Source of the DNA: Armatimonadota bacterium | GTDB taxonomy: Bacteria; Armatimonadota; UBA5829; DTJY01 | Assembly: GCA_017993055.1 (NCBI GenBank) | Contig: JAGONM010000004.1 | Coordinates: 62,001-126,000, forward strand | DNA length: 64,000 bases | Direction: 5' to 3' | Shown: piece by piece, positions 1-64,000 of the stretch | Position numbering within the stretch: position 1 is the first letter of the stretch | How the letters are laid out: each line of letters opens with the position of its first letter | Notes under the pieces: generated by a model | The model's input: only the letters and a program-made list of their open reading frames with translations | Told to the model about the DNA's origin: nothing | Databases searched by the model: none | Position numbers and translations under genes: made by a program

Positions 1-1
1 C

Positions 2-1432
2 GGCGCACTGCCCTACGTCCTCAAGCAAGTCAACCTGCCGATCTGGGGGACCCGCCTCACCATGGGTCTCGTACGAGCCAAACTCGAGGAGCACGGCCTC
101 GTCGCGACGACCGTGATGACCGAGATCGAGGCGGGCGACCGGATCGGCCTCGGCATCTTCGATATCGAGTTCCTCCGGGTCAGCCACAGTATCCCGGATG
201 GAGTCGGTCTTGCGATCCACCTTCCCGTCGGAACGGTCGTGCACACCGGCGACTTCAAGTTCGACCAGACCCCGGCGGACGGGAAGTTCGCTGATTTCGG
301 CAGGCTTGCACAGCTCGGCGACGAAGGGGTGGTGCTTCTCATCAGCGACTGCACGAACGTCGAGAAGCCGGGGCATACCCCGTCGGAACGTACGGTGGCA
401 AGCGCCTTCGAGAAGATCTTCGCCCGCTCGATGGGCAAGATATTCATCGCCACTTTCGCATCAAACATCAACCGCATCCAACAGGCCGTCAACACCGCGA
501 TCAGTTTCGGTCGCAAGGTAGCTATCGCCGGCAGAAGCATGGCGCGCAACGTCGAGATAGCCCAGGAACTCGGGTATCTTCAGATACCGGAGGGGACTCT
601 GATCCGGCTTGACGAAGTGAAACAGCATTTCCCGGTCGAGATCGTCGTGCTCACGACAGGCAGCCAGGGAGAGCCTCTCTCGGCGCTTACGAGAATGGCC
701 CTTGACGAGTTCGCCAAGGTGACTGTGGACCCCGGCGACACGGTCATCATATCAGCCACACCTATACCGGGCAACGAAGACCTCGTCATGCGGACAGTCA
801 ACCGCCTCTTCAAGCGTGGGGCGGATGTGATATACGGTGCGACTACCCCGGTGCATGTCTCCGGCCACGGAAACCGCGACGAACTGCGGCTGATGCTGAA
901 CCTCACGCGGCCGCGCTATATCGTACCGGTGCACGGTGAGTACAGGCATGTCGCGAAGTACATCGAACTTGGCGAGGAGATGTTGATCCCAAGAGAGAGG
1001 ATCTTTGCCATGGAGGTCGGCGGCGTGCTGGAGATCAGCAGGGACTGTGCATCCATCACGGGGCAGGTCACTGCGGGAGACGTCCTGGTGGACGGGATCG
1101 GAGTCGGCGACGTCGGTGACATCGTCCTGAGAGATCGGCGGCACCTCGGCCAGGACGGTATGTTCATCATCGTCTTCAGCATAGACAAGGCCACAGGCGC
1201 GCTGGTCGCCGGTCCGGACGTCGTCTCGCGCGGCTTCATCTTCGTGGAGGAAGCCGAGGAACTCATGGAAGAGGCTAGAGAAGTCGTAGTTGCCACCATC
1301 GGCGAACTGGCGGTTGACTCCGTTTCGGAGTGGAGCACCATAAAGGACGATGTGAAGAGAGCGGTTGCCAAGCTGCTCTACACCCGGACTCACCGCCGGC
1401 CGATAGTCATTCCCGTCGTCATGGAGATCTAG
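2..1432 (+). CDS. rnj: Ribonuclease J, 5'-truncated by window edge
   Basis: A metallo-beta-lactamase/beta-CASP nuclease that processes and degrades RNA from 5' ends in bacteria lacking or supplementing RNase E. The frame is open back to base 2, and the residues before the first ATG (62) already match the family (GALPYVLKQ, then LPIWGTRLT). The true start and the HxHxDH zinc motif therefore lie upstream of the window; 476 codons remain of a usual 550-560. Visible landmarks are HTGDFKFD, the PGHTPSER segment, the beta-CASP domain, and HVSGHGN near base 860 followed by PVHGEYRH near 930. The C-terminal dimerisation domain is complete. It is read in the same direction as the DedA gene 80 bases downstream. 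Confidence 0.93.
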   Translation, partial: GALPYVLKQVNLPIWGTRLTMGLVRAKLEEHGLVATTVMTEIEAGDRIGLGIFDIEFLRVSHSIPDGVGLAIHLPVGTVVHTGDFKFDQTPADGKFADFGRLAQLGDEGVVLLISDCTNVEKPGHTPSERTVASAFEKIFARSMGKIFIATFASNINRIQQAVNTAISFGRKVAIAGRSMARNVEIAQELGYLQIPEGTLIRLDEVKQHFPVEIVVLTTGSQGEPLSALTRMALDEFAKVTVDPGDTVIISATPIPGNEDLVMRTVNRLFKRGADVIYGATTPVHVSGHGNRDELRLMLNLTRPRYIVPVHGEYRHVAKYIELGEEMLIPRERIFAMEVGGVLEISRDCASITGQVTAGDVLVDGIGVGDVGDIVLRDRRHLGQDGMFIIVFSIDKATGALVAGPDVVSRGFIFVEEAEELMEEAREVVVATIGELAVDSVSEWSTIKDDVKRAVAKLLYTRTHRRPIVIPVVMEI

Positions 1433-1513
1433 GGCAACCGGGCAACGTCGTTCCGCGCGCGGAAAAGAATGACATCTCACTGAGCCAAACTCACCTGTGC
1501 AGGAGGTTCCCGC

Positions 1514-2140
1514 TTGGAAGCAATACTCAAGCCCATCGCGCACTGGGTCATGATGCAGATCGAGGCGATGGGATACGTCGGGGTCGCCGCTCTCATGGCG
1601 ATCGAGAGTGCGTGCATACCCCTGCCGAGCGAGATCATCATGCCGTTCTCCGGCTATCTCGTTTCTACGGGCAAACTGAACCTGCACGGGGTGTCCCTGG
1701 CCGGAGCGTTCGGATGCGCGGTAGGGTCGGCCGTCGCGTATCTTGCAGGCATGCTGGGCGGGCGGCCTTTTGTCGAGAAATACGGCCGGTACGTACTTAT
1801 CCGCGCCCGGGATATTGACAAGGCAGATAGATGGTTCACCAGGCACGGCGAGGCTACGGTGTTCATCAGCCGCCTGCTGCCCGTGATCCGCACGTTCATC
1901 TCGTTCCCGGCGGGCGTTGCCCGGATGAACTTCCTGCGCTTCATCGTGTATTCATTTGTCGGGTCGGTGCCCTGGTGTTACTTCCTCGCCTATGTGGGCA
2001 AAGTCCTCGGCGACAACTGGCAGTCAATACGGACGTACTTCCATGGTGCAGATGTGATCATCGGCATCGTTCTTCTCGTGGGGTTCGCGCTCTGGCTCTA
2101 CCATCACCTGCAACCCGACAAAGAGTCCGAGGTCGGCTGA
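1514..2140 (+). CDS. DedA family membrane protein
   Basis: A 208-residue integral membrane protein of the DedA/SNARE-associated family, whose members act as lipid (undecaprenyl phosphate or phospholipid) flippases and support envelope homeostasis. Family motifs are clear: PLPSEIIMP near residue 36 and SRLLPVIRTF followed by FPAGVARM near 120-135. About five hydrophobic segments are seen, the last at the C terminus. The start is TTG at 1514, chosen because AGGAGG lies at 1501-1506 with ideal spacing and no better ATG exists in frame. Which lipid it moves cannot be told from sequence. Confidence 0.88.
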   Translation: MEAILKPIAHWVMMQIEAMGYVGVAALMAIESACIPLPSEIIMPFSGYLVSTGKLNLHGVSLAGAFGCAVGSAVAYLAGMLGGRPFVEKYGRYVLIRARDIDKADRWFTRHGEATVFISRLLPVIRTFISFPAGVARMNFLRFIVYSFVGSVPWCYFLAYVGKVLGDNWQSIRTYFHGADVIIGIVLLVGFALWLYHHLQPDKESEVG

Positions 2141-2317
2141 GATCGCGCTCTGTTCCTCGCTTGGTTTTCCTGATAGTCATGTTTGCGTTACCCCCGTGTT
2201 TGGGTAGACTCCCTATGCTGAGTTCGAGTGTCACGAGTCTCAGGTTGCGGGTCCGATTGTCGAGCCGAAAGGCTGCTCAGAGTCAAGGAACTTGCGAAAA
2301 ACTGTTATTTTTACCAG

Positions 2318-2346
2318 TTGACGTTTCACCTGCATTGCTGTAGAGT
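2318..2346 (+). promoter_or_regulatory. Sigma70-type promoter for the RsbW-like gene
   Basis: TTGACG (2318-2323), a 17-base spacer and TAGAGT (2341-2346) lie about 105 bases before the ATG at 2452. The AT-rich run just upstream ends in TTACCAG directly abutting the -35. Apart from this promoter, the gap between the DedA gene and 2452 shows nothing else recognisable. Confidence 0.6.
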
Positions 2347-2451
2347 TGAATCAACGAGACCGTGCGTAGTTCATATAAGCACGGCGCTGAGCCTCCCGCG
2401 GCGACTTCAAGCCTTCAGCAGTCTCTAAGTGGAGGAGGAAAACCTAGCCGA

Positions 2452-2754
2452 ATGACAACGTATACATCGCGATCCAGAATCACCAGGTTCAGCCTGCCGG
2501 CTGAGCCGTCTGCGGCGTCCGTCTTGCGCAGATTCATCAGGGAGATCGCCCGCGGCACCCGCCTCACAGTTATCGAGGTCACCGATCTCCAGCTTGCGGT
2601 CACCGAGGCGTACAACAACGCACTCACCCAGCAGAAGCATCCCAACGAAGGCCGCATCGCGCTGAAGATTGACGCGCGTCCGGATGAAATCATAGTAGAT
2701 CTTGCCTACCGAGAAACGCATTTCCCTCCGGCAGAGTTCTTCTCTCGGTGTTGA
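2452..2754 (+). CDS. Short RsbW-like (HATPase) anti-sigma domain fragment
   Basis: A 100-residue protein resembling the N-terminal half of RsbW/SpoIIAB-type serine kinases (HATPase_c_2), which bind sigma factors or STAS antagonists. The N-box region is recognisable as LQLAVTEAYNNAL near residues 47-59. The next conserved element, a D-x-G-x-G ATP-lid motif after the beta strand, is absent: the strand IIVDLAY is followed by ETHFPPAEFF and a stop. Typical members are 130-150 residues, so this one is short and probably cannot bind ATP normally. No other frame downstream supplies the missing G boxes. ATG 2452 follows GGAGGAGG at 2431-2438, slightly far. A longer in-frame start exists at 2362. No STAS partner gene is nearby. 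It may be a degraded gene or a diverged binding protein. Confidence 0.6.
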   Translation: MTTYTSRSRITRFSLPAEPSAASVLRRFIREIARGTRLTVIEVTDLQLAVTEAYNNALTQQKHPNEGRIALKIDARPDEIIVDLAYRETHFPPAEFFSRC

Positions 2755-2763
2755 TTCACCGGT

Positions 2764-2799
2764 AGCGTCGGCGGCGAGGTCAATCGGACCGCCGACGCT
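2764..2799 (+). terminator. GC-rich hairpin after the RsbW-like gene
   Basis: AGCGTCGGCGG (2764-2774) pairs perfectly with CCGCCGACGCT (2789-2799) around a 14-base loop, ten bases after the stop codon. The following TGCTCTATTCC is only weakly U-rich, so this is a probable but not textbook intrinsic terminator. Confidence 0.6.
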
Positions 2800-2866
2800 T
2801 GCTCTATTCCTCGCAGCTCGGTCCTTCTCTCATCGCCTTCGACGTCGTCCACCCGCCGTCCGACGT

Positions 2867-2895
2867 TTGACATTCATGAAAGAAAGCGGTACTCT
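2867..2895 (+). promoter_or_regulatory. Sigma70-type promoter for the deacetylase gene
   Basis: TTGACA (2867-2872), a 17-base spacer and TACTCT (2890-2895) precede the ATG at 2933 by about 37 bases. Confidence 0.62.
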
Positions 2896-2932
2896 TTGCA
2901 TGGGGAAACCCGTGCTTCCGTAACACCTGATC

Positions 2933-4666
2933 ATGAAGAACCTGCCTGGCCGTATTGCCCTATGTGTCTTGCTGTGTATCGCCTCCGCGACCGCGAATGC
3001 CGCCGATTACCTGGAAAGCCTCCGGGAGGCCGTGTCCGCGATCGAGATGGGTGCGTGCGATCAAGCCGGTAGCGCAATCGAGCAAGCTATTGCCGCCAAC
3101 GAGGCAGACCCGCTCGTCCACCTCTCGCTTGCCGTGCTCTATCTCCACGGAGGCAGGATAGACGGCTCGTCGGGGGAGTTCCGGGCCGTGACTGAGTCTT
3201 CCCCGGGTGAATGGCTCGCCCACTACGGACTCGCGGTGACGGCCTTGGTCAGGGGGGACGCCCCCGCCGTTGACAAGGAGATCGCGGCCGCGCGCGAGGC
3301 GGGCGCTCCACCTTCTGACATAGACACCTTCGAGCGCTATCGAGACCACATCGTCGGCCGTTCGACGCCGGCGAGGCAGTCCGAATCCCTTCTCGACAAG
3401 CAGATGGATGCCTACGCTGCTCTGAGGACGGGTCTCCACGCCGATGCTCGCACACTCTTGACTGAGATCCTCGCCTCGCCGTGCCTGCCCGGTTTCGAGG
3501 AGCGGAGGAGTCCTGTCGCGACGTTTATCTCCTCGGCGCCGGTCGCCCTGCCGTCTTGTAGGATGACATGGACTCCGCCTCGAGGCGACGACGCCCGCGA
3601 AGTGGCGGAGACGGTCTACCTCACGGCTGACACGAGCGGTGCTGACGGCGTCGAGTTCGTGACCTTCTACGTGGACGGCACGTTCGTCGGCATGTCGAAC
3701 TCTGAGCCGCTGTCATTCAACTGGAACACCAGACGGCACACCAACGGCCTCCACCAGGTGCGCATAGACGGCAAGAACGCTTCCGGCGATGTTGTCAGTT
3801 CGAAGTCGGTCTGGGTGCGCGTGAATAATGCTGATCCTGTTAGGCTGCCTCCAGTCTCCGGGCCTGAGGTCGAAAATCTGAGGGCGCGGCTGTGGAGGTG
3901 CATCAGGCTGTCGGAGAGCAGGCGGCTCGCCCACTACGAACTGGCGCAATTGATGCTCGATGAAGGGGAGAAGGATTCGGCGGCCCTCAACCTCGAATGC
4001 ACGCTGGCATATCGGCCTGATTTCGCCGATGCCAGGCGGATGCTGCAAGAGATCAACGGCAAGCCCCCGGCATCTCGGGAGATCAGGTCCGGCCCGACCG
4101 GCAGAAAACTGGTCGCTCTGACCTTCGACGACGGCCCGAACCAGAGGACGGTCCGCCTTCTGGAGACGCTCGAACGGCTCAAGATTCCTGCCACGTTCTT
4201 TCTCGTCGGCTTCAGAGCGGAGGCACAGCCGCAACTCGTCAAGGCCATTGAGGCGGGCGGGCATGAGATCGGCAGCCACAGCTACACTCATCCGAACCTG
4301 ACGAGCCTCTCTCTGTACGAGATCGAAGAGCAGCTGTGCAAGACGAACGCCGTGATCCGGGTGATTACCGGTAAGTCGCCGCGGTTGTTCAGGCCTCCGG
4401 GAGGCAACTTCAACTCTACCGTCAGGGAAGCTGTATCACGGCAAGGGATGAACAGCGTCTTTTGGACAGTCAACTGCGGTCACCTCGAGGGCGGCGACCC
4501 TCAGGGGCTTGCGGGCTATGTGTTTCAGAACATCACCGACGGGGGCATCGTCCTGATGCACAACGGCGAGGCTACCGCGTCTTACGCGCTTCCGGTCATC
4601 GCAAAACGGCTGCGCGACGCGGGGTACGAGTTCGTGACCGTGTCCCAGCTTCTGGGCGCGCGGTAG
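2933..4666 (+). CDS. Secreted polysaccharide deacetylase with TPR and Ig-like domains
   Basis: A 577-residue exported protein. A Sec signal peptide (residues 1-24) is followed by TPR-like repeats (about 30-135), an Ig-like region near 205-290 (TADTSGADGVEFVTFYVDG), more TPR-like helices (about 325-375) and a C-terminal NodB domain (391-577). The NodB domain shows TFDDGPN with catalytic and metal Asp399/Asp400, the metal histidines in HSYTH (449, 453), RPPGGNFN and LMHNG. NodB enzymes remove N- or O-acetyl groups from chitin, peptidoglycan or other polysaccharides outside the cell. It is preceded by its own promoter and stands alone, 76 bases before an ABC operon. The substrate is unknown; a peptidoglycan or exopolysaccharide role is inferred from the fold. 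Confidence 0.9.
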   Translation: MKNLPGRIALCVLLCIASATANAADYLESLREAVSAIEMGACDQAGSAIEQAIAANEADPLVHLSLAVLYLHGGRIDGSSGEFRAVTESSPGEWLAHYGLAVTALVRGDAPAVDKEIAAAREAGAPPSDIDTFERYRDHIVGRSTPARQSESLLDKQMDAYAALRTGLHADARTLLTEILASPCLPGFEERRSPVATFISSAPVALPSCRMTWTPPRGDDAREVAETVYLTADTSGADGVEFVTFYVDGTFVGMSNSEPLSFNWNTRRHTNGLHQVRIDGKNASGDVVSSKSVWVRVNNADPVRLPPVSGPEVENLRARLWRCIRLSESRRLAHYELAQLMLDEGEKDSAALNLECTLAYRPDFADARRMLQEINGKPPASREIRSGPTGRKLVALTFDDGPNQRTVRLLETLERLKIPATFFLVGFRAEAQPQLVKAIEAGGHEIGSHSYTHPNLTSLSLYEIEEQLCKTNAVIRVITGKSPRLFRPPGGNFNSTVREAVSRQGMNSVFWTVNCGHLEGGDPQGLAGYVFQNITDGGIVLMHNGEATASYALPVIAKRLRDAGYEFVTVSQLLGAR

Positions 4667-4742
4667 GTTGGGGCGGTCTCTCCGTTCCTCCAGACATCCT
4701 CAGTTCCTTCCGAAAATATACCAGGAAGGGATGTGAGGAACA

Positions 4743-5492
4743 TTGGATTCGCCTGCCATCGAGGCAAACCAGCTTTCGATCTCCTACAGGACGGGACGCG
4801 GGCCGAAGAAACCTGCAGTCTCCGACCTCTCGTTTGGCGTCGGCCGCGGAGAGATCGTCGGGTTCATCGGCCCGAACGGTGCCGGAAAGACCTCCGCCAT
4901 CAAAGCCCTGCTCGGCCTGATTCCTTCTCCCGGCGACTCGTGCCGCATCTTGGACATTCGGTCGAGCGATCCGCGGTCGCGGGCGTCGCTCGGTTATCTG
5001 CCTGAGGTATCGTACTACCCGAGGTTTCTGCGCCTCTTGGAGTTCCTCTACATCTGCGCTTGGCTCTCCGGGATTCCAAGGCGCGCGCGCAAGGATGCCG
5101 TCAGAACCGCCGCGAGGCGGACGGGCATGACCGAGCATCTGAACAGCCGCATGTTCGGCTTCTCGAAGGGGATGCTCCAACAGTCCGGCATTGCTCAGGC
5201 CCTGGTGCACAACCCCGACATCCTGATCCTCGACGAGCCGATGTCCGGCCTCGATCCGATCGCGCGTATGAAGATGCGGGAATTGCTGGTGGAACTACGA
5301 TCGGAGGGCAAGACCATTCTCTTCTCGTCCCACGAACTCGGCGAGATCGAGATGGTTGCGGATCGGATACTCGTGCTCTGCCAGGGGCGGCTGGTCTACG
5401 ACGGCGCCGTATCCGAAGCCGTGGGCATGGACGGCAACCTGGAGCGCGCCTTTATCCGCCTTCTTGGGGAGGAACTGCCATGCGCTGCCTAG
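4743..5492 (+). CDS. ABC transporter ATP-binding protein
   Basis: A 249-residue ABC-2-type ATPase. Walker A GPNGAGKT (43-50), signature FSKGMLQQ (140-147), Walker B LILDEP (161-166), D-loop SGLDP and H-loop histidine 197 are all intact. The start is TTG at 4743, supported by the GTGAGG run just upstream. The gene overlaps the permease start by 13 bases, and the permease in turn overlaps the TPR gene, so the three are translationally coupled. Closest family resemblance is to ABC-2 exporters of the gliding/Nos/antibiotic type with a single-domain membrane partner. The substrate is unknown. Confidence 0.92.
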   Translation: MDSPAIEANQLSISYRTGRGPKKPAVSDLSFGVGRGEIVGFIGPNGAGKTSAIKALLGLIPSPGDSCRILDIRSSDPRSRASLGYLPEVSYYPRFLRLLEFLYICAWLSGIPRRARKDAVRTAARRTGMTEHLNSRMFGFSKGMLQQSGIAQALVHNPDILILDEPMSGLDPIARMKMRELLVELRSEGKTILFSSHELGEIEMVADRILVLCQGRLVYDGAVSEAVGMDGNLERAFIRLLGEELPCAA

Positions 5493-6247
5493 CACTATCG
5501 TATCTATCCCTTATCGAGACGCTTCGGCGGAAGGAGTTCTACGTAGTGCTGGTCCTGATCGCGCTCCTCGCGGGCTGGCTTCAGATGGCGAATCTCGGTG
5601 CTTCGCAGGCCGGGAGATTCTCGCGAGAGATCGTCATGCAGGTCGCTTGGCTGGCTTCGTTCGCGCTTGCCGTGGCGCTCGCAACTCGCCAGATTCCAAC
5701 CGACGTCGAACAGCGGACAGCCTACATCCTGCTCGCTCGCCCGATTCCGAGATGGCAGTACATCGCGGGTCGGGGTCTGGGTGCGGTGTCGGCCGCAATT
5801 ACCTGTTTCACCGGCCTCTTCCTGATCCTAATAGTGATGCTGGCGATAAGGGGAGGCGCGGGCGTCTTGGATGCGACTCTTTGGCAGGCGTATGCCCTGC
5901 AGGTCTGCGCGCTCACTCTGCTGTGCAGCATATCTCTCTGCCTCTCATGCGCTTTCTCACCGGCGGCGGCGGTAACATTCGCGCTCGTTCTCCTCTGCGT
6001 GACGCGTTACGGCGGGCAGTCGCTCATGTCGGCCATCGAGACAATGACCGGGATGCGTCAGTACGCGGCGTGGGCGGCATACCTCGCTCTCCCGCACTTC
6101 GAGTTCTTCGACATATCGCGCAGGTTCGTGCACGGATGGGGGCCTCTGCCGAAGATAGCATTCGTGCAGATACTGGCCTACGGACTGGGGTATGCTCTCT
6201 TCGCAGGCGCCTGCGCGTCGCTCACGTTCCGCAGGAAGTGGCTGTGA
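5480..6247 (+). CDS. ABC-2 type transporter permease
   Basis: A 255-residue membrane protein with about six hydrophobic segments and the typical ABC-2 N-terminal pattern (LIETLRRKEFYVVLVLIAL). ATG 5480 is chosen because GGGGAGGAA lies just upstream within the ATPase gene; the open frame runs further upstream but that part is antisense-like shadow. It pairs with the preceding ATPase to form the exporter. Its TGA shares bases with the ATG of the next gene, meaning the same ribosomes probably translate both. Confidence 0.86.
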   Translation: MRCLALSYLSLIETLRRKEFYVVLVLIALLAGWLQMANLGASQAGRFSREIVMQVAWLASFALAVALATRQIPTDVEQRTAYILLARPIPRWQYIAGRGLGAVSAAITCFTGLFLILIVMLAIRGGAGVLDATLWQAYALQVCALTLLCSISLCLSCAFSPAAAVTFALVLLCVTRYGGQSLMSAIETMTGMRQYAAWAAYLALPHFEFFDISRRFVHGWGPLPKIAFVQILAYGLGYALFAGACASLTFRRKWL

Positions 6248-6906
6248 TGGAGTCCAGGCATCTAGGCGTAATGGCGATCTGCGGACTGGTCGTCGTCGTT
6301 CTCTGCGGTCCGATAGGAGTTCGGACTGAGGCTGCGGATCGGCAGAACGGTGACATCCTTGTGCGGTTATTCGGCGGAACGGCCGAGATTGCCTCGCGAA
6401 GCGCGCTCGATCAGGCTGATCTCTACCTCCACAAAGGGGCAGGCCATCTGTGCGAAGATCACGGGCATGACGGAGATCAGCAGCGTTCTCATTCCCTGCC
6501 AATGCAGGGATTGGTGAGGAGACTGCACGGCCAGACCGCTCCCCGTGACCACAGTCATGTTGTCGGCTCGGATGAGAAGGAACTCCTCCCCTGGTTCGTC
6601 ATCGCCGCGCGTCTTGACCCGCGGAACGTCGAGGCCTGGCGGACCGGCGCCTACTGGTACTACCGAACGGGGCAGGTTCGCGAGGCCGAACGCTTCATAT
6701 CCGCGGGGATTGCGAGCAACCCCTCGGACCACCGCGTCTACCTGGAGCGCGGCATCCTCTACCACCGCCTGGAACGCTGGAACGAATCGGCTTCCGACCT
6801 CCGTACAGCGATGAGGCTGTACAGATCGCTCGACGAGGACTCGCCGTTTGAGTTGAAGGCGGCCCGGATTTACCTGCGCGATTGTGCGGAGAGACTGCGG
6901 AAGTAG
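6247..6906 (+). CDS. His-rich TPR protein coupled to an ABC exporter
   Basis: A 219-residue protein starting at an ATG that overlaps the permease stop (TGATG). A hydrophobic N-terminal segment (about residues 7-28) looks like a signal peptide or membrane anchor with no lipobox cysteine. Residues about 60-105 are rich in histidine (HKGAGHLCEDHGHDG, then SHSLPM, LHGQTAPRDHSH), and the C-terminal half is two or three TPR repeats (RNVEAWRTGAYWYYR, SDHRVYLERGILYHR). It is probably extracytoplasmic. The histidine cluster suggests metal binding, which would link the ABC pair to metal handling, but that is inference. I do not recognise a named family. Confidence 0.75.
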   Translation: MESRHLGVMAICGLVVVVLCGPIGVRTEAADRQNGDILVRLFGGTAEIASRSALDQADLYLHKGAGHLCEDHGHDGDQQRSHSLPMQGLVRRLHGQTAPRDHSHVVGSDEKELLPWFVIAARLDPRNVEAWRTGAYWYYRTGQVREAERFISAGIASNPSDHRVYLERGILYHRLERWNESASDLRTAMRLYRSLDEDSPFELKAARIYLRDCAERLRK

Positions 6907-6996
6907 ACGCCATCTCCGAACAAGCAGGTAGCTCCTGGGTCGGCGCCGAAATGTATCCTCTGAAGCGACATCATCTCGCGAGGAGGAGTGCGACCC

Positions 6997-8403
6997 ATGA
7001 GCGACGGGCATGCCACCAGGCGTGAGTTTCTTGCAGGGATAGGGGCTGCCTGCGCGGTACTGCCCTTGGTCGGTGTCGAGGGAGCGTCCGCACCATCGAA
7101 ACAGCCGAACCTCGTCTTCATCCTGACCGACGACCATCGGTTCGATGCGATGAGTTGCATGGGCCACCCCTTCCTGCGCACTCCGAACATCGACCGTATC
7201 GCACGAGAGGGAGCGATCTTCCGCAATGCCTTCGTCACAACCTCACTGTGTTCTCCCAGCAGGGCGAGCTTTCTGACGGGGCGATATGCTCACTCCCATG
7301 GCGTCCTCAACAATGCCACCGTGTTCGAAGACAGCCAGCCGACCTTCCCGACCGTGCTCAAGGCGGCGGGATACGAGACCGCATTTGTCGGCAAATGGCA
7401 CATGGCCGGGCAAGAGGGCCCTCGAAAGGGCTTCGACTACTGGTTCAGTTTCAAAGGTCAGGGCGTTTACTACAGCCCGACCGTGAACGATAACGGCGAA
7501 GTCAAACGGGTCGGCACCTACATGACCGACCTGTTGACAGACAAGGCCGTCGAGTGGCTGAACAGACCCCGGAATGCGCCGTTCTGCCTCTATCTATCCC
7601 ACAAGGCGGTTCACGGCCCGTTCCAGCCTGCCGTGCGGCACAAGAAGCTGTATGCGGGCGAGAAGATCGAGCGCCCGAAGAGCATGAGCGATACCCTAGA
7701 GGGCAAGCCCGAGTGGATTCGGAGAGGCATGGAGCCCGGCCACGACTTGACTGGAGCTCTGACCGACCCTGCCAAGCTGGACGAGTTGATACTCGACTAT
7801 TGCCGGACGCTCGTCGCCGTAGACGAGGGAGTCGGCCGTGTGCTCGATACACTGGAGGCGATGGGCGAACTCGACAATACCGTCATCGTGTTCTGCGGCG
7901 ACAACGGCTATTTCCTCGGCGAGCACGGGCGGGTGGACAAGCGCCTGATGTACGAGGAGTCCATACGCATCCCGATGGTTATGCGCTACCCGAAGGTTGT
8001 CAAGCCGGGAACTGAGGTCCAGGGCATGGTGCTCAACATTGATCTGTGCCCCACGTTCCTCGACCTTGCGGGGGTGACCGCGCCCCAGGGAATCCAGGGG
8101 AGGTCGTTCCGTCCGCTGCTTCGAGGGAAGGCCCGGGGATGGCGCGAAGAGTGGATGTACGAGTACTTCCGCGAGAAGGGATACAACTGGACGCCGACCA
8201 CCGTTGGAGTCCGGACCGAGCGCTGGAAGTATATCGAGTATCTCGACGAGGAAGGCGTCCCGGCTGAGCTCTACGATCTCAGAGAGGACCCGACGGAACT
8301 CCGCAACCTGGTTGATGATGCGAAGCACGCCGATAGACTCTCCGAGATGCGTGCTCGTCTCGCGCGGCTCAGAGATGAGACCGGCTATCCAGCGGGCAGC
8401 TAG
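6997..8403 (+). CDS. TAT-exported sulfatase
   Basis: A 468-residue arylsulfatase-superfamily enzyme that hydrolyses sulfate esters, here likely of sulfated polysaccharides. A twin-arginine signal (TRREFLAGIG, residues 7-16) precedes the catalytic domain. The metal-binding DD is at 45-46 (LTDDHRFD), and the formylglycine motif CSPSRASFLTG begins at Cys85. Further metal ligands sit in FCGDNGYFLGEHG. The C-terminal subdomain (TERWKYIEY, LYDLREDPTELRNL) is standard. ATG 6997 is chosen over GTG 6988 because AGGAGG at 6981-6986 gives correct spacing only for the ATG. No sulfatase-maturing enzyme is adjacent. Confidence 0.93.
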   Translation: MSDGHATRREFLAGIGAACAVLPLVGVEGASAPSKQPNLVFILTDDHRFDAMSCMGHPFLRTPNIDRIAREGAIFRNAFVTTSLCSPSRASFLTGRYAHSHGVLNNATVFEDSQPTFPTVLKAAGYETAFVGKWHMAGQEGPRKGFDYWFSFKGQGVYYSPTVNDNGEVKRVGTYMTDLLTDKAVEWLNRPRNAPFCLYLSHKAVHGPFQPAVRHKKLYAGEKIERPKSMSDTLEGKPEWIRRGMEPGHDLTGALTDPAKLDELILDYCRTLVAVDEGVGRVLDTLEAMGELDNTVIVFCGDNGYFLGEHGRVDKRLMYEESIRIPMVMRYPKVVKPGTEVQGMVLNIDLCPTFLDLAGVTAPQGIQGRSFRPLLRGKARGWREEWMYEYFREKGYNWTPTTVGVRTERWKYIEYLDEEGVPAELYDLREDPTELRNLVDDAKHADRLSEMRARLARLRDETGYPAGS

Positions 8404-8541
8404 GTTAGATGGAACGCGACCTGGGAATACTACTTGTGGTATAGTGTGCTCTGCACGGGGAGACGACCTCTTCGCGATGAGCTTTTTGGCGATTCGGCAT
8501 ATGTTTGGCATGACGAATGTCGCATGATCAAGGAGGAGAGT

Positions 8542-9114
8542 ATGAAGATCAAAGGAACCCGGACCGAGAAGAACCTGATCACCTCGTTTGCAGGTGAGTC
8601 CCAGGCGAGGAACAGGTATACGTATTTCGCCAGTCAGGCGAAGAAGGACGGCTATGAGCAGATATCCGCCATCTTCACGGAGACCGCGGACAACGAGAAG
8701 GAGCACGCGAAGCGCTTCTTTAAGTTCCTCGAGGGTGGGACTTGCGAGGTCGTCGGCGTCTTTCCCGCCGGCAAGATCGGCACGACCGCCGAGAACCTGG
8801 CCGCAGCCGCTGCTGGTGAACTCGAGGAGTGGTCGGAGTTGTACCCTGAGGCTGCTCGCGTTGCCCGTGCCGAAGGATTTGAGGCGGTGGCCGTCGTGTT
8901 CGAGAAGATCGCTGCCGTCGAGAAGCATCACGAGGAGAGATACCGCGCGCTGTTGAAGAACGTCGAAGACGGCAAGGTCTTCAAGAAGGACGCCCCGGTC
9001 GTCTGGAAGTGCCGCAACTGCGGCTATATCCACGAAGGTCCGGAAGCCCTCCAGTTGTGCCCGGCATGCGCGCACCCCCAGGCGCATTTCGAGCTTCTCG
9101 CCGACAACTTCTGA
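8542..9114 (+). CDS. rbr: Rubrerythrin
   Basis: A 190-residue diiron peroxidase that reduces hydrogen peroxide in anaerobes and microaerophiles. The ferritin-like four-helix domain carries both E-x-x-H type iron sites (ESQARNRY, EKEHAKRF, FEKIAAVEKHHEERY), and the C terminus has a rubredoxin-like site with WKCRNCGY and LCPACAHP. ATG 8542 follows AAGGAGGAGAG at 8530-8540, a strong ribosome site; an ATG at 8524 in the same frame would place that site inside the gene. A TATAGT box lies about 100 bases upstream with a poor -35. It suggests oxidative stress defence in a low-oxygen lifestyle. Confidence 0.95.
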   Translation: MKIKGTRTEKNLITSFAGESQARNRYTYFASQAKKDGYEQISAIFTETADNEKEHAKRFFKFLEGGTCEVVGVFPAGKIGTTAENLAAAAAGELEEWSELYPEAARVARAEGFEAVAVVFEKIAAVEKHHEERYRALLKNVEDGKVFKKDAPVVWKCRNCGYIHEGPEALQLCPACAHPQAHFELLADNF

Positions 9115-9145
9115 TTCGACGATGTAGAGACGCCGCTGTTGAGGT

Positions 9146-9176
9146 GTTGGGGCGGGAGTTGTACTCCCGCCCCAAC
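9146..9176. repeat. Perfect 14-bp palindrome, copy 1 of a dispersed hairpin
   Basis: GTTGGGGCGGGAGT (9146-9159), loop TGT, and ACTCCCGCCCCAAC (9163-9176). It lies between the rubrerythrin stop and the URO-D start, with no U tract. Related copies are at 52433-52459 and, imperfectly, 18065-18090. It may act as a terminator or be a REP-like element. Confidence 0.75.
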
Positions 9177-9201
9177 AAGCTTGCGTGGAGGAAACGCCGG
9201 C

Positions 9202-10296
9202 ATGAACTTCCGAGAGAGAACCCTCGCGATCTTCGCCGATCAACCCGTAGACAATGTAGTCTACCAGCCCCGCATCGAGCATTGGTACGGAGTCAACAAG
9301 GCGCAGAACACGCTTCCCGAGCTTTACAGGGACATGTCGCTCCTGGATGTCTACGACGACTTGGGGTGCTCGATCCGCAGCTATCCCTGGTTCAACGGCT
9401 GCCTTGGATGCGCCGACGATCCGAGCGTGAAGTACGAGGCCGAGCAGCATGGGAACCGGCACGTCTCCCGTTGGATCACTCCCGTCGGGACCGTGGAGGC
9501 CCACTCCCGTTCAACCGGCCTTGCATCGCACACCGACAAGTTCCCCGTCGAAACGCCGGATGACGCGAGGGTGATGGAGTATATCCTTCGCGGGCGCACG
9601 TGGTCGTTCAACAACGAGCTGTTCGCGCAGAACGACGCGATCGTAGGCGACCGGGCCGCCCCGATGATGTTCATCCCCCGCGTCAACGTGCAGAAGCTCC
9701 TGATCGAGATCATGGGGGTCGAGGGCACGATCTACGCGCTCCATGACGATCAGGCGATGGTCGAGCACCTGATCGACGTCATCAACGAGACCGACGAGCC
9801 GATGCTGAAGGTCGTGCTCGAGAGCCCTGTGCCGATCATCAACTTCGGCGACAACGTGGACCACCACTTCCTGCCGCCGAACCTCTTCGAGCGGTACGTG
9901 CTCCCGGAGTACCAGCGGCGGGCCGACCTCTTCCGAGCTCGTGGCAAGTTCACGCATGCGCACTGGGACGGCAGCATCAAACTCCTGCTCCCGTATGCCC
10001 AACAGACGCGGCTCGACGGCATCGAGGCGTTGACCCCGATTCCCCAGGGTGACGTCACGCTTCAGGAGATGAAGGAGGGGCTGGGCGACATGGTGCTGCT
10101 CGACGGCATCCCGATGACCAGCTTCCTTCCGTCCGAGCCGCTCGAGGAAGTGGAGCGCACGGCGCGCGACTGCATCGAGATGTTCTCGCCGAACCTGGTC
10201 CTCGGCGTCTCGGATGAGCCGTCGCCGGTCTGCGACATCGAGCGCGTCCGCCTGGTGGCTGAGATCCTCAAGGAGTATGAGCGTCCGGCAGTCTAG
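9202..10296 (+). CDS. URO-D superfamily protein (methyltransferase-like)
   Basis: A 364-residue protein of the uroporphyrinogen decarboxylase superfamily, which also contains corrinoid methyltransferases such as MtaA and CmuA. The start at ATG 9202 follows GTGGAGG. The barrel is recognisable in FRERTLAIFADQPVDNVVYQP at the N terminus (given in part) and in the late HAHWDGSIK and GIEALTPIPQGD segments. Where MtaA-type enzymes have H-x-C, this one has HAHWDG, so a classic Zn-thiolate site is not evident. It is unlikely to serve heme synthesis, because the usual HemE N-terminal Arg-rich motif is missing. It converges on a radical SAM gene with stop codons overlapping by four bases. Substrate unknown. 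Confidence 0.8.
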   Translation: MNFRERTLAIFADQPVDNVVYQPRIEHWYGVNKAQNTLPELYRDMSLLDVYDDLGCSIRSYPWFNGCLGCADDPSVKYEAEQHGNRHVSRWITPVGTVEAHSRSTGLASHTDKFPVETPDDARVMEYILRGRTWSFNNELFAQNDAIVGDRAAPMMFIPRVNVQKLLIEIMGVEGTIYALHDDQAMVEHLIDVINETDEPMLKVVLESPVPIINFGDNVDHHFLPPNLFERYVLPEYQRRADLFRARGKFTHAHWDGSIKLLLPYAQQTRLDGIEALTPIPQGDVTLQEMKEGLGDMVLLDGIPMTSFLPSEPLEEVERTARDCIEMFSPNLVLGVSDEPSPVCDIERVRLVAEILKEYERPAV

Positions 10297-11318
10297 TCAT
10301 AGATCTCAGCCGGGCCGAATACCTGGGGATGAAACTGCCTTAGATGCCTCCGTGCGAGGAAGCACAGCTCGCAGTCCTGCGATATCGATTCCGGCCAGAC
10401 GAAGCCGTATTCCTTTGTTGCCAGTTCCGCAAGGCCGATAGGTCCGCTCTCGCACACCGTCCTTGTGAACTCGTTGGCATTCTCCGGCCCCCGGGCCAAG
10501 ACGCAAGCCGGTGTCGTCTCGCCGACTCGTCCGAGGATCATCCCGCAGTTGGTCTGGATGTTACCGTAGGGGTCGATGTGAAACTCCCAGATCGTTTCGG
10601 CCCTGAACTCGTCCAGGCAGCTCTTGTTCTTCCTCGGCCCGCGATGTCCCATCCGGGGTACTCGCTCGTCACGTGGGTCGAAGTGCTCGCGGTATCGGGG
10701 TAGTTCCCGAAAGGCACTTCCGACCATCACGATCTCACGGCGGTTGACGTATTCCCGCAGCCGATCGAGGTCGCGGGCGAACGACTGCAGGTGCATGATC
10801 TCTTCATCGCTCTGCGTCGGGCCCCAGAAGTTCGCCTCGCCGAATATCTCCCGTGCAAGTCGGCGCACGAGGATGAATCGCTCGGGCGGAACCCACTCCT
10901 GGTGGAACGGATCAGCCGATGCCAGCAGCCCCAGGACTCCATGAGATGCGAGGAACTCCAACCGCTCCCTGACGATCTGTCCGTTAGTGGCAAATGAGCA
11001 GTTGGTCTCGATGAAATGCGGGGCATTGCCCTCCTCGTGCGCGAGCGCCAAGCCCTTCGCCAACCTCTCCCAGTACATCATCGCCTCGCCGCCTGCGACG
11101 TGTACCGCTCGGTTGGTCTCATGGAGCATCGCAAGGGCGTCTGCACATTGCTCGGGCGTCATGGCGACGTCCGGCTTGTCGGTCGAGCAGCCGAACAAAC
11201 AGTGCTGGCACGCGATCGAACAGCGGTATGTGAACAGCAAGCCCGCAACACCATACCTCTGGCCGGCAGCCCTCATTCCCGCCTCGCCGATGAGGTCTTC
11301 CAGTTCTCGATTCCGCAA
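10293..11318 (-). CDS. Radical SAM protein with auxiliary-cluster cysteines
   Basis: A 341-residue radical SAM enzyme. The cluster motif C-x3-C-x2-C is at Cys33, Cys37 and Cys40, followed by Cys44. AGGEAMMYW is the expected second-strand glycine motif. The C-terminal third has further cysteines (NKSCLDEF, QTNCGM, DCELCFLARR) that could bind a second iron-sulfur cluster, as in SPASM or twitch domains. It is the last gene of a three-gene minus-strand run behind an MttB-family protein and a glycosidase, 10 bases after the latter. I do not recognise a characterised subfamily, and no obvious small peptide substrate is encoded next to it. Confidence 0.85.
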   Translation of the reverse strand: MRNRELEDLIGEAGMRAAGQRYGVAGLLFTYRCSIACQHCLFGCSTDKPDVAMTPEQCADALAMLHETNRAVHVAGGEAMMYWERLAKGLALAHEEGNAPHFIETNCSFATNGQIVRERLEFLASHGVLGLLASADPFHQEWVPPERFILVRRLAREIFGEANFWGPTQSDEEIMHLQSFARDLDRLREYVNRREIVMVGSAFRELPRYREHFDPRDERVPRMGHRGPRKNKSCLDEFRAETIWEFHIDPYGNIQTNCGMILGRVGETTPACVLARGPENANEFTRTVCESGPIGLAELATKEYGFVWPESISQDCELCFLARRHLRQFHPQVFGPAEIYD

Positions 11319-11328
11319 TCCGCACCAC

Positions 11329-13230
11329 CTAGCTCCGCCAGATGCAGCGGTAGTTGAAGCGCCGGTTGGGGGCGCTGTCGCCGTTGACGCAGAGTGAGAT
11401 CGGGTCGGTGATATCGGCGGGATTGTCGCACCAGTGGAAGTCGAAGCTGAATGCGAGGCCCTTCAGCCCCAGGATCTCGCGCGGGACGGCCAGCTCAAGG
11501 GTCTTTCCCTTGTACCGATAGCCGATCTTCCCAACCTCCACCCATGACTTGGCCCCGAGGTCATACCGCTTGATCGTGGTGGTCTTCGAATCAACGATGC
11601 TCTGGTTGATGAGGAAGTCGTAGCCGAACCACCCCCTCCCCGGGTTTCTGTCGGCGTCGATGAAGAGCAGCATCCAGTTCGAGTCCGTATGCGGCGTCAG
11701 AGCGTCGTTCGTCTCAGCGTAGAAGTAGACCGTCTTGCTGTCCACCGCGACCTTGCAGGCGACGATGTCGTTACGCCCCGAGTCGTTCGTGTAATGCAGG
11801 CCGCCATAGCCGTTGTAGTCGCGATGCGCCGTATCGCCGATGGTGTCTCGATATTCGACGTCTACCTGATTCCAGTCAGTGAAATCCCGGTCGATCTTGA
11901 TCGCGCCGTATCCGCGAAGCTCGGGTATCGGCCTGACGCCCTTATACCGCCGGATGTTCTGAGCCATCTGCATGTAGTAGTTGTCGGTGTATCCGCCCTT
12001 CATCGGCTGGATGGCGCGGTTGAACTCGGCATTGTACTGGTCCACGAAGAAGAAAGGGCTCTTGCGGCGCATGAAGTCAAAGGTCTGGCCCTCAGCGGGA
12101 TGGTATTTGCCGGCGGTCCACTCGTTCCAGTCGTTGATGTAGAGGAACTGCGGATTCGCCTCGAGCGCCTCATCGAACCGCTGCTGGAAGTAGATCCCGT
12201 AGCCCTCGGGGTGATCGACCCACTTGCCGAGCCAGGGCACGAACGTGCGCACGGGGAGATCCTGATCGTTCAACTCTGGCTCTCCCTTGTCCACGGTCCA
12301 AGACTTCCCGATCAGGCTCGACGGATGCTGTCCTGGCGTGACGGCCGCCTCCTCCCGCTTGCCGTTGTGGAGGGAGACTCGCTCCTCCGGCTTCATGGAA
12401 CTGACCCGCGGATCGCCCATGTCGAGCCCGAAACTCCAGTTGTCCTCGGCCCCGACGAAGCGCTTTGCGGCCCACTCATAGTAGCCCCACCACATCGTGC
12501 GCAGGGTGAAGAAATCCTTGACCTCCTTCGAGTACTCCTGGGGGCCGGTCTGTGAGCCGGTGGAGTCCCAACTCGGATTGTTGTTGTAAAGGAGGAGCGG
12601 CTTGCCGTCCCACATGAACCACAGGTCCTTGTACTTCCCGGTCTTGTATATTCTGTCGTAGAGGTCCTGCACGACGGTTACCACGGGACCGTTGAACGCC
12701 CAGAAGCAGAACTTGGGGACCTTGTTTCCCTCGGCCTTCATCTTCTGCATGACCGGGAAGACGACGTCCCACTCCTCCCAGTACCGTACGGCGTTGGTCA
12801 CGTCCATCACGAGCACGTCTACGCCCGCGTCGGCGAGCATCGACATGTCCTTGCGGATGACGTACTCGTCCTTGCTCAGGAAGTAGCCCGCCTCAGGCTC
12901 TCCCCAGTGATACGAGCCTTCCGTCCACAGCGGATGTTTGGCATCCAGGCGCGCGCTCGGGTCCCTCGCGAGGATCTTCGAGACATCGGCGGAATACGGG
13001 CTCTTCATCCCGTACTTGCCGTCGTCGTGCCAGGTGATGTAGAAGATCCCCACCACGCGGCGCTGATCGTTCTTCACCGGCCCCACATCGGCGAACCCCG
13101 GCATCGTTCTGCCGAGGGCATCGCTGCCCACCCAGGTATCCGGGTATATGTCACGAACGCCCTGGGCGGTCTGGCCAACTCCCGAGGTGAGAACTCCGCT
13201 CAACACGAAGGCGTATACAAGTCGATGCAT
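11329..13230 (-). CDS. Secreted GH99/WbsX-like glycosidase with C-terminal CBM9-like domain
   Basis: A 633-residue secreted protein. A Sec signal peptide (residues 1-22) is followed by a TIM-barrel region typical of GH99-like/WbsX proteins: GIFYITWH early, DVLVMDVTN, PLLLYNNN and the barrel-end motif YINDWNEWTAGKY. Residues about 445-633 form a beta-sandwich like CBM9 or DOMON domains (AIKIDRDFTDWNQVD, WMLLFIDADRNPGRGW). Such proteins act on mannan-like or other complex glycans. The start is ATG 13230, preceded by TTGGAG; an in-frame TTG at 13242 is less likely. It follows the MttB-family gene by 21 bases, so co-transcription is probable. Confidence 0.8.
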   Translation of the reverse strand: MHRLVYAFVLSGVLTSGVGQTAQGVRDIYPDTWVGSDALGRTMPGFADVGPVKNDQRRVVGIFYITWHDDGKYGMKSPYSADVSKILARDPSARLDAKHPLWTEGSYHWGEPEAGYFLSKDEYVIRKDMSMLADAGVDVLVMDVTNAVRYWEEWDVVFPVMQKMKAEGNKVPKFCFWAFNGPVVTVVQDLYDRIYKTGKYKDLWFMWDGKPLLLYNNNPSWDSTGSQTGPQEYSKEVKDFFTLRTMWWGYYEWAAKRFVGAEDNWSFGLDMGDPRVSSMKPEERVSLHNGKREEAAVTPGQHPSSLIGKSWTVDKGEPELNDQDLPVRTFVPWLGKWVDHPEGYGIYFQQRFDEALEANPQFLYINDWNEWTAGKYHPAEGQTFDFMRRKSPFFFVDQYNAEFNRAIQPMKGGYTDNYYMQMAQNIRRYKGVRPIPELRGYGAIKIDRDFTDWNQVDVEYRDTIGDTAHRDYNGYGGLHYTNDSGRNDIVACKVAVDSKTVYFYAETNDALTPHTDSNWMLLFIDADRNPGRGWFGYDFLINQSIVDSKTTTIKRYDLGAKSWVEVGKIGYRYKGKTLELAVPREILGLKGLAFSFDFHWCDNPADITDPISLCVNGDSAPNRRFNYRCIWRS

Positions 13231-13251
13231 GATAAACTCCAATCTCGTAGT

Positions 13252-14730
13252 TCACTGTACCCCCGACATAGTGTAAGGACCCTGAGCAATAGCGCGCACT
13301 TGGGCGGCGAGGGCAAGGCGGTCGATCTCACGCTCCTGATCGTCGGTGAGCGGCTCGGGATGATGCTCGGCGAGGATCTGACGTGCTCGCTCGTTCGCCC
13401 TCTGGGACATGTCCTTCCCACCACCTGCCATCCAGGGCGTCCACTGCTCGCGGTTCGTGATCCGGGGGAACCAGGTGTGCGGGCGCATGTACTTCACCGT
13501 GTGATCGTGCGCCAGGTAGTTCCCGCCGATGCCGACCTCCTTGATCGCGTCGAGGCCGATCGCGTCGCGAGTGACCTCGACCCCCTGCACGATCCTGAAC
13601 GCCGCGCCGAGAATCTCGTTGTCGATCACCGCCTGCTCGTAACTCGCCAGCAGCATCTGCTCCATCATGCCGATCGAAAGGTGCACGAAGTTCGTCCCGG
13701 CGAGCGAGTTCGTCAGCACCTGGAGCGCCCGCTCGTATCCCGCCTGGGCGTCCGGGAGCGTCGAGTCGATGCCCGTCCCGCCTTGGAACGGCAGCTTGTA
13801 GAAGTGAGCCATCTGCGCGGTGGCCGCATGAAGCAGCCCCGTCTCCGGCGCGCCGCCCGAATACTCGCCGTTCGACATGCTCATCAGCCCAGATGCGATC
13901 GCGAAGACGCACGGATTCCCCGGGTTCACAAACTGGGCGAGCGCGATGCCGGTCAGGACGTTTGCGCACTCCTCGACGAGCGTCCCGGCGATGGTCATCG
14001 GAGTCGTCCCGCCGAGCATCGCATCGACCTCGATGTAGAGCGGAATCCCGTGCCTCGCCGACTCGATCAGCTCGTCAACCCGCTCGGTGCTGTGGATCAG
14101 CGGGCTCATCATGCAGATGACGATCGTGAAGAGCGGATGCGCGCGGACCTCCGCCTCGCTGCCCTGGATGACCTTTGCCATCTCGATCTGGTCGCGGATA
14201 CTGACTCCCCACTGGCCCTGGGAGTAGTAGTTGCGGTTGGTGTTCTTCATGACGGTCGCCCAGAGGATGCGGTCGAACCCCGGCTGGGGGATGTCCTGCG
14301 GAACGACGAGCGCATGCATGATGTGGAGGTTCTCCAGGCCGTCGAGCAGCCGCGTGAGGTCCGACAGGTCCTGCAGCGTCGCTGGGCGTCTGACTCCCTC
14401 GAGGTCGAGGACCGTCAGCGCCGACGAGCCGCCGATGGTATAGACATCGTCGAGGTTGACGTGGACGTCGAAAGCCGATGTCTTGCCGTAGAGGGTGAAC
14501 TCGCTCGGCGCGGTGCTCAGCGCCTTCTTCAGCACGTCCTCCGGCATCCGGACGACCTGCTTCTCGAAATCAACATCGCACCCGTTGTCCCGGTAGATGC
14601 CAAGCGCCTCACCGTGCTCGACCTTCACCCCGACCGTGCTCATCACTTCGAGCACCGCCTCGTGGATCATCTGTATATCATCGTCGGAGAGCACTTCAAG
14701 TTGACCACCGTGCAGGCGTCTGATCGGCAT
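13252..14730 (-). CDS. MttB-family (non-pyrrolysine) methyltransferase
   Basis: A 492-residue protein of the trimethylamine methyltransferase family, whose members transfer a methyl group from quaternary or tertiary amines to a corrinoid protein. Family signatures include YTIGGSSALTV, GGTTPMTIAG and YERALQVLTNSLAG. The reading frame is uninterrupted for its full family-typical length, so there is no in-frame amber codon; it belongs to the non-pyrrolysine branch that includes glycine betaine methyltransferase MtgB. The start at 14730 is set by CAGGAGG six bases upstream. No corrinoid-binding partner is seen in this window. It is first in an apparent operon with a glycosidase and a radical SAM gene, an unusual setting. 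Confidence 0.88.
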   Translation of the reverse strand: MPIRRLHGGQLEVLSDDDIQMIHEAVLEVMSTVGVKVEHGEALGIYRDNGCDVDFEKQVVRMPEDVLKKALSTAPSEFTLYGKTSAFDVHVNLDDVYTIGGSSALTVLDLEGVRRPATLQDLSDLTRLLDGLENLHIMHALVVPQDIPQPGFDRILWATVMKNTNRNYYSQGQWGVSIRDQIEMAKVIQGSEAEVRAHPLFTIVICMMSPLIHSTERVDELIESARHGIPLYIEVDAMLGGTTPMTIAGTLVEECANVLTGIALAQFVNPGNPCVFAIASGLMSMSNGEYSGGAPETGLLHAATAQMAHFYKLPFQGGTGIDSTLPDAQAGYERALQVLTNSLAGTNFVHLSIGMMEQMLLASYEQAVIDNEILGAAFRIVQGVEVTRDAIGLDAIKEVGIGGNYLAHDHTVKYMRPHTWFPRITNREQWTPWMAGGGKDMSQRANERARQILAEHHPEPLTDDQEREIDRLALAAQVRAIAQGPYTMSGVQ

Positions 14731-14810
14731 GGAGAGCCTCCTGATGGTCAGATGGTAACACGGATACACAGATGCTATCAAGCATTGTGAACCGTCCGGC
14801 ATGGAAACGC

Positions 14811-14839
14811 TTGACCGGACCGCAGATTGAGGGTAAACT
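14811..14839 (+). promoter_or_regulatory. Promoter for hicAB
   Basis: TTGACC (14811-14816), a 17-base spacer and TAAACT (14834-14839) lie directly before hicA. Transcription would start near 14846, leaving at most about four bases before the ATG at 14850. Confidence 0.55.
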
Positions 14840-14849
14840 GACACTAGAC

Positions 14850-15035
14850 ATGAAAGTTCGCGATCTGGTCAGGAAGCTTGAGGAAGACGGCTGGTATCTG
14901 GTTCGGACGCGAGGCAGTCATCGACAGTTCAAGCACGCCACGAAAGGTGGAGTGGTAACGGTGCACGGCCACCCTTCGGAAGACGTGCCGCCCGGAACCC
15001 TCAGCAACATCTGCAAGCAGGCGCAGTGGAGATGA
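14850..15035 (+). CDS. hicA: HicA-type mRNA interferase toxin
   Basis: A 61-residue toxin of the HicA family with the double-stranded RNA-binding-like fold; these cleave mRNA and tmRNA. The motif RGSHRQFKH contains the catalytic histidine (His24), and VVTVHGHPSEDVPPGTL is typical. ATG 14850 is chosen because MKVRDLVRKLEEDGW is the family start; a longer frame runs up to 14772 but lacks similarity and would precede the promoter. It lies 3 bases before hicB. The promoter leaves almost no leader, so hicA may be translated leaderlessly. Confidence 0.92.
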   Translation: MKVRDLVRKLEEDGWYLVRTRGSHRQFKHATKGGVVTVHGHPSEDVPPGTLSNICKQAQWR

Positions 15036-15038
15036 GCC

Positions 15039-15254
15039 ATGAAGGAATACACGGTCATATATGAGCATACGGAGAACAACTGGGCGGCGTATTCGCCCGA
15101 TGTCCCTGGGTGCATGGCGACGGGCAAGACGAGGGAAGAAGCCGAGCGCAACTTCCGGGATGCCCTGACCTTCCACATCGAAGGCCTCAAGGAAGAGGGC
15201 CTGCCGATCCCCGAGCCGACCTCCGAGGCAGGGCGAATCTCCATCGCGGCCTAG
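15039..15254 (+). CDS. hicB: HicB-type antitoxin
   Basis: A 71-residue antitoxin with the partial RNase H fold of HicB. The motif YSPDVPGCMATGKTREEA is diagnostic, followed by the helix FRDALTFHIEGLKEEG. It would bind and neutralise the HicA protein encoded just upstream. It ends before any ribbon-helix-helix or helix-turn-helix domain, so this short form probably cannot repress the operon by itself. The order toxin then antitoxin is the usual hicAB order. Confidence 0.92.
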   Translation: MKEYTVIYEHTENNWAAYSPDVPGCMATGKTREEAERNFRDALTFHIEGLKEEGLPIPEPTSEAGRISIAA

Positions 15255-15260
15255 GATTCG

Positions 15261-16046
15261 CTACCTCGTCAACGACCGCATCTTCGTGAGTGACTCATCG
15301 TTCGGGAGGGACGGCCAGTACTCGAGGCCGAAGAGGCCCTTGTATCCGAGCGCGTCGATCCGGCGGAGGACCTCGGGGTAGTTCAGCTCGCCGTCGTCAA
15401 GCTCATGCCTCCCCGGGACGCCCGCGGAGTGGAAGTGGCCGATCACATCGAGGTGCTGCTCGATCCGCGCGATCACATTTCCCTCCATGATCTGCATGTG
15501 GTAGACATCGTAGAGCAGTTTCATGTTCGGGCTGCCGACCTCCCGACAGATCGCCGCTCCCTCATCGGATGAGTCGAGGAAGTAGCCGGGATGGTTCACC
15601 AGGGTGTTCAGCGCTTCGAGCAGGAGCGTGATCCCCTCCGCCTCGCAGACCTCGCACGCGGCCTTCAGTCCGTCCACGACGCTACGGCGCTGCTCCTCCC
15701 GTGAGACGCCCGCGCGGAAGTTGCCCGTGCAGGTGATCATCTTATCGCAGCCGATGTCCTTCGCGACCCGGATGCTCTCCCGGACGCGCTCGACATACTT
15801 CCGCCTGTCCGCCGGGTCGGTCAAGGAGCCGCCGATCGCTCCGTCCGGCGAGTTGGCCACGATGTTGTTGATCAGCATGCCGGTCGAGCGGCAGTACCCG
15901 GCAAGCTCACCGATCCCTCGGTCGCCGCCCATGTCATAGAACCAGAACTCGATCGCGTCGAATCCCGCGTCACGGACTCTCTTCGCTCGCTCCACCAGCG
16001 AGAGGTCGGGAAAGAGGGGCTCAATGCAGACATCTATCCCAGGCAT
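15261..16046 (-). CDS. Hydroxypyruvate isomerase-like TIM-barrel protein
   Basis: A 261-residue xylose-isomerase-like TIM barrel resembling hydroxypyruvate isomerase (Hyi) and related ketose epimerases. The two expected metal-binding glutamates appear in TLLLEALN and FGLEYWPS, with LLYDVYHMQIMEG and IGHFHSAGVPGR between them, all typical of Hyi. It is cytoplasmic, with no signal peptide. It lies 81 bases after the DegT-family gene on the same strand and probably shares its transcript. The exact sugar is unknown. Confidence 0.85.
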   Translation of the reverse strand: MPGIDVCIEPLFPDLSLVERAKRVRDAGFDAIEFWFYDMGGDRGIGELAGYCRSTGMLINNIVANSPDGAIGGSLTDPADRRKYVERVRESIRVAKDIGCDKMITCTGNFRAGVSREEQRRSVVDGLKAACEVCEAEGITLLLEALNTLVNHPGYFLDSSDEGAAICREVGSPNMKLLYDVYHMQIMEGNVIARIEQHLDVIGHFHSAGVPGRHELDDGELNYPEVLRRIDALGYKGLFGLEYWPSLPNDESLTKMRSLTR

Positions 16047-16127
16047 ATCATACTCCTGCTCCTAATCGGAATCGTACTCGGAATTGCGGAATCGGATCAT
16101 GGACGTTCGGTGTTCGATTTTCGCCTC

Positions 16128-17399
16128 CTACAGGAGCGCTGCCGCCACCTTCCGTATCCCCTCCGCGATCATGCCGCAGTCGGCATCCGTCATCTGCGGG
16201 GGGATGTCTATGTGGATCGAGCGGCTGAGGAGTTCGAGCGTGTTCGGGCACATGTCCGGCGAGTACTCGACCTTCTTCCCGTAGTACGCGCAGGTGTATG
16301 GGCACCCCTCCTGAGTCGCGGTCACCTTGTCCATGATGTGCTTCCAGTGCGCGTAGACGTGCCAGTCGGGGATGCCCTTGTCGAAGATGCACGCGGCCGC
16401 GACTCCCTCCGCCTGGAGCGCCTCCGCGAACCGGGCCGTCAAGGCGCTGTCAGGCAGGAAGAAGATCAGCGCGATCGCCGTGTCGCCCTCGGCGTCATTC
16501 ATCCGCCGAAAGGTGAGTGGGAGGTCGGAAAGCTGACCCTTGATCCGCGCCTTGTTCCGACGCATCCCCGCGAGCAGGCCGTCGAGCTTCCGGAGCTGGA
16601 CTAATGCCACCGCGCCGGCCAACTCGCTCATCCTGAAGTTGACGCCGGGGAAGACTTCGCCCTCGTATCTCGGGAGGCCGAAGCGGTCCGGCCGCCAGCA
16701 CGCCGCTGTGTCGTGATATGCCTGGGCGCGGTCGTAGAGGCGATCGTCGTCCGTGGTCACGATTCCGCCCTCGCCCGAGGTGATGATCTTGTGGTACTGG
16801 AGGCTGAACGCATTGCAGTCCCCGAAGCCGCCGAGCCGCGCGCCGCGGTACGATCCTCCGCACGCTTGCGCGACATCCTCGATCACCTTCAGGCCATGCT
16901 TCCGCGCGATCGCCATGATCGCATCCATGTCGCACGGAGCGCCCCGCATGTGGACCGGGATGACGGCCTTCGTCTGAGGGGTGATCTTCGCCTCGAAGTC
17001 CGCCGGGTCGAGCGTCAGGGAGTCGTCGACCTCAGCGATGATCGGGATCGCCTTCGCCGCGAGGATCGAGGCCGCCGACGCGAAGAACGTGTAGCCGGGG
17101 ACGATCACCTCGTCGCCCGGACCGACGCCGACCGCCACCAGCGACGAGATCAGCGCGGACGTGCACGAGTTGACCGCGAGAGCATACTTCGTTCCGATGA
17201 GGCGCGCGAAAGCGATCTCCAACTGCCGGACCTTCGACGGGAAGTCCTCCGGGCCGTAGTAGCGGAACAGGTACTTGTGGTCGAGCACCTCCATGATCTC
17301 GGCACGCTCCTCGTCGCCGATCTCCATCCCGCCGGGAAACATGTGTATGTTAGGTGTCGTCTTCGCCTTCGGACCGCCCTCGATTGCCAGCTTTTCCAT
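16128..17399 (-). CDS. DegT/DnrJ/EryC1/StrS-family aminotransferase
   Basis: A 423-residue PLP-dependent enzyme of the family that aminates nucleotide-linked or inositol keto-sugars. The PLP lysine is Lys204 in QYHKIITSGEGG, and Asp175 in IEDVAQA contacts the pyridine nitrogen. GTKYALAVNSCTSAL and PGYTFFASA are typical of the fold. The N-terminal stretch LAIEGGPKAKT is typical of members found in sugar-catabolic clusters rather than antibiotic clusters. It is followed by a Hyi-like isomerase, suggesting an amino-sugar or inosose route, which is inference. Confidence 0.88.
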   Translation of the reverse strand: MEKLAIEGGPKAKTTPNIHMFPGGMEIGDEERAEIMEVLDHKYLFRYYGPEDFPSKVRQLEIAFARLIGTKYALAVNSCTSALISSLVAVGVGPGDEVIVPGYTFFASAASILAAKAIPIIAEVDDSLTLDPADFEAKITPQTKAVIPVHMRGAPCDMDAIMAIARKHGLKVIEDVAQACGGSYRGARLGGFGDCNAFSLQYHKIITSGEGGIVTTDDDRLYDRAQAYHDTAACWRPDRFGLPRYEGEVFPGVNFRMSELAGAVALVQLRKLDGLLAGMRRNKARIKGQLSDLPLTFRRMNDAEGDTAIALIFFLPDSALTARFAEALQAEGVAAACIFDKGIPDWHVYAHWKHIMDKVTATQEGCPYTCAYYGKKVEYSPDMCPNTLELLSRSIHIDIPPQMTDADCGMIAEGIRKVAAALL

Positions 17400-17492
17400 C
17401 GTCTATCACTCCTCTCATACTCGTACGCACTGTAGCATAGCCGTGCGAGGCCGCGCAACCGGAAGGGGCGGCGTCAGCGGTCTCTCGGCTTC

Positions 17493-17522
17493 TTGACTCG
17501 TCCGTTCCTCGGCCCATATAAT
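17493..17522 (+). promoter_or_regulatory. Promoter for the cupin gene
   Basis: TTGACT (17493-17498), an 18-base spacer and TATAAT (17517-17522) lie just before the Shine-Dalgarno site TTGGAGG. The leader would be only about 10 bases. Confidence 0.62.
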
Positions 17523-17538
17523 GCCCTTGGAGGCCGAC

Positions 17539-18045
17539 ATGAGACTAAGCAATCAGGAACAGGCAGGGATGGTTTTCGATCGGATACTGGCGGAAACGCG
17601 CGGATTCGGATTGGAGATCGCGGACCGAGATTTCGGGCGGCCGTGGGGCGGATTCTTGAGGTTCACCGAGGAGTCTCTAGGCGCGTTTTTCAAGGCTTAC
17701 TGGAAGGGTGCGGATACCGGCAAGCATGCGGGCCGGCGCGACCCGAAGGTTCTGATCGTGGCGCCCGCTCAGCGGCTTTCACTCCAACTTCACCACCGCC
17801 GGTCGGAGCTCTGGCGTGTGCTCGACGGACCGGTGATGGTGATCCACGGCCCGGACCGCGAGAACCTGGCGGCGGACGTCCTGTATCCGGGCGAGGTGAT
17901 CAGCATCCCCTGCGGACACATGCATCGGCTGGCGGGGGCGCTCGACTCCTGGGGCAGGGTGGCCGAAATCTGGCAGCACGAGGATCCGAGCAACCTCTCC
18001 GACGAGTCGGACATCGTCCGCGTGCAGGACGACTATTCCAGGTAG
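17539..18045 (+). CDS. Cupin-domain protein, mannose-6-phosphate isomerase-like
   Basis: A 168-residue single-domain cupin similar to type II phosphomannose isomerase and to the C-terminal domain of mannose-1-phosphate guanylyltransferases. RPWGGF near residue 35, LSLQLHHRRSELWRVL and ISIPCGHMHRLAG carry the cupin metal ligands (two histidines plus glutamate in HHRRSE and a later histidine). ATG 17539 is chosen because TTGGAGG lies eight bases upstream. It may isomerise a hexose or heptose phosphate, but a noncatalytic role is possible. Confidence 0.78.
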   Translation: MRLSNQEQAGMVFDRILAETRGFGLEIADRDFGRPWGGFLRFTEESLGAFFKAYWKGADTGKHAGRRDPKVLIVAPAQRLSLQLHHRRSELWRVLDGPVMVIHGPDRENLAADVLYPGEVISIPCGHMHRLAGALDSWGRVAEIWQHEDPSNLSDESDIVRVQDDYSR

Positions 18046-18064
18046 CCGGCTGCCAGGATACCGT

Positions 18065-18090
18065 CGGGGAGGGGGTTGCATTCCCTCCCG
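18065..18090. repeat. Imperfect palindrome related to the dispersed hairpins
   Basis: CGGGGAGGGGG, loop TTGCA and TTCCCTCCCG form a stem with one bulged G and two wobble pairs, 20 bases after the cupin stop. The core resembles copies at 9146 and 52433 (GGAGTTG-ACTCC type). Confidence 0.4.
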
Positions 18091-18165
18091 TATAGCCGGT
18101 CTGGAAGCTCAGCCGCCTTCATGGTGCGGCTTTCCCGAGTGCAACTCCGGAACGAACGTGCGCTT

Positions 18166-19653
18166 CTACTTCGGGCAGAGGCACGATTCGAGGCGCGCGT
18201 GGCACTTGGGGCAGGTAGGAACTCCGCGAGCAGGCTGCCAGTCCTTTCCGGCATCCGGGCCGAACAGCACAAACGGCGCGCTGTGCTTCTTTCCTGCTAC
18301 GGTGACGTGCGCGGTCACGGTGTTCGAGTCCGACGGTTTCTCGGCGGTGACATCGTACGCGACCTCTTCCTCCGATGGCCGGAGGGGGCTCGATTTCCAG
18401 CCCTTGGGGACCTCCAACTGCATGTCGGCGGGGATCGCATGCCCCGATCGCTCGGCGGAGATGCTGAGTACCTTAGCGAACCCCGGGCGGATCACCGGCT
18501 CACCGTGATAGTGAAGCGTGATCTCCAGACCGCCGCCAACGCTCACCATGGCCGATTCCATGTCCCTCGCCCAGAGGTCCCTCGCGAGGTGGTTCTGAGT
18601 CAAGATTGGCATAGGATCAGCGGGTGATATTGTACTAAATGCGATACCGGCAACCTGCGACCTGGTGTTCAGGAGCTTCATGCCGATCTCGATGGTCTGG
18701 TCGGTCAGTTCGCCGACGGTCTTCGGCGCATCGAGGTTCTGCGTGAACTTGTGGAGCACGATGCCCTCGCCGATCGGGTCGCGCCACTCCTTCGGGATGG
18801 CCTTCGTGCCGCCGATGATGCCGAGTAGCGAGCCGAGTGTGGCGCCGGTGCAGTCGGTATCGTAGCCGCAGTTGACCGCCTTGCAGAGCATGTCGCCGTA
18901 GCCCTCCCCGTAGAGCCAGCCGATGATCGTGAAGCCGTGGTTCTGCGGAGCGTGGCACGGGTGGCTGTGGCCGAAGCGCGTGATGATCCGGCTGCGGGCA
19001 TCCTCCCATGAGGCCTTGTGCTCATATGACCATACGGCGGATGTAATCGCCCGATGGATGTGCGACCAGATCGGGATCATGCCGAGCCCGATCCGGATGA
19101 GCGTAATCGGGTCTTGGATGACAAACGCGGCGCTTTCCAGGGCCGCCCAGAACATCTCCCCCCAGACGCCCTCGCCGCCCGCGTGGTCGAGGACGGCATC
19201 CTTCCATGCCATCATCGCCGCGAGCTGGGGATCGCCGGGCGCGATGCAGGCCCATATCTCGCTGCGGATGGGGGAGCCCATCTGATCGATGAAGTCGTTC
19301 TCGAAGCACCCGGAGATCGGCGGCCGGAGCCCCCGCTGGAGGTTTCGCTGGCAGAAGCCGTACTCGTCCCAGGGGTAGGGGGCCAGATGCTTCATCCAGT
19401 AATCGGCGAAGTCGGAGAGCGTCGGGTTGATGCCGCGCTCCTGGAGCATCTTGAGCCAGACGAGTTGCAGGTCGAGGTCATCGTTCGGCGCTGATTCGGA
19501 CGGCATCGGATCGTAGTACTCGAAGTTCAGTATCTCCTTGCGGCCCTCGGTCGGAGCGCCGAGTGTGCCCCCGATGTTCTTGCCGAGCCAGCACGCGTAT
19601 ACCTTGTCGCGGTACTCGGCCTCAGAGAGGATGATCGGTCTGTTCAGGTTCAC
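18166..19653 (-). CDS. ADP-ribosylglycohydrolase family protein with C-terminal zinc ribbon
   Basis: A 495-residue protein. Residues about 10-335 are an ADP-ribosylglycohydrolase (DraG/ARH) domain with the paired acidic metal motifs NDDLDLQ (near 58-64) and DTDCTGATLGSLLG (near 265-278). ARH enzymes remove ADP-ribose from proteins or small molecules, but many bacterial members have unknown substrates. Residues about 345-470 are a beta-rich segment, and the last 20 residues form a zinc-ribbon-like tail (CPKCHARL then SCLCPK). That tail is not part of the usual family and suggests binding to a partner. No signal peptide is seen. Confidence 0.85.
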   Translation of the reverse strand: MNLNRPIILSEAEYRDKVYACWLGKNIGGTLGAPTEGRKEILNFEYYDPMPSESAPNDDLDLQLVWLKMLQERGINPTLSDFADYWMKHLAPYPWDEYGFCQRNLQRGLRPPISGCFENDFIDQMGSPIRSEIWACIAPGDPQLAAMMAWKDAVLDHAGGEGVWGEMFWAALESAAFVIQDPITLIRIGLGMIPIWSHIHRAITSAVWSYEHKASWEDARSRIITRFGHSHPCHAPQNHGFTIIGWLYGEGYGDMLCKAVNCGYDTDCTGATLGSLLGIIGGTKAIPKEWRDPIGEGIVLHKFTQNLDAPKTVGELTDQTIEIGMKLLNTRSQVAGIAFSTISPADPMPILTQNHLARDLWARDMESAMVSVGGGLEITLHYHGEPVIRPGFAKVLSISAERSGHAIPADMQLEVPKGWKSSPLRPSEEEVAYDVTAEKPSDSNTVTAHVTVAGKKHSAPFVLFGPDAGKDWQPARGVPTCPKCHARLESCLCPK

Positions 19654-19707
19654 GGTTTTGCTCCTGGCTATTCTGAGCGGTTCGATGCTGTCGGGCTGAG
19701 TCGATGC

Positions 19708-20766
19708 TCAGATGAATGTCTCACCCGTCACCTCCTCGTATATCGCGAGGACGTTCTCCAGGGGGGTGTCGGGTTGGATGCAGTGGGCGGGGGCGAAGAA
19801 GTAGCCGCCGCCCCTGCCGATGACGTCGATGCGGTGGCGCGCCTCGGCCCGGCACTGCTCGACAGTGCCGTGAGGGAGCGTCTGCTGAGTGCTGATCATG
19901 CCGCAGTAGGTCAGTTTGTCGCCGTACAGGTCCTTGAGTTCATGCGGGTCCATGCCGACCGGCTCCGGCTGCACGGCGTCGAGTATGTCGAGTCCCATCT
20001 CGATCAGGCGAGGCTGAAGGTCGCGTGTCGAGCCGCACGAGTGCATCATCGCCTTTGCGCCGTATTCGTGGGCGAGGCGGTAGAAGCGCTCGATCCTGGG
20101 CCGGAAGAACGAGTCGAACGTCGCCGGGCTCATCGTCGGACCCTTCTGCGAGCCGAGGTCCTCGCCCAGGCAGAGAATGTCGATCTTGCCCTGGCCGGCC
20201 TCCAGCGAGCGTTTGCACCATTCGTAGTAGAAGTCCACGCGCCGATCGATGATAGTCGTGCCGACCGGATCCTCGCTGATTATATCGATGAGTACCTGCT
20301 CCATGCCTCGTCCGCGCCCGATCCCGTTGATGATATCAGGGATGCCAGCGCTTCCCAGGCAGACCGCGTAGTCCTTCACTCGCTGGATCTGCTCGGGAAT
20401 GACCGAGTAGTCGTAGTCGTCCGCGTCGGGCCACGGGTAGGATTCCACATCATCCATCGAGTTGAGGCGCGCGAGAGTGAGGTCCCATGCCTCGGCATAC
20501 GTTCCGCCGACGTTGTTCTGCACCATCTTGTACCCGACGCCGAACTCGTCGCAGAAGTCGGCGCCGTTCTGCGCCTTCGCAGGCGGCTTCAATCCCGCCG
20601 GACCAACGTGCCGGAAGTCAACCTGGAAGGCGTCGGTATAACTTCGATCGCCGAAATGGGCGCAGAGGGCACGATGAATCTCCGGGGTGACGTATATCGT
20701 GATCGGCGGCCGATCGGGCTGCTCGTGGTTGGCAGCCGTCAGGACGCGTTCCTTCGGCGTGAGCAT
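19708..20766 (-). CDS. URO-D superfamily methyltransferase-like protein
   Basis: A 352-residue member of the uroporphyrinogen decarboxylase superfamily. It keeps H-x-C in MMHSCGSTRDL and a further cysteine in LTYCGMIS about 50 residues later, resembling the H-x-C...C zinc site of corrinoid:coenzyme M methyltransferases. This makes a zinc-dependent methyl or thiol transfer plausible, rather than heme synthesis. The start at 20766 (MLTPKERVLTAANHEQPDR) follows CCAGGAG. A good minus-strand promoter lies at 20804-20832. Neighbours are an ARH-type hydrolase and, divergently, pdxA. Substrate unknown. Confidence 0.82.
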   Translation of the reverse strand: MLTPKERVLTAANHEQPDRPPITIYVTPEIHRALCAHFGDRSYTDAFQVDFRHVGPAGLKPPAKAQNGADFCDEFGVGYKMVQNNVGGTYAEAWDLTLARLNSMDDVESYPWPDADDYDYSVIPEQIQRVKDYAVCLGSAGIPDIINGIGRGRGMEQVLIDIISEDPVGTTIIDRRVDFYYEWCKRSLEAGQGKIDILCLGEDLGSQKGPTMSPATFDSFFRPRIERFYRLAHEYGAKAMMHSCGSTRDLQPRLIEMGLDILDAVQPEPVGMDPHELKDLYGDKLTYCGMISTQQTLPHGTVEQCRAEARHRIDVIGRGGGYFFAPAHCIQPDTPLENVLAIYEEVTGETFI

Positions 20767-20803
20767 GGTCGGCTCCTGGCAACTCGTTCTGCGGACAAAC
20801 ACC

Positions 20804-20832
20804 ATTATACGCCGCAGGAAGAGCAGCGTCCA
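20804..20832 (-). promoter_or_regulatory. Promoter for the minus-strand URO-D gene
   Basis: On the minus strand, TGGACG (20832-20827), a 17-base spacer and a perfect TATAAT (20809-20804) precede the start codon at 20766 by about 38 bases. Confidence 0.6.
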
Positions 20833-20874
20833 GCACGGAACACCTGAGTATCAGGCGTTGAGAAGGAGTGCGGA

Positions 20875-21876
20875 ATGAAACGTCCGACAGTTGCGGTTAC
20901 GATGGGCGATCCGGCGGGGATCGGGCCGGAGGTCGTTCTGGGGTCGCTGAGGAGCGACGAAGTCTACCGGCGAGCGATTCCGGTCGTCATCGGCAGCATC
21001 GAGGTGCTGAGGCGGTGCTCCGAACGGGTCGGCGGTTCGGCCCCGTATCTGCTAACCGTCGAAGGCCCGGAGGACGCTGAGGGATGCCGCGGGCGGGTCG
21101 AGGTGCTGGATGTGCCGACTCCCGGTATCGAGTTGATCGAACCGGGACTGGTGCAGGGTCCGGCCGGGATCGCCGCTGATGCGTACATCCGTCGGGCCTG
21201 CGAACTGGCGTCGGAGGAGCGGATTGACGCGATCTCGACCGCTCCGATCAGCAAGGAGTCACTCCGCGCCGCCGGGATCCGCGGGATCGGGCATACCGAA
21301 CTCCTGGCCGACTACCTTCATTCCCCGGACCCGCTGACGCTGTTCATCACCGGCAACATGCGAATCTTCTTCTTGTCCAGGCATCTGTCGCTCAGGCAGG
21401 CGATCGAGTACATCACAGAGGAGCGTGTGGCCGCGATGATACGAAGGGTGGACGGGGCGATGCGGGGCTTCGGCTTCGAGTCGCCGAGCATCGCGGTTGC
21501 CGCGCTCAATCCCCATGCGAGTGACGGGGGCCAGTTCGGTAGTGAGGAGGCGGAGATCATCATCCCGGCGGTCCAGAAGGCGCGCGGGGAAGGGATCAAC
21601 GTCGTCGGCCCGATCGGCGCGGACTCCGTCTTTCACCAGGCTCTCGACGGGCGCTACGATTGCGTGCTGTCGCTCTACCACGACCAGGGCCACATCGCCG
21701 CCAAGACCCGCGACTTCTTCCGCACGGTGACGGCGACGCTCGGTCTCCCGGTCCTGCGCACGTCGGTCGATCACGGCACTGGCTTCGACATCGCGTGGCA
21801 GGGGAAGGCGAATGCGGTCAGCATGGAGGCGGCGATCCTGGCTGCGGTCGAGATGCTCCAACGTATGGCTCCCTAG
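20875..21876 (+). CDS. pdxA: 4-hydroxythreonine-4-phosphate dehydrogenase (PdxA family)
   Basis: A 333-residue NAD-dependent dehydrogenase of the PdxA family. MGDPAGIGPEV at the N terminus, GHTELLADY, LNPHASDGGQFG and LYHDQGHIAAKT are the conserved blocks; zinc ligands are the histidines in GHTE, YHDQG and the later DHGTG. Classical PdxA makes the vitamin B6 precursor. A second subgroup (PdxA2) oxidises 4-phospho-D-threonate or erythronate in sugar-acid catabolism. With no other B6 genes here and sugar-catabolic neighbours, either role is possible. It is divergent from a URO-D gene. GAAGGAG lies before the ATG. Confidence 0.92.
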   Translation: MKRPTVAVTMGDPAGIGPEVVLGSLRSDEVYRRAIPVVIGSIEVLRRCSERVGGSAPYLLTVEGPEDAEGCRGRVEVLDVPTPGIELIEPGLVQGPAGIAADAYIRRACELASEERIDAISTAPISKESLRAAGIRGIGHTELLADYLHSPDPLTLFITGNMRIFFLSRHLSLRQAIEYITEERVAAMIRRVDGAMRGFGFESPSIAVAALNPHASDGGQFGSEEAEIIIPAVQKARGEGINVVGPIGADSVFHQALDGRYDCVLSLYHDQGHIAAKTRDFFRTVTATLGLPVLRTSVDHGTGFDIAWQGKANAVSMEAAILAAVEMLQRMAP

Positions 21877-21897
21877 GCGCAGAGCCCGGTCGGCCGA

Positions 21898-23202
21898 TCA
21901 GACGTTCTTGAACACTCTCATCCGCTCGCAATATGCGCCCTGAGCCATCGGGCCGTCGAGTAGGGGATCTTCCGTTTCCCGCATCCATTGTCTCAGCCGC
22001 CGGATGAGATCATCGCGGGTGGCTGCATGTTCCGTCGCATCGGCGAGGTTGTGCTGCTCGCAGGGATCATTGTGCAGGTCGAAAAACTCGATCGGCGGAT
22101 GGTACATGACGGGGTAGGGGACGTCGAGCGCCTTAGACACCTCCACGTAGCACTTCGCGTTGTTGAAGTAGTCCGGCGAGGTCTCCTGCCAGGGCGCGTT
22201 CTCGAAGTTGGCGATCAGCTTCCACCGCTCGGTGCGGATGGCCCTCATCGGATCATAGTAGGTGTGATATGTCTTCTCAGCGAAGACGGCCTCTCGCGGC
22301 AGGTAGTCTGCCCCGGAGAGCAGCCCCCGAAAACTGCGGCCGTGCAGGTTCGAAGGTACTTGCATCCCCACGAGGTCGAGCAGCGTGGGGAAGACATCCA
22401 CGTTCGAGATAATCTCCCGGCGAGTGATCCCTCGCTTGGAGCCGGGGACTCTTACGATGAGAGGCACCTCGATTCCGGGATCGTAGAGGGTCATCTTTGC
22501 GTGCGGGAATGCGGTTCCGTGGTCTGCCGTGAAGATCACAATCGTATCCCCTGCGATATCCGAGGAGTCGATGGCATCGAGGATGCGCCCAAATGCCTTG
22601 TCGGCCGAGGATACAGATGCCTCGAGGTCGGCCAGGTCTTCGCGCACCTCGGGTATGTCCGGAAGCCAGGGTGGAACGGCCATGCTCTGAGGGTCGTTCG
22701 CCTCAACATCCTCGTGATGGAACGGCCGATGCGGCTCGACGAAACACACCTCCGCGAAGAACGGGCGCGACTGCTGGCCGCGCATAGCGAGGAACTCCAC
22801 GAAGCCGTCCGCGACCTCGGCGCACCTCCCGGTCCGATGCATCATGTCGTGACCGCATCGCTCCGCACGCCGGGCCTCGTGCTGGTGGCCGAAGAGATGC
22901 GTCTCGTAGCCCCCGTCGCCCAGGATCTGCGCGAGGTGTCGTTCCTTCGGGTGCAGGTCGTTGGCGAATCCTCCGTGCGTGAGGCCGACTACCCCGTTGG
23001 CGTGAGGGAATCGGCCGGTCCAAAGCGCGGCACGGGATGGGCTGCACTGGGGCGCGGCGCAGAACGAGTTCGCAAACCGGATTCCTGTCTCGGCGAATCG
23101 GTCAATGTTGGGCGAACGGACGCCCTTCGCGCCGTAACATCCCAGGTGCTGCCCCAGGTCGTGACATATCACTACGACGATACTGGGCTTGTCGGAACGC
23201 AT
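21898..23202 (-). CDS. Sulfatase, S1_8-like
   Basis: A 434-residue sulfatase. The formylglycine motif is CSPSRAALWTG with catalytic Cys53. The usual N-terminal metal DD is HD here (VICHDLGQHLGCYG), a pattern found in the heparan N-sulfatase-like S1_8 branch. Other ligands are in FTADHGTAFPHAK. The start at 23202 has no signal peptide, unlike the first sulfatase in this window, so it may be cytoplasmic or cut from a longer form. It is followed downstream on the opposite strand by pdxA (stop codons about 20 bases apart). It probably removes sulfate from a glycosaminoglycan-like sugar. Confidence 0.88.
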   Translation of the reverse strand: MRSDKPSIVVVICHDLGQHLGCYGAKGVRSPNIDRFAETGIRFANSFCAAPQCSPSRAALWTGRFPHANGVVGLTHGGFANDLHPKERHLAQILGDGGYETHLFGHQHEARRAERCGHDMMHRTGRCAEVADGFVEFLAMRGQQSRPFFAEVCFVEPHRPFHHEDVEANDPQSMAVPPWLPDIPEVREDLADLEASVSSADKAFGRILDAIDSSDIAGDTIVIFTADHGTAFPHAKMTLYDPGIEVPLIVRVPGSKRGITRREIISNVDVFPTLLDLVGMQVPSNLHGRSFRGLLSGADYLPREAVFAEKTYHTYYDPMRAIRTERWKLIANFENAPWQETSPDYFNNAKCYVEVSKALDVPYPVMYHPPIEFFDLHNDPCEQHNLADATEHAATRDDLIRRLRQWMRETEDPLLDGPMAQGAYCERMRVFKNV

Positions 23203-23217
23203 AGAGTTTCCCTCCGA

Positions 23218-23391
23218 CTAGAAGTGCACTCTCTTAATGATCAGCGAGTAGATGACGTAGACCCAGCCGAGGATCACGTGCAGTAGCGTCCACAGCACGG
23301 ATTGAGTGTGCTCCCAGGAAATCAGACCTGCTATGACACTACCGGAACCTATGCCGATTGTGGCGGTCGTCTTGCACCCATTGTCTGCCAT
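23218..23391 (-). CDS. Small conserved-looking membrane protein
   Basis: A 57-residue protein with a short polar N terminus (MADNGCKTT), a glycine/serine-rich hydrophobic segment, and a second hydrophobic segment WTLLHVILGWVYVIYSLI ending in KRVHF. Similar tiny proteins with a GW-YVIY ending occur in many bacteria, but no function is known to me. ATG 23391 is chosen because GGGAGG is eight bases upstream; GTG 23400 and ATG 23397 are in the same frame but too close to it. It lies 15 bases before the sulfatase and probably shares its transcript. Confidence 0.65.
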   Translation of the reverse strand: MADNGCKTTATIGIGSGSVIAGLISWEHTQSVLWTLLHVILGWVYVIYSLIIKRVHF

Positions 23392-23457
23392 AATCATCAC
23401 CTCCCGATGCTTAGTTGGACTCGGCTCGGTCGTCCGTGCCGAGTGGAACGCGGGCGG

Positions 23458-25449
23458 TCAGCGGCGGATCAGTTTGTAGACTCGAACGCCGTATGACTCG
23501 ATCTCGTCGGTGAAGAATCTCTCGTTCACCGATGTCGGAGCGGCTCGACCGGTTGACTCGATCCTCGCGATCCTGAGTTCCGGCCCGATACGGAACTCCG
23601 ACTTGACCGATTCCTTCTGCGGATTCGCCGCGAGCGCGTAGATTTCGCCGTTGACCTCCCTGGTGAGCACGTGAATGCGCCCGTCGCCGGCTGTAAGCCG
23701 TTTCACAGCCGGCACGTCCAGACCGAGTACGATCGGGCTGATTCGCGCCATCTCGTCAGCCACCTTCTTCAGTACTTCCCAGTGCTCATCGCCGCCGGTC
23801 GTCCGTTTCAAATCAAAGAACGAGTAGTAGATCAGCCCCCGAGCGCCGTGAATCAGTCCCAGGTAAGACATGCACATCGTCTCCTCGTAGGTCGGCTGGC
23901 GTACGTCGGGATTGCCGCTATAGGCCCCCTGGCTCGCTCCCTGAGGGACCATCCAGATCGCCCTTGCTCCCATGACCGCCCTCTCAACGCTCGCGGTGGC
24001 GATGTAGAAGTTCGTGATCGGCGCTGCGGGCACGGGGTAGTGGTCTATACCTATCGCGTCGGACGACGAGACGTGGTCGCCAACGTTCTGGCCCAGATAG
24101 AGCACCTGCCAGATCAGGTGATTGGGGTCGAGCGCCGCAATCTTCTCATAGTGGTCGGCGATCTCGGGTAGCCTGGTGTCGGTCAACTCGTCGTTCAGAT
24201 ACCACGCGAGCAACGCGGGATGATCCCTGAAGGCCGATACGACGCCGTGCAGAATCTCATCTACTCCGCTCCAGTCTCCGACCTTCGTGACCTCCCAGGT
24301 CGAGCCAAAGTAAAGGTCCTTTACCGAGTAGATCAGCTTCAGACGCCGTCTGTATACCTCGTTCAGATATGCTCTGATCTGGTCGGGGGTGCCGTTGTTG
24401 ATTCCATACATCATCAAGCAGTTGAACCGGGTGCCTGAGAACTTGTCCAGGTCCTCGATCGCGACCGGGCTGGTCGGACTCTCGCCGATGTACATGCCGA
24501 CGGGGAAGAACAACTTCCCGTTCACGACGCACCGGTTGTGCTCGTCAACGTATATTGCGGGTTTCGGTGTATCCTCATCGGCGATGCGGAAGCGCAGCAC
24601 CTCGGCAGCGACGTCCGCACGCGCTCTGGTGTTTCGAAGGGTCGCGACGACGCGGTAGTCCCCCGGCTTGGCTCGGGTAAGGTCAACGTTCGCGCTCGCC
24701 CACGGTTTGCCGGCGAGATCTGAATCCTCGGCCTCTCCGATAATCCTGTTCGAAGAATCCACCACGGATACCAGAAGCGCGAGGTCCTCGATGCGATGAG
24801 CGCGATTTGCCTTGATCTCCGCGCCTGTTTCGAGCCGCCGGGACTGCCACGGGAATATCGTATGACGGTAGTTGGGATACCGGATCATCGGCCGAAAGGT
24901 CATCTCTCCCGGCTCTTCAGTTAGTTCTACACTGACGTCATCGAACCAGGCTGTGCCGGTGCATCCTTGGCGAAGGTAGACGACCGCTCTCATGGTTGCG
25001 GCATCCTCTGGAATCAACTTCGAATTCGCCTCGAGGAGTGTCCACTCGTTGGTCCCCTTGATTCCCGGCGGATAGCTTCCGCCGAGATACTGTCCCTCCT
25101 TGTTATACCATTCCAGGCAGATGGTTGCGCCGCTGTCTGCGCCCTCGACACCGTCTGTCCTGATCCTCACCTTCATCCGGTAGACGCGTTCAGTCACGCA
25201 CGGGATAGGCTGTGACGCCAGCGTGTAGCTTGCCTTGTCGTCGTTCTCTATGCGCAGGCTGTGCCTGCCGGAATGAGAGACGTCGGACACTACCTGCCAT
25301 CTGGCCGGGTCGGTCTTCCACTCCGATGAGCCCTTCTCGAATCCGGGGTTCTTGATCAGGTTCACGTGTGGTACCGCAGTAACGGCATGAGAGATGCACG
25401 CCGCAGACAAAACGATGCCCAGGCTGAGGAACAAGTGCGTTTTCACCAT
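23458..25449 (-). CDS. Secreted glycoside hydrolase-like protein with N-terminal CBM
   Basis: A 663-residue secreted protein. After a signal peptide (about residues 1-22) comes a galactose-binding-like carbohydrate module (about 28-180, NLIKNPGFEKGSSEWKT to WFDDVSVEL), a beta-sandwich linker, and a TIM-barrel catalytic region (about 310-600). The barrel shows VNGKLFFPVGMY, LLAWYLNDELTD, IGIDHYPVP and GLIYYSFFD, as in GH2-like or related exo-glycosidases. The glutamate in NDEL is a candidate acid/base residue. The family is not assigned with certainty. ATG 25449 gives a clean signal peptide, although its ribosome site is weak. It lies downstream of the rpsR terminator and so is probably separately transcribed. 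Confidence 0.7.
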   Translation of the reverse strand: MVKTHLFLSLGIVLSAACISHAVTAVPHVNLIKNPGFEKGSSEWKTDPARWQVVSDVSHSGRHSLRIENDDKASYTLASQPIPCVTERVYRMKVRIRTDGVEGADSGATICLEWYNKEGQYLGGSYPPGIKGTNEWTLLEANSKLIPEDAATMRAVVYLRQGCTGTAWFDDVSVELTEEPGEMTFRPMIRYPNYRHTIFPWQSRRLETGAEIKANRAHRIEDLALLVSVVDSSNRIIGEAEDSDLAGKPWASANVDLTRAKPGDYRVVATLRNTRARADVAAEVLRFRIADEDTPKPAIYVDEHNRCVVNGKLFFPVGMYIGESPTSPVAIEDLDKFSGTRFNCLMMYGINNGTPDQIRAYLNEVYRRRLKLIYSVKDLYFGSTWEVTKVGDWSGVDEILHGVVSAFRDHPALLAWYLNDELTDTRLPEIADHYEKIAALDPNHLIWQVLYLGQNVGDHVSSSDAIGIDHYPVPAAPITNFYIATASVERAVMGARAIWMVPQGASQGAYSGNPDVRQPTYEETMCMSYLGLIHGARGLIYYSFFDLKRTTGGDEHWEVLKKVADEMARISPIVLGLDVPAVKRLTAGDGRIHVLTREVNGEIYALAANPQKESVKSEFRIGPELRIARIESTGRAAPTSVNERFFTDEIESYGVRVYKLIRR

Positions 25450-25525
25450 AATGTTCTTGTGTTCGACACGCGTACAGGGTTTTCCCCTGCCTGAAGCACT
25501 TCCGGCGCGGGGCCGGTGAAGCAAG

Positions 25526-25555
25526 AAACGCCTGGGAGTAGGCTCCCAGGCGTTT
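25526..25555 (-). terminator. Intrinsic terminator of the rpsF-ssb-rpsR operon
   Basis: AAACGCCTGGGAG (25526-25538) and CTCCCAGGCGTTT (25543-25555) pair over 13 bases around a 4-base loop. Read on the minus strand it ends GTTTCTTG, a modest U tract. It starts 22 bases after the rpsR stop and could also work from the plus strand. Confidence 0.8.
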
Positions 25556-25577
25556 GCTCGTGTTGAGGTTGAACGAT

Positions 25578-25856
25578 CTACTCCGCGGTGAACGGCAGGA
25601 GAGCGATCTCACGCGCGCGCTTGATCGCGTGCATGATCATCCTCTGGTGCTTGGCGCAGTTGCCGGTAGCCCGTCTCGGCAGGATCTTGCCTCGATCGGA
25701 GACGTACCTCCGCAACCTTGCGGCGTTCTTGTAGTCTGCGGAATCTATCTTGTCCGCGCAAAACGCGCAGACTCTACGGCGCGGGCGTCGGAACTTGCTG
25801 CCGCCTCTGTCCGGGCCGTCTCTTCTTCCACCGGGTCTTCCTCCGGTTGGTCTCAT
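25578..25856 (-). CDS. rpsR: 30S ribosomal protein S18
   Basis: A 92-residue ribosomal protein that forms a heterodimer with S6 on the 30S platform. The core [18 protein letters not shown] followed by [12 protein letters not shown] is diagnostic. A basic, glycine/arginine-rich N-terminal extension (about 25 residues) precedes the core, and CAFCADK supplies part of a possible zinc site seen in some S18 proteins. It is the third gene of rpsF-ssb-rpsR. The L9 gene (rplI), often next, is missing; a terminator follows instead. Confidence 0.97.
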
Positions 25857-25912
25857 TATCTATAACCTCCTGAAAAAACAGGGCATATCATCAAGAAACG
25901 CAGCGCTCGGAC

Positions 25913-26344
25913 TCACTCCTGGTCGAATGGGTCCTCGAGTTGCTGGTCGGCGGCGACCTCCGCTTCCTCGTGGTCCGGCTCAGGGACGGCTTCGTCACCG
26001 GGGACAGGCTCGACTCCCGTGCGCTCCTTGGGCTTATCCAGGCCTCTCAGGTCGTCGGCTACCACCTCGGCGGCGTTTCTGCGAGTACCATCCTGTGCAA
26101 CCCAGGAGCGGGTTTGCAGTTTGCCATCTACTGAGACCAATCGGCCCTTGGTAAGATAGTTTGCCGCGAACTCGGCGGACTGTCTCCATGCCACTATCCT
26201 AATGAAGTCCGTCTCCTTCTCGCCTTGCGAGTTGGGGCGCCTGTCAACCGCGAGAAGAAACGATGTCACCGCGATTCCACTAGCCGTGTACTTCAACTCG
26301 GGATCAGTCGCGAGCCGTCCGATCAGCACTACTCTGTTCAACAT
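25913..26344 (-). CDS. ssb: Single-stranded DNA-binding protein
   Basis: A 143-residue SSB. The OB fold starts MLNRVVLIGRLATDPELKY and includes FLLAVDRRPN, TDFIRIVAWR and LVSVDGKLQTRSW. The C-terminal tail is acidic but ends in DPFDQE rather than the common DDIPF, so the protein-interaction tip is atypical. The start at 26344 follows GGAGGGAAATGGC; an upstream in-frame extension to 26413 lacks similarity. It sits between rpsF and rpsR, the standard bacterial arrangement that keeps SSB expression tied to ribosome synthesis. Confidence 0.96.
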   Translation of the reverse strand: MLNRVVLIGRLATDPELKYTASGIAVTSFLLAVDRRPNSQGEKETDFIRIVAWRQSAEFAANYLTKGRLVSVDGKLQTRSWVAQDGTRRNAAEVVADDLRGLDKPKERTGVEPVPGDEAVPEPDHEEAEVAADQQLEDPFDQE

Positions 26345-26427
26345 GCCATTTCCCTCCTGGTCTGCATATCCGCAATCCTGAAGCGATGATTCCTGCCCTT
26401 GCTCGACTCTCATGCAACCCGACTGCG

Positions 26428-26721
26428 CTACACCTCGTCCGTGCGGACGATCAGGTGGCGCAGGACATCTTCACCGATCTTCATGGTTCTGTCAAGCTCA
26501 GCGGAAACCGCAGGCTCGCCAGTGTAGTTCATAAGAACGTAGATGCCGTCCATCTGTCCCTTCACCTCGTAGGCGAGCCTTCTTTTCTCCCATCGGTTGA
26601 TGGATTCCACCTCGCCGCCCTGACCCTCTACCACTGCCTTGTACTTCTCGGTGATAGGGGTGATCTGCTCATCCGTGAGGTCCGGATGGACGATGTACAG
26701 TACCTCGTATGGTCGTACCAT
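26428..26721 (-). CDS. rpsF: 30S ribosomal protein S6
   Basis: A 97-residue ribosomal protein. RPYEVLYIVHPDLTDEQI at the N terminus and GRQGGEVES-type strand followed by WEKRRLAYEVKGQMDG are typical. The start at 26721 follows GGGGAGGTGAATTC, an excellent ribosome site; the frame upstream is the leader, not coding. It is the first gene of rpsF-ssb-rpsR and is preceded by a promoter at 26867-26895 and a structured 140-base leader that may mediate S6:S18 autoregulation. Confidence 0.97.
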   Translation of the reverse strand: MVRPYEVLYIVHPDLTDEQITPITEKYKAVVEGQGGEVESINRWEKRRLAYEVKGQMDGIYVLMNYTGEPAVSAELDRTMKIGEDVLRHLIVRTDEV

Positions 26722-26860
26722 GAATTCACCTCCCCTCGGACTAATCGGCCCCGAATCCAGTCCGGGGCAGGAAGGACGTCGGGTGCGGGCGCTCTGCCCG
26801 AAATCCTGTGGCGGATTCCCGACGTACTCAACCCCGCGGCGTGCGCCGCGGACATATTGT
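26722..26860 (-). ncRNA. Structured leader of rpsF, possible S6:S18 autoregulatory element
   Basis: The roughly 140-base leader folds into several stems. A GC hairpin CCGCGGC/GCCGCGG lies first. Next is an 8-bp stem (26776-26783 with 26818-26825) enclosing two small hairpins (AATCC/GGATT and GGGC/GCCC). Last is CGGACT/AGTCCG close to the start, with two CCGA tetranucleotides near it. S6:S18-binding leaders with a conserved CCGA-containing element are known before rpsF in many bacteria. That this is one is inferred, not proven. Confidence 0.45.
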
Positions 26861-26866
26861 CGCCGG

Positions 26867-26895
26867 ATTATATCACGTCCGGCGCAAAGATGCAA
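26867..26895 (-). promoter_or_regulatory. Promoter of rpsF-ssb-rpsR
   Basis: On the minus strand, TTGCAT (26895-26890), a 17-base spacer and a perfect TATAAT (26872-26867). Confidence 0.65.
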
Positions 26896-26910
26896 CTCCG
26901 GACAAGCAAG

Positions 26911-27771
26911 CTATCCCTTAATACCCGTGAGAGTTATCCCCTGAATGAACGTCTTCTGGGCGAAGAAGAAGAGGATCACGATCGGCAGCGTCATCACAGT
27001 CGCGGCAGCCATCAGCATCGACCACTCCGCGCCGTGCTGGCTGACAAACTGCTGAAGTCCGAGCGAGAGCGTGTACTTCGTCTCGTCGTTGAGGTAGATC
27101 AGCGGGCCGAGGAAGTCGTTCCAGGCCCCGATGAACGCGAAGAGCGCCACCGTGGCGAGCGCGGGCTTGGCCAGCGGGAGCACGATCCGCCAGTAGATGT
27201 CGAACTCGGAGCAGCCGTCGATCTTTGCCGAATCCGACAGTTCGAGCGGCACCGTCATGAAGAACTGGCGGAGCAGGAAGATGAAGAAAGCGCTTCCGAG
27301 GAACGACGGCACGACGAGAGGCTTGATCGTATCTATCCAGTGCAGCGATTTGAAGATACCGAAGACCGGGATCATCGTAACCTGACCCGGGAGCATCATG
27401 GTGCTGATCAGGATCATGAACGCGATGCTCCGTCCCGGCCAGCGGATTTTCGAGAAGCTGTAGGCGACGAGCGTGCACGAGAAAAGCGTCCCGAAGACCG
27501 ACAGCGCACAGATGGTCAGCGTGTTGAGCAGATAGTTGCCGAACGGGACGTAGGTGAGCGCCTTCGGGTAGTTCGACCACATCGCGGGGTGGGGCACCCA
27601 CGCGGGCGGCGAGAGGAAGATCTGGTTGTCCGGTTTCAGGCTGGTCGAGACGAGCCAGTAGAAAGGCAGCATGAAACTCACCCCGATGCCCACGAGCATG
27701 AGGTGCTGCAGCCCGGCTCTGATCTGCTCTCGGCGATGCTTTCTTCGTTTCCAGTCAGTAGTGGTGGTCAT
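26911..27771 (-). CDS. Carbohydrate ABC transporter permease, MalG type
   Basis: A 286-residue inner-membrane permease with six hydrophobic segments. The EAA loop that docks the ATPase reads AKIDGCSEFDIYWRIVLP near residues 195-212. The N terminus starts with a basic stretch (DWKRRKHRREQIR) before the first membrane helix. It is the last gene of the long minus-strand sugar operon, 67 bases after the MalF-type gene. The importer imports an oligosaccharide or modified sugar; no ATPase gene is nearby, so a shared MsmK-type ATPase elsewhere must power it. Confidence 0.93.
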   Translation of the reverse strand: MTTTTDWKRRKHRREQIRAGLQHLMLVGIGVSFMLPFYWLVSTSLKPDNQIFLSPPAWVPHPAMWSNYPKALTYVPFGNYLLNTLTICALSVFGTLFSCTLVAYSFSKIRWPGRSIAFMILISTMMLPGQVTMIPVFGIFKSLHWIDTIKPLVVPSFLGSAFFIFLLRQFFMTVPLELSDSAKIDGCSEFDIYWRIVLPLAKPALATVALFAFIGAWNDFLGPLIYLNDETKYTLSLGLQQFVSQHGAEWSMLMAAATVMTLPIVILFFFAQKTFIQGITLTGIKG

Positions 27772-27782
27772 GGTCCCTTTTT

Positions 27783-27831
27783 GAGTGATGAGTTGCTGGA
27801 GTCTCGCAGCATTAGAAACCCATCACTCCAG
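27783..27831 (-). other. Alternative hairpins between the two permease genes
   Basis: GAGTGATG (27783-27790) can pair with CATCACTC (27821-27828), while CTGGAGT (27796-27802) can pair with ACTCCAG (27825-27831). The two stems share bases and exclude each other. The site is a 67-base gap inside an operon and may tune mRNA stability or read-through. Confidence 0.45.
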
Positions 27832-27838
27832 TACTCCC

Positions 27839-28771
27839 TCACTTGAGATCCCCCGAGTAGTACACCCACCGCGCGCTGCTCCTGAAGACGACGAGCGTGC
27901 AGGCTAGTGTGATGACGAACAGGATCCATGCCATCGCGGAGGCATAGCCCATCTTGAAGTTCAGGAAAGCGTTGTTGAACAGGTGCAGCGCGTAGAAGAG
28001 CGTCGAGTCTTGCGGGCCGCCGCCGGTCATGACGTAGACCTGCGTGAAGTACTGGAACGAGTGGATCAACCCCATCACCAGGTTGAAGAAGATGATCGGG
28101 CTTAGCATCGGCAGGGTGATGTGCCGAAGCTTCTTCCAACTAGACGCGCCGTCGAGGTCCGCCGCCTCGTAGAGCGCTTCCGGGACGTCCTGCAGACCTG
28201 CGAGGTAGATCAGCATCCCGCCGCCCGCGCCCCAGAGCCCCATGAAGATCAGCGCCGGTTTCGCCCACGCAGGGTCGATCAGCCATCCCGGTCCCTGAGG
28301 AGCGGGAAGTCCGACCGCATGGAGCGCGCTCCCGAACCAGCCGATGATCTGGTTCACCAGGCCGATCTGCGGGTTCAGAAGCCACATCCAGAGCGCCGAC
28401 GCCGCAACGATCGGCGTGATCGACGGCAGGTAGTAGATCGTCCGGTAGAAGGCCATACCGCGGACCTTCAGGTTCAGGAGGAACGCGAGCGCGAGTGACG
28501 CGAGTAGCCCGACGGGCAGTCCGAAGACGATCATGTAGAGCGTGTTCCAGAGCGACCGCCAGAACAGTTCATCCTCGGTGAACAGCATCCGATAGTTCTC
28601 CACGCCGATCCAGTGCGGCGGTGAGATGGCGTCGAAACTGCAGAAGCTGTAGTAGATCGACTTGACGATCGGGTAGGCGACCAGGCCCAGGAAGCCGAGT
28701 ATCCACGGCGCGGCGAAGAGCAGCCCGTTGCGGAGGTCGGTCTTCTCGGTTTTCGAGAGTTTTTGGCGCAT
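27839..28771 (-). CDS. Carbohydrate ABC transporter permease, MalF type
   Basis: A 310-residue inner-membrane permease with six hydrophobic segments and the EAA loop ADLDGASSWKKLRHITLP near residues 215-235. The N terminus begins with a charged cytoplasmic stretch (SKTEKTDLRNGL) before the first helix. It pairs with the MalG-type protein encoded next and receives substrate from the binding protein encoded 53 bases upstream. Family CUT1 importers of this kind typically carry di- or oligosaccharides. Confidence 0.93.
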   Translation of the reverse strand: MRQKLSKTEKTDLRNGLLFAAPWILGFLGLVAYPIVKSIYYSFCSFDAISPPHWIGVENYRMLFTEDELFWRSLWNTLYMIVFGLPVGLLASLALAFLLNLKVRGMAFYRTIYYLPSITPIVAASALWMWLLNPQIGLVNQIIGWFGSALHAVGLPAPQGPGWLIDPAWAKPALIFMGLWGAGGGMLIYLAGLQDVPEALYEAADLDGASSWKKLRHITLPMLSPIIFFNLVMGLIHSFQYFTQVYVMTGGGPQDSTLFYALHLFNNAFLNFKMGYASAMAWILFVITLACTLVVFRSSARWVYYSGDLK

Positions 28772-28824
28772 AGTGTTCCGGTTCTCAGTCGGTCCGTTCG
28801 CAAAAGGTCCGACGTGCCTGAAGG

Positions 28825-30120
28825 TCAGTTGCCGTCGAACTCCTTAAGCGTCTGGTTCAGTTCCTTCTGCATCCGAAGCGTCACATCGTCGAGCAGCGCC
28901 TTCGGGTCGCGGTGGCCGTGGAGCGCGTAGTCTTCGGCGCGAGCGATCTCCGAGGCGTACCTCGGCCAGATCGGCACCGGAGGCGGTCCGAACGCGTTCT
29001 CACCGCCGGCGAGCGTCATGGCGAAGCTGTAGAGCGGATCGTTGGCGAACTCCGGCTCGGCGGCTACCGACTTGAGCGGCGCCATGTTAGAAATGTCGAG
29101 ACAGAACTCCTTGACGGCATCGTGGCCGCAGATGTACTGCAGGAATTCCCAAGCCTCCCTCTTGTGCTTGCACGCCGACGGGATCACGAAGACGCTTCCG
29201 CCGACGGTGCACGCGTTCTTCCTGCCCCCCGGGGGCGCCGGGGCGGGGAACCATCCCCACTCCAAGTCGGGCGCGTACCGCCGGATGTGGGTGCGCGCCC
29301 ATTCGCCCGCCGGCCACATTGATGTCTTGCCCACGAAGAACGGTCCGCTCACCGTGCTTCGGTTGCCGAACGTCTGCTCGAAGGTCTCCATCTTTGTGAT
29401 ATCATACTTCTCCGCGTACGACATCATCCATCTGAGCGCCTCTACGTTCTTCGGGTGGTTCGCGGTGATCCTGCCGGTCTTCTCATCGTACCACTGCCCG
29501 CCGAAGACGTAGGCCCACCAGACCAGACCGGTCGGGCGCAGGCCGTACCGCGTGAAGTTGCCCTTATTGTCGTAGAGCGTCGTCTTCTCGGCGGCGTGGT
29601 CGAGTTCCGGGATGGTATCCGGCGGGTCATCGGGATCGAGGCCGCACTCGCGGAAGATGCTCTTGTTGTAGGCGATGAAATGGGCGTTCGTCGTGGCGAC
29701 GAGGCCGTAGATCCTACCTCGGAAAGTCAGCATCCGGCGGACGCCCGGCACAATGTTGTCAGGGTCGTAGCCGGTCTCCTTCATGAAGTCGTCCAGCGGC
29801 GTCAGCACCCCGCGGATCGCATACCCGGCGAACTCATCCGCCCAGACCGCCGAGCAGACGTCCGGCGTGCTCCCCCCGGCGAAGGCGATCCGTACCTTCT
29901 GGTAGGAGCCGGCGATGCTGAGAATCTTGACCTCGATGTTCGGGTGCTCGCGGTTGAAGCGCTCGACGATCCGCTTCTGAGTCGCGAGTTCGTCGCCTGT
30001 CCAGCCGGTCCAGTAGTGGATGACGACCTTCCCGTCGGCCTCCTGCCGGCCTGGACTGTAGAACAGCCCCGCGATCAGGGCAAGTAGTATAAGGACAGGA
30101 ACATAGGCGAATCTGGGCAT
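28825..30120 (-). CDS. Extracellular sugar-binding protein (CUT1 ABC importer)
   Basis: A 431-residue solute-binding protein. The N terminus is a single hydrophobic segment (residues about 6-22) without a lipobox cysteine, so it is either a cleaved Sec signal or an uncleaved membrane anchor. Typical of family 1 binding proteins are VIHYWTGWTGDELA, FNREHPNIEV, GSTPDVCSAVWADEF and PAGEWARTHIRRYAPDL. It delivers the sugar to the two permeases encoded downstream. It lies nine bases after the radical SAM gene, placing that enzyme in the same transcript. Confidence 0.93.
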   Translation of the reverse strand: MPRFAYVPVLILLALIAGLFYSPGRQEADGKVVIHYWTGWTGDELATQKRIVERFNREHPNIEVKILSIAGSYQKVRIAFAGGSTPDVCSAVWADEFAGYAIRGVLTPLDDFMKETGYDPDNIVPGVRRMLTFRGRIYGLVATTNAHFIAYNKSIFRECGLDPDDPPDTIPELDHAAEKTTLYDNKGNFTRYGLRPTGLVWWAYVFGGQWYDEKTGRITANHPKNVEALRWMMSYAEKYDITKMETFEQTFGNRSTVSGPFFVGKTSMWPAGEWARTHIRRYAPDLEWGWFPAPAPPGGRKNACTVGGSVFVIPSACKHKREAWEFLQYICGHDAVKEFCLDISNMAPLKSVAAEPEFANDPLYSFAMTLAGGENAFGPPPVPIWPRYASEIARAEDYALHGHRDPKALLDDVTLRMQKELNQTLKEFDGN

Positions 30121-30129
30121 ATCATACTC

Positions 30130-31053
30130 TTACCCGGCGAAGCGGCGCAGACCTTCTTCCCGGGCAGTGCGCATGGCTTTATCGAACTCCTCATCGGTGA
30201 CCGGGCGGCCGATGTCCGGCCGTCCGACAGCCTCGAACGCAGGCCGGTACTGGTCCATCACGTTGACGTATGTATCTCTGCTGATCTCGGCCGCCAGGAA
30301 ATGCATGACCTCCCGCGTGCCTGCGAGGTTATCGGGGAGTACCAGGTGCCGCACAATAAATCCGTACTCCGCGATTCCACGCTCGTCGAGGTGGAGATCG
30401 CCGACTTGCCGATGCATCTCCCGTAGCGCCTCGCGGCTGCGCTCCCAATAGTCCGGAACGCCGGAAAGCTCCAAGCCGATCTCGTTGTTTCCGTACTTGG
30501 CGTCGGGCATGTAGATGTCGACGATACCTTCGAGAATCGCCAGCGCCTGCACCGGCTCGTATCCGCCGCAATTGTAGACGATCGGGATGTCGAGTCCCGC
30601 GATGGCGGCGATCTCCAGCGCTGCGAGGATGACCGGCAGCTGGTGGGTCGGCGTCACAAGGTTGATGTTGTGGCACCCCTGGCGGGCGAGGGAGAGCATC
30701 ATGTCGGCGAGGTCCTCGATGCCCACTTCGCGGCCGGCATTACCTTGGCTGATCTCGCAGTTCTGGCAGAAGACGCAGGACAGACTGCATCCGCCGAAGA
30801 AGATCGTCCCGGAGCCGTTCCGGCCGACGAGAGGGGGCTCCTCGCCGAAGTGCGCGCCGTAGCTGGCGACAACGGGATTCGGCCCGGTTCGACATGCGCC
30901 AAGCTGTCCCGAGACCCTGTCCGCACAGCAGTTTCGTGGACAGAGTCCGCATTCCGGGGACATCAGCCGGTAGGCCTCTTCCACGCGCTCGTGGAACTCA
31001 CCGGTCCTGTGCAGTTCTCGATAGGAAGGTTCGATCATCGTTGGTGCGGCCAC
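30130..31053 (-). CDS. Radical SAM protein, pyruvate formate-lyase-activase-like (COG1313)
   Basis: A 307-residue radical SAM protein of the group often labelled putative pyruvate formate-lyase activating enzyme. The core cluster motif is C-x3-C-x2-C at Cys89, Cys93 and Cys96 (GGCSLSCVFCQNCE). An N-terminal cysteine set (Cys35, Cys38, Cys42, Cys43 and Cys54, in ECGLCPRNCC and LGACR) is characteristic of this group. NLVTPTHQLP and PDAKYGNNE are conserved. No pyruvate formate-lyase is encoded here, so the glycyl-radical-activase label is probably misleading. It lies between a nucleotidyltransferase gene and a sugar-binding protein gene, six and nine bases away respectively. Confidence 0.9.
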   Translation of the reverse strand: MAAPTMIEPSYRELHRTGEFHERVEEAYRLMSPECGLCPRNCCADRVSGQLGACRTGPNPVVASYGAHFGEEPPLVGRNGSGTIFFGGCSLSCVFCQNCEISQGNAGREVGIEDLADMMLSLARQGCHNINLVTPTHQLPVILAALEIAAIAGLDIPIVYNCGGYEPVQALAILEGIVDIYMPDAKYGNNEIGLELSGVPDYWERSREALREMHRQVGDLHLDERGIAEYGFIVRHLVLPDNLAGTREVMHFLAAEISRDTYVNVMDQYRPAFEAVGRPDIGRPVTDEEFDKAMRTAREEGLRRFAG

Positions 31054-31059
31054 TGTATC

Positions 31060-31776
31060 TCAGGTTAGGTCGGACGCCTCGAGCGCAGCCAGGATCTCGG
31101 GCGTCCCCACATCTGACCAGAAACCCTGCACCGGCATCCAGCGGACGTCCTTGCCCTGGCCCAGCAGGAGTTCCACGCCGGCCGTGAACTCGATCTCACC
31201 GCGTGGGGAGAGTCCGCACACCTTCATCGCCTCGATCACGGCGGTTGTGCAGACGAAGAGGCCGGCCTGGTTCCAGTTCGACTTCGCGGTTCCCGGCGCC
31301 GGCTTCTCGACGATCCGCACGATCCGGTCGCCCTCCACCTCGTTGGATGACCCGGCGCAGGGGTCGTCCATCCAGTTCAGGCTGCTGATGAGATCGCATG
31401 GATATCGAGCGTACAACTCCCGCAGGCGACGGTAGTTGTGCGATTCCATCAACACGTCGCCCCAGAGGAGCATAAACGGCTCGTCGCCTACCCATGGCTC
31501 GGCCGAGAGAAGCGCGCTTCCGGTCCCCATCGGACCGGTCTGCTCTACGTACGAGACTCGCATGCCGAGCTTAGACCCGTCGCCGAAGTATTCCGCGATC
31601 TTCTCGCCAAGGTACTTCACGACGATCAGCACGTCCTTGACGCCGGCGTCTTTCAGTCCGAGCAGGATGTGCTCGAGTATCGGGCGTCCGTGGAGTAGGA
31701 GCAGCGGCTTCGGCGTGTCGGCCGTGAGCGGCATCATGCGGTTCCCACGACCGGCGGCGACGATGACTGCCTTCAT
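31060..31776 (-). CDS. Sugar-1-phosphate nucleotidyltransferase
   Basis: A 238-residue nucleotidyltransferase that would join NTP and a sugar-1-phosphate to give an NDP-sugar. The signature AAGRGNRMMPLTADTPKPLL (20 residues, 7-26) covers the GxGxRxxPLT and PKPLL blocks. LLWGDVLME carries a metal-binding aspartate, and EKPAPGTA the downstream lysine. There is no left-handed beta-helix, so it is a short form like HddC or RfbA-related enzymes. Its ATG overlaps the stop of the upstream GHMP kinase gene by four bases, giving tight coupling. The pair forms a kinase-then-nucleotidyltransferase route as in heptose or fucose salvage. Confidence 0.88.
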   Translation of the reverse strand: MKAVIVAAGRGNRMMPLTADTPKPLLLLHGRPILEHILLGLKDAGVKDVLIVVKYLGEKIAEYFGDGSKLGMRVSYVEQTGPMGTGSALLSAEPWVGDEPFMLLWGDVLMESHNYRRLRELYARYPCDLISSLNWMDDPCAGSSNEVEGDRIVRIVEKPAPGTAKSNWNQAGLFVCTTAVIEAMKVCGLSPRGEIEFTAGVELLLGQGKDVRWMPVQGFWSDVGTPEILAALEASDLT

Positions 31777-32840
31777 TCGTCGGCCCTCGCGCCTGTGTCG
31801 ATCGCCAGCTTGTACGCCTTCCCGCCCTCGCGTTCGAGCGCCTCGGCGGCTTCATCCTCCGCTCCCGGTGCGTAGACGAACATGCAACCGCCACCGCCCG
31901 AGCCGTTGATCTTCCCGCCGAGTGCCCCTGCGTCCATCGCCGCGTCGAGCATCGCGTCGATCTTAGGGGTCGAGACGCCGATGCCGTCGCGCAGTTGCTC
32001 GTGGTGCTTGTAGAGCAGGCAGCCGAGTTCCGGCGGATTGACGATGCGTGAGCGGAGCATCTTCATTGCCTCGACCGTGATGTCGCGGTTGATGAGATTC
32101 GCCCGGACCTTCCGCCTGACGGCTTCGGGCGTGCGGTCGAGCAGTTCCCACACCTCATCATTTGGCGTCGTGTGAAGGTCGAAGCGAGGGTACGCCTTTG
32201 CCAGGAAATCGAGGCCAATGCGAACATCGTTCCTCGAGCCACCAAGCGTGCCGAGGGTATCCTTCTTCTGGAGTGAGTCGCCGAGGATGAAACCATCGAG
32301 CCTGATCGGCAGGTGCTCTGCCTTGAAGGGCGGCCGGCAGTCTACGTAGATGAACCCACCCAGCGCCGCGGCGAAGTGGTCCATCATGCCGCCCGGCTCG
32401 CCGAACTCCAAGACCTCCGCCTGGTGTGCCAGTCTCGCAAGATCGTCCGGGCTGGAGACCGAAGCTTTCGCAGCTTCCTGCAGGAATCGAAGCCACGCGA
32501 CGATCATCGCCGAAGAGCTGGAGACCCCGGCATTGATCGGAATGGTGCTTCGGAAGGTGCAGTCCCAGCCCTGGGTCATCTGCCATCCGGTCCGGCGCAG
32601 GACGTTGATGCACGAGCGGAGATAGTCCCGCTTCACGGTGTACGCCAGTTCGCCCGAGAGATCGATGCTTTGCTTCTCGCCAACGTCCGGCATTTCGATC
32701 TCGATGCGAGAGTCATATCGCGGCGTGCCTTCAATGTGGAAGCGAAGGTTGATCGCCGCCGCGACGACCGGCAGCCCCAGGAAGTCCTGATGCTCGCCGA
32801 ACAAGCAGATGCGGCCGGGAGCAGATACTTTCAAAACCAT
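31773..32840 (-). CDS. GHMP-family sugar kinase
   Basis: A 355-residue kinase of the galactokinase/heptokinase (GHMP) superfamily, expected to phosphorylate a sugar at its anomeric carbon. Motif 1 is APGRICLFGEHQDFLGL, motif 2 the ATP loop PINAGVSSSSAM near residue 110, and motif 3 GSGGGGCMFVYAP near 320. The GEHQD segment is galactokinase-like. It overlaps the nucleotidyltransferase gene by four bases and follows a secreted glycosidase gene by three. It could act on galactose, fucose, glucuronic acid or a heptose; sequence alone does not decide. Confidence 0.88.
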   Translation of the reverse strand: MVLKVSAPGRICLFGEHQDFLGLPVVAAAINLRFHIEGTPRYDSRIEIEMPDVGEKQSIDLSGELAYTVKRDYLRSCINVLRRTGWQMTQGWDCTFRSTIPINAGVSSSSAMIVAWLRFLQEAAKASVSSPDDLARLAHQAEVLEFGEPGGMMDHFAAALGGFIYVDCRPPFKAEHLPIRLDGFILGDSLQKKDTLGTLGGSRNDVRIGLDFLAKAYPRFDLHTTPNDEVWELLDRTPEAVRRKVRANLINRDITVEAMKMLRSRIVNPPELGCLLYKHHEQLRDGIGVSTPKIDAMLDAAMDAGALGGKINGSGGGGCMFVYAPGAEDEAAEALEREGGKAYKLAIDTGARADE

Positions 32841-32843
32841 TTA

Positions 32844-34745
32844 TTACTTAACCTCTCCGGAGAACACGATCTTGCCGAACCGAATCGGCGTGTGGAACGA
32901 GCCGTAGGTCGGCGACCAGCACATGTTTTGCCCCTTCGGATCGGCGGTGAACCGATTCCGGCAGAAGTTCGCCCGCCAGACGGCCCCCAGAGCCGGAGTA
33001 TCCGATCCGATGTCGGCGAACGGGATTGCGATCTCCGCCGTCCAACTGCCAGGTCCCACAGTCGTGCCGGCCTGCCATCCCGGGCTGAAGGCAGTCTCAT
33101 ACCCCTTCGCTTCGTACTTCACGCCAAGGGTATTCAGCGCGAACTGATAGTAGTCGGCGGATTCCGGATCCGCGCTGACGAAGATGTCTGCGGAATCCTC
33201 AAAAAACACGTGGCCGTCACGATTGCGTACCTCGGCCTTGATGTCTTTGGTGTCGGGTTCGGCGCACAGGTAACTGACGTACAGGTTCGACCGATCGTAG
33301 GCCAGTCGCACTTCCGTAGGTTGTGAAGCCGTGCCGCCGCTGGACGAGTAGTCGAGGTGTATGACGGATGCATTCTGCCAGACCGCATCGTCGAGCTTCC
33401 CGTCAATGACCGGTGCCGAAGACATGAGTGGGATCTGCGCGCATGGAAGCGGAGCGATCCCTTCGATGACGGGCACGGGCGCCGGAGTCGGTGCGACGTA
33501 GCCGACCTCCCGTCTCATGTAGGATGCGTAGGACTCAAGGTTTCTGGCGGCGCCGCGCGCGGCGTCCGATCCTTCAGGAGTCCTCTCCGCGTATTCAAGG
33601 AGCAGTCGCGCCTTGTCCGCGGGGCTTCTGAACGGCAGATCGGCCCTTGCCGCCGTCGGCCCTTCTCGCAGCAACCGCAGATGCACTTCCTTGAGGTAGG
33701 CGGTGGCGAAGATCGTGAAGCCGTTAACCGGTGCTTCCCGCGCGATGGCGATCTGCTCCAGCATCGTCTGAGGACTCTTGTGCATGTAGATGCCGATTCC
33801 AGGCGCAAGCAGCGTCGTCTCGCCGAGTTTGTCGCGTGAATCCGATACCCTGAGCGCGAAGTTCAAGTTGTTGGCCGTGTAGTCCATCGGCGCTAGGTAG
33901 TCCACCCACTTGTTCGCGGCCCAGTGAGCCCAGTTCTGGAGATGATTCTTGCGCGCCTGTTCCGGAAACGATGCCACCGCAGCCGTCACCATCAGGCTTG
34001 GGCGGACTCTCCGCAGCTCGCGGGCGACCAGCGCGACAAAAGAGTCTATACGATCCTCGCGCCACTGGTGCCAGTCCGCGGCGGCCTGTGTGAACGGCTG
34101 TATCTCCACCGGGTCAACGCCGTATGCCGCCATGAATCTCGAGCGCGCGTACGGCTCATAGCCTTGATCGGGCGTCGGATAGCGCACGTAGTCGAGCTGT
34201 AGGCCGTCTACGTCATACTTCTCGACGAGTTCGACATAGGCGTTAAGGAGCAGTCGGCGGACCGCCGGAACGGATGGAGAGAGCCAGTAGCTCCCGCTCT
34301 CCGACTGCTCGCCGCCCTTGCTGTCCTGCATAGCCCACTCGGGATGCCGCGCGAGAATGCCGCCCATGTCGTCCTTGTTGCCGGTACGGAACACCCATAC
34401 CCACGGGTGCACCTCAATGCCGTGCCTGTGAGCCTCTTCCAGCAAGATGCCGAGCATATCAACCCCGGGGTAGAGGTCCTTCTGAGGAAGATATGTGCTC
34501 GGGTAGGACGAGTAGCCGTTGAAGATCACCTCGGGATGGACGAGGTTGATTCCTGCTCGGGCGTAGGATCGGATCATCTCCCGGATGCCCTGCTCGGTCG
34601 TGGGAATGCTTTTCCGGTCCATCCACACCCCGCGAATCTCGACCGGCCACGAGAGGACGTCGCTTCGGGCGAGGACGGGCGTTACCAGGCTCATGAATGC
34701 CAGAAACAATACCAAGTAGCCGGTAACCGGTGATCGGTGCGTCAA
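32844..34745 (-). CDS. Secreted GHL10/DUF187-type glycosidase with CBM9-like domain
   Basis: A 633-residue secreted protein. The signal peptide (about 1-26) is followed by a glycosyl-hydrolase-like TIM barrel of the GHL10 (YngK) family, with EIRGVWMDRKS, GINLVHPEVIFNG, HGIEVHPWVWVFRTG and DGLQLDYVRYP. Residues about 450-633 form a CBM9-like domain (PVIDGKLDDAVWQNA, ADIFVSADPESADYYQF). The start is TTG at 34745, with GGAG nine bases upstream. It probably releases the sugar that the ABC importer in this operon takes up. The catalytic activity of this family is little characterised. Confidence 0.85.
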   Translation of the reverse strand: MTHRSPVTGYLVLFLAFMSLVTPVLARSDVLSWPVEIRGVWMDRKSIPTTEQGIREMIRSYARAGINLVHPEVIFNGYSSYPSTYLPQKDLYPGVDMLGILLEEAHRHGIEVHPWVWVFRTGNKDDMGGILARHPEWAMQDSKGGEQSESGSYWLSPSVPAVRRLLLNAYVELVEKYDVDGLQLDYVRYPTPDQGYEPYARSRFMAAYGVDPVEIQPFTQAAADWHQWREDRIDSFVALVARELRRVRPSLMVTAAVASFPEQARKNHLQNWAHWAANKWVDYLAPMDYTANNLNFALRVSDSRDKLGETTLLAPGIGIYMHKSPQTMLEQIAIAREAPVNGFTIFATAYLKEVHLRLLREGPTAARADLPFRSPADKARLLLEYAERTPEGSDAARGAARNLESYASYMRREVGYVAPTPAPVPVIEGIAPLPCAQIPLMSSAPVIDGKLDDAVWQNASVIHLDYSSSGGTASQPTEVRLAYDRSNLYVSYLCAEPDTKDIKAEVRNRDGHVFFEDSADIFVSADPESADYYQFALNTLGVKYEAKGYETAFSPGWQAGTTVGPGSWTAEIAIPFADIGSDTPALGAVWRANFCRNRFTADPKGQNMCWSPTYGSFHTPIRFGKIVFSGEVK

Positions 34746-34785
34746 TCAGTCGTTCTCCAATCCGATATCAGGTGTACGTCGCCGA

Positions 34786-35622
34786 TTATCCGTAGACTGC
34801 TTCCACTGCGGCACGCGCGACGTCCGGCTTGTTGCTGATAATCCCGTCAACGCCCATCAGGACGCACTCCTTCGCTCGTTCGAAGTCATCGACCGTCCAC
34901 ACCCAGACCCTGATCCCTCTGCGCTTCGACGCCTTGACCAACTCGGGGCTCAACCCGCCCTGGTTGACCCCGATCATATCCGCGTGGAAGTCGAGAGCGT
35001 TGGCAACGAAGTCGGGAATCCGCGCGATTCTGTCCTCGGGCTGGGCGGCAACCAGGTACAGGAACGGCAGTCTCGGGTTTGCCTCCTTCACCGCGGCACC
35101 GTTCGCGCCGTCGAACGCGAATATCACGGTACGTTCAACCTGTCCGGCTTCCTCAACCAGGCGGACGACTTTCTCCGCGATGCCGCTTACCTTCAGCTCG
35201 ATGCAGTATCCCGCGTTGCCGGGAATTGCTTCGAGCGCCTCCTGAAGAGTCGGTATCTTCTCCTCTGCGTACTCGGGGCCGAACCACGCGCCCGCGCTGG
35301 GAGCCTTGATCTCTGCCAGCGTAAGATCCGATATCTCGCCTGTCCCCTCGGTGCAACGATCGAGCGATTTGTCGTGCGAGACGACTATCACGCCGTCACT
35401 GGAGATGCGCACATCGTTCTCGATGAGGTCGAAACCCATGTCGGCCGCTTTTCGGAAAGCGGCGAGCGTGTTCTCGGGGGCGTATGCCGATGCCCCCCGG
35501 TGGGCGATGACCAGCGGCGCTCTCGGATCGTCGTGCTCCGTCGAGGATCTTCCGCGTGTCACAGCGCACAGGGCGGCGATAAGAATGATGGGCAGAGCGT
35601 AGAATGAGATGAAATCGTGCAT
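34786..35622 (-). CDS. Glycerophosphodiester phosphodiesterase, membrane-anchored
   Basis: A 278-residue GDPD-family enzyme that splits glycerophosphodiesters into glycerol-3-phosphate and an alcohol. A hydrophobic N-terminal segment (about 3-20) suggests export or membrane anchoring. The catalytic motif HRGASAYAPENTLAAF, the metal pair in LIENDVRISSDG and the second histidine in VSHDKSLDR are intact. Later ELKVSG and VNQGG are typical. It is the first gene behind a strong promoter, 40 bases before the GHL10 gene, and so heads the long sugar-uptake operon. ATG 35622 follows GGAGAGG. Confidence 0.92.
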   Translation of the reverse strand: MHDFISFYALPIILIAALCAVTRGRSSTEHDDPRAPLVIAHRGASAYAPENTLAAFRKAADMGFDLIENDVRISSDGVIVVSHDKSLDRCTEGTGEISDLTLAEIKAPSAGAWFGPEYAEEKIPTLQEALEAIPGNAGYCIELKVSGIAEKVVRLVEEAGQVERTVIFAFDGANGAAVKEANPRLPFLYLVAAQPEDRIARIPDFVANALDFHADMIGVNQGGLSPELVKASKRRGIRVWVWTVDDFERAKECVLMGVDGIISNKPDVARAAVEAVYG

Positions 35623-35652
35623 CTGTGCCTCTCCGTGCCTTCTGATGCGTTC

Positions 35653-35682
35653 ACTATATCAGCGCGTGCAAACGGGTGTCAA
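35653..35682 (-). promoter_or_regulatory. Promoter of the 8-gene sugar uptake operon
   Basis: On the minus strand, a perfect TTGACA (35682-35677), an 18-base spacer and TATAGT (35658-35653), about 30 bases before the phosphodiesterase start. Confidence 0.7.
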
Positions 35683-35792
35683 TCGGGGGTCGGCCGCGAG
35701 AGGTCTCTGCGATTGCGATGCCGGGGGGAGGGGTGTAGCTGCCTGCCGTCGAAATGTAGTCGTGCAACAATACCAGCCGAGGTGAGCCGGTC

Positions 35793-36491
35793 GTGGTCGA
35801 TTCCGAGTGTCCGAAGATCAACGTAGCGCTCCATGTCCATACTCTCTACTCGCCGTGCGCCGAGACGCGCCCTCGCGACGTGGAGGAGTACTGCCGTGAG
35901 AACAAAGTGGATGTGCTGGGCGTCACCGATCATGACAGCATATCCGGCGCGCTCGAACTTCAGGCCGTAGCTCCGGGCCTTCGCGTTATCGTTGGCGAGG
36001 AGATCAAGACACGGCAGGGTGAGATCGTCGGCCTGTTTCTGAAGCACGAGATCGAACCGGGGCTTGACGCCGTCGAAACCTGCGAACTTATCAAGCGTCA
36101 GGGCGGCCTCGTCTACGTCCCGCATCCTTTCGACCCGTTCAAGATCAACCGCCTCAAGAAGCCCGTCCTGCTGGAACTGCTTGACATGGTGGACATAATC
36201 GAGGTGTATAACGCGAAGCTGATCACGCCGTTCTTCAACATCTCCGCCAGGCGCTTCGCGGAGAAGCACTGCAAGGTTGGGGCAGCCGGCAGCGATTCCC
36301 ACTATCTGTCCGCCATTGACATCTGTGTGAACGAGATGGATGACTTCGGCACACCGGAGGAGTTCCTTCGCAGCCTCGCAAAGGGACGTCTGGTAACCAG
36401 GCGAAGCGGCGTGCTCAGGGCGTGGTACGTGGGTCTCAAGAACGTTGTGGTCGGCGAGGGCCACCACGTCAAACGCTTCGGCCGCCGCTGA
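35793..36491 (+). CDS. PHP-domain metal-dependent phosphoesterase
   Basis: A 232-residue PHP-domain protein related to RNase AM/TrpH-like and histidinol phosphatase-like phosphoesterases. The metal motifs are LHVHTLYSPC, GVTDHDSISG, VGEEIKT, VPHPFDP and AGSDSHYLSA. The start is GTG at 35793, with GAGGTGAG upstream. It stands alone between the divergent operon promoter and a convergent secreted protein gene. It probably hydrolyses a nucleotide or oligonucleotide 5' end, but the substrate is uncertain. Confidence 0.85.
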   Translation: MVDSECPKINVALHVHTLYSPCAETRPRDVEEYCRENKVDVLGVTDHDSISGALELQAVAPGLRVIVGEEIKTRQGEIVGLFLKHEIEPGLDAVETCELIKRQGGLVYVPHPFDPFKINRLKKPVLLELLDMVDIIEVYNAKLITPFFNISARRFAEKHCKVGAAGSDSHYLSAIDICVNEMDDFGTPEEFLRSLAKGRLVTRRSGVLRAWYVGLKNVVVGEGHHVKRFGRR

Positions 36492-36591
36492 CGAAGCGAT
36501 AGGCCCCTCTCCTTTGGCCGTCCCGAATCCAAGTCCGCGGAGAGGCTATAATCGACGGTGACGCCGCCTGTGTCAATCTTCTGACCGCTAG

Positions 36592-37491
36592 CTATCTCGG
36601 CGCTGTGGCCCACACCGCGACATCTCCGCTCCTGAGCGGGCCGCCTGCCTCGTAGAAGAAGGTAGGCATCTCGGTTGCGTTCGTGAGCGTCTGAGCGGCG
36701 ATGCGGAAGTGATCCGGGAGCAGCGACGCCGAGTCCGGTCTGGCGTTGTCAACGACCTGCATCTTCACGAGTGCGGGGCGTCCGTTCAGCGTGCCTCTTC
36801 CCGCCATGAATGCGGTGTTGTCCTTGACCTCGAATGTGTCAATCCGAGCGACCGATATCTGCACCCTGGGGCGGATCGTAGTCGAGACAGGCTCGCACTC
36901 GGCGTAGGCAATGCTGCCCTCCGGAACGTCGCCGATTCTGTCGGCCGCGAACTTGAACCGCCCGAGGCTCCTGCCGACCGCTATCGTTCCCGCGCCCCGG
37001 GCGTGCAGGTCGGGCGGAGGAGGTGCGCTGAACACCACCAGATCGCCCTTGACGACGCCTCCGGCTCTCTCGAGTATTACTGTGAGAGGTCCCTGCGGCT
37101 TGGCGACGATGTGGAACCAGTCGCCGCTCGGAGTGTCGTCGAGAACTTCGATCATTAGGTCGGCGGGCATTCCGTTCCAGGTGCCGACGGCCCTCACGAC
37201 GGCGAAGTTGCCGGTGATCGTCATTTCGGTGACGAGCCTGGTGGTGATGAAAGAGGTGCGTCGCCCGGCGGCGTCGGCCTCCGAGTAGCGGAATCCGCCG
37301 TAGAGCGCGCCGCCCGCTCTCCAGACGTTGACATCGAACGCGCCGATGCCCTTATCGAAAACAGGGATCGCTCCACTTCCCCTGACCCCGGCCTCGGGCG
37401 GAGGAACGACATCAGTGGACTGAGCGAGTGCCGCACCGCATCCCAGCGCGGTCAATGCCGCCAGCAAGACTAGGAGTATGCGCTTTTCCAT
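36592..37491 (-). CDS. Secreted protein of unknown function with two similar halves
   Basis: A 299-residue secreted protein with a signal peptide (about 1-23, GCGAALAQ near the cleavage site). The mature part appears to contain two related beta-rich units. Unit one runs from GSGAIPVFDKGIGAF to GTWNGMPADLMIEVLDD; unit two runs from GAGTIAVGRSLGRF to GTLNGRPALVKMQVVDN. Each ends with a phrase like DWFHIVA or DHFRIAA. This is an internal duplication of about 120 residues. I do not recognise a named family, though the style resembles secreted beta-sandwich modules of this genome such as post-COAP domains. Confidence 0.7.
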   Translation of the reverse strand: MEKRILLVLLAALTALGCGAALAQSTDVVPPPEAGVRGSGAIPVFDKGIGAFDVNVWRAGGALYGGFRYSEADAAGRRTSFITTRLVTEMTITGNFAVVRAVGTWNGMPADLMIEVLDDTPSGDWFHIVAKPQGPLTVILERAGGVVKGDLVVFSAPPPPDLHARGAGTIAVGRSLGRFKFAADRIGDVPEGSIAYAECEPVSTTIRPRVQISVARIDTFEVKDNTAFMAGRGTLNGRPALVKMQVVDNARPDSASLLPDHFRIAAQTLTNATEMPTFFYEAGGPLRSGDVAVWATAPR

Positions 37492-37593
37492 CTTTCATGC
37501 CTCCTGTGCAAGCGAAGTTTTCCGTTCAGAGGGGCAATAGACTCTAATGTTACAGCAACATCAACCATGTATCATTACCCTTCATGGGAGGGA

Positions 37594-37624
37594 TTCAAAC
37601 CCCCGCCGGCAAATATCGTATAAT
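37594..37624 (+). promoter_or_regulatory. Possible promoter for the following secreted protein
   Basis: A perfect TATAAT (37619-37624) lies 34 bases before the ATG. The best -35 is TTCAAA (37594-37599) at a long 19-base spacing. Confidence 0.45.
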
Positions 37625-37658
37625 GTCTGCGTGAGAGATCAACTCGGGGAGGTGTTGC

Positions 37659-38351
37659 ATGAGTCTGCGTTACTTTTCTTGTCTTGTCGTCTTGTGCTGC
37701 GCTAGTGCGGCCGTGCCCGTGTCTTCTTGGGCCGAGAGCGCGGCGCTTCCGGTATACCCGGGCAGCGAGGTAGAGTTGGAACTCAACCTCACTCAGAACG
37801 ATTTCCTGCCCGTCATCAAGCAGTGGATCGGCCTCGCCCCCGCGATGCTCGCGGGCGCTCTGAGCCAGGGCACTGTCAACGGGCCCGATCGTTCGGGCGA
37901 TAGCGGCGATGGTGCTGCCGTGAATCCGCTGGCCGGGCTGATGACCGAGGAGATGGTCAAGGAGATTCAGGAGGTCATGGCAGGACTCGAACAAGTGTCG
38001 GTGATAGCGTACAGGCATCCTAAGGGAGCCACACCGGACCGGATCGCCGACATGTACATGCAGAAGCTGGGTCTCAGCAAGGGATGGCAGCAGACTCTGC
38101 GTGTCAGCCAGAGAGAGGCCGCAGTGAGGCTCTATGTCAAACCCGACCTCTCGGCGATGTTCGGAACGGTGGTAAGCGACGGCCGGGTGGCCGCTCTCCG
38201 CACCGATGGCAAGGTGGACTTCGCGAAGCTCGGCGCACTTGCCGCGAAGTACTTGCCCGCCGTGATGAGCCTCAAGTCTGGCACGGAGAACAGCGTTCCC
38301 GATGAACCGGTAGACGAGCAGGGTGGGCTGAACGGAGAGTCGAGTAAGTAG
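37659..38351 (+). CDS. Secreted hypothetical protein
   Basis: A 230-residue protein with a clear Sec signal peptide (residues 1-24, cleavage near SSWAES). The mature region starts LPVYPGSEVELELNL and holds a helical stretch rich in alanine and leucine (LAPAMLAGAL), then MVKEIQEVMAGLEQVSVIAY and a C-terminal acidic tail. GGGGAGGTG precedes the ATG. No family is recognised. The YPGSEVE opening is seen in other secreted proteins that measure or bind surface features, but no function can be given. Confidence 0.7.
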   Translation: MSLRYFSCLVVLCCASAAVPVSSWAESAALPVYPGSEVELELNLTQNDFLPVIKQWIGLAPAMLAGALSQGTVNGPDRSGDSGDGAAVNPLAGLMTEEMVKEIQEVMAGLEQVSVIAYRHPKGATPDRIADMYMQKLGLSKGWQQTLRVSQREAAVRLYVKPDLSAMFGTVVSDGRVAALRTDGKVDFAKLGALAAKYLPAVMSLKSGTENSVPDEPVDEQGGLNGESSK

Positions 38352-38383
38352 GCCGGGCTGTCCCAACCCAGCGAGTGTTTGCG

Positions 38384-38405
38384 GGGAGGTCGCTATCGGC
38401 CTCCC
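38384..38405 (+). terminator. Hairpin between secreted protein and oxidoreductase genes
   Basis: GGGAGGTCG (38384-38392) pairs with CGGCCTCCC (38397-38405) over nine positions with one wobble and a CTAT loop. It is followed by TGTTGCCC, a poor U tract. Confidence 0.5.
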
Positions 38406-38428
38406 TGTTGCCCAAGGAGAGAGCTTCT

Positions 38429-39661
38429 ATGAAACAGGACAGGAGTTTTTCCAGGCGCGATTTCATCAAGGGGTCAGCGGCGGCGATCGGGCTCGGAATC
38501 ATCGGTGCGGGACCCTCGATGGCCGCGCCGAGAGTTCTGGGGGCTAACGATCGAATACTGATCGGCGTGATCGGATGCGGCGGCAAGGGCACGGACCATC
38601 TCAGAAAGCTGGTTGAGAAGTCCAAAGATCCGGCTGCGAGGATCGCAGTGGTAGCCGTGTGCGACATCTACGAGCCAAGGAAGGATCGGGGAAAGCGCAC
38701 TTGCGGCGGCGACGTCTATCACGAGTACCGCAAGCTGCTTGAACGCAGCGACCTCGACGCCGTAGTCATCGCCACGCCCGACCACTGGCACGCGCGCATG
38801 GCGACGGATGCGATGGAAGCCGGCAAAGACGTCTATCTCGAAAAGCCGATGACCTACACCTGGGAGGAAGCTCGGGAGTTGGTGGGCGTTGTCAAACAAA
38901 CGGGCCGGGTCCTGCAGGTAGGCGCTCAGTCGTGCTCGGACGACCGGTGGTGGAAGGCGAACAAGCTCATCCGAGACGGCGCGATCGGCAAGGTCCTGTG
39001 GACTACCGGAAGCTTCAGCCGGAACTCCACCCGGGGTGAGTGGAACTATCCGATTGACGAGGGGGCGAACGCGGATAACCTCGACTGGAAGGCGTTCCTC
39101 GGCTCCGCGCCCAAGAGATCGTTTGATGTCGAGAGGTTCTTCCGATGGCGCAAGTACTGGGACTACTCGGGGGGAATCGCGACCGACCTCTTCTATCATG
39201 TACTCTCCCACTTGCAGATTGCGCTCGGTCCCGAGTTCCCGAAGCGAGTCTCGGCGGGCGGCGGCATCTACGTCCAGCACGACCGCGATGTGCCCGATAC
39301 GTTCCACATGATCATAGATTATCCCAGCGATCATTCGGTTGTGCTCTGTTCCTCGATGGCGAACCGACAGGCGATTCCGGAACTTATCCGAGGCCACGAG
39401 GCCACCATGTACTTCGAGGGTCCTGGCGTAGTCGTGCGGCCCGAGGAGGAGTTTGCGGATCGGCGCCAGGAGATCAGCGTTGCTCTCGAACCGAGGCTGG
39501 GCCACATGGAGAACTGGCTCGATTGTATCAGAACGCGGAACAGACCGCATCTGGATGTCGAGACGGCGTACAGGACGATGGTCGCGATAGGCTTGGGGGT
39601 ACAGTCCTATCGCAAGGAGAGGGTGATGAAGTTCGATCCTGAGAAGCAGAGGGTGGTCTAG
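38429..39661 (+). CDS. TAT-exported Gfo/Idh/MocA-family oxidoreductase (1)
   Basis: A 410-residue NAD(P)-dependent sugar or cyclitol dehydrogenase. A twin-arginine signal (SRRDFIKGSAA, residues about 7-17) implies folding with cofactor bound before export, as for glucose-fructose oxidoreductase. The dinucleotide fold begins IGVIGCGGKG, and the catalytic lysine motif is YLEKPMTYT. ATG 38429 follows AAGGAGAG. It opens a plus-strand block of eleven or more sugar-related genes. Members of this family oxidise or isomerise sugars, often at C3. The substrate is unknown. Confidence 0.92.
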   Translation: MKQDRSFSRRDFIKGSAAAIGLGIIGAGPSMAAPRVLGANDRILIGVIGCGGKGTDHLRKLVEKSKDPAARIAVVAVCDIYEPRKDRGKRTCGGDVYHEYRKLLERSDLDAVVIATPDHWHARMATDAMEAGKDVYLEKPMTYTWEEARELVGVVKQTGRVLQVGAQSCSDDRWWKANKLIRDGAIGKVLWTTGSFSRNSTRGEWNYPIDEGANADNLDWKAFLGSAPKRSFDVERFFRWRKYWDYSGGIATDLFYHVLSHLQIALGPEFPKRVSAGGGIYVQHDRDVPDTFHMIIDYPSDHSVVLCSSMANRQAIPELIRGHEATMYFEGPGVVVRPEEEFADRRQEISVALEPRLGHMENWLDCIRTRNRPHLDVETAYRTMVAIGLGVQSYRKERVMKFDPEKQRVV

Positions 39662-39688
39662 CCTGATTGTCGGTCGTCGAGGGTAGCA

Positions 39689-40630
39689 GTGGATAAAACG
39701 ATCACCATCCGCATGAAGCGCCCGGCGATGGGTTGCGAGTTCGAACTCGTTCTCTGTGGGGCGGACCGGCAGTACCTGCTGGACGCGGGTGGAGAGGCAT
39801 TTGAGGAACTTGAGCGCCTGGAGGAGCAGCTTAGCGTCTTCAGGCCGGCGAGCGACATATCCGATATCAATGCGCGCGCCGGCTCCGAGCCGGTCCGTGT
39901 GGATCCGAGGCTCCTCAATCTCCTTCTGCTGGCGAAGCGGGTCAGCGCTGATACCGGCGGCGCGTTCGACGTATCCTCCGGGCCGCTGATCGAGAGGTGG
40001 TCGAGAGTCGCCGACGGCCTTCCCGTGCCGACTGCGGAGGAAATCGCGGAACTTCTGTCTAAGTGTGGGATGAGGCACTTGCGGCTCGATGAGGAAGCCG
40101 GTACCGTCCGGTTCGAGCACGAGGGGATGTCGCTGAACCTCGGCGCTCTGGGCAAGGGGTATGCCGTCGGTGAGATGGCGTCTCTTCTTCATGACCGCGG
40201 CATCGGGGCTGCTCTGATCAGCGGCGGTGCGAGTTCTATCTACGCGCTGGGACGTCCCCCCGACGATGGTGCGTGGACGGTGGGCATCCGCCATCCGGTA
40301 AACCGAGCCGAGCGGCTGACGACGGTTCGTCTGTGCGATCGATCCCTCTCGACGTCCGGCGGCCACGAACGCTTCGTGGAAGCGAATGGCGTCAAGTACA
40401 GCCATGTGGTTGATCCGCGCACTGGCTCTCCCGCAGGGGATCTGATGGTCGCGGCAGTGATAGGACGCGACCCCGCCGAAGGTGACGCGCTCTCGACTGC
40501 TCTCCTTGTACTCGGCAAAGATGGGGCGAGAGAATACTGCGACGGCCACGCCGAAGTGAGCGCCCTGCTGGTTGCCGGTAGTGCAGAGCAGTCGCAGCCG
40601 GAGATCATGCGAATGGGAGATTTCTCGTAG
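39689..40630 (+). CDS. apbE: FAD:protein FMN transferase (ApbE family)
   Basis: A 313-residue ApbE-family enzyme, which attaches FMN covalently to a Ser/Thr of a target flavoprotein. Characteristic blocks are MGCEFEL near the start, NLGALGKGYAVG, ISGGASSIYA, STSGGHERF, HVVDPRTGSPAG and DALSTALLVLG. No lipobox or signal peptide precedes the domain, so it may be cytoplasmic. The start is GTG at 39689, 27 bases after the oxidoreductase. No obvious flavinylation target (FMN-binding domain) is encoded in the window, which leaves its partner open. Confidence 0.92.
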   Translation: MDKTITIRMKRPAMGCEFELVLCGADRQYLLDAGGEAFEELERLEEQLSVFRPASDISDINARAGSEPVRVDPRLLNLLLLAKRVSADTGGAFDVSSGPLIERWSRVADGLPVPTAEEIAELLSKCGMRHLRLDEEAGTVRFEHEGMSLNLGALGKGYAVGEMASLLHDRGIGAALISGGASSIYALGRPPDDGAWTVGIRHPVNRAERLTTVRLCDRSLSTSGGHERFVEANGVKYSHVVDPRTGSPAGDLMVAAVIGRDPAEGDALSTALLVLGKDGAREYCDGHAEVSALLVAGSAEQSQPEIMRMGDFS

Positions 40631-40639
40631 GTGCCGCGC

Positions 40640-40678
40640 CTCAGTGCCGGCCATGTAGGTGATGGGGCCGGCACTGAG
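40640..40678 (+). terminator. Strong 13-bp hairpin after apbE
   Basis: CTCAGTGCCGGCC (40640-40652) pairs perfectly with GGCCGGCACTGAG (40666-40678), loop 13 bases. No U tract follows, so it may act as a mRNA stabiliser or a Rho-assisted stop. Confidence 0.5.
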
Positions 40679-40717
40679 ACGGGGCCGCCATCAGAGTAAT
40701 CCGGAGGTGTTTGTTTC

Positions 40718-41968
40718 ATGAGTTCTTACGACGAAGGCGCTCTGAACCGCCGGGACTTCCTGAAAGGTTCAGCCGCCGCAGCTATGACGCTGGGCGTATC
40801 CGCCCGAGCGTTCTCACAGCAGTCAAACGAGCAGGAGGTCCGATGCGGATTCATCGGAGTCGGTACGGAAGGCTCGATGCTTCTCGGAAAGTTGCTTCGC
40901 GTGCCCGGAGTCACGGTTGCCGCGGTGTGCGATATCTACCCACCGAATCTCAAGAAGGGCCTGCGTATCGCGAGAGGCGCCCGGGGTTACGAGGACTACC
41001 GCTGGATGCTCGAGCGGGACGACTTGGATGCCGTACTGATCGCGACTCCTCTGTACCTGCATGCCCCGATGTCCATCGCCGCTATGCAGTCCGGGCGGCA
41101 TGTCTTCTGCGAGAAGATGATGGCGTATTCGATCAAGGATGCGAAGGCAATGCTCAGGACTTCGCTGGACACCGGCAAGTACCTCCAGATTGGACATCAG
41201 CGCAGGTACAATGCGCTCTACAATCATGCCTACAAACTGATTCAGCAGGGAGTCCTCGGCAAGATCACTCACGTCCGTTGTATGTGGAACCGCAACGGAA
41301 GCTGGCGCAGGGCAGTACCCGATCCTCAGTTCGAGCGCCTTATCAACTGGCGCATGTACTCCGAGTACTCCCAGGGGTTGATGGCGGAACTCGCCAGCCA
41401 TCAGACACATGTCGTCAACTGGTTCCTCGGCAGCACGCCCGTGTCGGTCATGGGCATGGCCGGCATTGATTACTGGAAGGACGGCCGCGAGGTCTACGAC
41501 AATGTGAACGTCCTGTTCGAGTATCCGGAGGGAGTCAAGCTGTATTATCAGTCGCTGACGACCAACCAGTACGACAGCTGCTACGAGCAGTTCATGGGCG
41601 ACAAGGGCACCCTCGTCGTCACTCCGGGCAAGGCGCAGCTCTTCAAGGAACCGAGCGCGGAGGATGTCATGTGGGCCGCCGCGGCTCACAAGGAGACGGT
41701 CGGCGGCAAGGAAGCGATCCTTCTCGATGCCGATGTCACCGCGAGGCTCAAGGCGCAGGCAGGCGATGGGGAGCAGATTCAGGCCGGCGAGAAGAAAGAC
41801 GACTACCTCTCCGAACTGGAGGACTTCATCGGGTGTATCAGAGAGGGGCGCCAGCCGGACTGCGACGGGCAGGAGGGCCTCGAGTCGGCGGCGACGTGCC
41901 TGCTGGCAAACGATGCCATGGCTCAGGGCAGGAAGCTCTTCTACAAGCCCGAGATGTTCAAGGCCTGA
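40718..41968 (+). CDS. TAT-exported Gfo/Idh/MocA-family oxidoreductase (2)
   Basis: A 416-residue oxidoreductase with a twin-arginine signal (NRRDFLKGSAAA, residues about 8-19). The dinucleotide motif is FIGVGTEGSM. The usual EKP catalytic motif is EKM here (FCEKMMAYS), keeping the lysine but replacing the proline. The C-terminal domain is typical (SHQTHVVNWFLGSTP). It is preceded by CGGAGGTG and followed by a strong terminator, so it is partly insulated from the SGNH gene. This member is divergent from the other three in the island. Confidence 0.9.
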   Translation: MSSYDEGALNRRDFLKGSAAAAMTLGVSARAFSQQSNEQEVRCGFIGVGTEGSMLLGKLLRVPGVTVAAVCDIYPPNLKKGLRIARGARGYEDYRWMLERDDLDAVLIATPLYLHAPMSIAAMQSGRHVFCEKMMAYSIKDAKAMLRTSLDTGKYLQIGHQRRYNALYNHAYKLIQQGVLGKITHVRCMWNRNGSWRRAVPDPQFERLINWRMYSEYSQGLMAELASHQTHVVNWFLGSTPVSVMGMAGIDYWKDGREVYDNVNVLFEYPEGVKLYYQSLTTNQYDSCYEQFMGDKGTLVVTPGKAQLFKEPSAEDVMWAAAAHKETVGGKEAILLDADVTARLKAQAGDGEQIQAGEKKDDYLSELEDFIGCIREGRQPDCDGQEGLESAATCLLANDAMAQGRKLFYKPEMFKA

Positions 41969-41983
41969 AGAAGGCCTTTGTTT

Positions 41984-42019
41984 GGCAGATGCCCTCCTGC
42001 TGAGGGCATCTGCCTTTCC
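41984..42019 (+). terminator. Intrinsic terminator after oxidoreductase 2
   Basis: GGCAGATGCCCTC (41984-41996) pairs with GAGGGCATCTGCC (42002-42014), 13 bp, loop CTGCT, followed by TTTCCT. Confidence 0.8.
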
Positions 42020-42035
42020 TAGAAAGAGGATAGAA

Positions 42036-42725
42036 ATGCATTCAGGAGCAAGGGTATTCGCGGCCATTCTGGTACTAGCCATCGTTATCGCAGTGCCTGC
42101 ATCCGCAGAGCAGTTCATCAAGCCGAATGATCGAGTGGTGTTCCTCGGCGACAGTATCACGGCTCAGAGGTTGTACACGAAGTACGTCGAGGACTACTTC
42201 ACCACATCCCATCCCGAGATGAACGTCACGTTTGTGAACGCGGGTGTTGGCGGCGACCGATCCAGTGCCGCTCTGAACCGCGTGGAGAAGGACGTCATCG
42301 CAGCGAAGCCGACTGTTATCACGATCTGCTTTGGCGGGAATGATGCCGCCTACAGGCCGACTGTAGACATGAAGGGGCTCCAGACGTTCAAGGATGGACT
42401 CAGCAACCTGATCTCCCACATTCGCGCCAGAACGGATGCGCGCGTGGTATTGCTGACTACCACCTGCGTGGATGAGACCCGCAACAGCAAGCTGAAGGGT
42501 TACAACCTCACGCTCTCCCGCTTCATCGCGGAGACGAAGAAAGTAGCCGCAAAGGAAGGCGTTCCCGTCATAGATCTCTTCCACCCGCTGCGAGCGGCCC
42601 TGGCTGTCGGGCAGCGCACAGATCCCTCGTTCACACTGATTCCGGACGGCGTCCATCCGAACGAAGCCGGACATCGTGTCATGGCCGATACCATCCTGCG
42701 GGCGTGGGGCGAAGCCCCCAAGTGA
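42036..42725 (+). CDS. Secreted SGNH/GDSL esterase
   Basis: A 229-residue secreted hydrolase. After a signal peptide (about 1-23, VPASA) the four SGNH blocks appear: FLGDSITAQ with the catalytic serine, NAGVGGDRSS, CFGGNDAAY, and DGVHPNEAGH with the Asp-x-x-His pair. Such enzymes remove acetyl or other acyl groups from polysaccharides. ATG 42036 follows AGAGGATAG. In this island it probably deacylates the glycan before oxidation. Confidence 0.9.
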   Translation: MHSGARVFAAILVLAIVIAVPASAEQFIKPNDRVVFLGDSITAQRLYTKYVEDYFTTSHPEMNVTFVNAGVGGDRSSAALNRVEKDVIAAKPTVITICFGGNDAAYRPTVDMKGLQTFKDGLSNLISHIRARTDARVVLLTTTCVDETRNSKLKGYNLTLSRFIAETKKVAAKEGVPVIDLFHPLRAALAVGQRTDPSFTLIPDGVHPNEAGHRVMADTILRAWGEAPK

Positions 42726-42766
42726 GCAGATGCGTTCGTGGGACGTGTCTCAGGGAGGATACCACT

Positions 42767-44005
42767 GTGGATGAGAAGTTGACGCGACGGGAGTTCCTGT
42801 CCAAGGCGGCTGTGGGCACGGTCGGGATCGCGCTGGCAGGGACGGGGATGCTCGCATCGCCGAGGGCCTACGGCGCCAATGACCGGCTCTCAGTCGGCGT
42901 GATCGGCTACGGTCAGCGATGCCAGAGCCTGCTCAAAGACTTCGAGAAGGCCGCGAAGTTCTGCAACGCCGAGATCACCGCGGTCTGCGACATCTGGACC
43001 AGGAACCTCGATGCCTGTGCCAATCGGGTGAAGGGCTGGGGCGGTCCGGAGCCTCGAACGTTCCGCTATATGGAGCAGTTGCTCGCGCTCGACGACCTCG
43101 ACGGTGTGATCATCGCCACCTGCGACTTCCAGCACGCCACAATGTTGGCGCAGGCCGTTCGCGCGGGGAAGGACGTCTACTGCGAGAAACCGTTTGCCAA
43201 CGACCTAGACGATGCGAGGGATGCGCTGAAGGCTGTTGAAGATTCCGAGCGCATCGTCCAGATCGGTACTCAGCGCCGCAGTGAGGGCAAATATCAGGCG
43301 GCCGCCGAGTTCATAGCTGCGGGAAAGCTCGGCACGATCAGCAAGGTTGACGTCGAGTGGAACTACTTCGGAGCGCGGTGGCGCAGGGCCGATGTCGGCC
43401 AGGTCAACCGCGAGGACACCAACTGGCGGCGCTTCCTGATGGGGAAGCCCTACCGCCCGTGGGACCCGCATCAATACATGGAGTGGCGGCTCTTCCGCGA
43501 CTTTTCGACGGGCATCCCCGATCAATGGATGAGCCACATGATGGATGTCGTCCACTGGGTCACCGGCGAGGACTATCCGAAGTCCGCAGTGGCGATGGGT
43601 GGTACATATGTTTGGAGGGACGGCCGGCAGAACGGCGACACGTTCCAGGCCCTCCTGGAGTACCCGAAGGGCTTCCTCTGCAGCTACTCGACGAAGTTCG
43701 GTAACTCGGCGGGGGACCACATGGTCATCTATGGCACCAACGGGACGATGAACATCGAAACATCGGAAGTGACCGGCGATGGCGGCGGCGACGAGAAGAT
43801 CAAAGAAAAGATCACGCTGGAGAAGTTGCCCGGCGTCAACCACATGCAGAACTGGCTCGACTGCGTTCGCAGCCGCAAGCAGCCGAACGCTCATGCCCGC
43901 ACGGGGTACTGTCATTCGATTGCCACGATACTGGCCGTCGCCGCAATGGAGTCAGGTCGGCGCGCCGTCTATCACCCTGAGGAGATGCAGATCTCGCTCG
44001 GCTGA
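42767..44005 (+). CDS. TAT-exported Gfo/Idh/MocA-family oxidoreductase (3)
   Basis: A 412-residue oxidoreductase with twin-arginine signal TRREFLSKAAVG (residues about 6-17) and the conserved post-signal stretch PRAYGANDRLSVG. The dinucleotide motif is GVIGYGQRCQ, slightly unusual, and the catalytic motif CEKPFAND. The start is GTG at 42767, with GGGAGG eight bases upstream. It is clearly paralogous to oxidoreductase 4 (45288), for example QIGTQRRS and NWRRFLMG versus NWRMFLDG, and each is followed by a DUF6807 gene. Confidence 0.92.
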   Translation: MDEKLTRREFLSKAAVGTVGIALAGTGMLASPRAYGANDRLSVGVIGYGQRCQSLLKDFEKAAKFCNAEITAVCDIWTRNLDACANRVKGWGGPEPRTFRYMEQLLALDDLDGVIIATCDFQHATMLAQAVRAGKDVYCEKPFANDLDDARDALKAVEDSERIVQIGTQRRSEGKYQAAAEFIAAGKLGTISKVDVEWNYFGARWRRADVGQVNREDTNWRRFLMGKPYRPWDPHQYMEWRLFRDFSTGIPDQWMSHMMDVVHWVTGEDYPKSAVAMGGTYVWRDGRQNGDTFQALLEYPKGFLCSYSTKFGNSAGDHMVIYGTNGTMNIETSEVTGDGGGDEKIKEKITLEKLPGVNHMQNWLDCVRSRKQPNAHARTGYCHSIATILAVAAMESGRRAVYHPEEMQISLG

Positions 44006-44015
44006 GGTGTGGAGT

Positions 44016-45275
44016 ATGCGCCGTCACCCGAGCTTGGTGCGGGCGACGGCTCGGCCTGGGAGCAAGTGCCTGAATATGACTGAGACTCGCCGAACGATCA
44101 GTGTCCTTCTGTTTGTCCTGCCGATCCTCTGTTTCTCTCTCCGGTCAGCCTTAGCGCTGGAGATCAGAGTACGCCTCTTGCCGGAGCACTCGGGGGCCGC
44201 CGTGCCGATCTCGGTTCGGACGGACGACGACGTCCCCGACAGCTCGAGGTATTGCCTGCGTGACTCTTCCACAGGACGGCGCGTTCCGTTCCAGTACGAC
44301 CGCAGTTCTCGGACGATCGAGTTCGTGGTTGACGCCTCGGAGACTGTCGGGCCGGCGCTCAGAACCTACCGCCTGGTCCCGGGAACGCCGGTCTACGGAG
44401 ACGGCATGCGCATCGAAGACATGGACGGCAAGTCGTTGGTGATCCGAGAGGGCGACAAACCGCTTCTGGTCTACAACTACCGCTCCCGCCTTCCCGATGG
44501 AGTCAATGAGAAGTATAGGCGGTCGTGCTACTTTCACCCGGTCTACGGCCCCTATGGCGAGGTGCTGACCGACGATTTTCCCGCGGATCACTTCCACCAC
44601 CGGGGGCTGGCCGTCATGTGGACGCACGTCACCGTCGGCGAGAAGGACTACGATCTGTGGGGGATCAATGGCATGAGGGCGCGTCTCGGCAAGGTGCTGG
44701 GAATCGAGAACGGCCCGATCTACTCGCTGCTGAAAGTTCGCCACGGGTGGTACACAGTCAAGTCGGAGCGTGTGGTGGATGAGACTTGGACGGTCAAGGC
44801 CTACCGGGAGTCGGGAGTCGGCCGGGTGGTCGATTTCGACATTCTCCTTGAGGCGGTCGGCGAGCCGGTCAGCATACGGTCCTCAGACCGCGGCTACGGC
44901 GGCCTGAACGTCAGGTTCTCGCCGAGGGAAGACACGGTCCTGTACAACGACAAGGGCAGACTTCCGGCCGACTGCGACAAGGAGCCGTTTCTCTGGAGCG
45001 ATCTCTCCGCGACGTTCAGGGGTGCCGAGGCGGTCTCCGGTGTGTCTATATTCGACAATCCGGGCAACGTTCGTCATCCGCAGACCTGGAGCAACAGATA
45101 CTACGGCGTCCTGAATCCCGCTCCCGCCGTCGAGCCGCTGATCATCACGAAGGATCAGCCGCTTCATCTCAGTTACCGCATCTGGATTCACGCCGGAGAC
45201 ATCGAATCCGGCAGAGTCCGCCAGGCCTACGATGCCTACGTCAATCCGCCCCTGGTGGAAATCAGGAACAGGTAA
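44016..45275 (+). CDS. Secreted DUF6807 (PmoA-like) family protein (1)
   Basis: A 419-residue secreted protein of the family often named PmoA after a mistaken link to methane monooxygenase. The conserved core DDFPADHFHHRGLAVMW and a late YYGVLNP stretch are typical of the beta-rich fold. The start at ATG 44016 has GAGGTG at 44004-44009; a second ATG at 44076, just before the hydrophobic signal segment, is also possible. It lies ten bases after oxidoreductase 3. These proteins repeatedly occur beside sugar oxidoreductases, so a role in binding or processing a glycan or keto-sugar is inferred. The enzymatic activity is unknown. Confidence 0.82.
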   Translation: MRRHPSLVRATARPGSKCLNMTETRRTISVLLFVLPILCFSLRSALALEIRVRLLPEHSGAAVPISVRTDDDVPDSSRYCLRDSSTGRRVPFQYDRSSRTIEFVVDASETVGPALRTYRLVPGTPVYGDGMRIEDMDGKSLVIREGDKPLLVYNYRSRLPDGVNEKYRRSCYFHPVYGPYGEVLTDDFPADHFHHRGLAVMWTHVTVGEKDYDLWGINGMRARLGKVLGIENGPIYSLLKVRHGWYTVKSERVVDETWTVKAYRESGVGRVVDFDILLEAVGEPVSIRSSDRGYGGLNVRFSPREDTVLYNDKGRLPADCDKEPFLWSDLSATFRGAEAVSGVSIFDNPGNVRHPQTWSNRYYGVLNPAPAVEPLIITKDQPLHLSYRIWIHAGDIESGRVRQAYDAYVNPPLVEIRNR

Positions 45276-45287
45276 GGAGTTGCATTC

Positions 45288-46523
45288 ATGTCCCAGCAGA
45301 AACTCACCCGGCGCGATTTCATCGCCGGATCGGCCGCCGGAATCGCGGCTGGCGCTCTCTCCGCCGGTCCGGCGGCCGCCAGGGTCATCGGCGCGAACGA
45401 CCGACTGAGCATCGGCATCATCGGCGCCGGCGGTCAGGGCCGATACCAGATGTCCCAGATCATCGGTCTGGCCGATTCGATGAATGCCGAGATTACGGCC
45501 GTCTGCGATGTATGGCGGGTCAGCATGAACGCGGCCGTTGATATGGTGAAGAAGAAGTGGGGGCGGGAGCCGCGGAAGTTCACGAACTACAACTCCCTCC
45601 TGTCTCGCAAGGACATCGACGCGGTCATCATCGCCACGCCCGACTACCATCACTCGCGCATCCTGGCGAAGGCCGTTCGCGCCGGCAAGGATGTCTACTG
45701 CGAGAAGCCGATGGCATCCGACTTCGCAGATGCGAGAGAAGCCCTCGAGGCCACTCTCGAGACCGGAAGGGTTGTGCAGATAGGCACCCAGCGCAGAAGC
45801 GACGGCCGCCACAAGGCGGGCGCGGAGTTCGTACGCTCAGGGGCGCTCGGAAAGATCAGCCGGGTTGAGTGCGCCTGGAACGACTGCGGGCCGAGATGGC
45901 GCAAGGACGTCTCGAACGCAAAGGCCGAGGACGTCAACTGGAGGATGTTTCTCGACGGTCTCGAAGATCGCCCTTTCGATCCCCACTTCTTCCGGGAGTG
46001 GCAGCTCTACCGCGATCTCTCCATCGGCACCATCGGACTGCTGGGCAGCCACATGATAGATGTCGTCCACTGGTTCATGGACGATGCTCTGCCGACCGCC
46101 GCGGTCGCGAGTGGCGGCAACTTCGCATGGAACGACGGGCGCGAGAACGAGGACACCATGTATGCCCTGATCGAGTACCCGAAGGGCTGGGTGCTCAGGT
46201 ACTGCACCGGGCTGGGTAACGCCCTCGGCAACAACTGCTACTTCTTCGGCACGAACGGCACCTTCGACACCAACACCTGGAAGGTGACGGGCGGGGGAGG
46301 CAGCGGGTCGGACAAGATCGCCGGCGAGACCGAAATCAAGCCCGTGGGCGGCGAGAACCATATGCAGAACTTTCTGGAGTGCGTCCGGAGCCGCAAGCAG
46401 CCGAACGCCGACATACACGCCGGATATGCCCACGCCGTCGCATCGCTCCTTGGCGGTCTAGCTCTGCGCAAGGGAAGGCGCATGGTGTACGACGCGGCGA
46501 AGCGCGAGATAAGCGAGGGTTAG
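45288..46523 (+). CDS. TAT-exported Gfo/Idh/MocA-family oxidoreductase (4)
   Basis: A 411-residue oxidoreductase with twin-arginine signal TRRDFIAGSAAG (residues about 6-17). The dinucleotide motif is GIIGAGGQGR and the catalytic motif CEKPMASD. It ends shortly after GYAHAVASLLGG, typical of the family C terminus. It starts 12 bases after the first DUF6807 gene and ends five bases before the second, so a single transcript is likely. Paralogue of oxidoreductase 3. Confidence 0.92.
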   Translation: MSQQKLTRRDFIAGSAAGIAAGALSAGPAAARVIGANDRLSIGIIGAGGQGRYQMSQIIGLADSMNAEITAVCDVWRVSMNAAVDMVKKKWGREPRKFTNYNSLLSRKDIDAVIIATPDYHHSRILAKAVRAGKDVYCEKPMASDFADAREALEATLETGRVVQIGTQRRSDGRHKAGAEFVRSGALGKISRVECAWNDCGPRWRKDVSNAKAEDVNWRMFLDGLEDRPFDPHFFREWQLYRDLSIGTIGLLGSHMIDVVHWFMDDALPTAAVASGGNFAWNDGRENEDTMYALIEYPKGWVLRYCTGLGNALGNNCYFFGTNGTFDTNTWKVTGGGGSGSDKIAGETEIKPVGGENHMQNFLECVRSRKQPNADIHAGYAHAVASLLGGLALRKGRRMVYDAAKREISEG

Positions 46524-46528
46524 CTGCT

Positions 46529-47725
46529 ATGTCACGTTTTCTGACCGGATTGTTTCTCTTTCTGGCAATATCGGCGGCGGGCGCGAGCCCCGGTTACCGA
46601 ACCGCCATCGTCTCATCTCCTGATCACGACTGTTCAGAGACGCTCGTGAGTGCGGTTCTCACTCCGCCGGCGGGGTTCGGGGGCGTGATCGTGAGGGGTC
46701 CTTCGGGCATCGTGCCGTGCCAGTACTGCCCCGAAGGCAATAAGATCAGGCTCATGTGGATCGCCGGCGCTCTCGGCAAAGGCCAGAGCCGTGCGTATCG
46801 AGTCGAGTTCGCTCCGGGCTCGAAGCCGAAGGCCTCGCAGGGCGTGCAGATCAAGCGAATCGCGGGGGCAGTGACCGTGGCTCTTGACGGTAAGCCGTTC
46901 ACCACTCTCCGCTTTGCCGACGGCCCGAAGCCGTACCTGTACCCGGTGATCGGCCCGACAGGTGACCCGGTGACGCGGAACTATCCGATGAGAGAGGTCG
47001 AGGGTGAGACGAGGGATCACCCGCACCATCGTTCATGGTGGTTTACCTTCGGCGATGTCAACGGCGTTGACTTCTGGTCCGAGAACGGGAAGGCCGGCAG
47101 GATAGTCCAGACGAGGCTGGAGGTCGCTGACTACGGCCCGGTGTTGGGTCGGATCAGGACGCAGAACGACTGGGTGGCCCCCGACGGCAAGATAGTCTGT
47201 CGTGACGCGAGTGAGATGCGCTTCTACCGCGTTTCAAGCGGGCGGATGGCCGATCTCGATGTGACGATACGCGCCACGGAGGGTCCGGTCACCTTCGGCG
47301 ACACGAAAGAAGGTATGATGGGCTTCCGTGTGGCGTCCTCGATGGACGTTGATCGCAAGCAGGGACACATCGTGAACTCGCGCGGCCAGAAGGACGGCGA
47401 TGCTTGGGGCAGGGCGGCCGAATGGTGCGACTACTACGGGCCGGTGAACGGGAAGACCGTCGGCATCGCTGTCATGGACCATCCCTCGAGTTTCCGGCAT
47501 CCGACGTACTGGCACGTTCGCACCTACGGCCTCTTCGCCGCGAATCCATTCGGCATCGGCGATTTCCCGGAGGGCAAGGGCAAGGACGGAAGTTACACAA
47601 TACCCAAAGGCGGCGAACTGAGGTTCCGATATCGGGTCTTCATACATACGGGCGCGCCCGACCAGGTCGGTGTATGGCGCATCTTCGACACTTACGCGCG
47701 CCCACCCGTCGTCACAGTCAAGTAA
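46529..47725 (+). CDS. Secreted DUF6807 (PmoA-like) family protein (2)
   Basis: A 398-residue secreted protein with signal peptide (about 1-20) and the family core TRDHPHHRSWWFTFGDVNG followed by DFWSENGKAG. It matches the typical family better than the first copy (HPHHRSWW rather than HFHHRGL). The ATG at 46529 follows GAGGG inside the previous gene's end. It closes the second oxidoreductase-DUF6807 module and is followed 33 bases later by the symporter gene. Confidence 0.85.
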   Translation: MSRFLTGLFLFLAISAAGASPGYRTAIVSSPDHDCSETLVSAVLTPPAGFGGVIVRGPSGIVPCQYCPEGNKIRLMWIAGALGKGQSRAYRVEFAPGSKPKASQGVQIKRIAGAVTVALDGKPFTTLRFADGPKPYLYPVIGPTGDPVTRNYPMREVEGETRDHPHHRSWWFTFGDVNGVDFWSENGKAGRIVQTRLEVADYGPVLGRIRTQNDWVAPDGKIVCRDASEMRFYRVSSGRMADLDVTIRATEGPVTFGDTKEGMMGFRVASSMDVDRKQGHIVNSRGQKDGDAWGRAAEWCDYYGPVNGKTVGIAVMDHPSSFRHPTYWHVRTYGLFAANPFGIGDFPEGKGKDGSYTIPKGGELRFRYRVFIHTGAPDQVGVWRIFDTYARPPVVTVK

Positions 47726-47758
47726 GCGGGGCCAGTAGGCCGTTTTCGCGAGGTGAGC

Positions 47759-49630
47759 ATGAGCAACTTCACAACCTTCGACCTGATCGTCGTACTCGTG
47801 TATCTGCTCGGCATCGGCGGCATCGGAGTCTACCAGGCCGTAAAGATCAAGAGTTCCGGTGACTACTTCGCGGGCGGCCGGAAGTTCAGCAAGTGGCTGA
47901 TGGTGATGCACGCCCTGGGGACCGGCACTCACGCGGATGACCCTGTCGGAGTGACCGGCGCTGCCTACAACCACGGTCTAGCGGGCATCTGGTACACTTT
48001 CGTGTACCTCTTCGTCACGCCGTTCTACTGGCTCGTCGCGCCTCTGTTCAGGCGGTCCCGCTTCATCACGACAGCGGACTTCTTTAAGGCGCGCTTCGGC
48101 GGCGAGATGGCGATGCTCTATGCGGTCATGGGTATCCTGATGTTCTGCGTCAACATGGGTACCCTGCTCAAGGGCACCGGCTCGATTGCGACCGCTGTGA
48201 CGCAGGGCGCGATCCCGGAGTGGGCGGCCATCGCCGCGATGACGGTCGTCTTCGTCGCGTACGGATTCGCGGGGGGTCTGATCGCCACGGTGATCACGGA
48301 GTCCATCCAGGGCGTGCTCATCGTGGTGATGTCGCTCCTGCTCGTACCGTTCGGCCTGTCGAAGGTCGGGGGCTTCTCGGGCCTTCACGAACTCGTATCC
48401 GCCGACAAGTTCACCCTGCACGCGCCGTCGGAACTGACCATCCCGTGGATCATCACCGGCTCCGTTATGATGCTGATCGGGATCGTCGCGCAACCGCATA
48501 TCATGGAGGTGTGCTCGACCGGTAAGACCGAGTTCGAGGGCAGGGTGGGGTTCACCTACGGCAACTTCGTTAAGCGGTTCTGCGCGATGGGCTGGGCCTT
48601 CACCGGAGTCATAGTCCTGGCGATGGTCGCGTCGGGAACGATACCTTCGCTGACCAACGAGACGCGCGAAGCGGCGTTCGGCATCGCGATCCGAGTGCTG
48701 CTGCCCGCCGGGCTGACCGGCCTGATGTTCGCGGCGATCCTGGCGGCGCAGATGTCGTCCCTCAGCGCGTTCATGGTCGCGGCGTCGGCGCTCCTCAGCA
48801 GGAATATCTACAAGGAAAAGATCAACCCCGCCGCGGACGACAAGCATCTCCTCCGGCTAGCGCGCTGGGTCGGGCTCGTGATCGTCGCGTTCGGAGTCGG
48901 GTTTGCGTTCATGGTCGAGGGGGTTGCCCAGGGTCTCACGATCTTCTGGGCGATGGCGACCTTCACCGGGGTCTTCATGTGGTTCGGAGTCCTGTGGAGG
49001 CGCGCCAACACAACGGGCGCGTGGCTGTCGTTTACGATCATGGCCTGCATCTGGCTCGCTCTCGGCCCGTTCGGCGCCATGCTGAAGCCCGCCATCTCCT
49101 TTGCTCCCGACTGGCTCGGCATGTACGGCGACAAGAAGGTTCTGCAGTTGCTTGCGCTCTCCTTCGTTCCTGCGGGTATCGTCGCGCTTGTGATTGGCAG
49201 CCTCGCTTCAGAACGGTTTCGGAGCAAGCTGCCGGCCTATGCAGGTGCTGGAGCGGTTGTGCTCGCGTGGGGACTCGTCGTGCCGCATGGGCGCGGCTTC
49301 GGGTCGTGGATGAACCCCTCGCAGGCCGAACTAGTCATGGGGACGTGCCTGGCATCCGCGCTCATTGCGCTGGTGCTCGGCAGCGTGTTCAGACATACGC
49401 CCGACCAGCGCAGGCTGGATCAGTTCTATCTGCTCCTCAAGACCCCCGTCGGCCGCGAGGGTGAGCTGATCGAGGCGGGCGTGAATATCGTCTACGCCGG
49501 GCACAGCGAAGGGCATCCGTGGGAGCTGAAGCACCCTCGGTTGGTGAATGTCGTCGGCTTCCTCGTAGCGGCCGTCTTCTCGCTCGCCATCCTGGGGTTG
49601 CTGTATTTGCTCGCGGGGATCGGCGCATAG
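47759..49630 (+). CDS. Sodium:solute symporter (SSS family)
   Basis: A 623-residue membrane transporter with about 13-14 hydrophobic segments. The N-terminal half shows GDYFAGGRKFSKWLMVMHALGTG, quoted only in part elsewhere as GGRKFSKWL, and GTHADDPVG, which match the conserved SSS ion-binding region. YGFAGGLIATVITESIQG is diagnostic of the family. The C-terminal region is extended (HTPDQRRLDQFYLLLKTPVG), as in sugar or organic-acid transporters. ATG 47759 follows GCGAGGTGA. It probably imports the product made by the exported oxidoreductases. Confidence 0.9.
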   Translation: MSNFTTFDLIVVLVYLLGIGGIGVYQAVKIKSSGDYFAGGRKFSKWLMVMHALGTGTHADDPVGVTGAAYNHGLAGIWYTFVYLFVTPFYWLVAPLFRRSRFITTADFFKARFGGEMAMLYAVMGILMFCVNMGTLLKGTGSIATAVTQGAIPEWAAIAAMTVVFVAYGFAGGLIATVITESIQGVLIVVMSLLLVPFGLSKVGGFSGLHELVSADKFTLHAPSELTIPWIITGSVMMLIGIVAQPHIMEVCSTGKTEFEGRVGFTYGNFVKRFCAMGWAFTGVIVLAMVASGTIPSLTNETREAAFGIAIRVLLPAGLTGLMFAAILAAQMSSLSAFMVAASALLSRNIYKEKINPAADDKHLLRLARWVGLVIVAFGVGFAFMVEGVAQGLTIFWAMATFTGVFMWFGVLWRRANTTGAWLSFTIMACIWLALGPFGAMLKPAISFAPDWLGMYGDKKVLQLLALSFVPAGIVALVIGSLASERFRSKLPAYAGAGAVVLAWGLVVPHGRGFGSWMNPSQAELVMGTCLASALIALVLGSVFRHTPDQRRLDQFYLLLKTPVGREGELIEAGVNIVYAGHSEGHPWELKHPRLVNVVGFLVAAVFSLAILGLLYLLAGIGA

Positions 49631-49635
49631 GTCAT

Positions 49636-50550
49636 ATGTGCCATATGGGTTTGATGACGCGTCGAGAATGCCTCAAGCTGGCAGCGGCCGCCGGGGTCGC
49701 GGCATGGATACCGACACCCTTGTTGGGGGCGGAACTGCAATCTCTCCCCGGCGCGGGTGCGACCGGAGACGGAAAGGAGGCCGAAGCAGACATGAAGCTC
49801 GGACTCGTAACATACAACATAGCCGGCAAGTGGGATCTGCCCACGCTGATCGAGAAGTGCGTTTCGGTCGGCATCGAGGGCGTCGAACTCAGGACGACAC
49901 ATGCTCACGGCGTCGAGCCGTCGCTCGGCAAGTCGCAGAGGCGGGAGGTTCGAAAGCGCTTCGGGGACTCCGGGATCGCACTGTGGGGTCTGGGGTCGGT
50001 CTGCGAGTTCCACCAGACTGATCCGGCCGTCGTGAAGAAGAACGTCGAGGATTGCCGGGCTTTTACGCTCCTTGCGGTCGATGTCGGCGCCAAGGGAGTC
50101 AAAGTCCGACCGAACGGCTTCCCTGAAGGTGTATCCCGGGAGAAGACGCTCGAGCAGATCGGGCTTGCGCTGAGGGAGTGTGGTCGGTTCGCGGCCGATC
50201 ACGGTGTCGAGATATGGCTTGAGGTTCACGGCAAGGATACCTGCCACCCGCCTCATATCCGGGCGATTCTCGACCACTGCGATCATCGGTCGGTCGGGGC
50301 GTGCTGGAACTCGAACGCGGCCGATATCAAAGACGGCTCAGTCAGTGAGTACTTCGAACTCCTGCGGCCGGATATCAAGTCTTGCCACATCAACCAGATC
50401 TGGACCCCCTCGTATCCATGGCGTGAACTATTCCGGCTTCTGAAGGCGTCGAAATACGATCGTTTCACCCTGGCGGAGATTCCAGAGAGCGCGGACCCGG
50501 ACGCGGTGCTGCGCTACTACCGTGCGCTGTGGGCGGAGTTGACCAGATGA
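49636..50550 (+). CDS. TAT-type sugar phosphate isomerase/epimerase-like protein (1)
   Basis: A 304-residue xylose-isomerase-like TIM-barrel protein. The N terminus carries a twin-arginine-like signal (MTRRECLKLAAAAGVAAW). The barrel has LGLVTYNIAGKWDLP, GIEGVELRTTHAHGVEP, IWLEVHGKD with a candidate metal glutamate, CHINQIW and FTLAEIPES. Starts at 49636, 49645 and 49654 share the frame; 49654 gives the cleanest signal. Its stop overlaps the next start by four bases (ATGA). It may isomerise or eliminate from a keto-sugar after oxidation. Confidence 0.85.
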   Translation: MCHMGLMTRRECLKLAAAAGVAAWIPTPLLGAELQSLPGAGATGDGKEAEADMKLGLVTYNIAGKWDLPTLIEKCVSVGIEGVELRTTHAHGVEPSLGKSQRREVRKRFGDSGIALWGLGSVCEFHQTDPAVVKKNVEDCRAFTLLAVDVGAKGVKVRPNGFPEGVSREKTLEQIGLALRECGRFAADHGVEIWLEVHGKDTCHPPHIRAILDHCDHRSVGACWNSNAADIKDGSVSEYFELLRPDIKSCHINQIWTPSYPWRELFRLLKASKYDRFTLAEIPESADPDAVLRYYRALWAELTR

Positions 50551-51446
50551 TGAACAGGCGAGGGTTCCTCCAGACCGCCGGATTGCTTGCCGCGGGTGCC
50601 CTCGGCGGCCTGTCCGCACGGTCCGCGGCCGCCGGGCCGATCACGCGCAAGGGTGACTCTGTCTTCCGGGTCGGGTGTGCCGCGTTTTCCTACCGCAAAT
50701 ACATGACGGCACAGGAATCGCCGATGACGTGGGACGACTTCCTGAATGTCGCCGCGGAGATGGGCCTGGACGGGGTGGAACTTACCTCCTACTACTTTCC
50801 GCCGGACGTGGACGTTGCCTACATCAACCGCGTGAAGCGCAGGGCTTTTCTGCTCGGCTTGGATATCTGCGCCACCTCGGTCGGCAACCGGTTCACGCAT
50901 CCCGCCGGCGCCGAGCGCGACAAGCAGATCGCTCTCGTGAAGGCATGGATAGACCATGCGTCCGAGATGGGCGCTCCGTGCATGCGCGTGTTCGCAGGGA
51001 GTGTGCCGCAGAACTCGTCGTCCGAGCAGGCAATGAAGTGGGTGGTCGAGTGCCTCGAGGAATGTGTTCCTCTGGCCGAGCAGCGAGGCGTGATCCTGGC
51101 GCTCGAAAACCATGGAGGAGTGACTGCCGGGGCCGGCCAGATCGTCTCGATGATCGAAGCCGTCAAGTCCGACTGGGTCGGTATCAATCTGGACGCCGGC
51201 AACTTCCGTACGGACGATCCCTATGCCGACATCGCTCTAGCTGCTCCCTATGCCGTCACAACGCATATCAAGACGGAGGTGCGACCGGCAGGGCAGGATG
51301 CCCGTGCCGTGGATCTTAAGAAGGTGACTGAGATACTGAGCGGAATCGGCTACCGCGGATATCTTACGCTGGAGTATGAGGGTCAGGAAGATCCGAAGAC
51401 CGGAGTTCCGGGTTTCATTCGCAAGTTGAAGGACGTTGTCGGGTAG
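50547..51446 (+). CDS. TAT-type sugar phosphate isomerase/epimerase-like protein (2)
   Basis: A 299-residue TIM-barrel protein with signal NRRGFLQTAGLLAAGAL. Barrel landmarks are GVELTSYYFPPDVD, LALENHGGVTAGAGQI with metal glutamate, INLDAGNFRTDDPYAD, THIKTEV and LTLEYEGQEDP. The start overlaps the previous stop, so translation is coupled. It probably works in the same pathway as its neighbour; the substrate is unknown. The fold also fits inosose dehydratases and ketose epimerases. Confidence 0.85.
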   Translation: MMNRRGFLQTAGLLAAGALGGLSARSAAAGPITRKGDSVFRVGCAAFSYRKYMTAQESPMTWDDFLNVAAEMGLDGVELTSYYFPPDVDVAYINRVKRRAFLLGLDICATSVGNRFTHPAGAERDKQIALVKAWIDHASEMGAPCMRVFAGSVPQNSSSEQAMKWVVECLEECVPLAEQRGVILALENHGGVTAGAGQIVSMIEAVKSDWVGINLDAGNFRTDDPYADIALAAPYAVTTHIKTEVRPAGQDARAVDLKKVTEILSGIGYRGYLTLEYEGQEDPKTGVPGFIRKLKDVVG

Positions 51447-51471
51447 AGAGCCTGCCCAATGGAGGTAAGCA

Positions 51472-52377
51472 ATGAGGATTCTTAGAGTGAGTGTCGGCTT
51501 GGTGCTGGGAGGTGCAGTTATTATGACCGCAATGTTGGCCGGTCCTGTGGAATCGAAGGCTCCGACGCCTCGTAAACCTCGGGTGTACATCGCTTGTGAG
51601 ACGTACAGCATAAGGAACGTCATGTCGAAGGAGCCCGCCGAGGGCAAGTACGACCATATCGGCGTCATGAAGCTCATGAAGGAACTCGGCATGAAGGGCG
51701 TGACGTTGAACGACATCTGGCTGAAGTCGGCTACCGACACCGCGTATCTCGACCAGATCAAGAAGGCCGCCAAGGACAGCGGCATCATCATCGCAGGACT
51801 TATATGCGAGGGCAACCTCTCGACGACCGACGACGAAGCCTGGAACAGACAGATCGAGGTAGATGCCGAGAAGATGCGGGCGGCTGCATACCTCGGCGCG
51901 CCGTTGGTCCGGCTGAACCTGGGCGGCCTCGGCGACCAGGCGAAGGACGATACCATCGGCACGGAGAGGTGCATCGCCGCGTTCAAGAAGCTCCTTCCGC
52001 TCGCGAAGGAACTCAATGTCAAGATGACGATAGAGAACCACGGCGGGCCGTCGAAGAAGGCCGACAACATCATTCGAATCATCAAGGAGACCGATCCGAA
52101 GTGGGTCGGCTCATGCCTCGACTTCAAGAACTGGCCGCAGGATCTGATCCTCGAGGAGAACGCCAAGCTCGCTCCTTACGCCTACCATGTTCACGCCAAG
52201 GCGCATACCTTCGGCGAGGACGGCGAGGAGACGGTCGTACCGTTCGGAAAGGTTCTACAGATGCTCAAGGATGCGCGGTATAGGGGCGCGGTCTCGATTG
52301 AGTTCGAGGGCGGCGGCGACCAGATCGAGGGCGTCAAGAAGACCCGCGACCTGATTCTGAAATACTGGAAGATGTAG
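51472..52377 (+). CDS. Secreted sugar phosphate isomerase/epimerase-like protein (3)
   Basis: A 301-residue TIM-barrel protein with an ordinary Sec signal peptide (about residues 1-28). Metal-site strands are MTIENHGGPSKKADN, SCLDFKNWP, YHVHAKAH and VSIEFEGGGDQ. It closes the plus-strand catabolic island, 25 bases after the second epimerase, with a 14-base class palindrome following at 52433. Three different exported TIM-barrel proteins in a row suggest successive steps on one substrate. Confidence 0.85.
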   Translation: MRILRVSVGLVLGGAVIMTAMLAGPVESKAPTPRKPRVYIACETYSIRNVMSKEPAEGKYDHIGVMKLMKELGMKGVTLNDIWLKSATDTAYLDQIKKAAKDSGIIIAGLICEGNLSTTDDEAWNRQIEVDAEKMRAAAYLGAPLVRLNLGGLGDQAKDDTIGTERCIAAFKKLLPLAKELNVKMTIENHGGPSKKADNIIRIIKETDPKWVGSCLDFKNWPQDLILEENAKLAPYAYHVHAKAHTFGEDGEETVVPFGKVLQMLKDARYRGAVSIEFEGGGDQIEGVKKTRDLILKYWKM

Positions 52378-52432
52378 CAGGAGACGGCGGGATTCAGCCC
52401 GAAGCCGGGAGAACGGAGAGCGCAGAAAGAAA

Positions 52433-52459
52433 TTGGGGCAGGAGTTCGACTCCTGCCCC
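52433..52459. repeat. Palindrome, copy 2 of a dispersed hairpin
   Basis: GGGGCAGGAGT (52435-52445), loop TCG, ACTCCTGCCCC (52449-52459), preceded by TT. Compared with copy 1 at 9146, one base pair has changed from G-C to A-T with both sides changed together. It lies between convergent genes. Confidence 0.75.
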
Positions 52460-52493
52460 GATGGCATTGTGTGCTGCCGTCCGCAGTCACCCG

Positions 52494-53600
52494 TCACTCA
52501 ACTTCTTCCAGTTCGTATTCGCTCGACCCAAGCCCGAGCTTCTCCGCCGCGCGCACCTGGATGTACGGGTCCTTGCCGTGGATGCGGTGAAAGAGGTGTC
52601 TGCCCTCCTGGTCGTTCATGACGAGCGGCGGCGGCACTGTCCCCGGGAGAAGGCTGCGTCGGTCAATGCTGTCGAGCGTAGCCTGCTCTATGGAAACGAT
52701 GTCCTTTGCGGCGAAGATGCCGATGTCCGGCACGAGGTTGGCGCTCGTGAAGCCCCAGCAGTCGCAGTACGGCGTGACGTTGAGCGCGAAGTTGATGAAC
52801 GCCGCGTTCCCTTGCGGGAAACGGCTCATGACCGCCTGGACGGCGATGGCCGTCAGTTCCTGAAACGAGGCGGCGATCTCGTCGCGGATCGAGAGCGCCC
52901 CCGTAGGGCATAGATCGTTGCACTCGAGGCAGAAGTTGCATTCGTGGAAGCCGACATGCAGCTTCATATCGTCGGCGAAGCGCATCGCGCGTACTCGACA
53001 GTGTTCCGCGCACTTCGCGCAGCCGTCGGAGTAGTGCGTGCATTTGTCCGCGTCCCAGTAAGGATCCGCATGCTGGACCATGTGCATTGCGCTTCGATTC
53101 TTGCCGATCATCGCCCCTAGCGCGATGTTCTTGATGGAGGCGCCGAAGCCCGTGTTCCCGTGCCCTTTGACGTGCGACAGGCATACCAGATAGTCGGCAT
53201 CCCATACCTCTCCGCCGATCTGCAGCTCAGGCAGGTTCTTGTAGTCAATGCGATGGGCGTAGAAGTATTTGTCGCCGCTCCCCGCGGCTGGAAGGATAGG
53301 GCAGCCGATCGTCTCCGTCGTGTAGCCTCTCTCGACGGCCGACATTGCCCCTCCGAGCGTGTCTGTGACGAACGGACGCCCACCGGCGCATCTGATGAAC
53401 GAGACGAGTCTGCGGACGAACAGCGGGTGGATCGTCGAGTAGCCGATGTTCCCGCCGAGGTGCATCTTGATGCAGACCCGCTTGTCCTTGAGTTCGGGCG
53501 CGATGCTGAGGCGATCGAGGACGCGGTCGAACTTGGCTGGGAGAGTCGAGTCCGCCTTGAGTTCGCGCGCGACAGCCGAGGCGAAGAATACCTTGCTCAT
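52494..53600 (-). CDS. DUF362 ferredoxin-like iron-sulfur protein
   Basis: A 368-residue protein with an N-terminal DUF362 domain (MSKVFFASAVA, RVCIKMHLGGNIGYS, LVCLSHVKGHGNTGFG) and a C-terminal pair of 4Fe-4S motifs. The cysteines fall in CTHYSDGCAKCAEHC and CNFCLECNDLCPTGAL. Such proteins are usually electron carriers or part of anaerobic redox modules, but the function of DUF362 is uncertain. A strong minus-strand promoter precedes it (53642-53670). No obvious redox partner lies next to it. Confidence 0.88.
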   Translation of the reverse strand: MSKVFFASAVARELKADSTLPAKFDRVLDRLSIAPELKDKRVCIKMHLGGNIGYSTIHPLFVRRLVSFIRCAGGRPFVTDTLGGAMSAVERGYTTETIGCPILPAAGSGDKYFYAHRIDYKNLPELQIGGEVWDADYLVCLSHVKGHGNTGFGASIKNIALGAMIGKNRSAMHMVQHADPYWDADKCTHYSDGCAKCAEHCRVRAMRFADDMKLHVGFHECNFCLECNDLCPTGALSIRDEIAASFQELTAIAVQAVMSRFPQGNAAFINFALNVTPYCDCWGFTSANLVPDIGIFAAKDIVSIEQATLDSIDRRSLLPGTVPPPLVMNDQEGRHLFHRIHGKDPYIQVRAAEKLGLGSSEYELEEVE

Positions 53601-53641
53601 TCCAGTGATTGCTCCCTGATGAAGTGGGTTTACGCGCCCTG

Positions 53642-53670
53642 ATTATCCCCGAACCGGCGCCGGGTGTCAA
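53642..53670 (-). promoter_or_regulatory. Promoter of the DUF362 gene with palindromic spacer
   Basis: On the minus strand, TTGACA (53670-53665), a 17-base spacer and GATAAT (53647-53642). The spacer contains the perfect palindrome CCGGCGCCGG (53654-53663), a possible operator. Confidence 0.68.
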
Positions 53671-53696
53671 GGTTTCATCGGTCGGGGAGGCCGACT

Positions 53697-54647
53697 TCAG
53701 TTGAGGATCGAGCCTCTTGACGTGATCACGGTCGCGCCGGCGCCTCCCAGGCTCACGGCCGCCGGCATTTGCCAGGGATACGGCAGGATGCGTCTCGGTC
53801 TCGCGGCGAACAGGCGCTCGAGCAGATCGTCGGCGGGATCGGCTGCCGGCCGCGATGCGACCGTCGTGCGAGGCATGTTCGGCGCGAGCTGAGACCGGTA
53901 TGACGCGTACAGCTTGGGCGTTTCGTACACGACCAGGAGGTTCGTCATGCTGCGGGCGGGCCTGACGATCGTACTGCCGCGGTAGTAGAGGGCGGTGGAA
54001 CTGCCGCCGTCGAGGTTCAGCGCGTCAACTGCGCCGAGGTGGCGCATGACCTTCGCCAGTTCGCTCAGGTATACGGGGGTGCTCGTCGTGACGAGTATCA
54101 GCTTGTTCGAGTCGGTCATGCCGACCGCCGTGCGCGGCTTCCGCCTGAAGATCTCCGGGTCCCGGAAGCCCTCCGACTTCGGCGCTACCGACGGCTTGCC
54201 GTTCCGTACAAGCGTGGGTCCGGTGCAGAGAACCGTCCGGCAGCCCGCCCAGTCGGAGGTTCGCCCTTCTCTCATGCTCTTGAAGTCCACTCGCCCTTGG
54301 TCCGTGACGCACAGGGCGACGCCTACAGATCCCGAGTGAACCAGCTTGCCCTCGATTACGATGTCTCCCGTGGGCCTGTAACTGCGGGTGCAGAAGAACG
54401 TACCGGTGATCGCCGCCGTAGGATTCAGCCTCTCGACCATCGCCCCGAATGTCTCGCTGGTGCCCGTGCCGTTCTTCGCAAGGGCGGGGGTGACGCGCAC
54501 GTTCGGAGATGCCATGTTGACGTAGACGACGTTGGCCGACACGCCGCTCCAGCGCACTTTGGTGTAGGAGACGTTCTCGCCGTAGGCCAGTTCAGCGGCA
54601 TACAGCAGGAAGGAAACGGCGAACAGCAGCGTCATCCTGGTTCTCAT
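53697..54647 (-). CDS. Secreted NAGPA-type phosphodiester glycosidase (DUF2233)
   Basis: A 316-residue secreted protein of the family of N-acetylglucosamine-1-phosphodiester alpha-N-acetylglucosaminidase (uncovering enzyme) and SpoIID-regulating YigE proteins. The signal peptide spans about residues 1-24. Family motifs are ITGTFFCTRSYRPTGDIV, RTAVGMTDSNKLILV and ALNLDGGSSTALYYRG. A C-terminal extension of about 75 residues is proline/arginine-rich. ATG 54647 follows GAGAGGTGCC; an ATG at 54668 is further from a ribosome site. It is followed by the DUF362 promoter on the same strand, so it is probably transcribed alone. It may cleave phosphodiester-linked sugars in the envelope. Confidence 0.82.
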   Translation of the reverse strand: MRTRMTLLFAVSFLLYAAELAYGENVSYTKVRWSGVSANVVYVNMASPNVRVTPALAKNGTGTSETFGAMVERLNPTAAITGTFFCTRSYRPTGDIVIEGKLVHSGSVGVALCVTDQGRVDFKSMREGRTSDWAGCRTVLCTGPTLVRNGKPSVAPKSEGFRDPEIFRRKPRTAVGMTDSNKLILVTTSTPVYLSELAKVMRHLGAVDALNLDGGSSTALYYRGSTIVRPARSMTNLLVVYETPKLYASYRSQLAPNMPRTTVASRPAADPADDLLERLFAARPRRILPYPWQMPAAVSLGGAGATVITSRGSILN

Positions 54648-54769
54648 GGCACCTCTCCTCATGTTCAAACTCTCACTGCTGAGCTTGCATGATCCGTGCC
54701 GAACCGCCTACGGTAAGTACCGGTTTTCTGGATGCGAGTGACGCCGGATCGGAACCGCCGGAACAAGCC

Positions 54770-54781
54770 GGTATTATTACC
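54770..54781. promoter_or_regulatory. GGTATTATTACC palindrome before amidase gene 1
   Basis: A perfect inverted repeat (GGTA-TTAT-TACC) 19 bases upstream of the -35 at 54801. The same 12 bases occur at 57740-57751 before the second amidase, inside a longer conserved block, so it is a likely regulator or UP-type site. Confidence 0.6.
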
Positions 54782-54800
54782 TGTTTTCCGTGTTTGGTGC

Positions 54801-54829
54801 TTGACAGCCCGAAAGCAGGCAAATATACT
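54801..54829 (+). promoter_or_regulatory. Strong promoter of amidase gene 1
   Basis: TTGACA (54801-54806), a 17-base spacer and TATACT (54824-54829), followed by GGGAAAGTA, which is identical in the second copy. Confidence 0.82.
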
Positions 54830-54835
54830 GGGAAA

Positions 54836-55188
54836 GTAGATTACTTGCCGTAGGCGTGGGTCGGATAGTCTGCAGAGGCAGGATGTGCAGAGACACTCGC
54901 GTCCGGGCGCATGATGGTTTGCGTTCTGCTTGCAGTCTCGTTCTCAGCGCAGTTTTGGAGCGACGAAGATGCGACGGCCGAACGTTTCGAAACGCGAGTT
55001 CGTCTTCCTGGCGGGCGAGCGAAGCTTGGAAGCCCGAATCCTCAATACGTCTTCGGACGTGCTGGGATCGGGCTTCTTGAGTTACCGACCCAGCATGGGA
55101 GAGGGGTGATGCGAACGGATCATATCTGCCCCGCAATCACCACCGGCTCATAAGGCCGGCAGCGACGATAAAAGGAGGTTGTTGAGAA
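54836..55188 (+). ncRNA. Long 5' leader of amidase gene 1
   Basis: About 350 bases with no large gene. It holds a short upstream ORF (54969-55109), a long hairpin GAAGCCCGA/TCGGGCTTC (55029-55037 with 55068-55076) with an inner ACGTC-TTCG-GACGT stem, a conserved GGGGTGATG block near 55103, and a small CCGGC/GCCGG hairpin (55143-55147 with 55155-55159) before the ribosome site AAAGGAGG. The same elements recur in the second leader. Confidence 0.6.
54969..55109 (+). CDS. Possible 46-residue leader ORF
   Basis: ATG 54969 follows GGAG eight bases upstream. It begins MRRPNVSKRE and ends SYRPSMGEG. The start region (GGAGCGACGAAGATG) is shared with the second leader, where the ORF begins MIRPYV. 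After the first six codons the two peptides are unrelated, so the conserved feature may be the RNA rather than the peptide. The ORF spans the large leader hairpin. Confidence 0.35.
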   Translation: MRRPNVSKREFVFLAGERSLEARILNTSSDVLGSGFLSYRPSMGEG

Positions 55189-57405
55189 ATGTTGAAGAAG
55201 TGCATTCTCTGTCTGTGCCTGATGTCTGTCGGCACATTGCTGGTGTCGGGTGCCTCTGCGCAGACTCCGGTGGACGCCGTCGCGAGTGCGGTCGCCAATA
55301 GCGGGGTCTTCCCGGAGGGCACGAGCGTAGTCGGTGTCACCTATGACGACACCAGCGCGGTAGTTGATCTGAGTGGCGAAGCCATCACTCCAAACTTCGG
55401 CGATGCTCTGTCGGATGCAATGGTTGAAGCCATCACGGATGCTCTGGCCGAGTTTGAGAACATCAAGGCCATCGAAGTCACTGTTGCCGGCAAGCCTCTG
55501 TGGGAGTACCTCCCACAGGCCGACGCGTCCGTCGCGTCTACCGCGCCTTCCCTTCTCAGAGCCATGTCCGTGCAGGCTCCGCTGGTCTCCGGTGTGGCAG
55601 CCCTAACGAGCGAGTTGGCGGGCAAAGGCGTCGGCCTATACCCGAGCCACGGCATGTATTGGCATCAGGGCTACAACCGCTGGTTCGTTTCTATGCGGAC
55701 CTTGTGTGGGCCGAATCCCAGTCCTCCTCTTCCCGCGGGGTGGGATTCGACTTGGCAGAGTGTCTACCAGCCGAGCAACTACTACTACTGGACAAAAGGC
55801 TTCCAGTGGGGATCGTTCTATGAGGACTATCGCACTCCGCAGGAGATCACCTTCCTAAAGGCTTACTGTGAGTCGTCAGGTGCGAACGTCATCGTGGGGA
55901 GAAACCTCGACAAGGCCGCGGGCGATTTCGACTACAATGCCTACGGGTACCCAAACTGCGCGTATCCGATTCCGAAGTGGGCTACGGCTGCAAAGTACTA
56001 CCTGCAGGATATCGGTGCGCCCGAGGCGGTCTGGAACGAGCCTTCTCTGACCGCTCAGACCGACAAGGATATCCGGGCGAGGCCGTACTGGACCAACTAT
56101 AACATGGTTGAGCCCGTATTTGGCGAAAAGAAGTGGCCGCTGACCGCCGCCGAGAAGGATATCGTCAAGAACAGGCCGGACGTCTGGGAGAACTGGGTAT
56201 CCATCCACTTGCACACCAATGCGGCTGGGGCCGGCACTGCTCGCGGCACCGAGACCTACTGGTATACCTCGACCTATCCGTGGCTGCAGTCGAAGGCTCA
56301 GGCTCTCGCCAAGTCGTTCAACGACGCCATGATCAACGCCATCAAGAACGAGTACGATGGTTTCTGGGCGGAAGCCATGTACCCAGTCGGCCCGAACCCG
56401 CCGGAGTGGCCCAGCGGCACCTATCGCGGATACGACCACGATGGGCCCAGCACTCCCAGTACCACTTCCGGATGGCAGGACCGCGGCGTCAAGACCAGCA
56501 ACTTCGGCGAGATCCGTGAGGCCATGGTACCCGCGGTCTTGACGGAGCTTCTCTTCCATGACGATTGGAAGTTCTACCCTGACCACGTGTTCGCAATGGA
56601 TCGAATCTTCCAGTCCACGGTTGCCTGGGGCATGTACGAAGGGATCTGCAACCACTTCGGAGTTACCCCGAAGGCAAGGCTGGCTGCGGCCGTCGAGAGC
56701 ATTGACGTCCCGCAGGTCGTTGCCCCGGGGCAGGCGTTCACCGGCGCGGTGACTGTCAAGAACCTCGGCCAGGCTTGGTGCTGGGGTGACAAGTGGGTGG
56801 ATATGATCTACTTCCCTTACACGGTATGGTACCTGGCCGCGGCTGCGGGCGATCCGTTCGTTCCGGCCGGTACGAAGCTCGCGGTGCCCAATGCTGCTCC
56901 CGTGTTCCCTGGCGACTCGCTCACGTTCAACCTGACGCTCACGGCGCCTGTCACAACCGGTCAGTACGCCACCGAATGGCAGATGCTGAAGGATGATGCA
57001 CGGGGCGGTGCGTTCGGCGATGTCGCGTCGGCGCGGATAGAGGTTGCGAACTCCGTCGGCAAGGTAACGGCAGGCGGATGGTTCGATCTTGTGGGCAAGA
57101 AGGCTACATGCGGTTTCGTCTGCGAGTATGTTGATGGCGCGGCCGCTCCCACCGGCAGCCTTAGCTATCAAGACCACGACCTGAAGATGAGCGTGCAGGC
57201 TACCGAGATGATCGCGCTGGGAATCGCTGGCAACCAGGCCTGGTTCTATGCGAACTGCACAATCAACGGTGAGCCGGGACACTGGTTCCGTGTGGATGTC
57301 ACCGACAACGGTGAGCCCGGTAGCGCTGATGTGTTCAAGATCACACTGGATACCGGCTACACTGCGGGTGGAACCCTCGGTGGAGGGAATGTCCAGATCC
57401 ACTAG
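55189..57405 (+). CDS. Secreted N-acetylmuramoyl-L-alanine amidase with GerMN-like and post-COAP-like domains
   Basis: A 738-residue secreted protein. The signal peptide (1-24) is followed by a GerMN-like domain (about 25-108, SAVVDLSGEA), an Amidase_3-type domain (about 140-490), an Ig-like/NBR1-like domain (about 500-620) and a post-COAP-like C-terminal domain (CGFVCEYVDGA, SYQDHDLKM, GEPGSADVFKITL). Zinc ligands expected for amidases are His154 (PSHG), Glu212 (FYEDY) and His340 (SIHLHTNAA), with catalytic Glu453 (LTELLFHD). It therefore probably cleaves peptidoglycan stem peptides from the sugar chain outside the cell. It is followed by a strong terminator and has a paralogue at 58125. Confidence 0.82.
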   Translation: MLKKCILCLCLMSVGTLLVSGASAQTPVDAVASAVANSGVFPEGTSVVGVTYDDTSAVVDLSGEAITPNFGDALSDAMVEAITDALAEFENIKAIEVTVAGKPLWEYLPQADASVASTAPSLLRAMSVQAPLVSGVAALTSELAGKGVGLYPSHGMYWHQGYNRWFVSMRTLCGPNPSPPLPAGWDSTWQSVYQPSNYYYWTKGFQWGSFYEDYRTPQEITFLKAYCESSGANVIVGRNLDKAAGDFDYNAYGYPNCAYPIPKWATAAKYYLQDIGAPEAVWNEPSLTAQTDKDIRARPYWTNYNMVEPVFGEKKWPLTAAEKDIVKNRPDVWENWVSIHLHTNAAGAGTARGTETYWYTSTYPWLQSKAQALAKSFNDAMINAIKNEYDGFWAEAMYPVGPNPPEWPSGTYRGYDHDGPSTPSTTSGWQDRGVKTSNFGEIREAMVPAVLTELLFHDDWKFYPDHVFAMDRIFQSTVAWGMYEGICNHFGVTPKARLAAAVESIDVPQVVAPGQAFTGAVTVKNLGQAWCWGDKWVDMIYFPYTVWYLAAAAGDPFVPAGTKLAVPNAAPVFPGDSLTFNLTLTAPVTTGQYATEWQMLKDDARGGAFGDVASARIEVANSVGKVTAGGWFDLVGKKATCGFVCEYVDGAAAPTGSLSYQDHDLKMSVQATEMIALGIAGNQAWFYANCTINGEPGHWFRVDVTDNGEPGSADVFKITLDTGYTAGGTLGGGNVQIH

Positions 57406-57418
57406 TGCCAGTGGCAGG

Positions 57419-57439
57419 CTCGAAGTTACCATCTTCGAG
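57419..57439 (+). other. Small hairpin just after amidase gene 1
   Basis: CTCGAAG (57419-57425) pairs with CTTCGAG (57433-57439), 7 bp, ahead of the main terminator. Confidence 0.5.
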
Positions 57440-57452
57440 TCAAATCGGCAGA

Positions 57453-57487
57453 CAGGCCCGGCGCGATGGCGCCGGGCCTGCTCTCTT
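57453..57487 (+). terminator. Intrinsic terminator of amidase gene 1
   Basis: CAGGCCCGGCGC (57453-57464) pairs with GCGCCGGGCCTG (57469-57480), loop GATG, followed by CTCTCTT. Its sequence is closely similar to the terminator at 61450. Confidence 0.88.
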
Positions 57488-57739
57488 ATAGCCCACCCCG
57501 CTCTTGGCCTACCTTTGTCCCAGTTCACTACGGCGGAAAGGGTTTTATGCCATGGGAGGGATCTAGCGTAGGCGACGGCAAGGAAGAAGCGAGGGGCTGC
57601 ATCGCCCCGCATCTTATGCCAAGTCTTCTCGTACTCACAATCTGATCGCTAAGCTCGCATGATTCGTGCCCAGACGCCTGCGGCGAGTATCGGTTGCGCA
57701 GGGGCGAGCTTTGCCGGATTGTCACCGCCGGAAGCAGCC

Positions 57740-57751
57740 GGTATTATTACC
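57740..57751. promoter_or_regulatory. GGTATTATTACC palindrome before amidase gene 2
   Basis: Identical to the site at 54770, placed 18 bases upstream of the -35 at 57770. The upstream block AGCTCGCATGATTCGTGCC and CCGCCGGAA are also conserved between the two genes. Confidence 0.6.
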
Positions 57752-57769
57752 AGTTTTTGCAGATACCAG

Positions 57770-57798
57770 TTGACAATGTCCGGACCCGCACTTATACT
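57770..57798 (+). promoter_or_regulatory. Strong promoter of amidase gene 2
   Basis: TTGACA (57770-57775), a 17-base spacer and TATACT (57793-57798), followed by GGGAAAGTA as in copy 1. Confidence 0.82.
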
Positions 57799-57804
57799 GG
57801 GAAA

Positions 57805-58124
57805 GTAACTACTCCGGCTTCAGAACTTGCCGGGATTTCCACTTCCCCGGCTTCTGAGGCGTTTGGCGTTGGCATCTGTCTGCAATCCGGATCTGGAGCG
57901 ACGGAGATGATACGTCCGTACGTGTTGAGTCGAAACCTACTCTGGATGCATATTGTTTCTCTGCAAAACCCCGACATTGCGCGTTTCTCGACGCACGCGT
58001 GTCGGGGTCTTGCGTTATAGTCCTTGGCATGAGAGGAATGGGGTGATGCATATCTGACCAATCTAACTCGATCCCGTACCCGGCGTTCACAGCCGGGACG
58101 ACATAAGGAAGGAGGATTTGGAAA
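57805..58124 (+). ncRNA. Long 5' leader of amidase gene 2
   Basis: About 320 bases. Hairpins include TCAGAA-ctt-GCCGGG paired with CCCGGC-TTCTGA (57820-57857), a long stem centred on ACCCCGACA/TGTCGGGGT (57968-57976 with 58000-58008) extended by an inner CGCGT/ACGCG and an outer GCAA/TTGC, the GGGGTGATGC block near 58040, and CCCGGC/GCCGGG (58079-58084 with 58092-58097) just before GGAGG. These parallel the first leader in order. Confidence 0.6.
57907..58020 (+). CDS. Possible 37-residue leader ORF
   Basis: ATG 57907 follows GGAGCGACGGAG, the same start context as the ORF in leader 1. It begins MIRPYVLSRN and ends THACRGLAL, and contains the whole long leader hairpin. Only the first codons resemble the other leader ORF, so coding is uncertain. 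Confidence 0.35.
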   Translation: MIRPYVLSRNLLWMHIVSLQNPDIARFSTHACRGLAL

Positions 58125-60680
58125 GTGATAAGGAAGCGATTTCTGTTTGTCGTGCTCGGACTCTGTTTGGCGATATGTTCGGCAGGGTCCGCGGTTCAGG
58201 CAGACCCCTATGATGCGGTCGAGAGCGTGGTGACCGACAGCGGCGTGTTCCCGGAAGGGACTTCGGTTGTGGATATCACGATTGTCGGCGGCAGCATCAT
58301 CGTGGAACTGAGCCTGGAGGCGATCCCTCCGGATTTCTGCGATACGATGTCGGATAGCATGGTCAAGGCCATTGTGGATGCTGTGTCGCCCTTCAAGGAA
58401 CTGACGGACATCGAGGTGCAGGTCGGCGGTCAGCCTCTGTGGGCCTATCTCACGAGATCGGAGCAGACCTATGAGGGTGACGTGCCCTCGGTTAGCCCCG
58501 TCGTCCGCAGACTTGCCATGGGCGCGCAGAACCCGCTGTCCGAGCCTAGCGTGGCCCCCATCTCCACTGAGTTGGCCGGGAAACTGGTCGTCCTTCATCC
58601 CAGCCACGGCTCATACGTGTACGGTACGCCCCCGTCGGTCTGGTATAGGGCCATGCGGACGTTCTGTGGGCCGAACCCGGTGACGAACTCGCCATACGCC
58701 CCGTACTCCTATCAGCCCAGTGACTACTACTACTGGACGAAGGGGCTCGGGTGGCCGATGTACTACGAGGACGATATGTCCCCGGAGACCATCAGGTTCC
58801 TCTATGCCTACTGTCAGTCTGGAGGCGCCGCAACCTACTGCTCCAGAAACCTTGACAAGAACGCCGGCGATTTCCCTGCCACGACCTATGGCTATCCGGC
58901 GCCAACGTTCCCGCTGCCGAAGTGGCAGACTGCCACCAAGTATGCCCTGCAGGATCGGGGCGGCATACCTTCCACGGTCTGGAACACCACGGATGTGACC
59001 GGAGAGAGCAACATAGACCTCCGGGCGAGGGCCTATTACACCAACTGGCTGATGCAGACCCTGGGCTACAGCTATACCAACACCGTCTCGTTCAGCCTGC
59101 ATAGCAACGCGGCCACAACAGGGACGCCCATACAGTCTCAGGCACGCGGTACTGAGACTTACTGGTACGCTACCCAGTATCCGACCGAACAGGCCCAGTC
59201 CCAGGCCTTCTGCACGGCGGTGGAGAACGGCGTCATCAGCGCCATTCGCACGCAGTATGACGGCTACTGGGCCGAGCCCATCTACGACAGCGCAAACTCA
59301 ACGATAACTCCGCCCGAGTGGACCGTCGCGTACGGCACCTATCGCGGCTACGTGCAGGACGGCGGGACTAACTATCGCTGGCAGGATCGCGGCGTGAAGA
59401 CAACCAACTTCGGTGAAATCCGGGAGTGCAAGTGCCCGGCCCAGTTGATGGAGCTTCTCTTCCACGACGACTGGAAGTTCTACCCCGATCAGGCATTCCA
59501 CCAGGACCCGATCTTCCGCTCCACCGTGGCTTGGGGTATGTACACCGGAATCTGCAACTTCTTCGGTGTGACTCCTAAGGCGAGGCTGGCCGCGACCGTC
59601 GAGTCGGTGAGTTTCCCGGCGGTAGTGCAGCCCGGTGAGACCTTCACGGGCACGGTCACTATGCGAAACCTCGGTCAGGCATGGTGCTGGGGAATGAAGC
59701 AGGTCGGTACCGTCTACGGGCCCTACAACGTGTGGGTGCTGAAGGGGACCAACGCAGACCAGTTTGGAGGCGCCGGCGTCAAGGTTCAGCTCGCGAACGA
59801 CGGCTACTACTATCCGGGTGACACCGCGACCTTCACTGTGAGTCTCACTGCGCCGGCGACCGGCGGCTACTACAACACGAGTTGGAGAATGCGCAAGGAC
59901 GACGGGAAGGGCGGAGACTTCGGCAGCACGGCCACCGCCGTGATCGGCGTCGATGCCCCGTGGTTCACGGCCACCCAGAACGCGGCCAACGTGAAGACCG
60001 GCAGTTCCGCGGCGACCGCCCCTGTTACGCTTCGCGGCGACGTGCTCATCACCGTGATGCCGAGCCCCGCGATCGGCTTCGGGGCGAACGACCCGGTTCA
60101 GATCTCCGTGGACGGCGTGGCGACCGGCGCCGTGACGGAGTCTGGCGGCAACTACGTCTGCACGGCAACGGTAGATGGTGCGACCGCCAACGGTGCGCAT
60201 CAGATCACCGTAACCGTTACTGAGGCCGATGACTCTGTGACCGTTCTGAACGACTGGATCTATGTCAACAAGAACGAGATCAACGGCACGGTCACTCTGC
60301 CCGGCTTCGTAGGAGCTTCCAGAGACGTTGCGTTCTCGATTGACGGCGCAGCGCCGATCACCAGGTCCCTGTCGTTCGCCGGCGGCGTTGCTGGCTACAA
60401 GCTGGTGAACCTGCCCGACACGGTGAGCACATTGAGCGCCAAGACCGCGTGGACGCTCAGGCAGAACAAAGCCGCTTCGCTGGTTGATGCGGTGGACTTT
60501 GTTCTCGCAGGTGGCGACATCGACGGCGGCAACTCTGTCAACATAGCGGACTACAACCTCCTCAAGTCTAGTTGGTTCCAGGCGGCTCCCGCGGCCGACA
60601 TCAGTGGCGATGGGGTAGTCAACGGTGCGGACTACAACATCATGAAGGCCAACTGGTTCACCGCGGGCGATCCTCAGTAG
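58125..60680 (+). CDS. Secreted amidase paralogue with dockerin-like C terminus
   Basis: An 851-residue secreted protein. Signal peptide (1-26), GerMN-like domain (about 27-110), Amidase_3-type domain (about 145-480) and Ig-like domain parallel the gene at 55189. Zinc-site residues match: His161 (PSHG), Glu215 (YYEDD), His326 (FSLHSNAA) and catalytic Glu443 (MELLFHDD). Two further beta-rich units (about 605-790) precede two dockerin type I-like repeats: GDIDGGNSVNIADYNLL and DISGDGVVNGADYNIM. Dockerins bind calcium and cohesins, suggesting anchoring in a surface complex. The start is GTG at 58125, with GGAGG nine bases upstream. Confidence 0.82.
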   Translation: MIRKRFLFVVLGLCLAICSAGSAVQADPYDAVESVVTDSGVFPEGTSVVDITIVGGSIIVELSLEAIPPDFCDTMSDSMVKAIVDAVSPFKELTDIEVQVGGQPLWAYLTRSEQTYEGDVPSVSPVVRRLAMGAQNPLSEPSVAPISTELAGKLVVLHPSHGSYVYGTPPSVWYRAMRTFCGPNPVTNSPYAPYSYQPSDYYYWTKGLGWPMYYEDDMSPETIRFLYAYCQSGGAATYCSRNLDKNAGDFPATTYGYPAPTFPLPKWQTATKYALQDRGGIPSTVWNTTDVTGESNIDLRARAYYTNWLMQTLGYSYTNTVSFSLHSNAATTGTPIQSQARGTETYWYATQYPTEQAQSQAFCTAVENGVISAIRTQYDGYWAEPIYDSANSTITPPEWTVAYGTYRGYVQDGGTNYRWQDRGVKTTNFGEIRECKCPAQLMELLFHDDWKFYPDQAFHQDPIFRSTVAWGMYTGICNFFGVTPKARLAATVESVSFPAVVQPGETFTGTVTMRNLGQAWCWGMKQVGTVYGPYNVWVLKGTNADQFGGAGVKVQLANDGYYYPGDTATFTVSLTAPATGGYYNTSWRMRKDDGKGGDFGSTATAVIGVDAPWFTATQNAANVKTGSSAATAPVTLRGDVLITVMPSPAIGFGANDPVQISVDGVATGAVTESGGNYVCTATVDGATANGAHQITVTVTEADDSVTVLNDWIYVNKNEINGTVTLPGFVGASRDVAFSIDGAAPITRSLSFAGGVAGYKLVNLPDTVSTLSAKTAWTLRQNKAASLVDAVDFVLAGGDIDGGNSVNIADYNLLKSSWFQAAPAADISGDGVVNGADYNIMKANWFTAGDPQ

Positions 60681-60705
60681 AATCGGCTTGAGAATAGAAA
60701 AGGCA

Positions 60706-60753
60706 ACCGTCGGGGCCTCGGTGCATTCCGCATGACTCGGGGTCCCGGACGGT
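60706..60753 (+). other. Stem-loop between amidase 2 and the PEP-CTERM gene
   Basis: ACCGTC (60706-60711) pairs with GACGGT (60748-60753) around a GC-rich, partly paired interior. No U tract, so read-through into the next gene is likely. Confidence 0.4.
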
Positions 60754-60804
60754 GCCGAAGAACAGCGAATCCGGTCTATTGAACCGGAAGGAAAGGAGAG
60801 AAGG

Positions 60805-61425
60805 ATGAGAAGACCAATTGTCTTCGCGGCGATCATAGCCGTCTTGGCGCTCATGGTCTCTGTTGCCCAGGCTGCCGACGCGACGTGGAACTTCAGCACG
60901 TGGGCGAATCCGGCATCGCCTGAGGTGTACCAGAACTTCTACGGCGTGCCTTCGGCTGTGATCAACGTGGACCCCCTATGGGGTACCGGTTGGTATGACA
61001 CCATGCCCGCCGTGTACGGGAGCGCCCAGGGCTGGTGGGATATCGCCACGGGCTCCATCGTTCTGAGCATTCCCGATATGGACAACGCCCCTCCGGAATC
61101 GTGGAAGGAGCTTGTCGTGAAGATCACCTATTGGGATGATATCAGCAAGGCTCCGACGATCCAGGCATCGCCGCAGTTTACGGTGCTTGGCAAGACGACG
61201 GTGCTGGCCGAAGCTGGCCCCGTGGGCGGCGGCTGGTATACCGATACCTGGGTGCTGAATGTCGCGCCGATCCCGAGCATGGCGGTGATCACGATCCTCG
61301 GCGACGCGGACTGGGGATCGCAGATTGACAGGATAAACGTCATCCCCGAGCCGAGCGGCGTTCTGGCGCTCTTCAGCGGCATGGCCGGCCTCACGGGTCT
61401 GATTCTCCGCCGAAGACGCGCATAG
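60805..61425 (+). CDS. PEP-CTERM sorted surface protein
   Basis: A 206-residue exported protein. It has a Sec signal peptide (about 1-23) and a classic PEP-CTERM tail: VIPEPSGVLALFSG, a hydrophobic segment (MAGLTGLIL) and RRRRA. PEP-CTERM tails are cut by exosortase during surface sorting; no exosortase gene lies in this window. The mature part is beta-rich (WNFSTWANPASPEVY, WWDIATGSIVLSIPD) and of unknown function. It lies 124 bases after the dockerin-tailed amidase and shares its terminator, suggesting joint expression. GGAAAGGAGAGAAGG precedes the ATG. Confidence 0.85.
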   Translation: MRRPIVFAAIIAVLALMVSVAQAADATWNFSTWANPASPEVYQNFYGVPSAVINVDPLWGTGWYDTMPAVYGSAQGWWDIATGSIVLSIPDMDNAPPESWKELVVKITYWDDISKAPTIQASPQFTVLGKTTVLAEAGPVGGGWYTDTWVLNVAPIPSMAVITILGDADWGSQIDRINVIPEPSGVLALFSGMAGLTGLILRRRRA

Positions 61426-61449
61426 TCTACATGCGAGACCGCGTGCCAC

Positions 61450-61490
61450 ACGGGCCCGGCGCCATCGGCGCCGGGCCCGTTCTCTTGTAT
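61450..61490 (+). terminator. Intrinsic terminator after the PEP-CTERM gene
   Basis: ACGGGCCCGGCGCC (61450-61463) pairs with GGCGCCGGGCCCGT (61467-61480), 14 bp, loop ATC, followed by TCTCTTGTATT. It shares the GGCCCGGCGC/GCGCCGGGCC core and TCTCTT tail with the terminator at 57453. Confidence 0.9.
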
Positions 61491-61502
61491 TCCGACCCGC
61501 TC

Positions 61503-61531
61503 TTGACCTCGCTTGGCTCATTGTGTATGCT
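61503..61531 (+). promoter_or_regulatory. Promoter of the third URO-D gene
   Basis: TTGACC (61503-61508), a 17-base spacer and TATGCT (61526-61531), 40 bases before the ATG at 61572. Confidence 0.62.
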
Positions 61532-61571
61532 GGTTGCGCGATTGACCGCCCATTTCGGACCAGGGGGACCT

Positions 61572-62753
61572 ATGGCAGAAGATAAGCGCACTCGGCTGCT
61601 CGAGTTGAGATCGGAAGACCGGAAACTGAAGGAATACGGGCTTGAGGAGACGCCGTCTCCCGGTGCCTATACGCACCGGGATCGCTATCGGCGCACAATG
61701 CACTTCCAGAGCGTGGACCGCATCCCGAACCATGAGTTCGGCTACTGGGACGACACTCTCGTGCGGTGGCACGACGAGGGCCTGCCCGCCGAGATTGACT
61801 CCAACTGGGCGGCCGATGTGTTTTTCGGCTTCGACCCAACCGGGGGCGTGCCGGTTCACATGGGCATCAACCCCGGCTACCAGCACGAGGTGTTGGAGGA
61901 GACCGACCGCTACAAGATCATTCGGGGCGGCGACGGGGCCAAGTGCATGGTCTACACGGATGGTTCGTCAACTATCCCGCACTACATCGAGTTTCCGCTC
62001 AAGGATCGGCAGACTTGGGAGGAGGACTTCAAGCACCGCATCAACCCGGACGATCCCGCGCGGTACGGCGTGGACTGGGACGCCGTCCGGAAGAACCTCG
62101 TGGGGCGAGATTACCCGGCGGGCATCGGCTTCGGTTCGCTGTTCGGCTGGATACGCAACTGGATGGGATTTGAGGGCGTGTCTCTCACGTGCTACGACGA
62201 TCCCGATCTGATCGTCGAGGTCATGGAACAAGTCACAGTTATGATCGAGAAGATCCTCAACTACTCACTCGAACAGTACTCCGATCTGGACTTCGCTTCC
62301 GGCTGGGAGGACATGTGTTTCAACCACGGCCCGATCATCTCGCCGAAGATGTTCAAGGAATGGATGGTCCCGCGCTACAAGCGGATCACCGACATACTTC
62401 ACAAGCACGGGATTGACGTGGTGATCACCGACTGCGACGGAAATATCAATGAGCTGGTCGGCCTCTGGATCGAGGGCGGCGTCAACTGCATGTTCCCGCT
62501 GGAGATCAACTCCGGCACGATTCCCGCCGAGCTGAGGGCGAAGTACGGGCAGCAGGTTCTACTCGCGGGCGGCGTGGACAAGATTCAGTTGGCGCGGGGC
62601 AGAGGCGAGATCGAGCAGGAGATCGAGAGGCTGCGCCCGACTGTGGAGTCAGGGGGGTTCATACCCCACGTTGACCATCGAGTGCCTCCGGATGTTTCCT
62701 ATGAGAACTACCTCTACTACCTGAGAGTGAAGAGGCAGGCCTTCTGTTCGTAG
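61572..62753 (+). CDS. URO-D superfamily protein (third copy)
   Basis: A 393-residue URO-D superfamily protein. The start region is RTMHFQSVDRIPNHEFGYW, a common opening in the catabolic branch of this superfamily. Where methyltransferases have H-x-C, this one has TDCDGNINELV, keeping a cysteine but not the histidine, and VLLAGGVDK replaces the second cysteine region. It is therefore different in active site from the copy at 19708. ATG 61572 is in frame with a longer upstream ORF that crosses the terminator and promoter, and so is preferred. It is followed by an anchored protein 21 bases away. Confidence 0.82.
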   Translation: MAEDKRTRLLELRSEDRKLKEYGLEETPSPGAYTHRDRYRRTMHFQSVDRIPNHEFGYWDDTLVRWHDEGLPAEIDSNWAADVFFGFDPTGGVPVHMGINPGYQHEVLEETDRYKIIRGGDGAKCMVYTDGSSTIPHYIEFPLKDRQTWEEDFKHRINPDDPARYGVDWDAVRKNLVGRDYPAGIGFGSLFGWIRNWMGFEGVSLTCYDDPDLIVEVMEQVTVMIEKILNYSLEQYSDLDFASGWEDMCFNHGPIISPKMFKEWMVPRYKRITDILHKHGIDVVITDCDGNINELVGLWIEGGVNCMFPLEINSGTIPAELRAKYGQQVLLAGGVDKIQLARGRGEIEQEIERLRPTVESGGFIPHVDHRVPPDVSYENYLYYLRVKRQAFCS

Positions 62754-62774
62754 TCTTCTATCACAGGTGTTATC

Positions 62775-63425
62775 GTGAAACTCGCCGGGTTCAATGGTCG
62801 CTATGGTCTGATGGCCGTCGTGGTCCTGGTGGCCGCAGTCGCCGGGTGGCTGGCGAGCCTGTGGGTTTCCGCGCGTCTGGACGCAGGCGCTGACGAGCGC
62901 CGCAGGATGGCCGAGGTAGACGAGTATGAGGGCCTCGGCGAGCGGTCGGGGATCAAGAATGACCTTGTGCTGGACGTCCGGCCGGCGGCCCAGAGCGTTG
63001 CGTCGGGCGCCCCGATCGGGCTGACGGTCCTTCTGACCAATCGCGGCAGCCGGAGCATCATGCTCAGTTCATGGGTGGAGCCGTATCCCGCCATCCTCGC
63101 TAGCAATCAGCTTCCCTTGAAGGTTGATATCAAGCGCGGTGGCGAGCGTACCACCTACCACGGGGACGCGGCCGTCATGCCGTTGCATCGAAAAGGCGAC
63201 TTCCTGAGCGTCCGACCCGGTGAAACGAAGTCATTCGCCGTCGAGATCAACAAGCCCGGCGCTCGCGGGAGGTGGGATATGTCCGCGCCCGGCACCTATG
63301 AGATCGCACTGTGGTACGAGACGTATCTCTCGGGCAAGTACGCCGGAGTTCGCGCCTGGACCGGCATGACCAACCCGGTCGTCGTCACTGCTACGGTATT
63401 CGGGATCAGGGAGAACGCCCAGTGA
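62775..63425 (+). CDS. Membrane-anchored protein of unknown function
   Basis: A 216-residue protein with one N-terminal hydrophobic helix (about residues 12-32) followed by a single beta-rich domain. NDLVLDVRPAAQSVASG and VLLTNRGSRSIMLSSW suggest an Ig-like fold such as those found before propeller domains. GTG 62775 follows CAGGTG. Its stop overlaps the start of the next gene by four bases (GTGA). I do not recognise a named family; it may form a complex with the propeller protein. Confidence 0.7.
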   Translation: MKLAGFNGRYGLMAVVVLVAAVAGWLASLWVSARLDAGADERRRMAEVDEYEGLGERSGIKNDLVLDVRPAAQSVASGAPIGLTVLLTNRGSRSIMLSSWVEPYPAILASNQLPLKVDIKRGGERTTYHGDAAVMPLHRKGDFLSVRPGETKSFAVEINKPGARGRWDMSAPGTYEIALWYETYLSGKYAGVRAWTGMTNPVVVTATVFGIRENAQ

Positions 63426-64000
63426 ACGAAGCGCAAGTCATCTGGCGGGTGAACATCGCGGAAGCCCTGGATCTATTCGAGACCGGATTCGACGATCTGT
63501 GCGCCGATCCGGAAGGCAGGGTGTATGTAGGCGACGGGGTCAATGCCTCGGTGCATCGCATCGCCCCGCAGGGCGAGATCGAGCGCACATTCGACGTGAT
63601 CAACCCGGCGCCGATTCAGGGTCAGGAGTCCGGCCTCAGTCTGCTGGTAACCGCGGATTCTTCCTTCTCTGTCGCCGATCCCGGAAACGGGCGTGTGGTG
63701 AGGTACGATCCCATGGGCCGGGAGACAGGCGAGTTTGCCGCGCCCGGCCTGCTTGCTTTCTGCGGCGGTCCAGATGATACGGTCTACGTTCTCTCATCGA
63801 GCGGCGATGAAGAGAAGCTCGACTGCTATGACGCGATCGGCTGCCCGCTGGATACCCTGTGTGCTCCAAAACGGCACCGCTCGCACCTTGCGCCCGAACT
63901 CGTGAGTGTAGACGTGGATACCGTTGGGAGCGCCTACGTGAGCTATGGAATGCCTCCATACCGAGTCTGGCGCATATCGCGAACCGCAGAGGTTGCTGAG
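63422..64000 (+). CDS. NHL-like beta-propeller protein, 3'-truncated by window edge
   Basis: At least 193 codons from GTG 63422, which overlaps the previous stop by four bases, open to the window end. The N terminus is NEAQVIWRVNIAEALDLF. Repeating strands have the NHL style: DLCADPEGRVYVGDG, HRIAPQGEIERTF, VADPGNGRVVRYDPMG and DTVYVLSSSGD. No signal peptide is visible, although the preceding protein is membrane anchored. Function unknown; such propellers often bind proteins or carbohydrates. Confidence 0.75.
   Translation, partial: MNEAQVIWRVNIAEALDLFETGFDDLCADPEGRVYVGDGVNASVHRIAPQGEIERTFDVINPAPIQGQESGLSLLVTADSSFSVADPGNGRVVRYDPMGRETGEFAAPGLLAFCGGPDDTVYVLSSSGDEEKLDCYDAIGCPLDTLCAPKRHRSHLAPELVSVDVDTVGSAYVSYGMPPYRVWRISRTAEVAE

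Follow-up and report, generated by a model that had tools for sequence, protein, structure and literature searches.

Stand-alone GerE-type helix-turn-helix proteins of about 85 aa are exemplified by GerE of Bacillus (PDB 1fse) and the cyanobacterial PedR (NF052366), while EpsA (TIGR03020), an XrtB/PEP-CTERM-associated LuxR-type regulator, connects a GerE domain to exopolysaccharide and PEP-CTERM genes. Dedicated, RpoN-dependent control of surface PEP-CTERM genes is also reported (e.g., PMC9850573). At the RNA level, the ydaO/yuaA c-di-AMP riboswitch and the leaders of other cell-wall hydrolase genes provide instances of a long leader before a cell-wall amidase. We compare these systems with a locus of an Armatimonadota bacterium (assembly GCA_017993055.1, contig JAGONM010000004.1), lying in a window, i.e., the whole stretch of DNA analysed, of 64,000 nucleotides. 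The candidate regulator is likewise a lone GerE domain (Pfam E 1e-20, ~85 aa). However, it scores far below the curated cut-offs of PedR and the other models and, unlike GerE and PedR, is tied by co-occurrence and apparent autoregulation to a surface/PEP-CTERM gene set and a CNGGTA-N4-TACCNG dyad. The link to exopolysaccharide/PEP-CTERM genes is shared with EpsA, but the EpsA model has 247 positions including an N-terminal part, whereas the protein here is the HTH alone and matches TIGR03020 across the HTH only, with 52.9 bits against a cut-off of 170. In contrast to the RpoN system, the promoters here are of the sigma70 type with a proximal operator, and a sigma54-like element is found only in divergent orientation.

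Two amidase genes, whose products share 49% amino acid identity, had been described as preceded by the same ordered set of elements, and every element was indeed found in both copies. The set starts at 54687 in copy 1, slightly ahead of the range first given (54700-58124). The genes and their upstream elements are:

54644..54668, minus strand: start of the divergent phosphodiester-glycosidase (NAGPA) gene (ORF 53697-54668; likelier ATG at ~54648)
54686..54701, minus strand: sigma54-like -24/-12 element CGGCACGGATCATGCA, directed toward the divergent gene, GG/GC invariants retained
54687 (copy 1) and 57657 (copy 2): GCATGAT[CT]CGTGCC
54755 (copy 1) and 57725 (copy 2): CCGCCGGAA
54768..54783, plus strand: putative operator, copy 1, CCGGTATTATTACCTG, then TTTT
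54770 (copy 1) and 57740 (copy 2): GGTATTATTACC
54801..54829, plus strand: sigma70-type promoter TTGACA-17-TATACT, copy 1, with the operator centre near -60
54830 (copy 1) and 57799 (copy 2): GGGAAAGTA
55189..57405, plus strand: gene 1, secreted GerMN + Amidase_3 + Ig-like protein, 738 aa
57656..57671, minus strand: sigma54-like element GGGCACGAATCATGCG, copy 2, with no gene downstream of it
57738..57753, plus strand: putative operator, copy 2, CCGGTATTATTACCAG, then TTTTT
57770..57798, plus strand: sigma70-type promoter TTGACA-17-TATACT, copy 2
58125..60680, plus strand: gene 2, GerMN + Amidase_3 + Ig-like protein with a weak dockerin, 851 aa

At four-fold synonymous sites the two genes are saturated, with 34% identity, while the islands retain 77-100% and 30-base blocks covering the operator and the sequence upstream of it 60-83%. 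Given this saturation, the common islands point to constraint rather than recent duplication, which bears out the suggestion that they are functional amid diverged sequence. Nevertheless, the designation of the whole element set as a leader holds in part: the elements are real, but about half of them are untranscribed promoter DNA rather than RNA. The sigma54-like block, the operator and the -35/-10 hexamers are all upstream of the predicted start site and hence outside the leader. When each leader was compared by blastn with its own genome, significant matches were obtained for the promoter part only. The genomes G002 and G003 differ by 2.6% substitutions over the upstream/promoter region; the figure rises to 9.2% for the leader and to 17.5% for four-fold sites.

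The sequence GGTATTATTACC, taken for a palindrome in the preliminary description, is instead an imperfect dyad, GGTA-N4-TACC. The refined operator consensus is a palindromic CNGGTA-N4-TACCNG-TTTT, with 41 matches in the genome against 0 in the control. A good promoter lies within 45 bp at 17 of 24 operator sites, as compared to 3.5% of random positions. The operators keep helical phase with the TTGACA/TATAAT promoters that follow them, with spacings clustering at 2, 17-19 and 28-30 bp, and at 38 bp in other genomes. Their targets include PEP-CTERM proteins, amidases, GHL10 hydrolases, a lyase-like protein and other signal-peptide proteins, and one weaker site precedes an XrtA/PEP-CTERM-type exopolysaccharide export gene. 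On checking for a CT-N12-AG lux-box dyad, the terminal C and G were found to be retained in 16 of 17 sites; the strict form is only partly preserved because the second base varies between C, T and A. Literature searches on the operator motif, Armatimonadetes riboswitches and PEP-CTERM regulation returned nothing on point.

Across 28 genomes of the class, the operator co-occurs with a single-domain LuxR/GerE protein (Mann-Whitney p 3e-4, a value open to phylogenetic confounding, as both are missing from five genomes of which four fall in one family, three of those four in one genus). The 23 genomes with such a protein have 350 operator sites versus 40 in the control, and the five without a LuxR-type protein have 2 versus 9. 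Moreover, in G000, G002 and G003 an operator stands ~17 bp before the TTGACA of a LuxR-type gene; most other genomes have none ahead of the closest LuxR-type orthologue group. Several LuxR-type paralogues are present per genome, with the MATTL.. and MTAMT.. proteins as the candidate binders.

We hence favor, at a probability of roughly 70%, a reading in which both amidases belong to a LuxR-type surface regulon with sigma70-type promoters and additionally carry a folded, lineage-specific leader. A small LuxR-type regulator probably recognises the operator, and the regulon would be autoregulated, as the genomic associations suggest. In the proposed mechanism, CNGGTA-N4-TACCNG(TTTT) at about -60 would be occupied by a dimeric activator, most probably the single-domain LuxR/GerE-type protein, which would also control its own gene, and this dimer would bring RNA polymerase to the sigma70-type promoter; other targets have the operator at about -70, about -80 or abutting the -35. 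Both amidase genes would thus be targets of a surface/secretion regulon. An apparent riboswitch lead in this way yields a concrete regulon for the barely studied phylum Armatimonadota, with a single operator, a regulator candidate and, throughout a class, dozens of target genes for secreted, PEP-CTERM and cell-wall proteins, and makes surface-protein control in this phylum directly testable in vitro.

Downstream of the predicted start sites, the transcribed leaders display the following features:

54836..55188, plus strand: 5' UTR of amidase gene 1, predicted start site
57805..58124, plus strand: 5' UTR of amidase gene 2, predicted start site
54957..54971, plus strand: island 1, copy 1, GGAGCGACGAAGATG, an SD-like GGAG followed by ATG, possible uORF start
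57895..57909, plus strand: island 1, copy 2, GGAGCGACGGAGATG
54957 (copy 1) and 57895 (copy 2): GGAGCGACG[AG]AGATG
55029..55076, plus strand: long hairpin, copy 1, no U-tract, local z -4.2
57963..58013, plus strand: long hairpin, copy 2, no U-tract, local z -5.5
55094..55128, plus strand: island 2, copy 1, CATGGGAG..GGGGTGATGC..ATATCTG
58028..58056, plus strand: island 2, copy 2, CATGAGAG..GGGGTGATGCATATCTG
55094 (copy 1) and 58028 (copy 2): CATG[AG]GAG
55103 (copy 1) and 58040 (copy 2): GGGGTGATGC
55122 (copy 1) and 58050 (copy 2): ATATCTG
55143..55159, plus strand: GC hairpin with a 7-nt loop ahead of the ribosome-binding site, copy 1
58079..58097, plus strand: the same hairpin, copy 2

The proposal of long 5' UTRs ahead of both genes is well founded, the predicted leaders being ~320-360 nt in length, and most of the five leaders compared have minimum folding energies below those of their shuffles (z -4.0 for gene 1, -2.4 for gene 2 and -2.4, -0.7 and -3.4 for the others). 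Aligned with each other, the leader interiors of the two copies reach a Smith-Waterman score of 29 versus a shuffle maximum of 15. The long hairpin at 55029-55076, which has no U-tract, is not an intrinsic terminator, and the terminator scan recovered neither an intrinsic terminator nor a terminator/antiterminator pair in the leader, which argues against attenuation. Its sole hit was at 57453-57480, downstream of gene 1. The transcript would start with a folded, constrained 5' UTR ending in the GC hairpin before the ribosome-binding site. This 5' UTR, a lineage-specific element and not a widespread riboswitch, probably tunes how these two amidases alone are translated or how stable their mRNA is.

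A cis-regulatory RNA or upstream-ORF layer in these leaders is possible. In its fullest form, the leaders would be a new ligand- or protein-sensing RNA, with the islands as sensor, the GC hairpin as expression platform and amidase translation as target. We view this as unlikely, although the leaders are structured, keep their islands despite saturated divergence, bear the terminal hairpin in five of five cases (in orthologues at the same place as 55143..55159) and evolve among orthologues at about half the synonymous rate. Against it, Rfam covariance-model scans at gathering and relaxed thresholds gave no relevant family, ydaO (RF00379) included, and scans of the leaders by themselves to E 5 yielded nothing beyond chance matches. 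This excludes c-di-AMP/ydaO at the sensitivity of Rfam, in keeping with the earlier failure to recognise a ydaO core, and sets the leaders apart from ydaO/yuaA. Covariance model R1, built on the 3' leader, retrieved just its two source copies among the 28 class genomes and gave the G002 orthologue 11.9 bits (E 0.1). The orthologous leaders of other genera do not align beyond shuffle level, a five-leader alifold consensus has 4 pairs at -0.6 kcal/mol, and the four effective sequences, lacking a reliable alignment, offer no usable covariation. The absence of a terminator/antiterminator pair also counts against such an RNA. The new RNA family initially suggested is not supported, and conservation is strongest in promoter DNA outside the transcript, which bears an operator found throughout the genome; the analysis nonetheless marks the part of the leader that still deserves RNA work.

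Alternatively, the islands could be starts of short uORFs (GGAG-N8-ATG at 54957/57895; GTG/ATG at GGGGTGATGC) acting by attenuation or translational coupling. The SD-like spacing at island 1, the [GTG]ATG soon followed by a stop at island 2 of copies 1 and 2, G002 and G003 (MRTDHICPAITTGS, MHI, MRPKK, MRQKNN) and the in-frame 9-nt gap from GGGGTGATGC to ATATCTG are compatible with this. But the peptides are not conserved, island 2 of G004 lacks an ATG and the SD spacing is poor in G002/G003, all of which render it quite unlikely. In the longest candidate leader ORF, the G002/G003 changes are mostly non-synonymous by hand count, and hence a coding reading of that leader was rejected. Comparably improbable is a second, RNA-level control of the two amidases on top of the LuxR-type surface regulon, wherein a structured leader specific to the lineage, or else a uORF attenuator, senses a cell-wall or translational cue and the GC hairpin gates the ribosome-binding site.

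At the level of the operator, TGGTA-N4-TACCA has an FNR-like 5-4-5 geometry and a class I/II-like placement, and its spacing behaviour would suit a CRP/FNR-type site. However, the genome encodes a single protein above the HTH_Crp_2 cut-off, which adjoins siroheme-decarboxylase-like genes and has the recognition helix E..SR, the FNR-type pattern for TTGAT. This helix and the heme context count against it as the operator binder, making a CRP/FNR-type site very unlikely. That all similarity is a remnant of recent gene duplication is scarcely credible, for while both genes and the intergenic region resemble a tandem duplication, the saturated four-fold sites beside the conserved islands rule this out, barring gene conversion of the 5' regions only.

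Returning to the amidase locus, the conserved block farther upstream, GCATGATTCGTGCC, was considered as a second operator, dropped and re-read as a reversed sigma54-like element, which may constitute a divergent sigma54-like promoter. The divergent ORF 53697-54668 matches Pfam NAGPA (E 9e-33), and an SD-like GGAGAGG precedes its ATG. Both copies of the element have GG at -24 and GC at -12, with 2-3 mismatches to the consensus TGGCACGN4TTGCA (2 in copy 1), and lie at the same distance from the operator (-84). Sites of this type are enriched genome-wide, with 56 found as against 12 in the control.

The source genome, a 3.7 Mb draft, codes for two secreted amidases combining GerMN, Amidase_3 and Ig-like domains, which are 49% identical to each other:
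55189-57405, amidase gene 1
58125-60680, amidase gene 2
Their duplication is an old one: at four-fold degenerate codons for an amino acid that both genes have kept, just 34% of third bases are identical. Against this background, constraint is reflected in the 60–83% identity of 30-base blocks over the operator (the dyad CNGGTA-N4-TACCNG preceding the promoter) and upstream of it, and in the leader islands, each of 10–15 nearly identical bases. The leader interiors likewise align with a Smith-Waterman score of 29, as compared to a shuffle maximum of 15. The preliminary description was right in its observation that both genes are preceded by the same ordered elements with functional-looking islands, as every element it listed can be located in either 5′ region, at corresponding positions, and half right in interpreting them as RNA. 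What is best conserved and best explained is the promoter and the operator, part of a class-wide surface regulon in which a single-domain LuxR-type protein is the probable reader.

The best promoter of each 5′ region is TTGACA-17-TATACT, from which transcription should start near 54836 and 57805. Elements 5′ of these predicted starts, though real in both copies, are not leader: they comprise promoter DNA, the operator and a sigma54-like block. The last, GCATGAT[CT]CGTGCC, read on the other strand as GGCACG[AG]ATCATGC, is a sigma54-like -24/-12 element; in each copy it lies 84 bp ahead of the operator and is directed away from the amidases. In copy 1 it faces a phosphodiester-glycosidase gene; in copy 2 (57656-57671, minus strand) it is kept with no gene behind it, and any transcription from it would run antisense, in the direction of the gene 1 3′ end. 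Sigma54-like sites of the form GCAAGA[AT]TCGTGCC (GGCACGAATCTTGC reversed) are enriched genome-wide (56 versus 12 in the control).

Allowing up to one mismatch, the operator GGTATTATTACC is found 24 times genome-wide, as against one control match. Once aligned, these sites define a longer motif, CNGGTA-N4-TACCNG with a T-tract on its promoter side, and this pattern gives 41 matches at the same tolerance, with a few places matching on both strands, versus none in the control. A TTGACA/TATAAT promoter (penalty ≤3.5) lies within 45 bp of 17 of the 24 sites but of only 3.5% of random positions. The operator-promoter distances cluster at 2, 17–19 and 28–30 bp, with 38 bp in other genomes; contact-dependent activators show whole-helical-turn spacing, as established for those of the CRP type. 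The genes 3′ of operators code for PEP-CTERM proteins (several above the TIGR02595/PF07589 cut-off, others called by a visible PEP..RRRR tail), GerMN-amidases, GHL10 glycosyl hydrolases, an alginate-lyase/heparinase-like protein and other signal-peptide proteins, and a weaker site is located in front of an exopolysaccharide export gene of the XrtA/PEP-CTERM type. One operator-linked gene (locus L056, 1614-2423) codes for a protein that combines an RtcR-like sensor domain with a Fis-type HTH and matches no AAA+ domain. A third operator-like site in the window (2298-2317, minus strand; one mismatch) has TTGACT about 18 bp downstream and no obvious gene.

At about 16 kb on the same contig, two operators separate a divergent gene pair, both members of which encode nothing but a GerE/LuxR-type HTH (GerE E ~1e-20):
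locus L193, 1455-1470, operator copy
locus L193, 1505-1520, operator copy
One of these is followed, after about 17 bp, by a TTGACA/TAAAAT promoter. The same layout (CTGGTAATTTTACCAGTTTT, TTGACA, TAAAAT) precedes a LuxR-type paralogue in G002 and G003, and in G008 the operator is just upstream of its own LuxR-type gene. Across the 28 genomes of the class, the 23 with this single-domain LuxR-type protein have 350 operator matches versus 40 in the control, while the five without it have 2 versus 9, a comparison open to phylogenetic confounding as four of the five belong to one family (three to one genus), although the protein and the operator enrichment are also missing from G001, a member of the window's own family. 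As a binder, the one clear CRP/FNR protein encoded in the source genome is poorly suited. Based on this co-occurrence, the operators at LuxR-type genes and the poor CRP/FNR candidate, we propose that an autoregulated single-domain LuxR-type activator, with several paralogues as candidates, reads the operator. The LuxR-type genes additionally display a conserved 5′ UTR block about 60 nt before the start codon (loci L201-L222; e.g., L193 1630-1680), roughly TGGAA-N(10-12)-GAGCGGCGA[GA]CAGGGAAAGGAG, which is class-wide (22 genomes aligned) and without a match in Rfam.

The transcribed amidase leaders span about 320–360 nt. The orthologues in G002, G003 and G004 likewise have a promoter, an operator or operator-like site and a long leader, at the end of which a GC hairpin precedes GGAGG. 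Folding is stronger than in shuffles for both copies, G003 and G004, but not G002; a strong mid-leader hairpin is seen in both copies and G004, with unrelated sequences. Between G002 and G003, 9.2% of leader positions changed, as compared to 2.6% in the upstream/promoter region and 17.5% at four-fold sites, showing that the leader is constrained, though less so than the promoter. The preliminary description could not recognise the core of the ydaO c-di-AMP riboswitch here, and the leaders match no Rfam family. The covariance model built from both copies, for which it had suggested a search of Rfam and genomes, recovered nothing else convincing in the 28 (the G002 orthologue scored 11.9 bits; those of G003 and G004 were not found), and leaders of other regulon genes have no evident sequence in common with them. 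For covariation, the sample amounts to four effective sequences that align poorly. The leader is real and constrained, but no more than possibly a new RNA regulator. Islands 1 (54957/57895) and 2 (55094/58028) resemble a Shine-Dalgarno sequence with a start codon, which keeps short upstream ORFs in play as an alternative; however, the candidate peptides are not conserved.

Amidase 2 shows a weak, below cut-off C-terminal match to dockerin type I (residues 797-842). Directly 3′ of its gene, 60805-61425 (plus strand) codes for a secreted protein without a family match, whose tail, PEPSGVLALFSGMAGLTGLILRRRRA, is PEP-CTERM-like by eye. Finally, GCTTGATTCGTGAC recurs near contig ends (C28, C40 and C78 of the source genome, near base 50), suggesting that it is a repeat.
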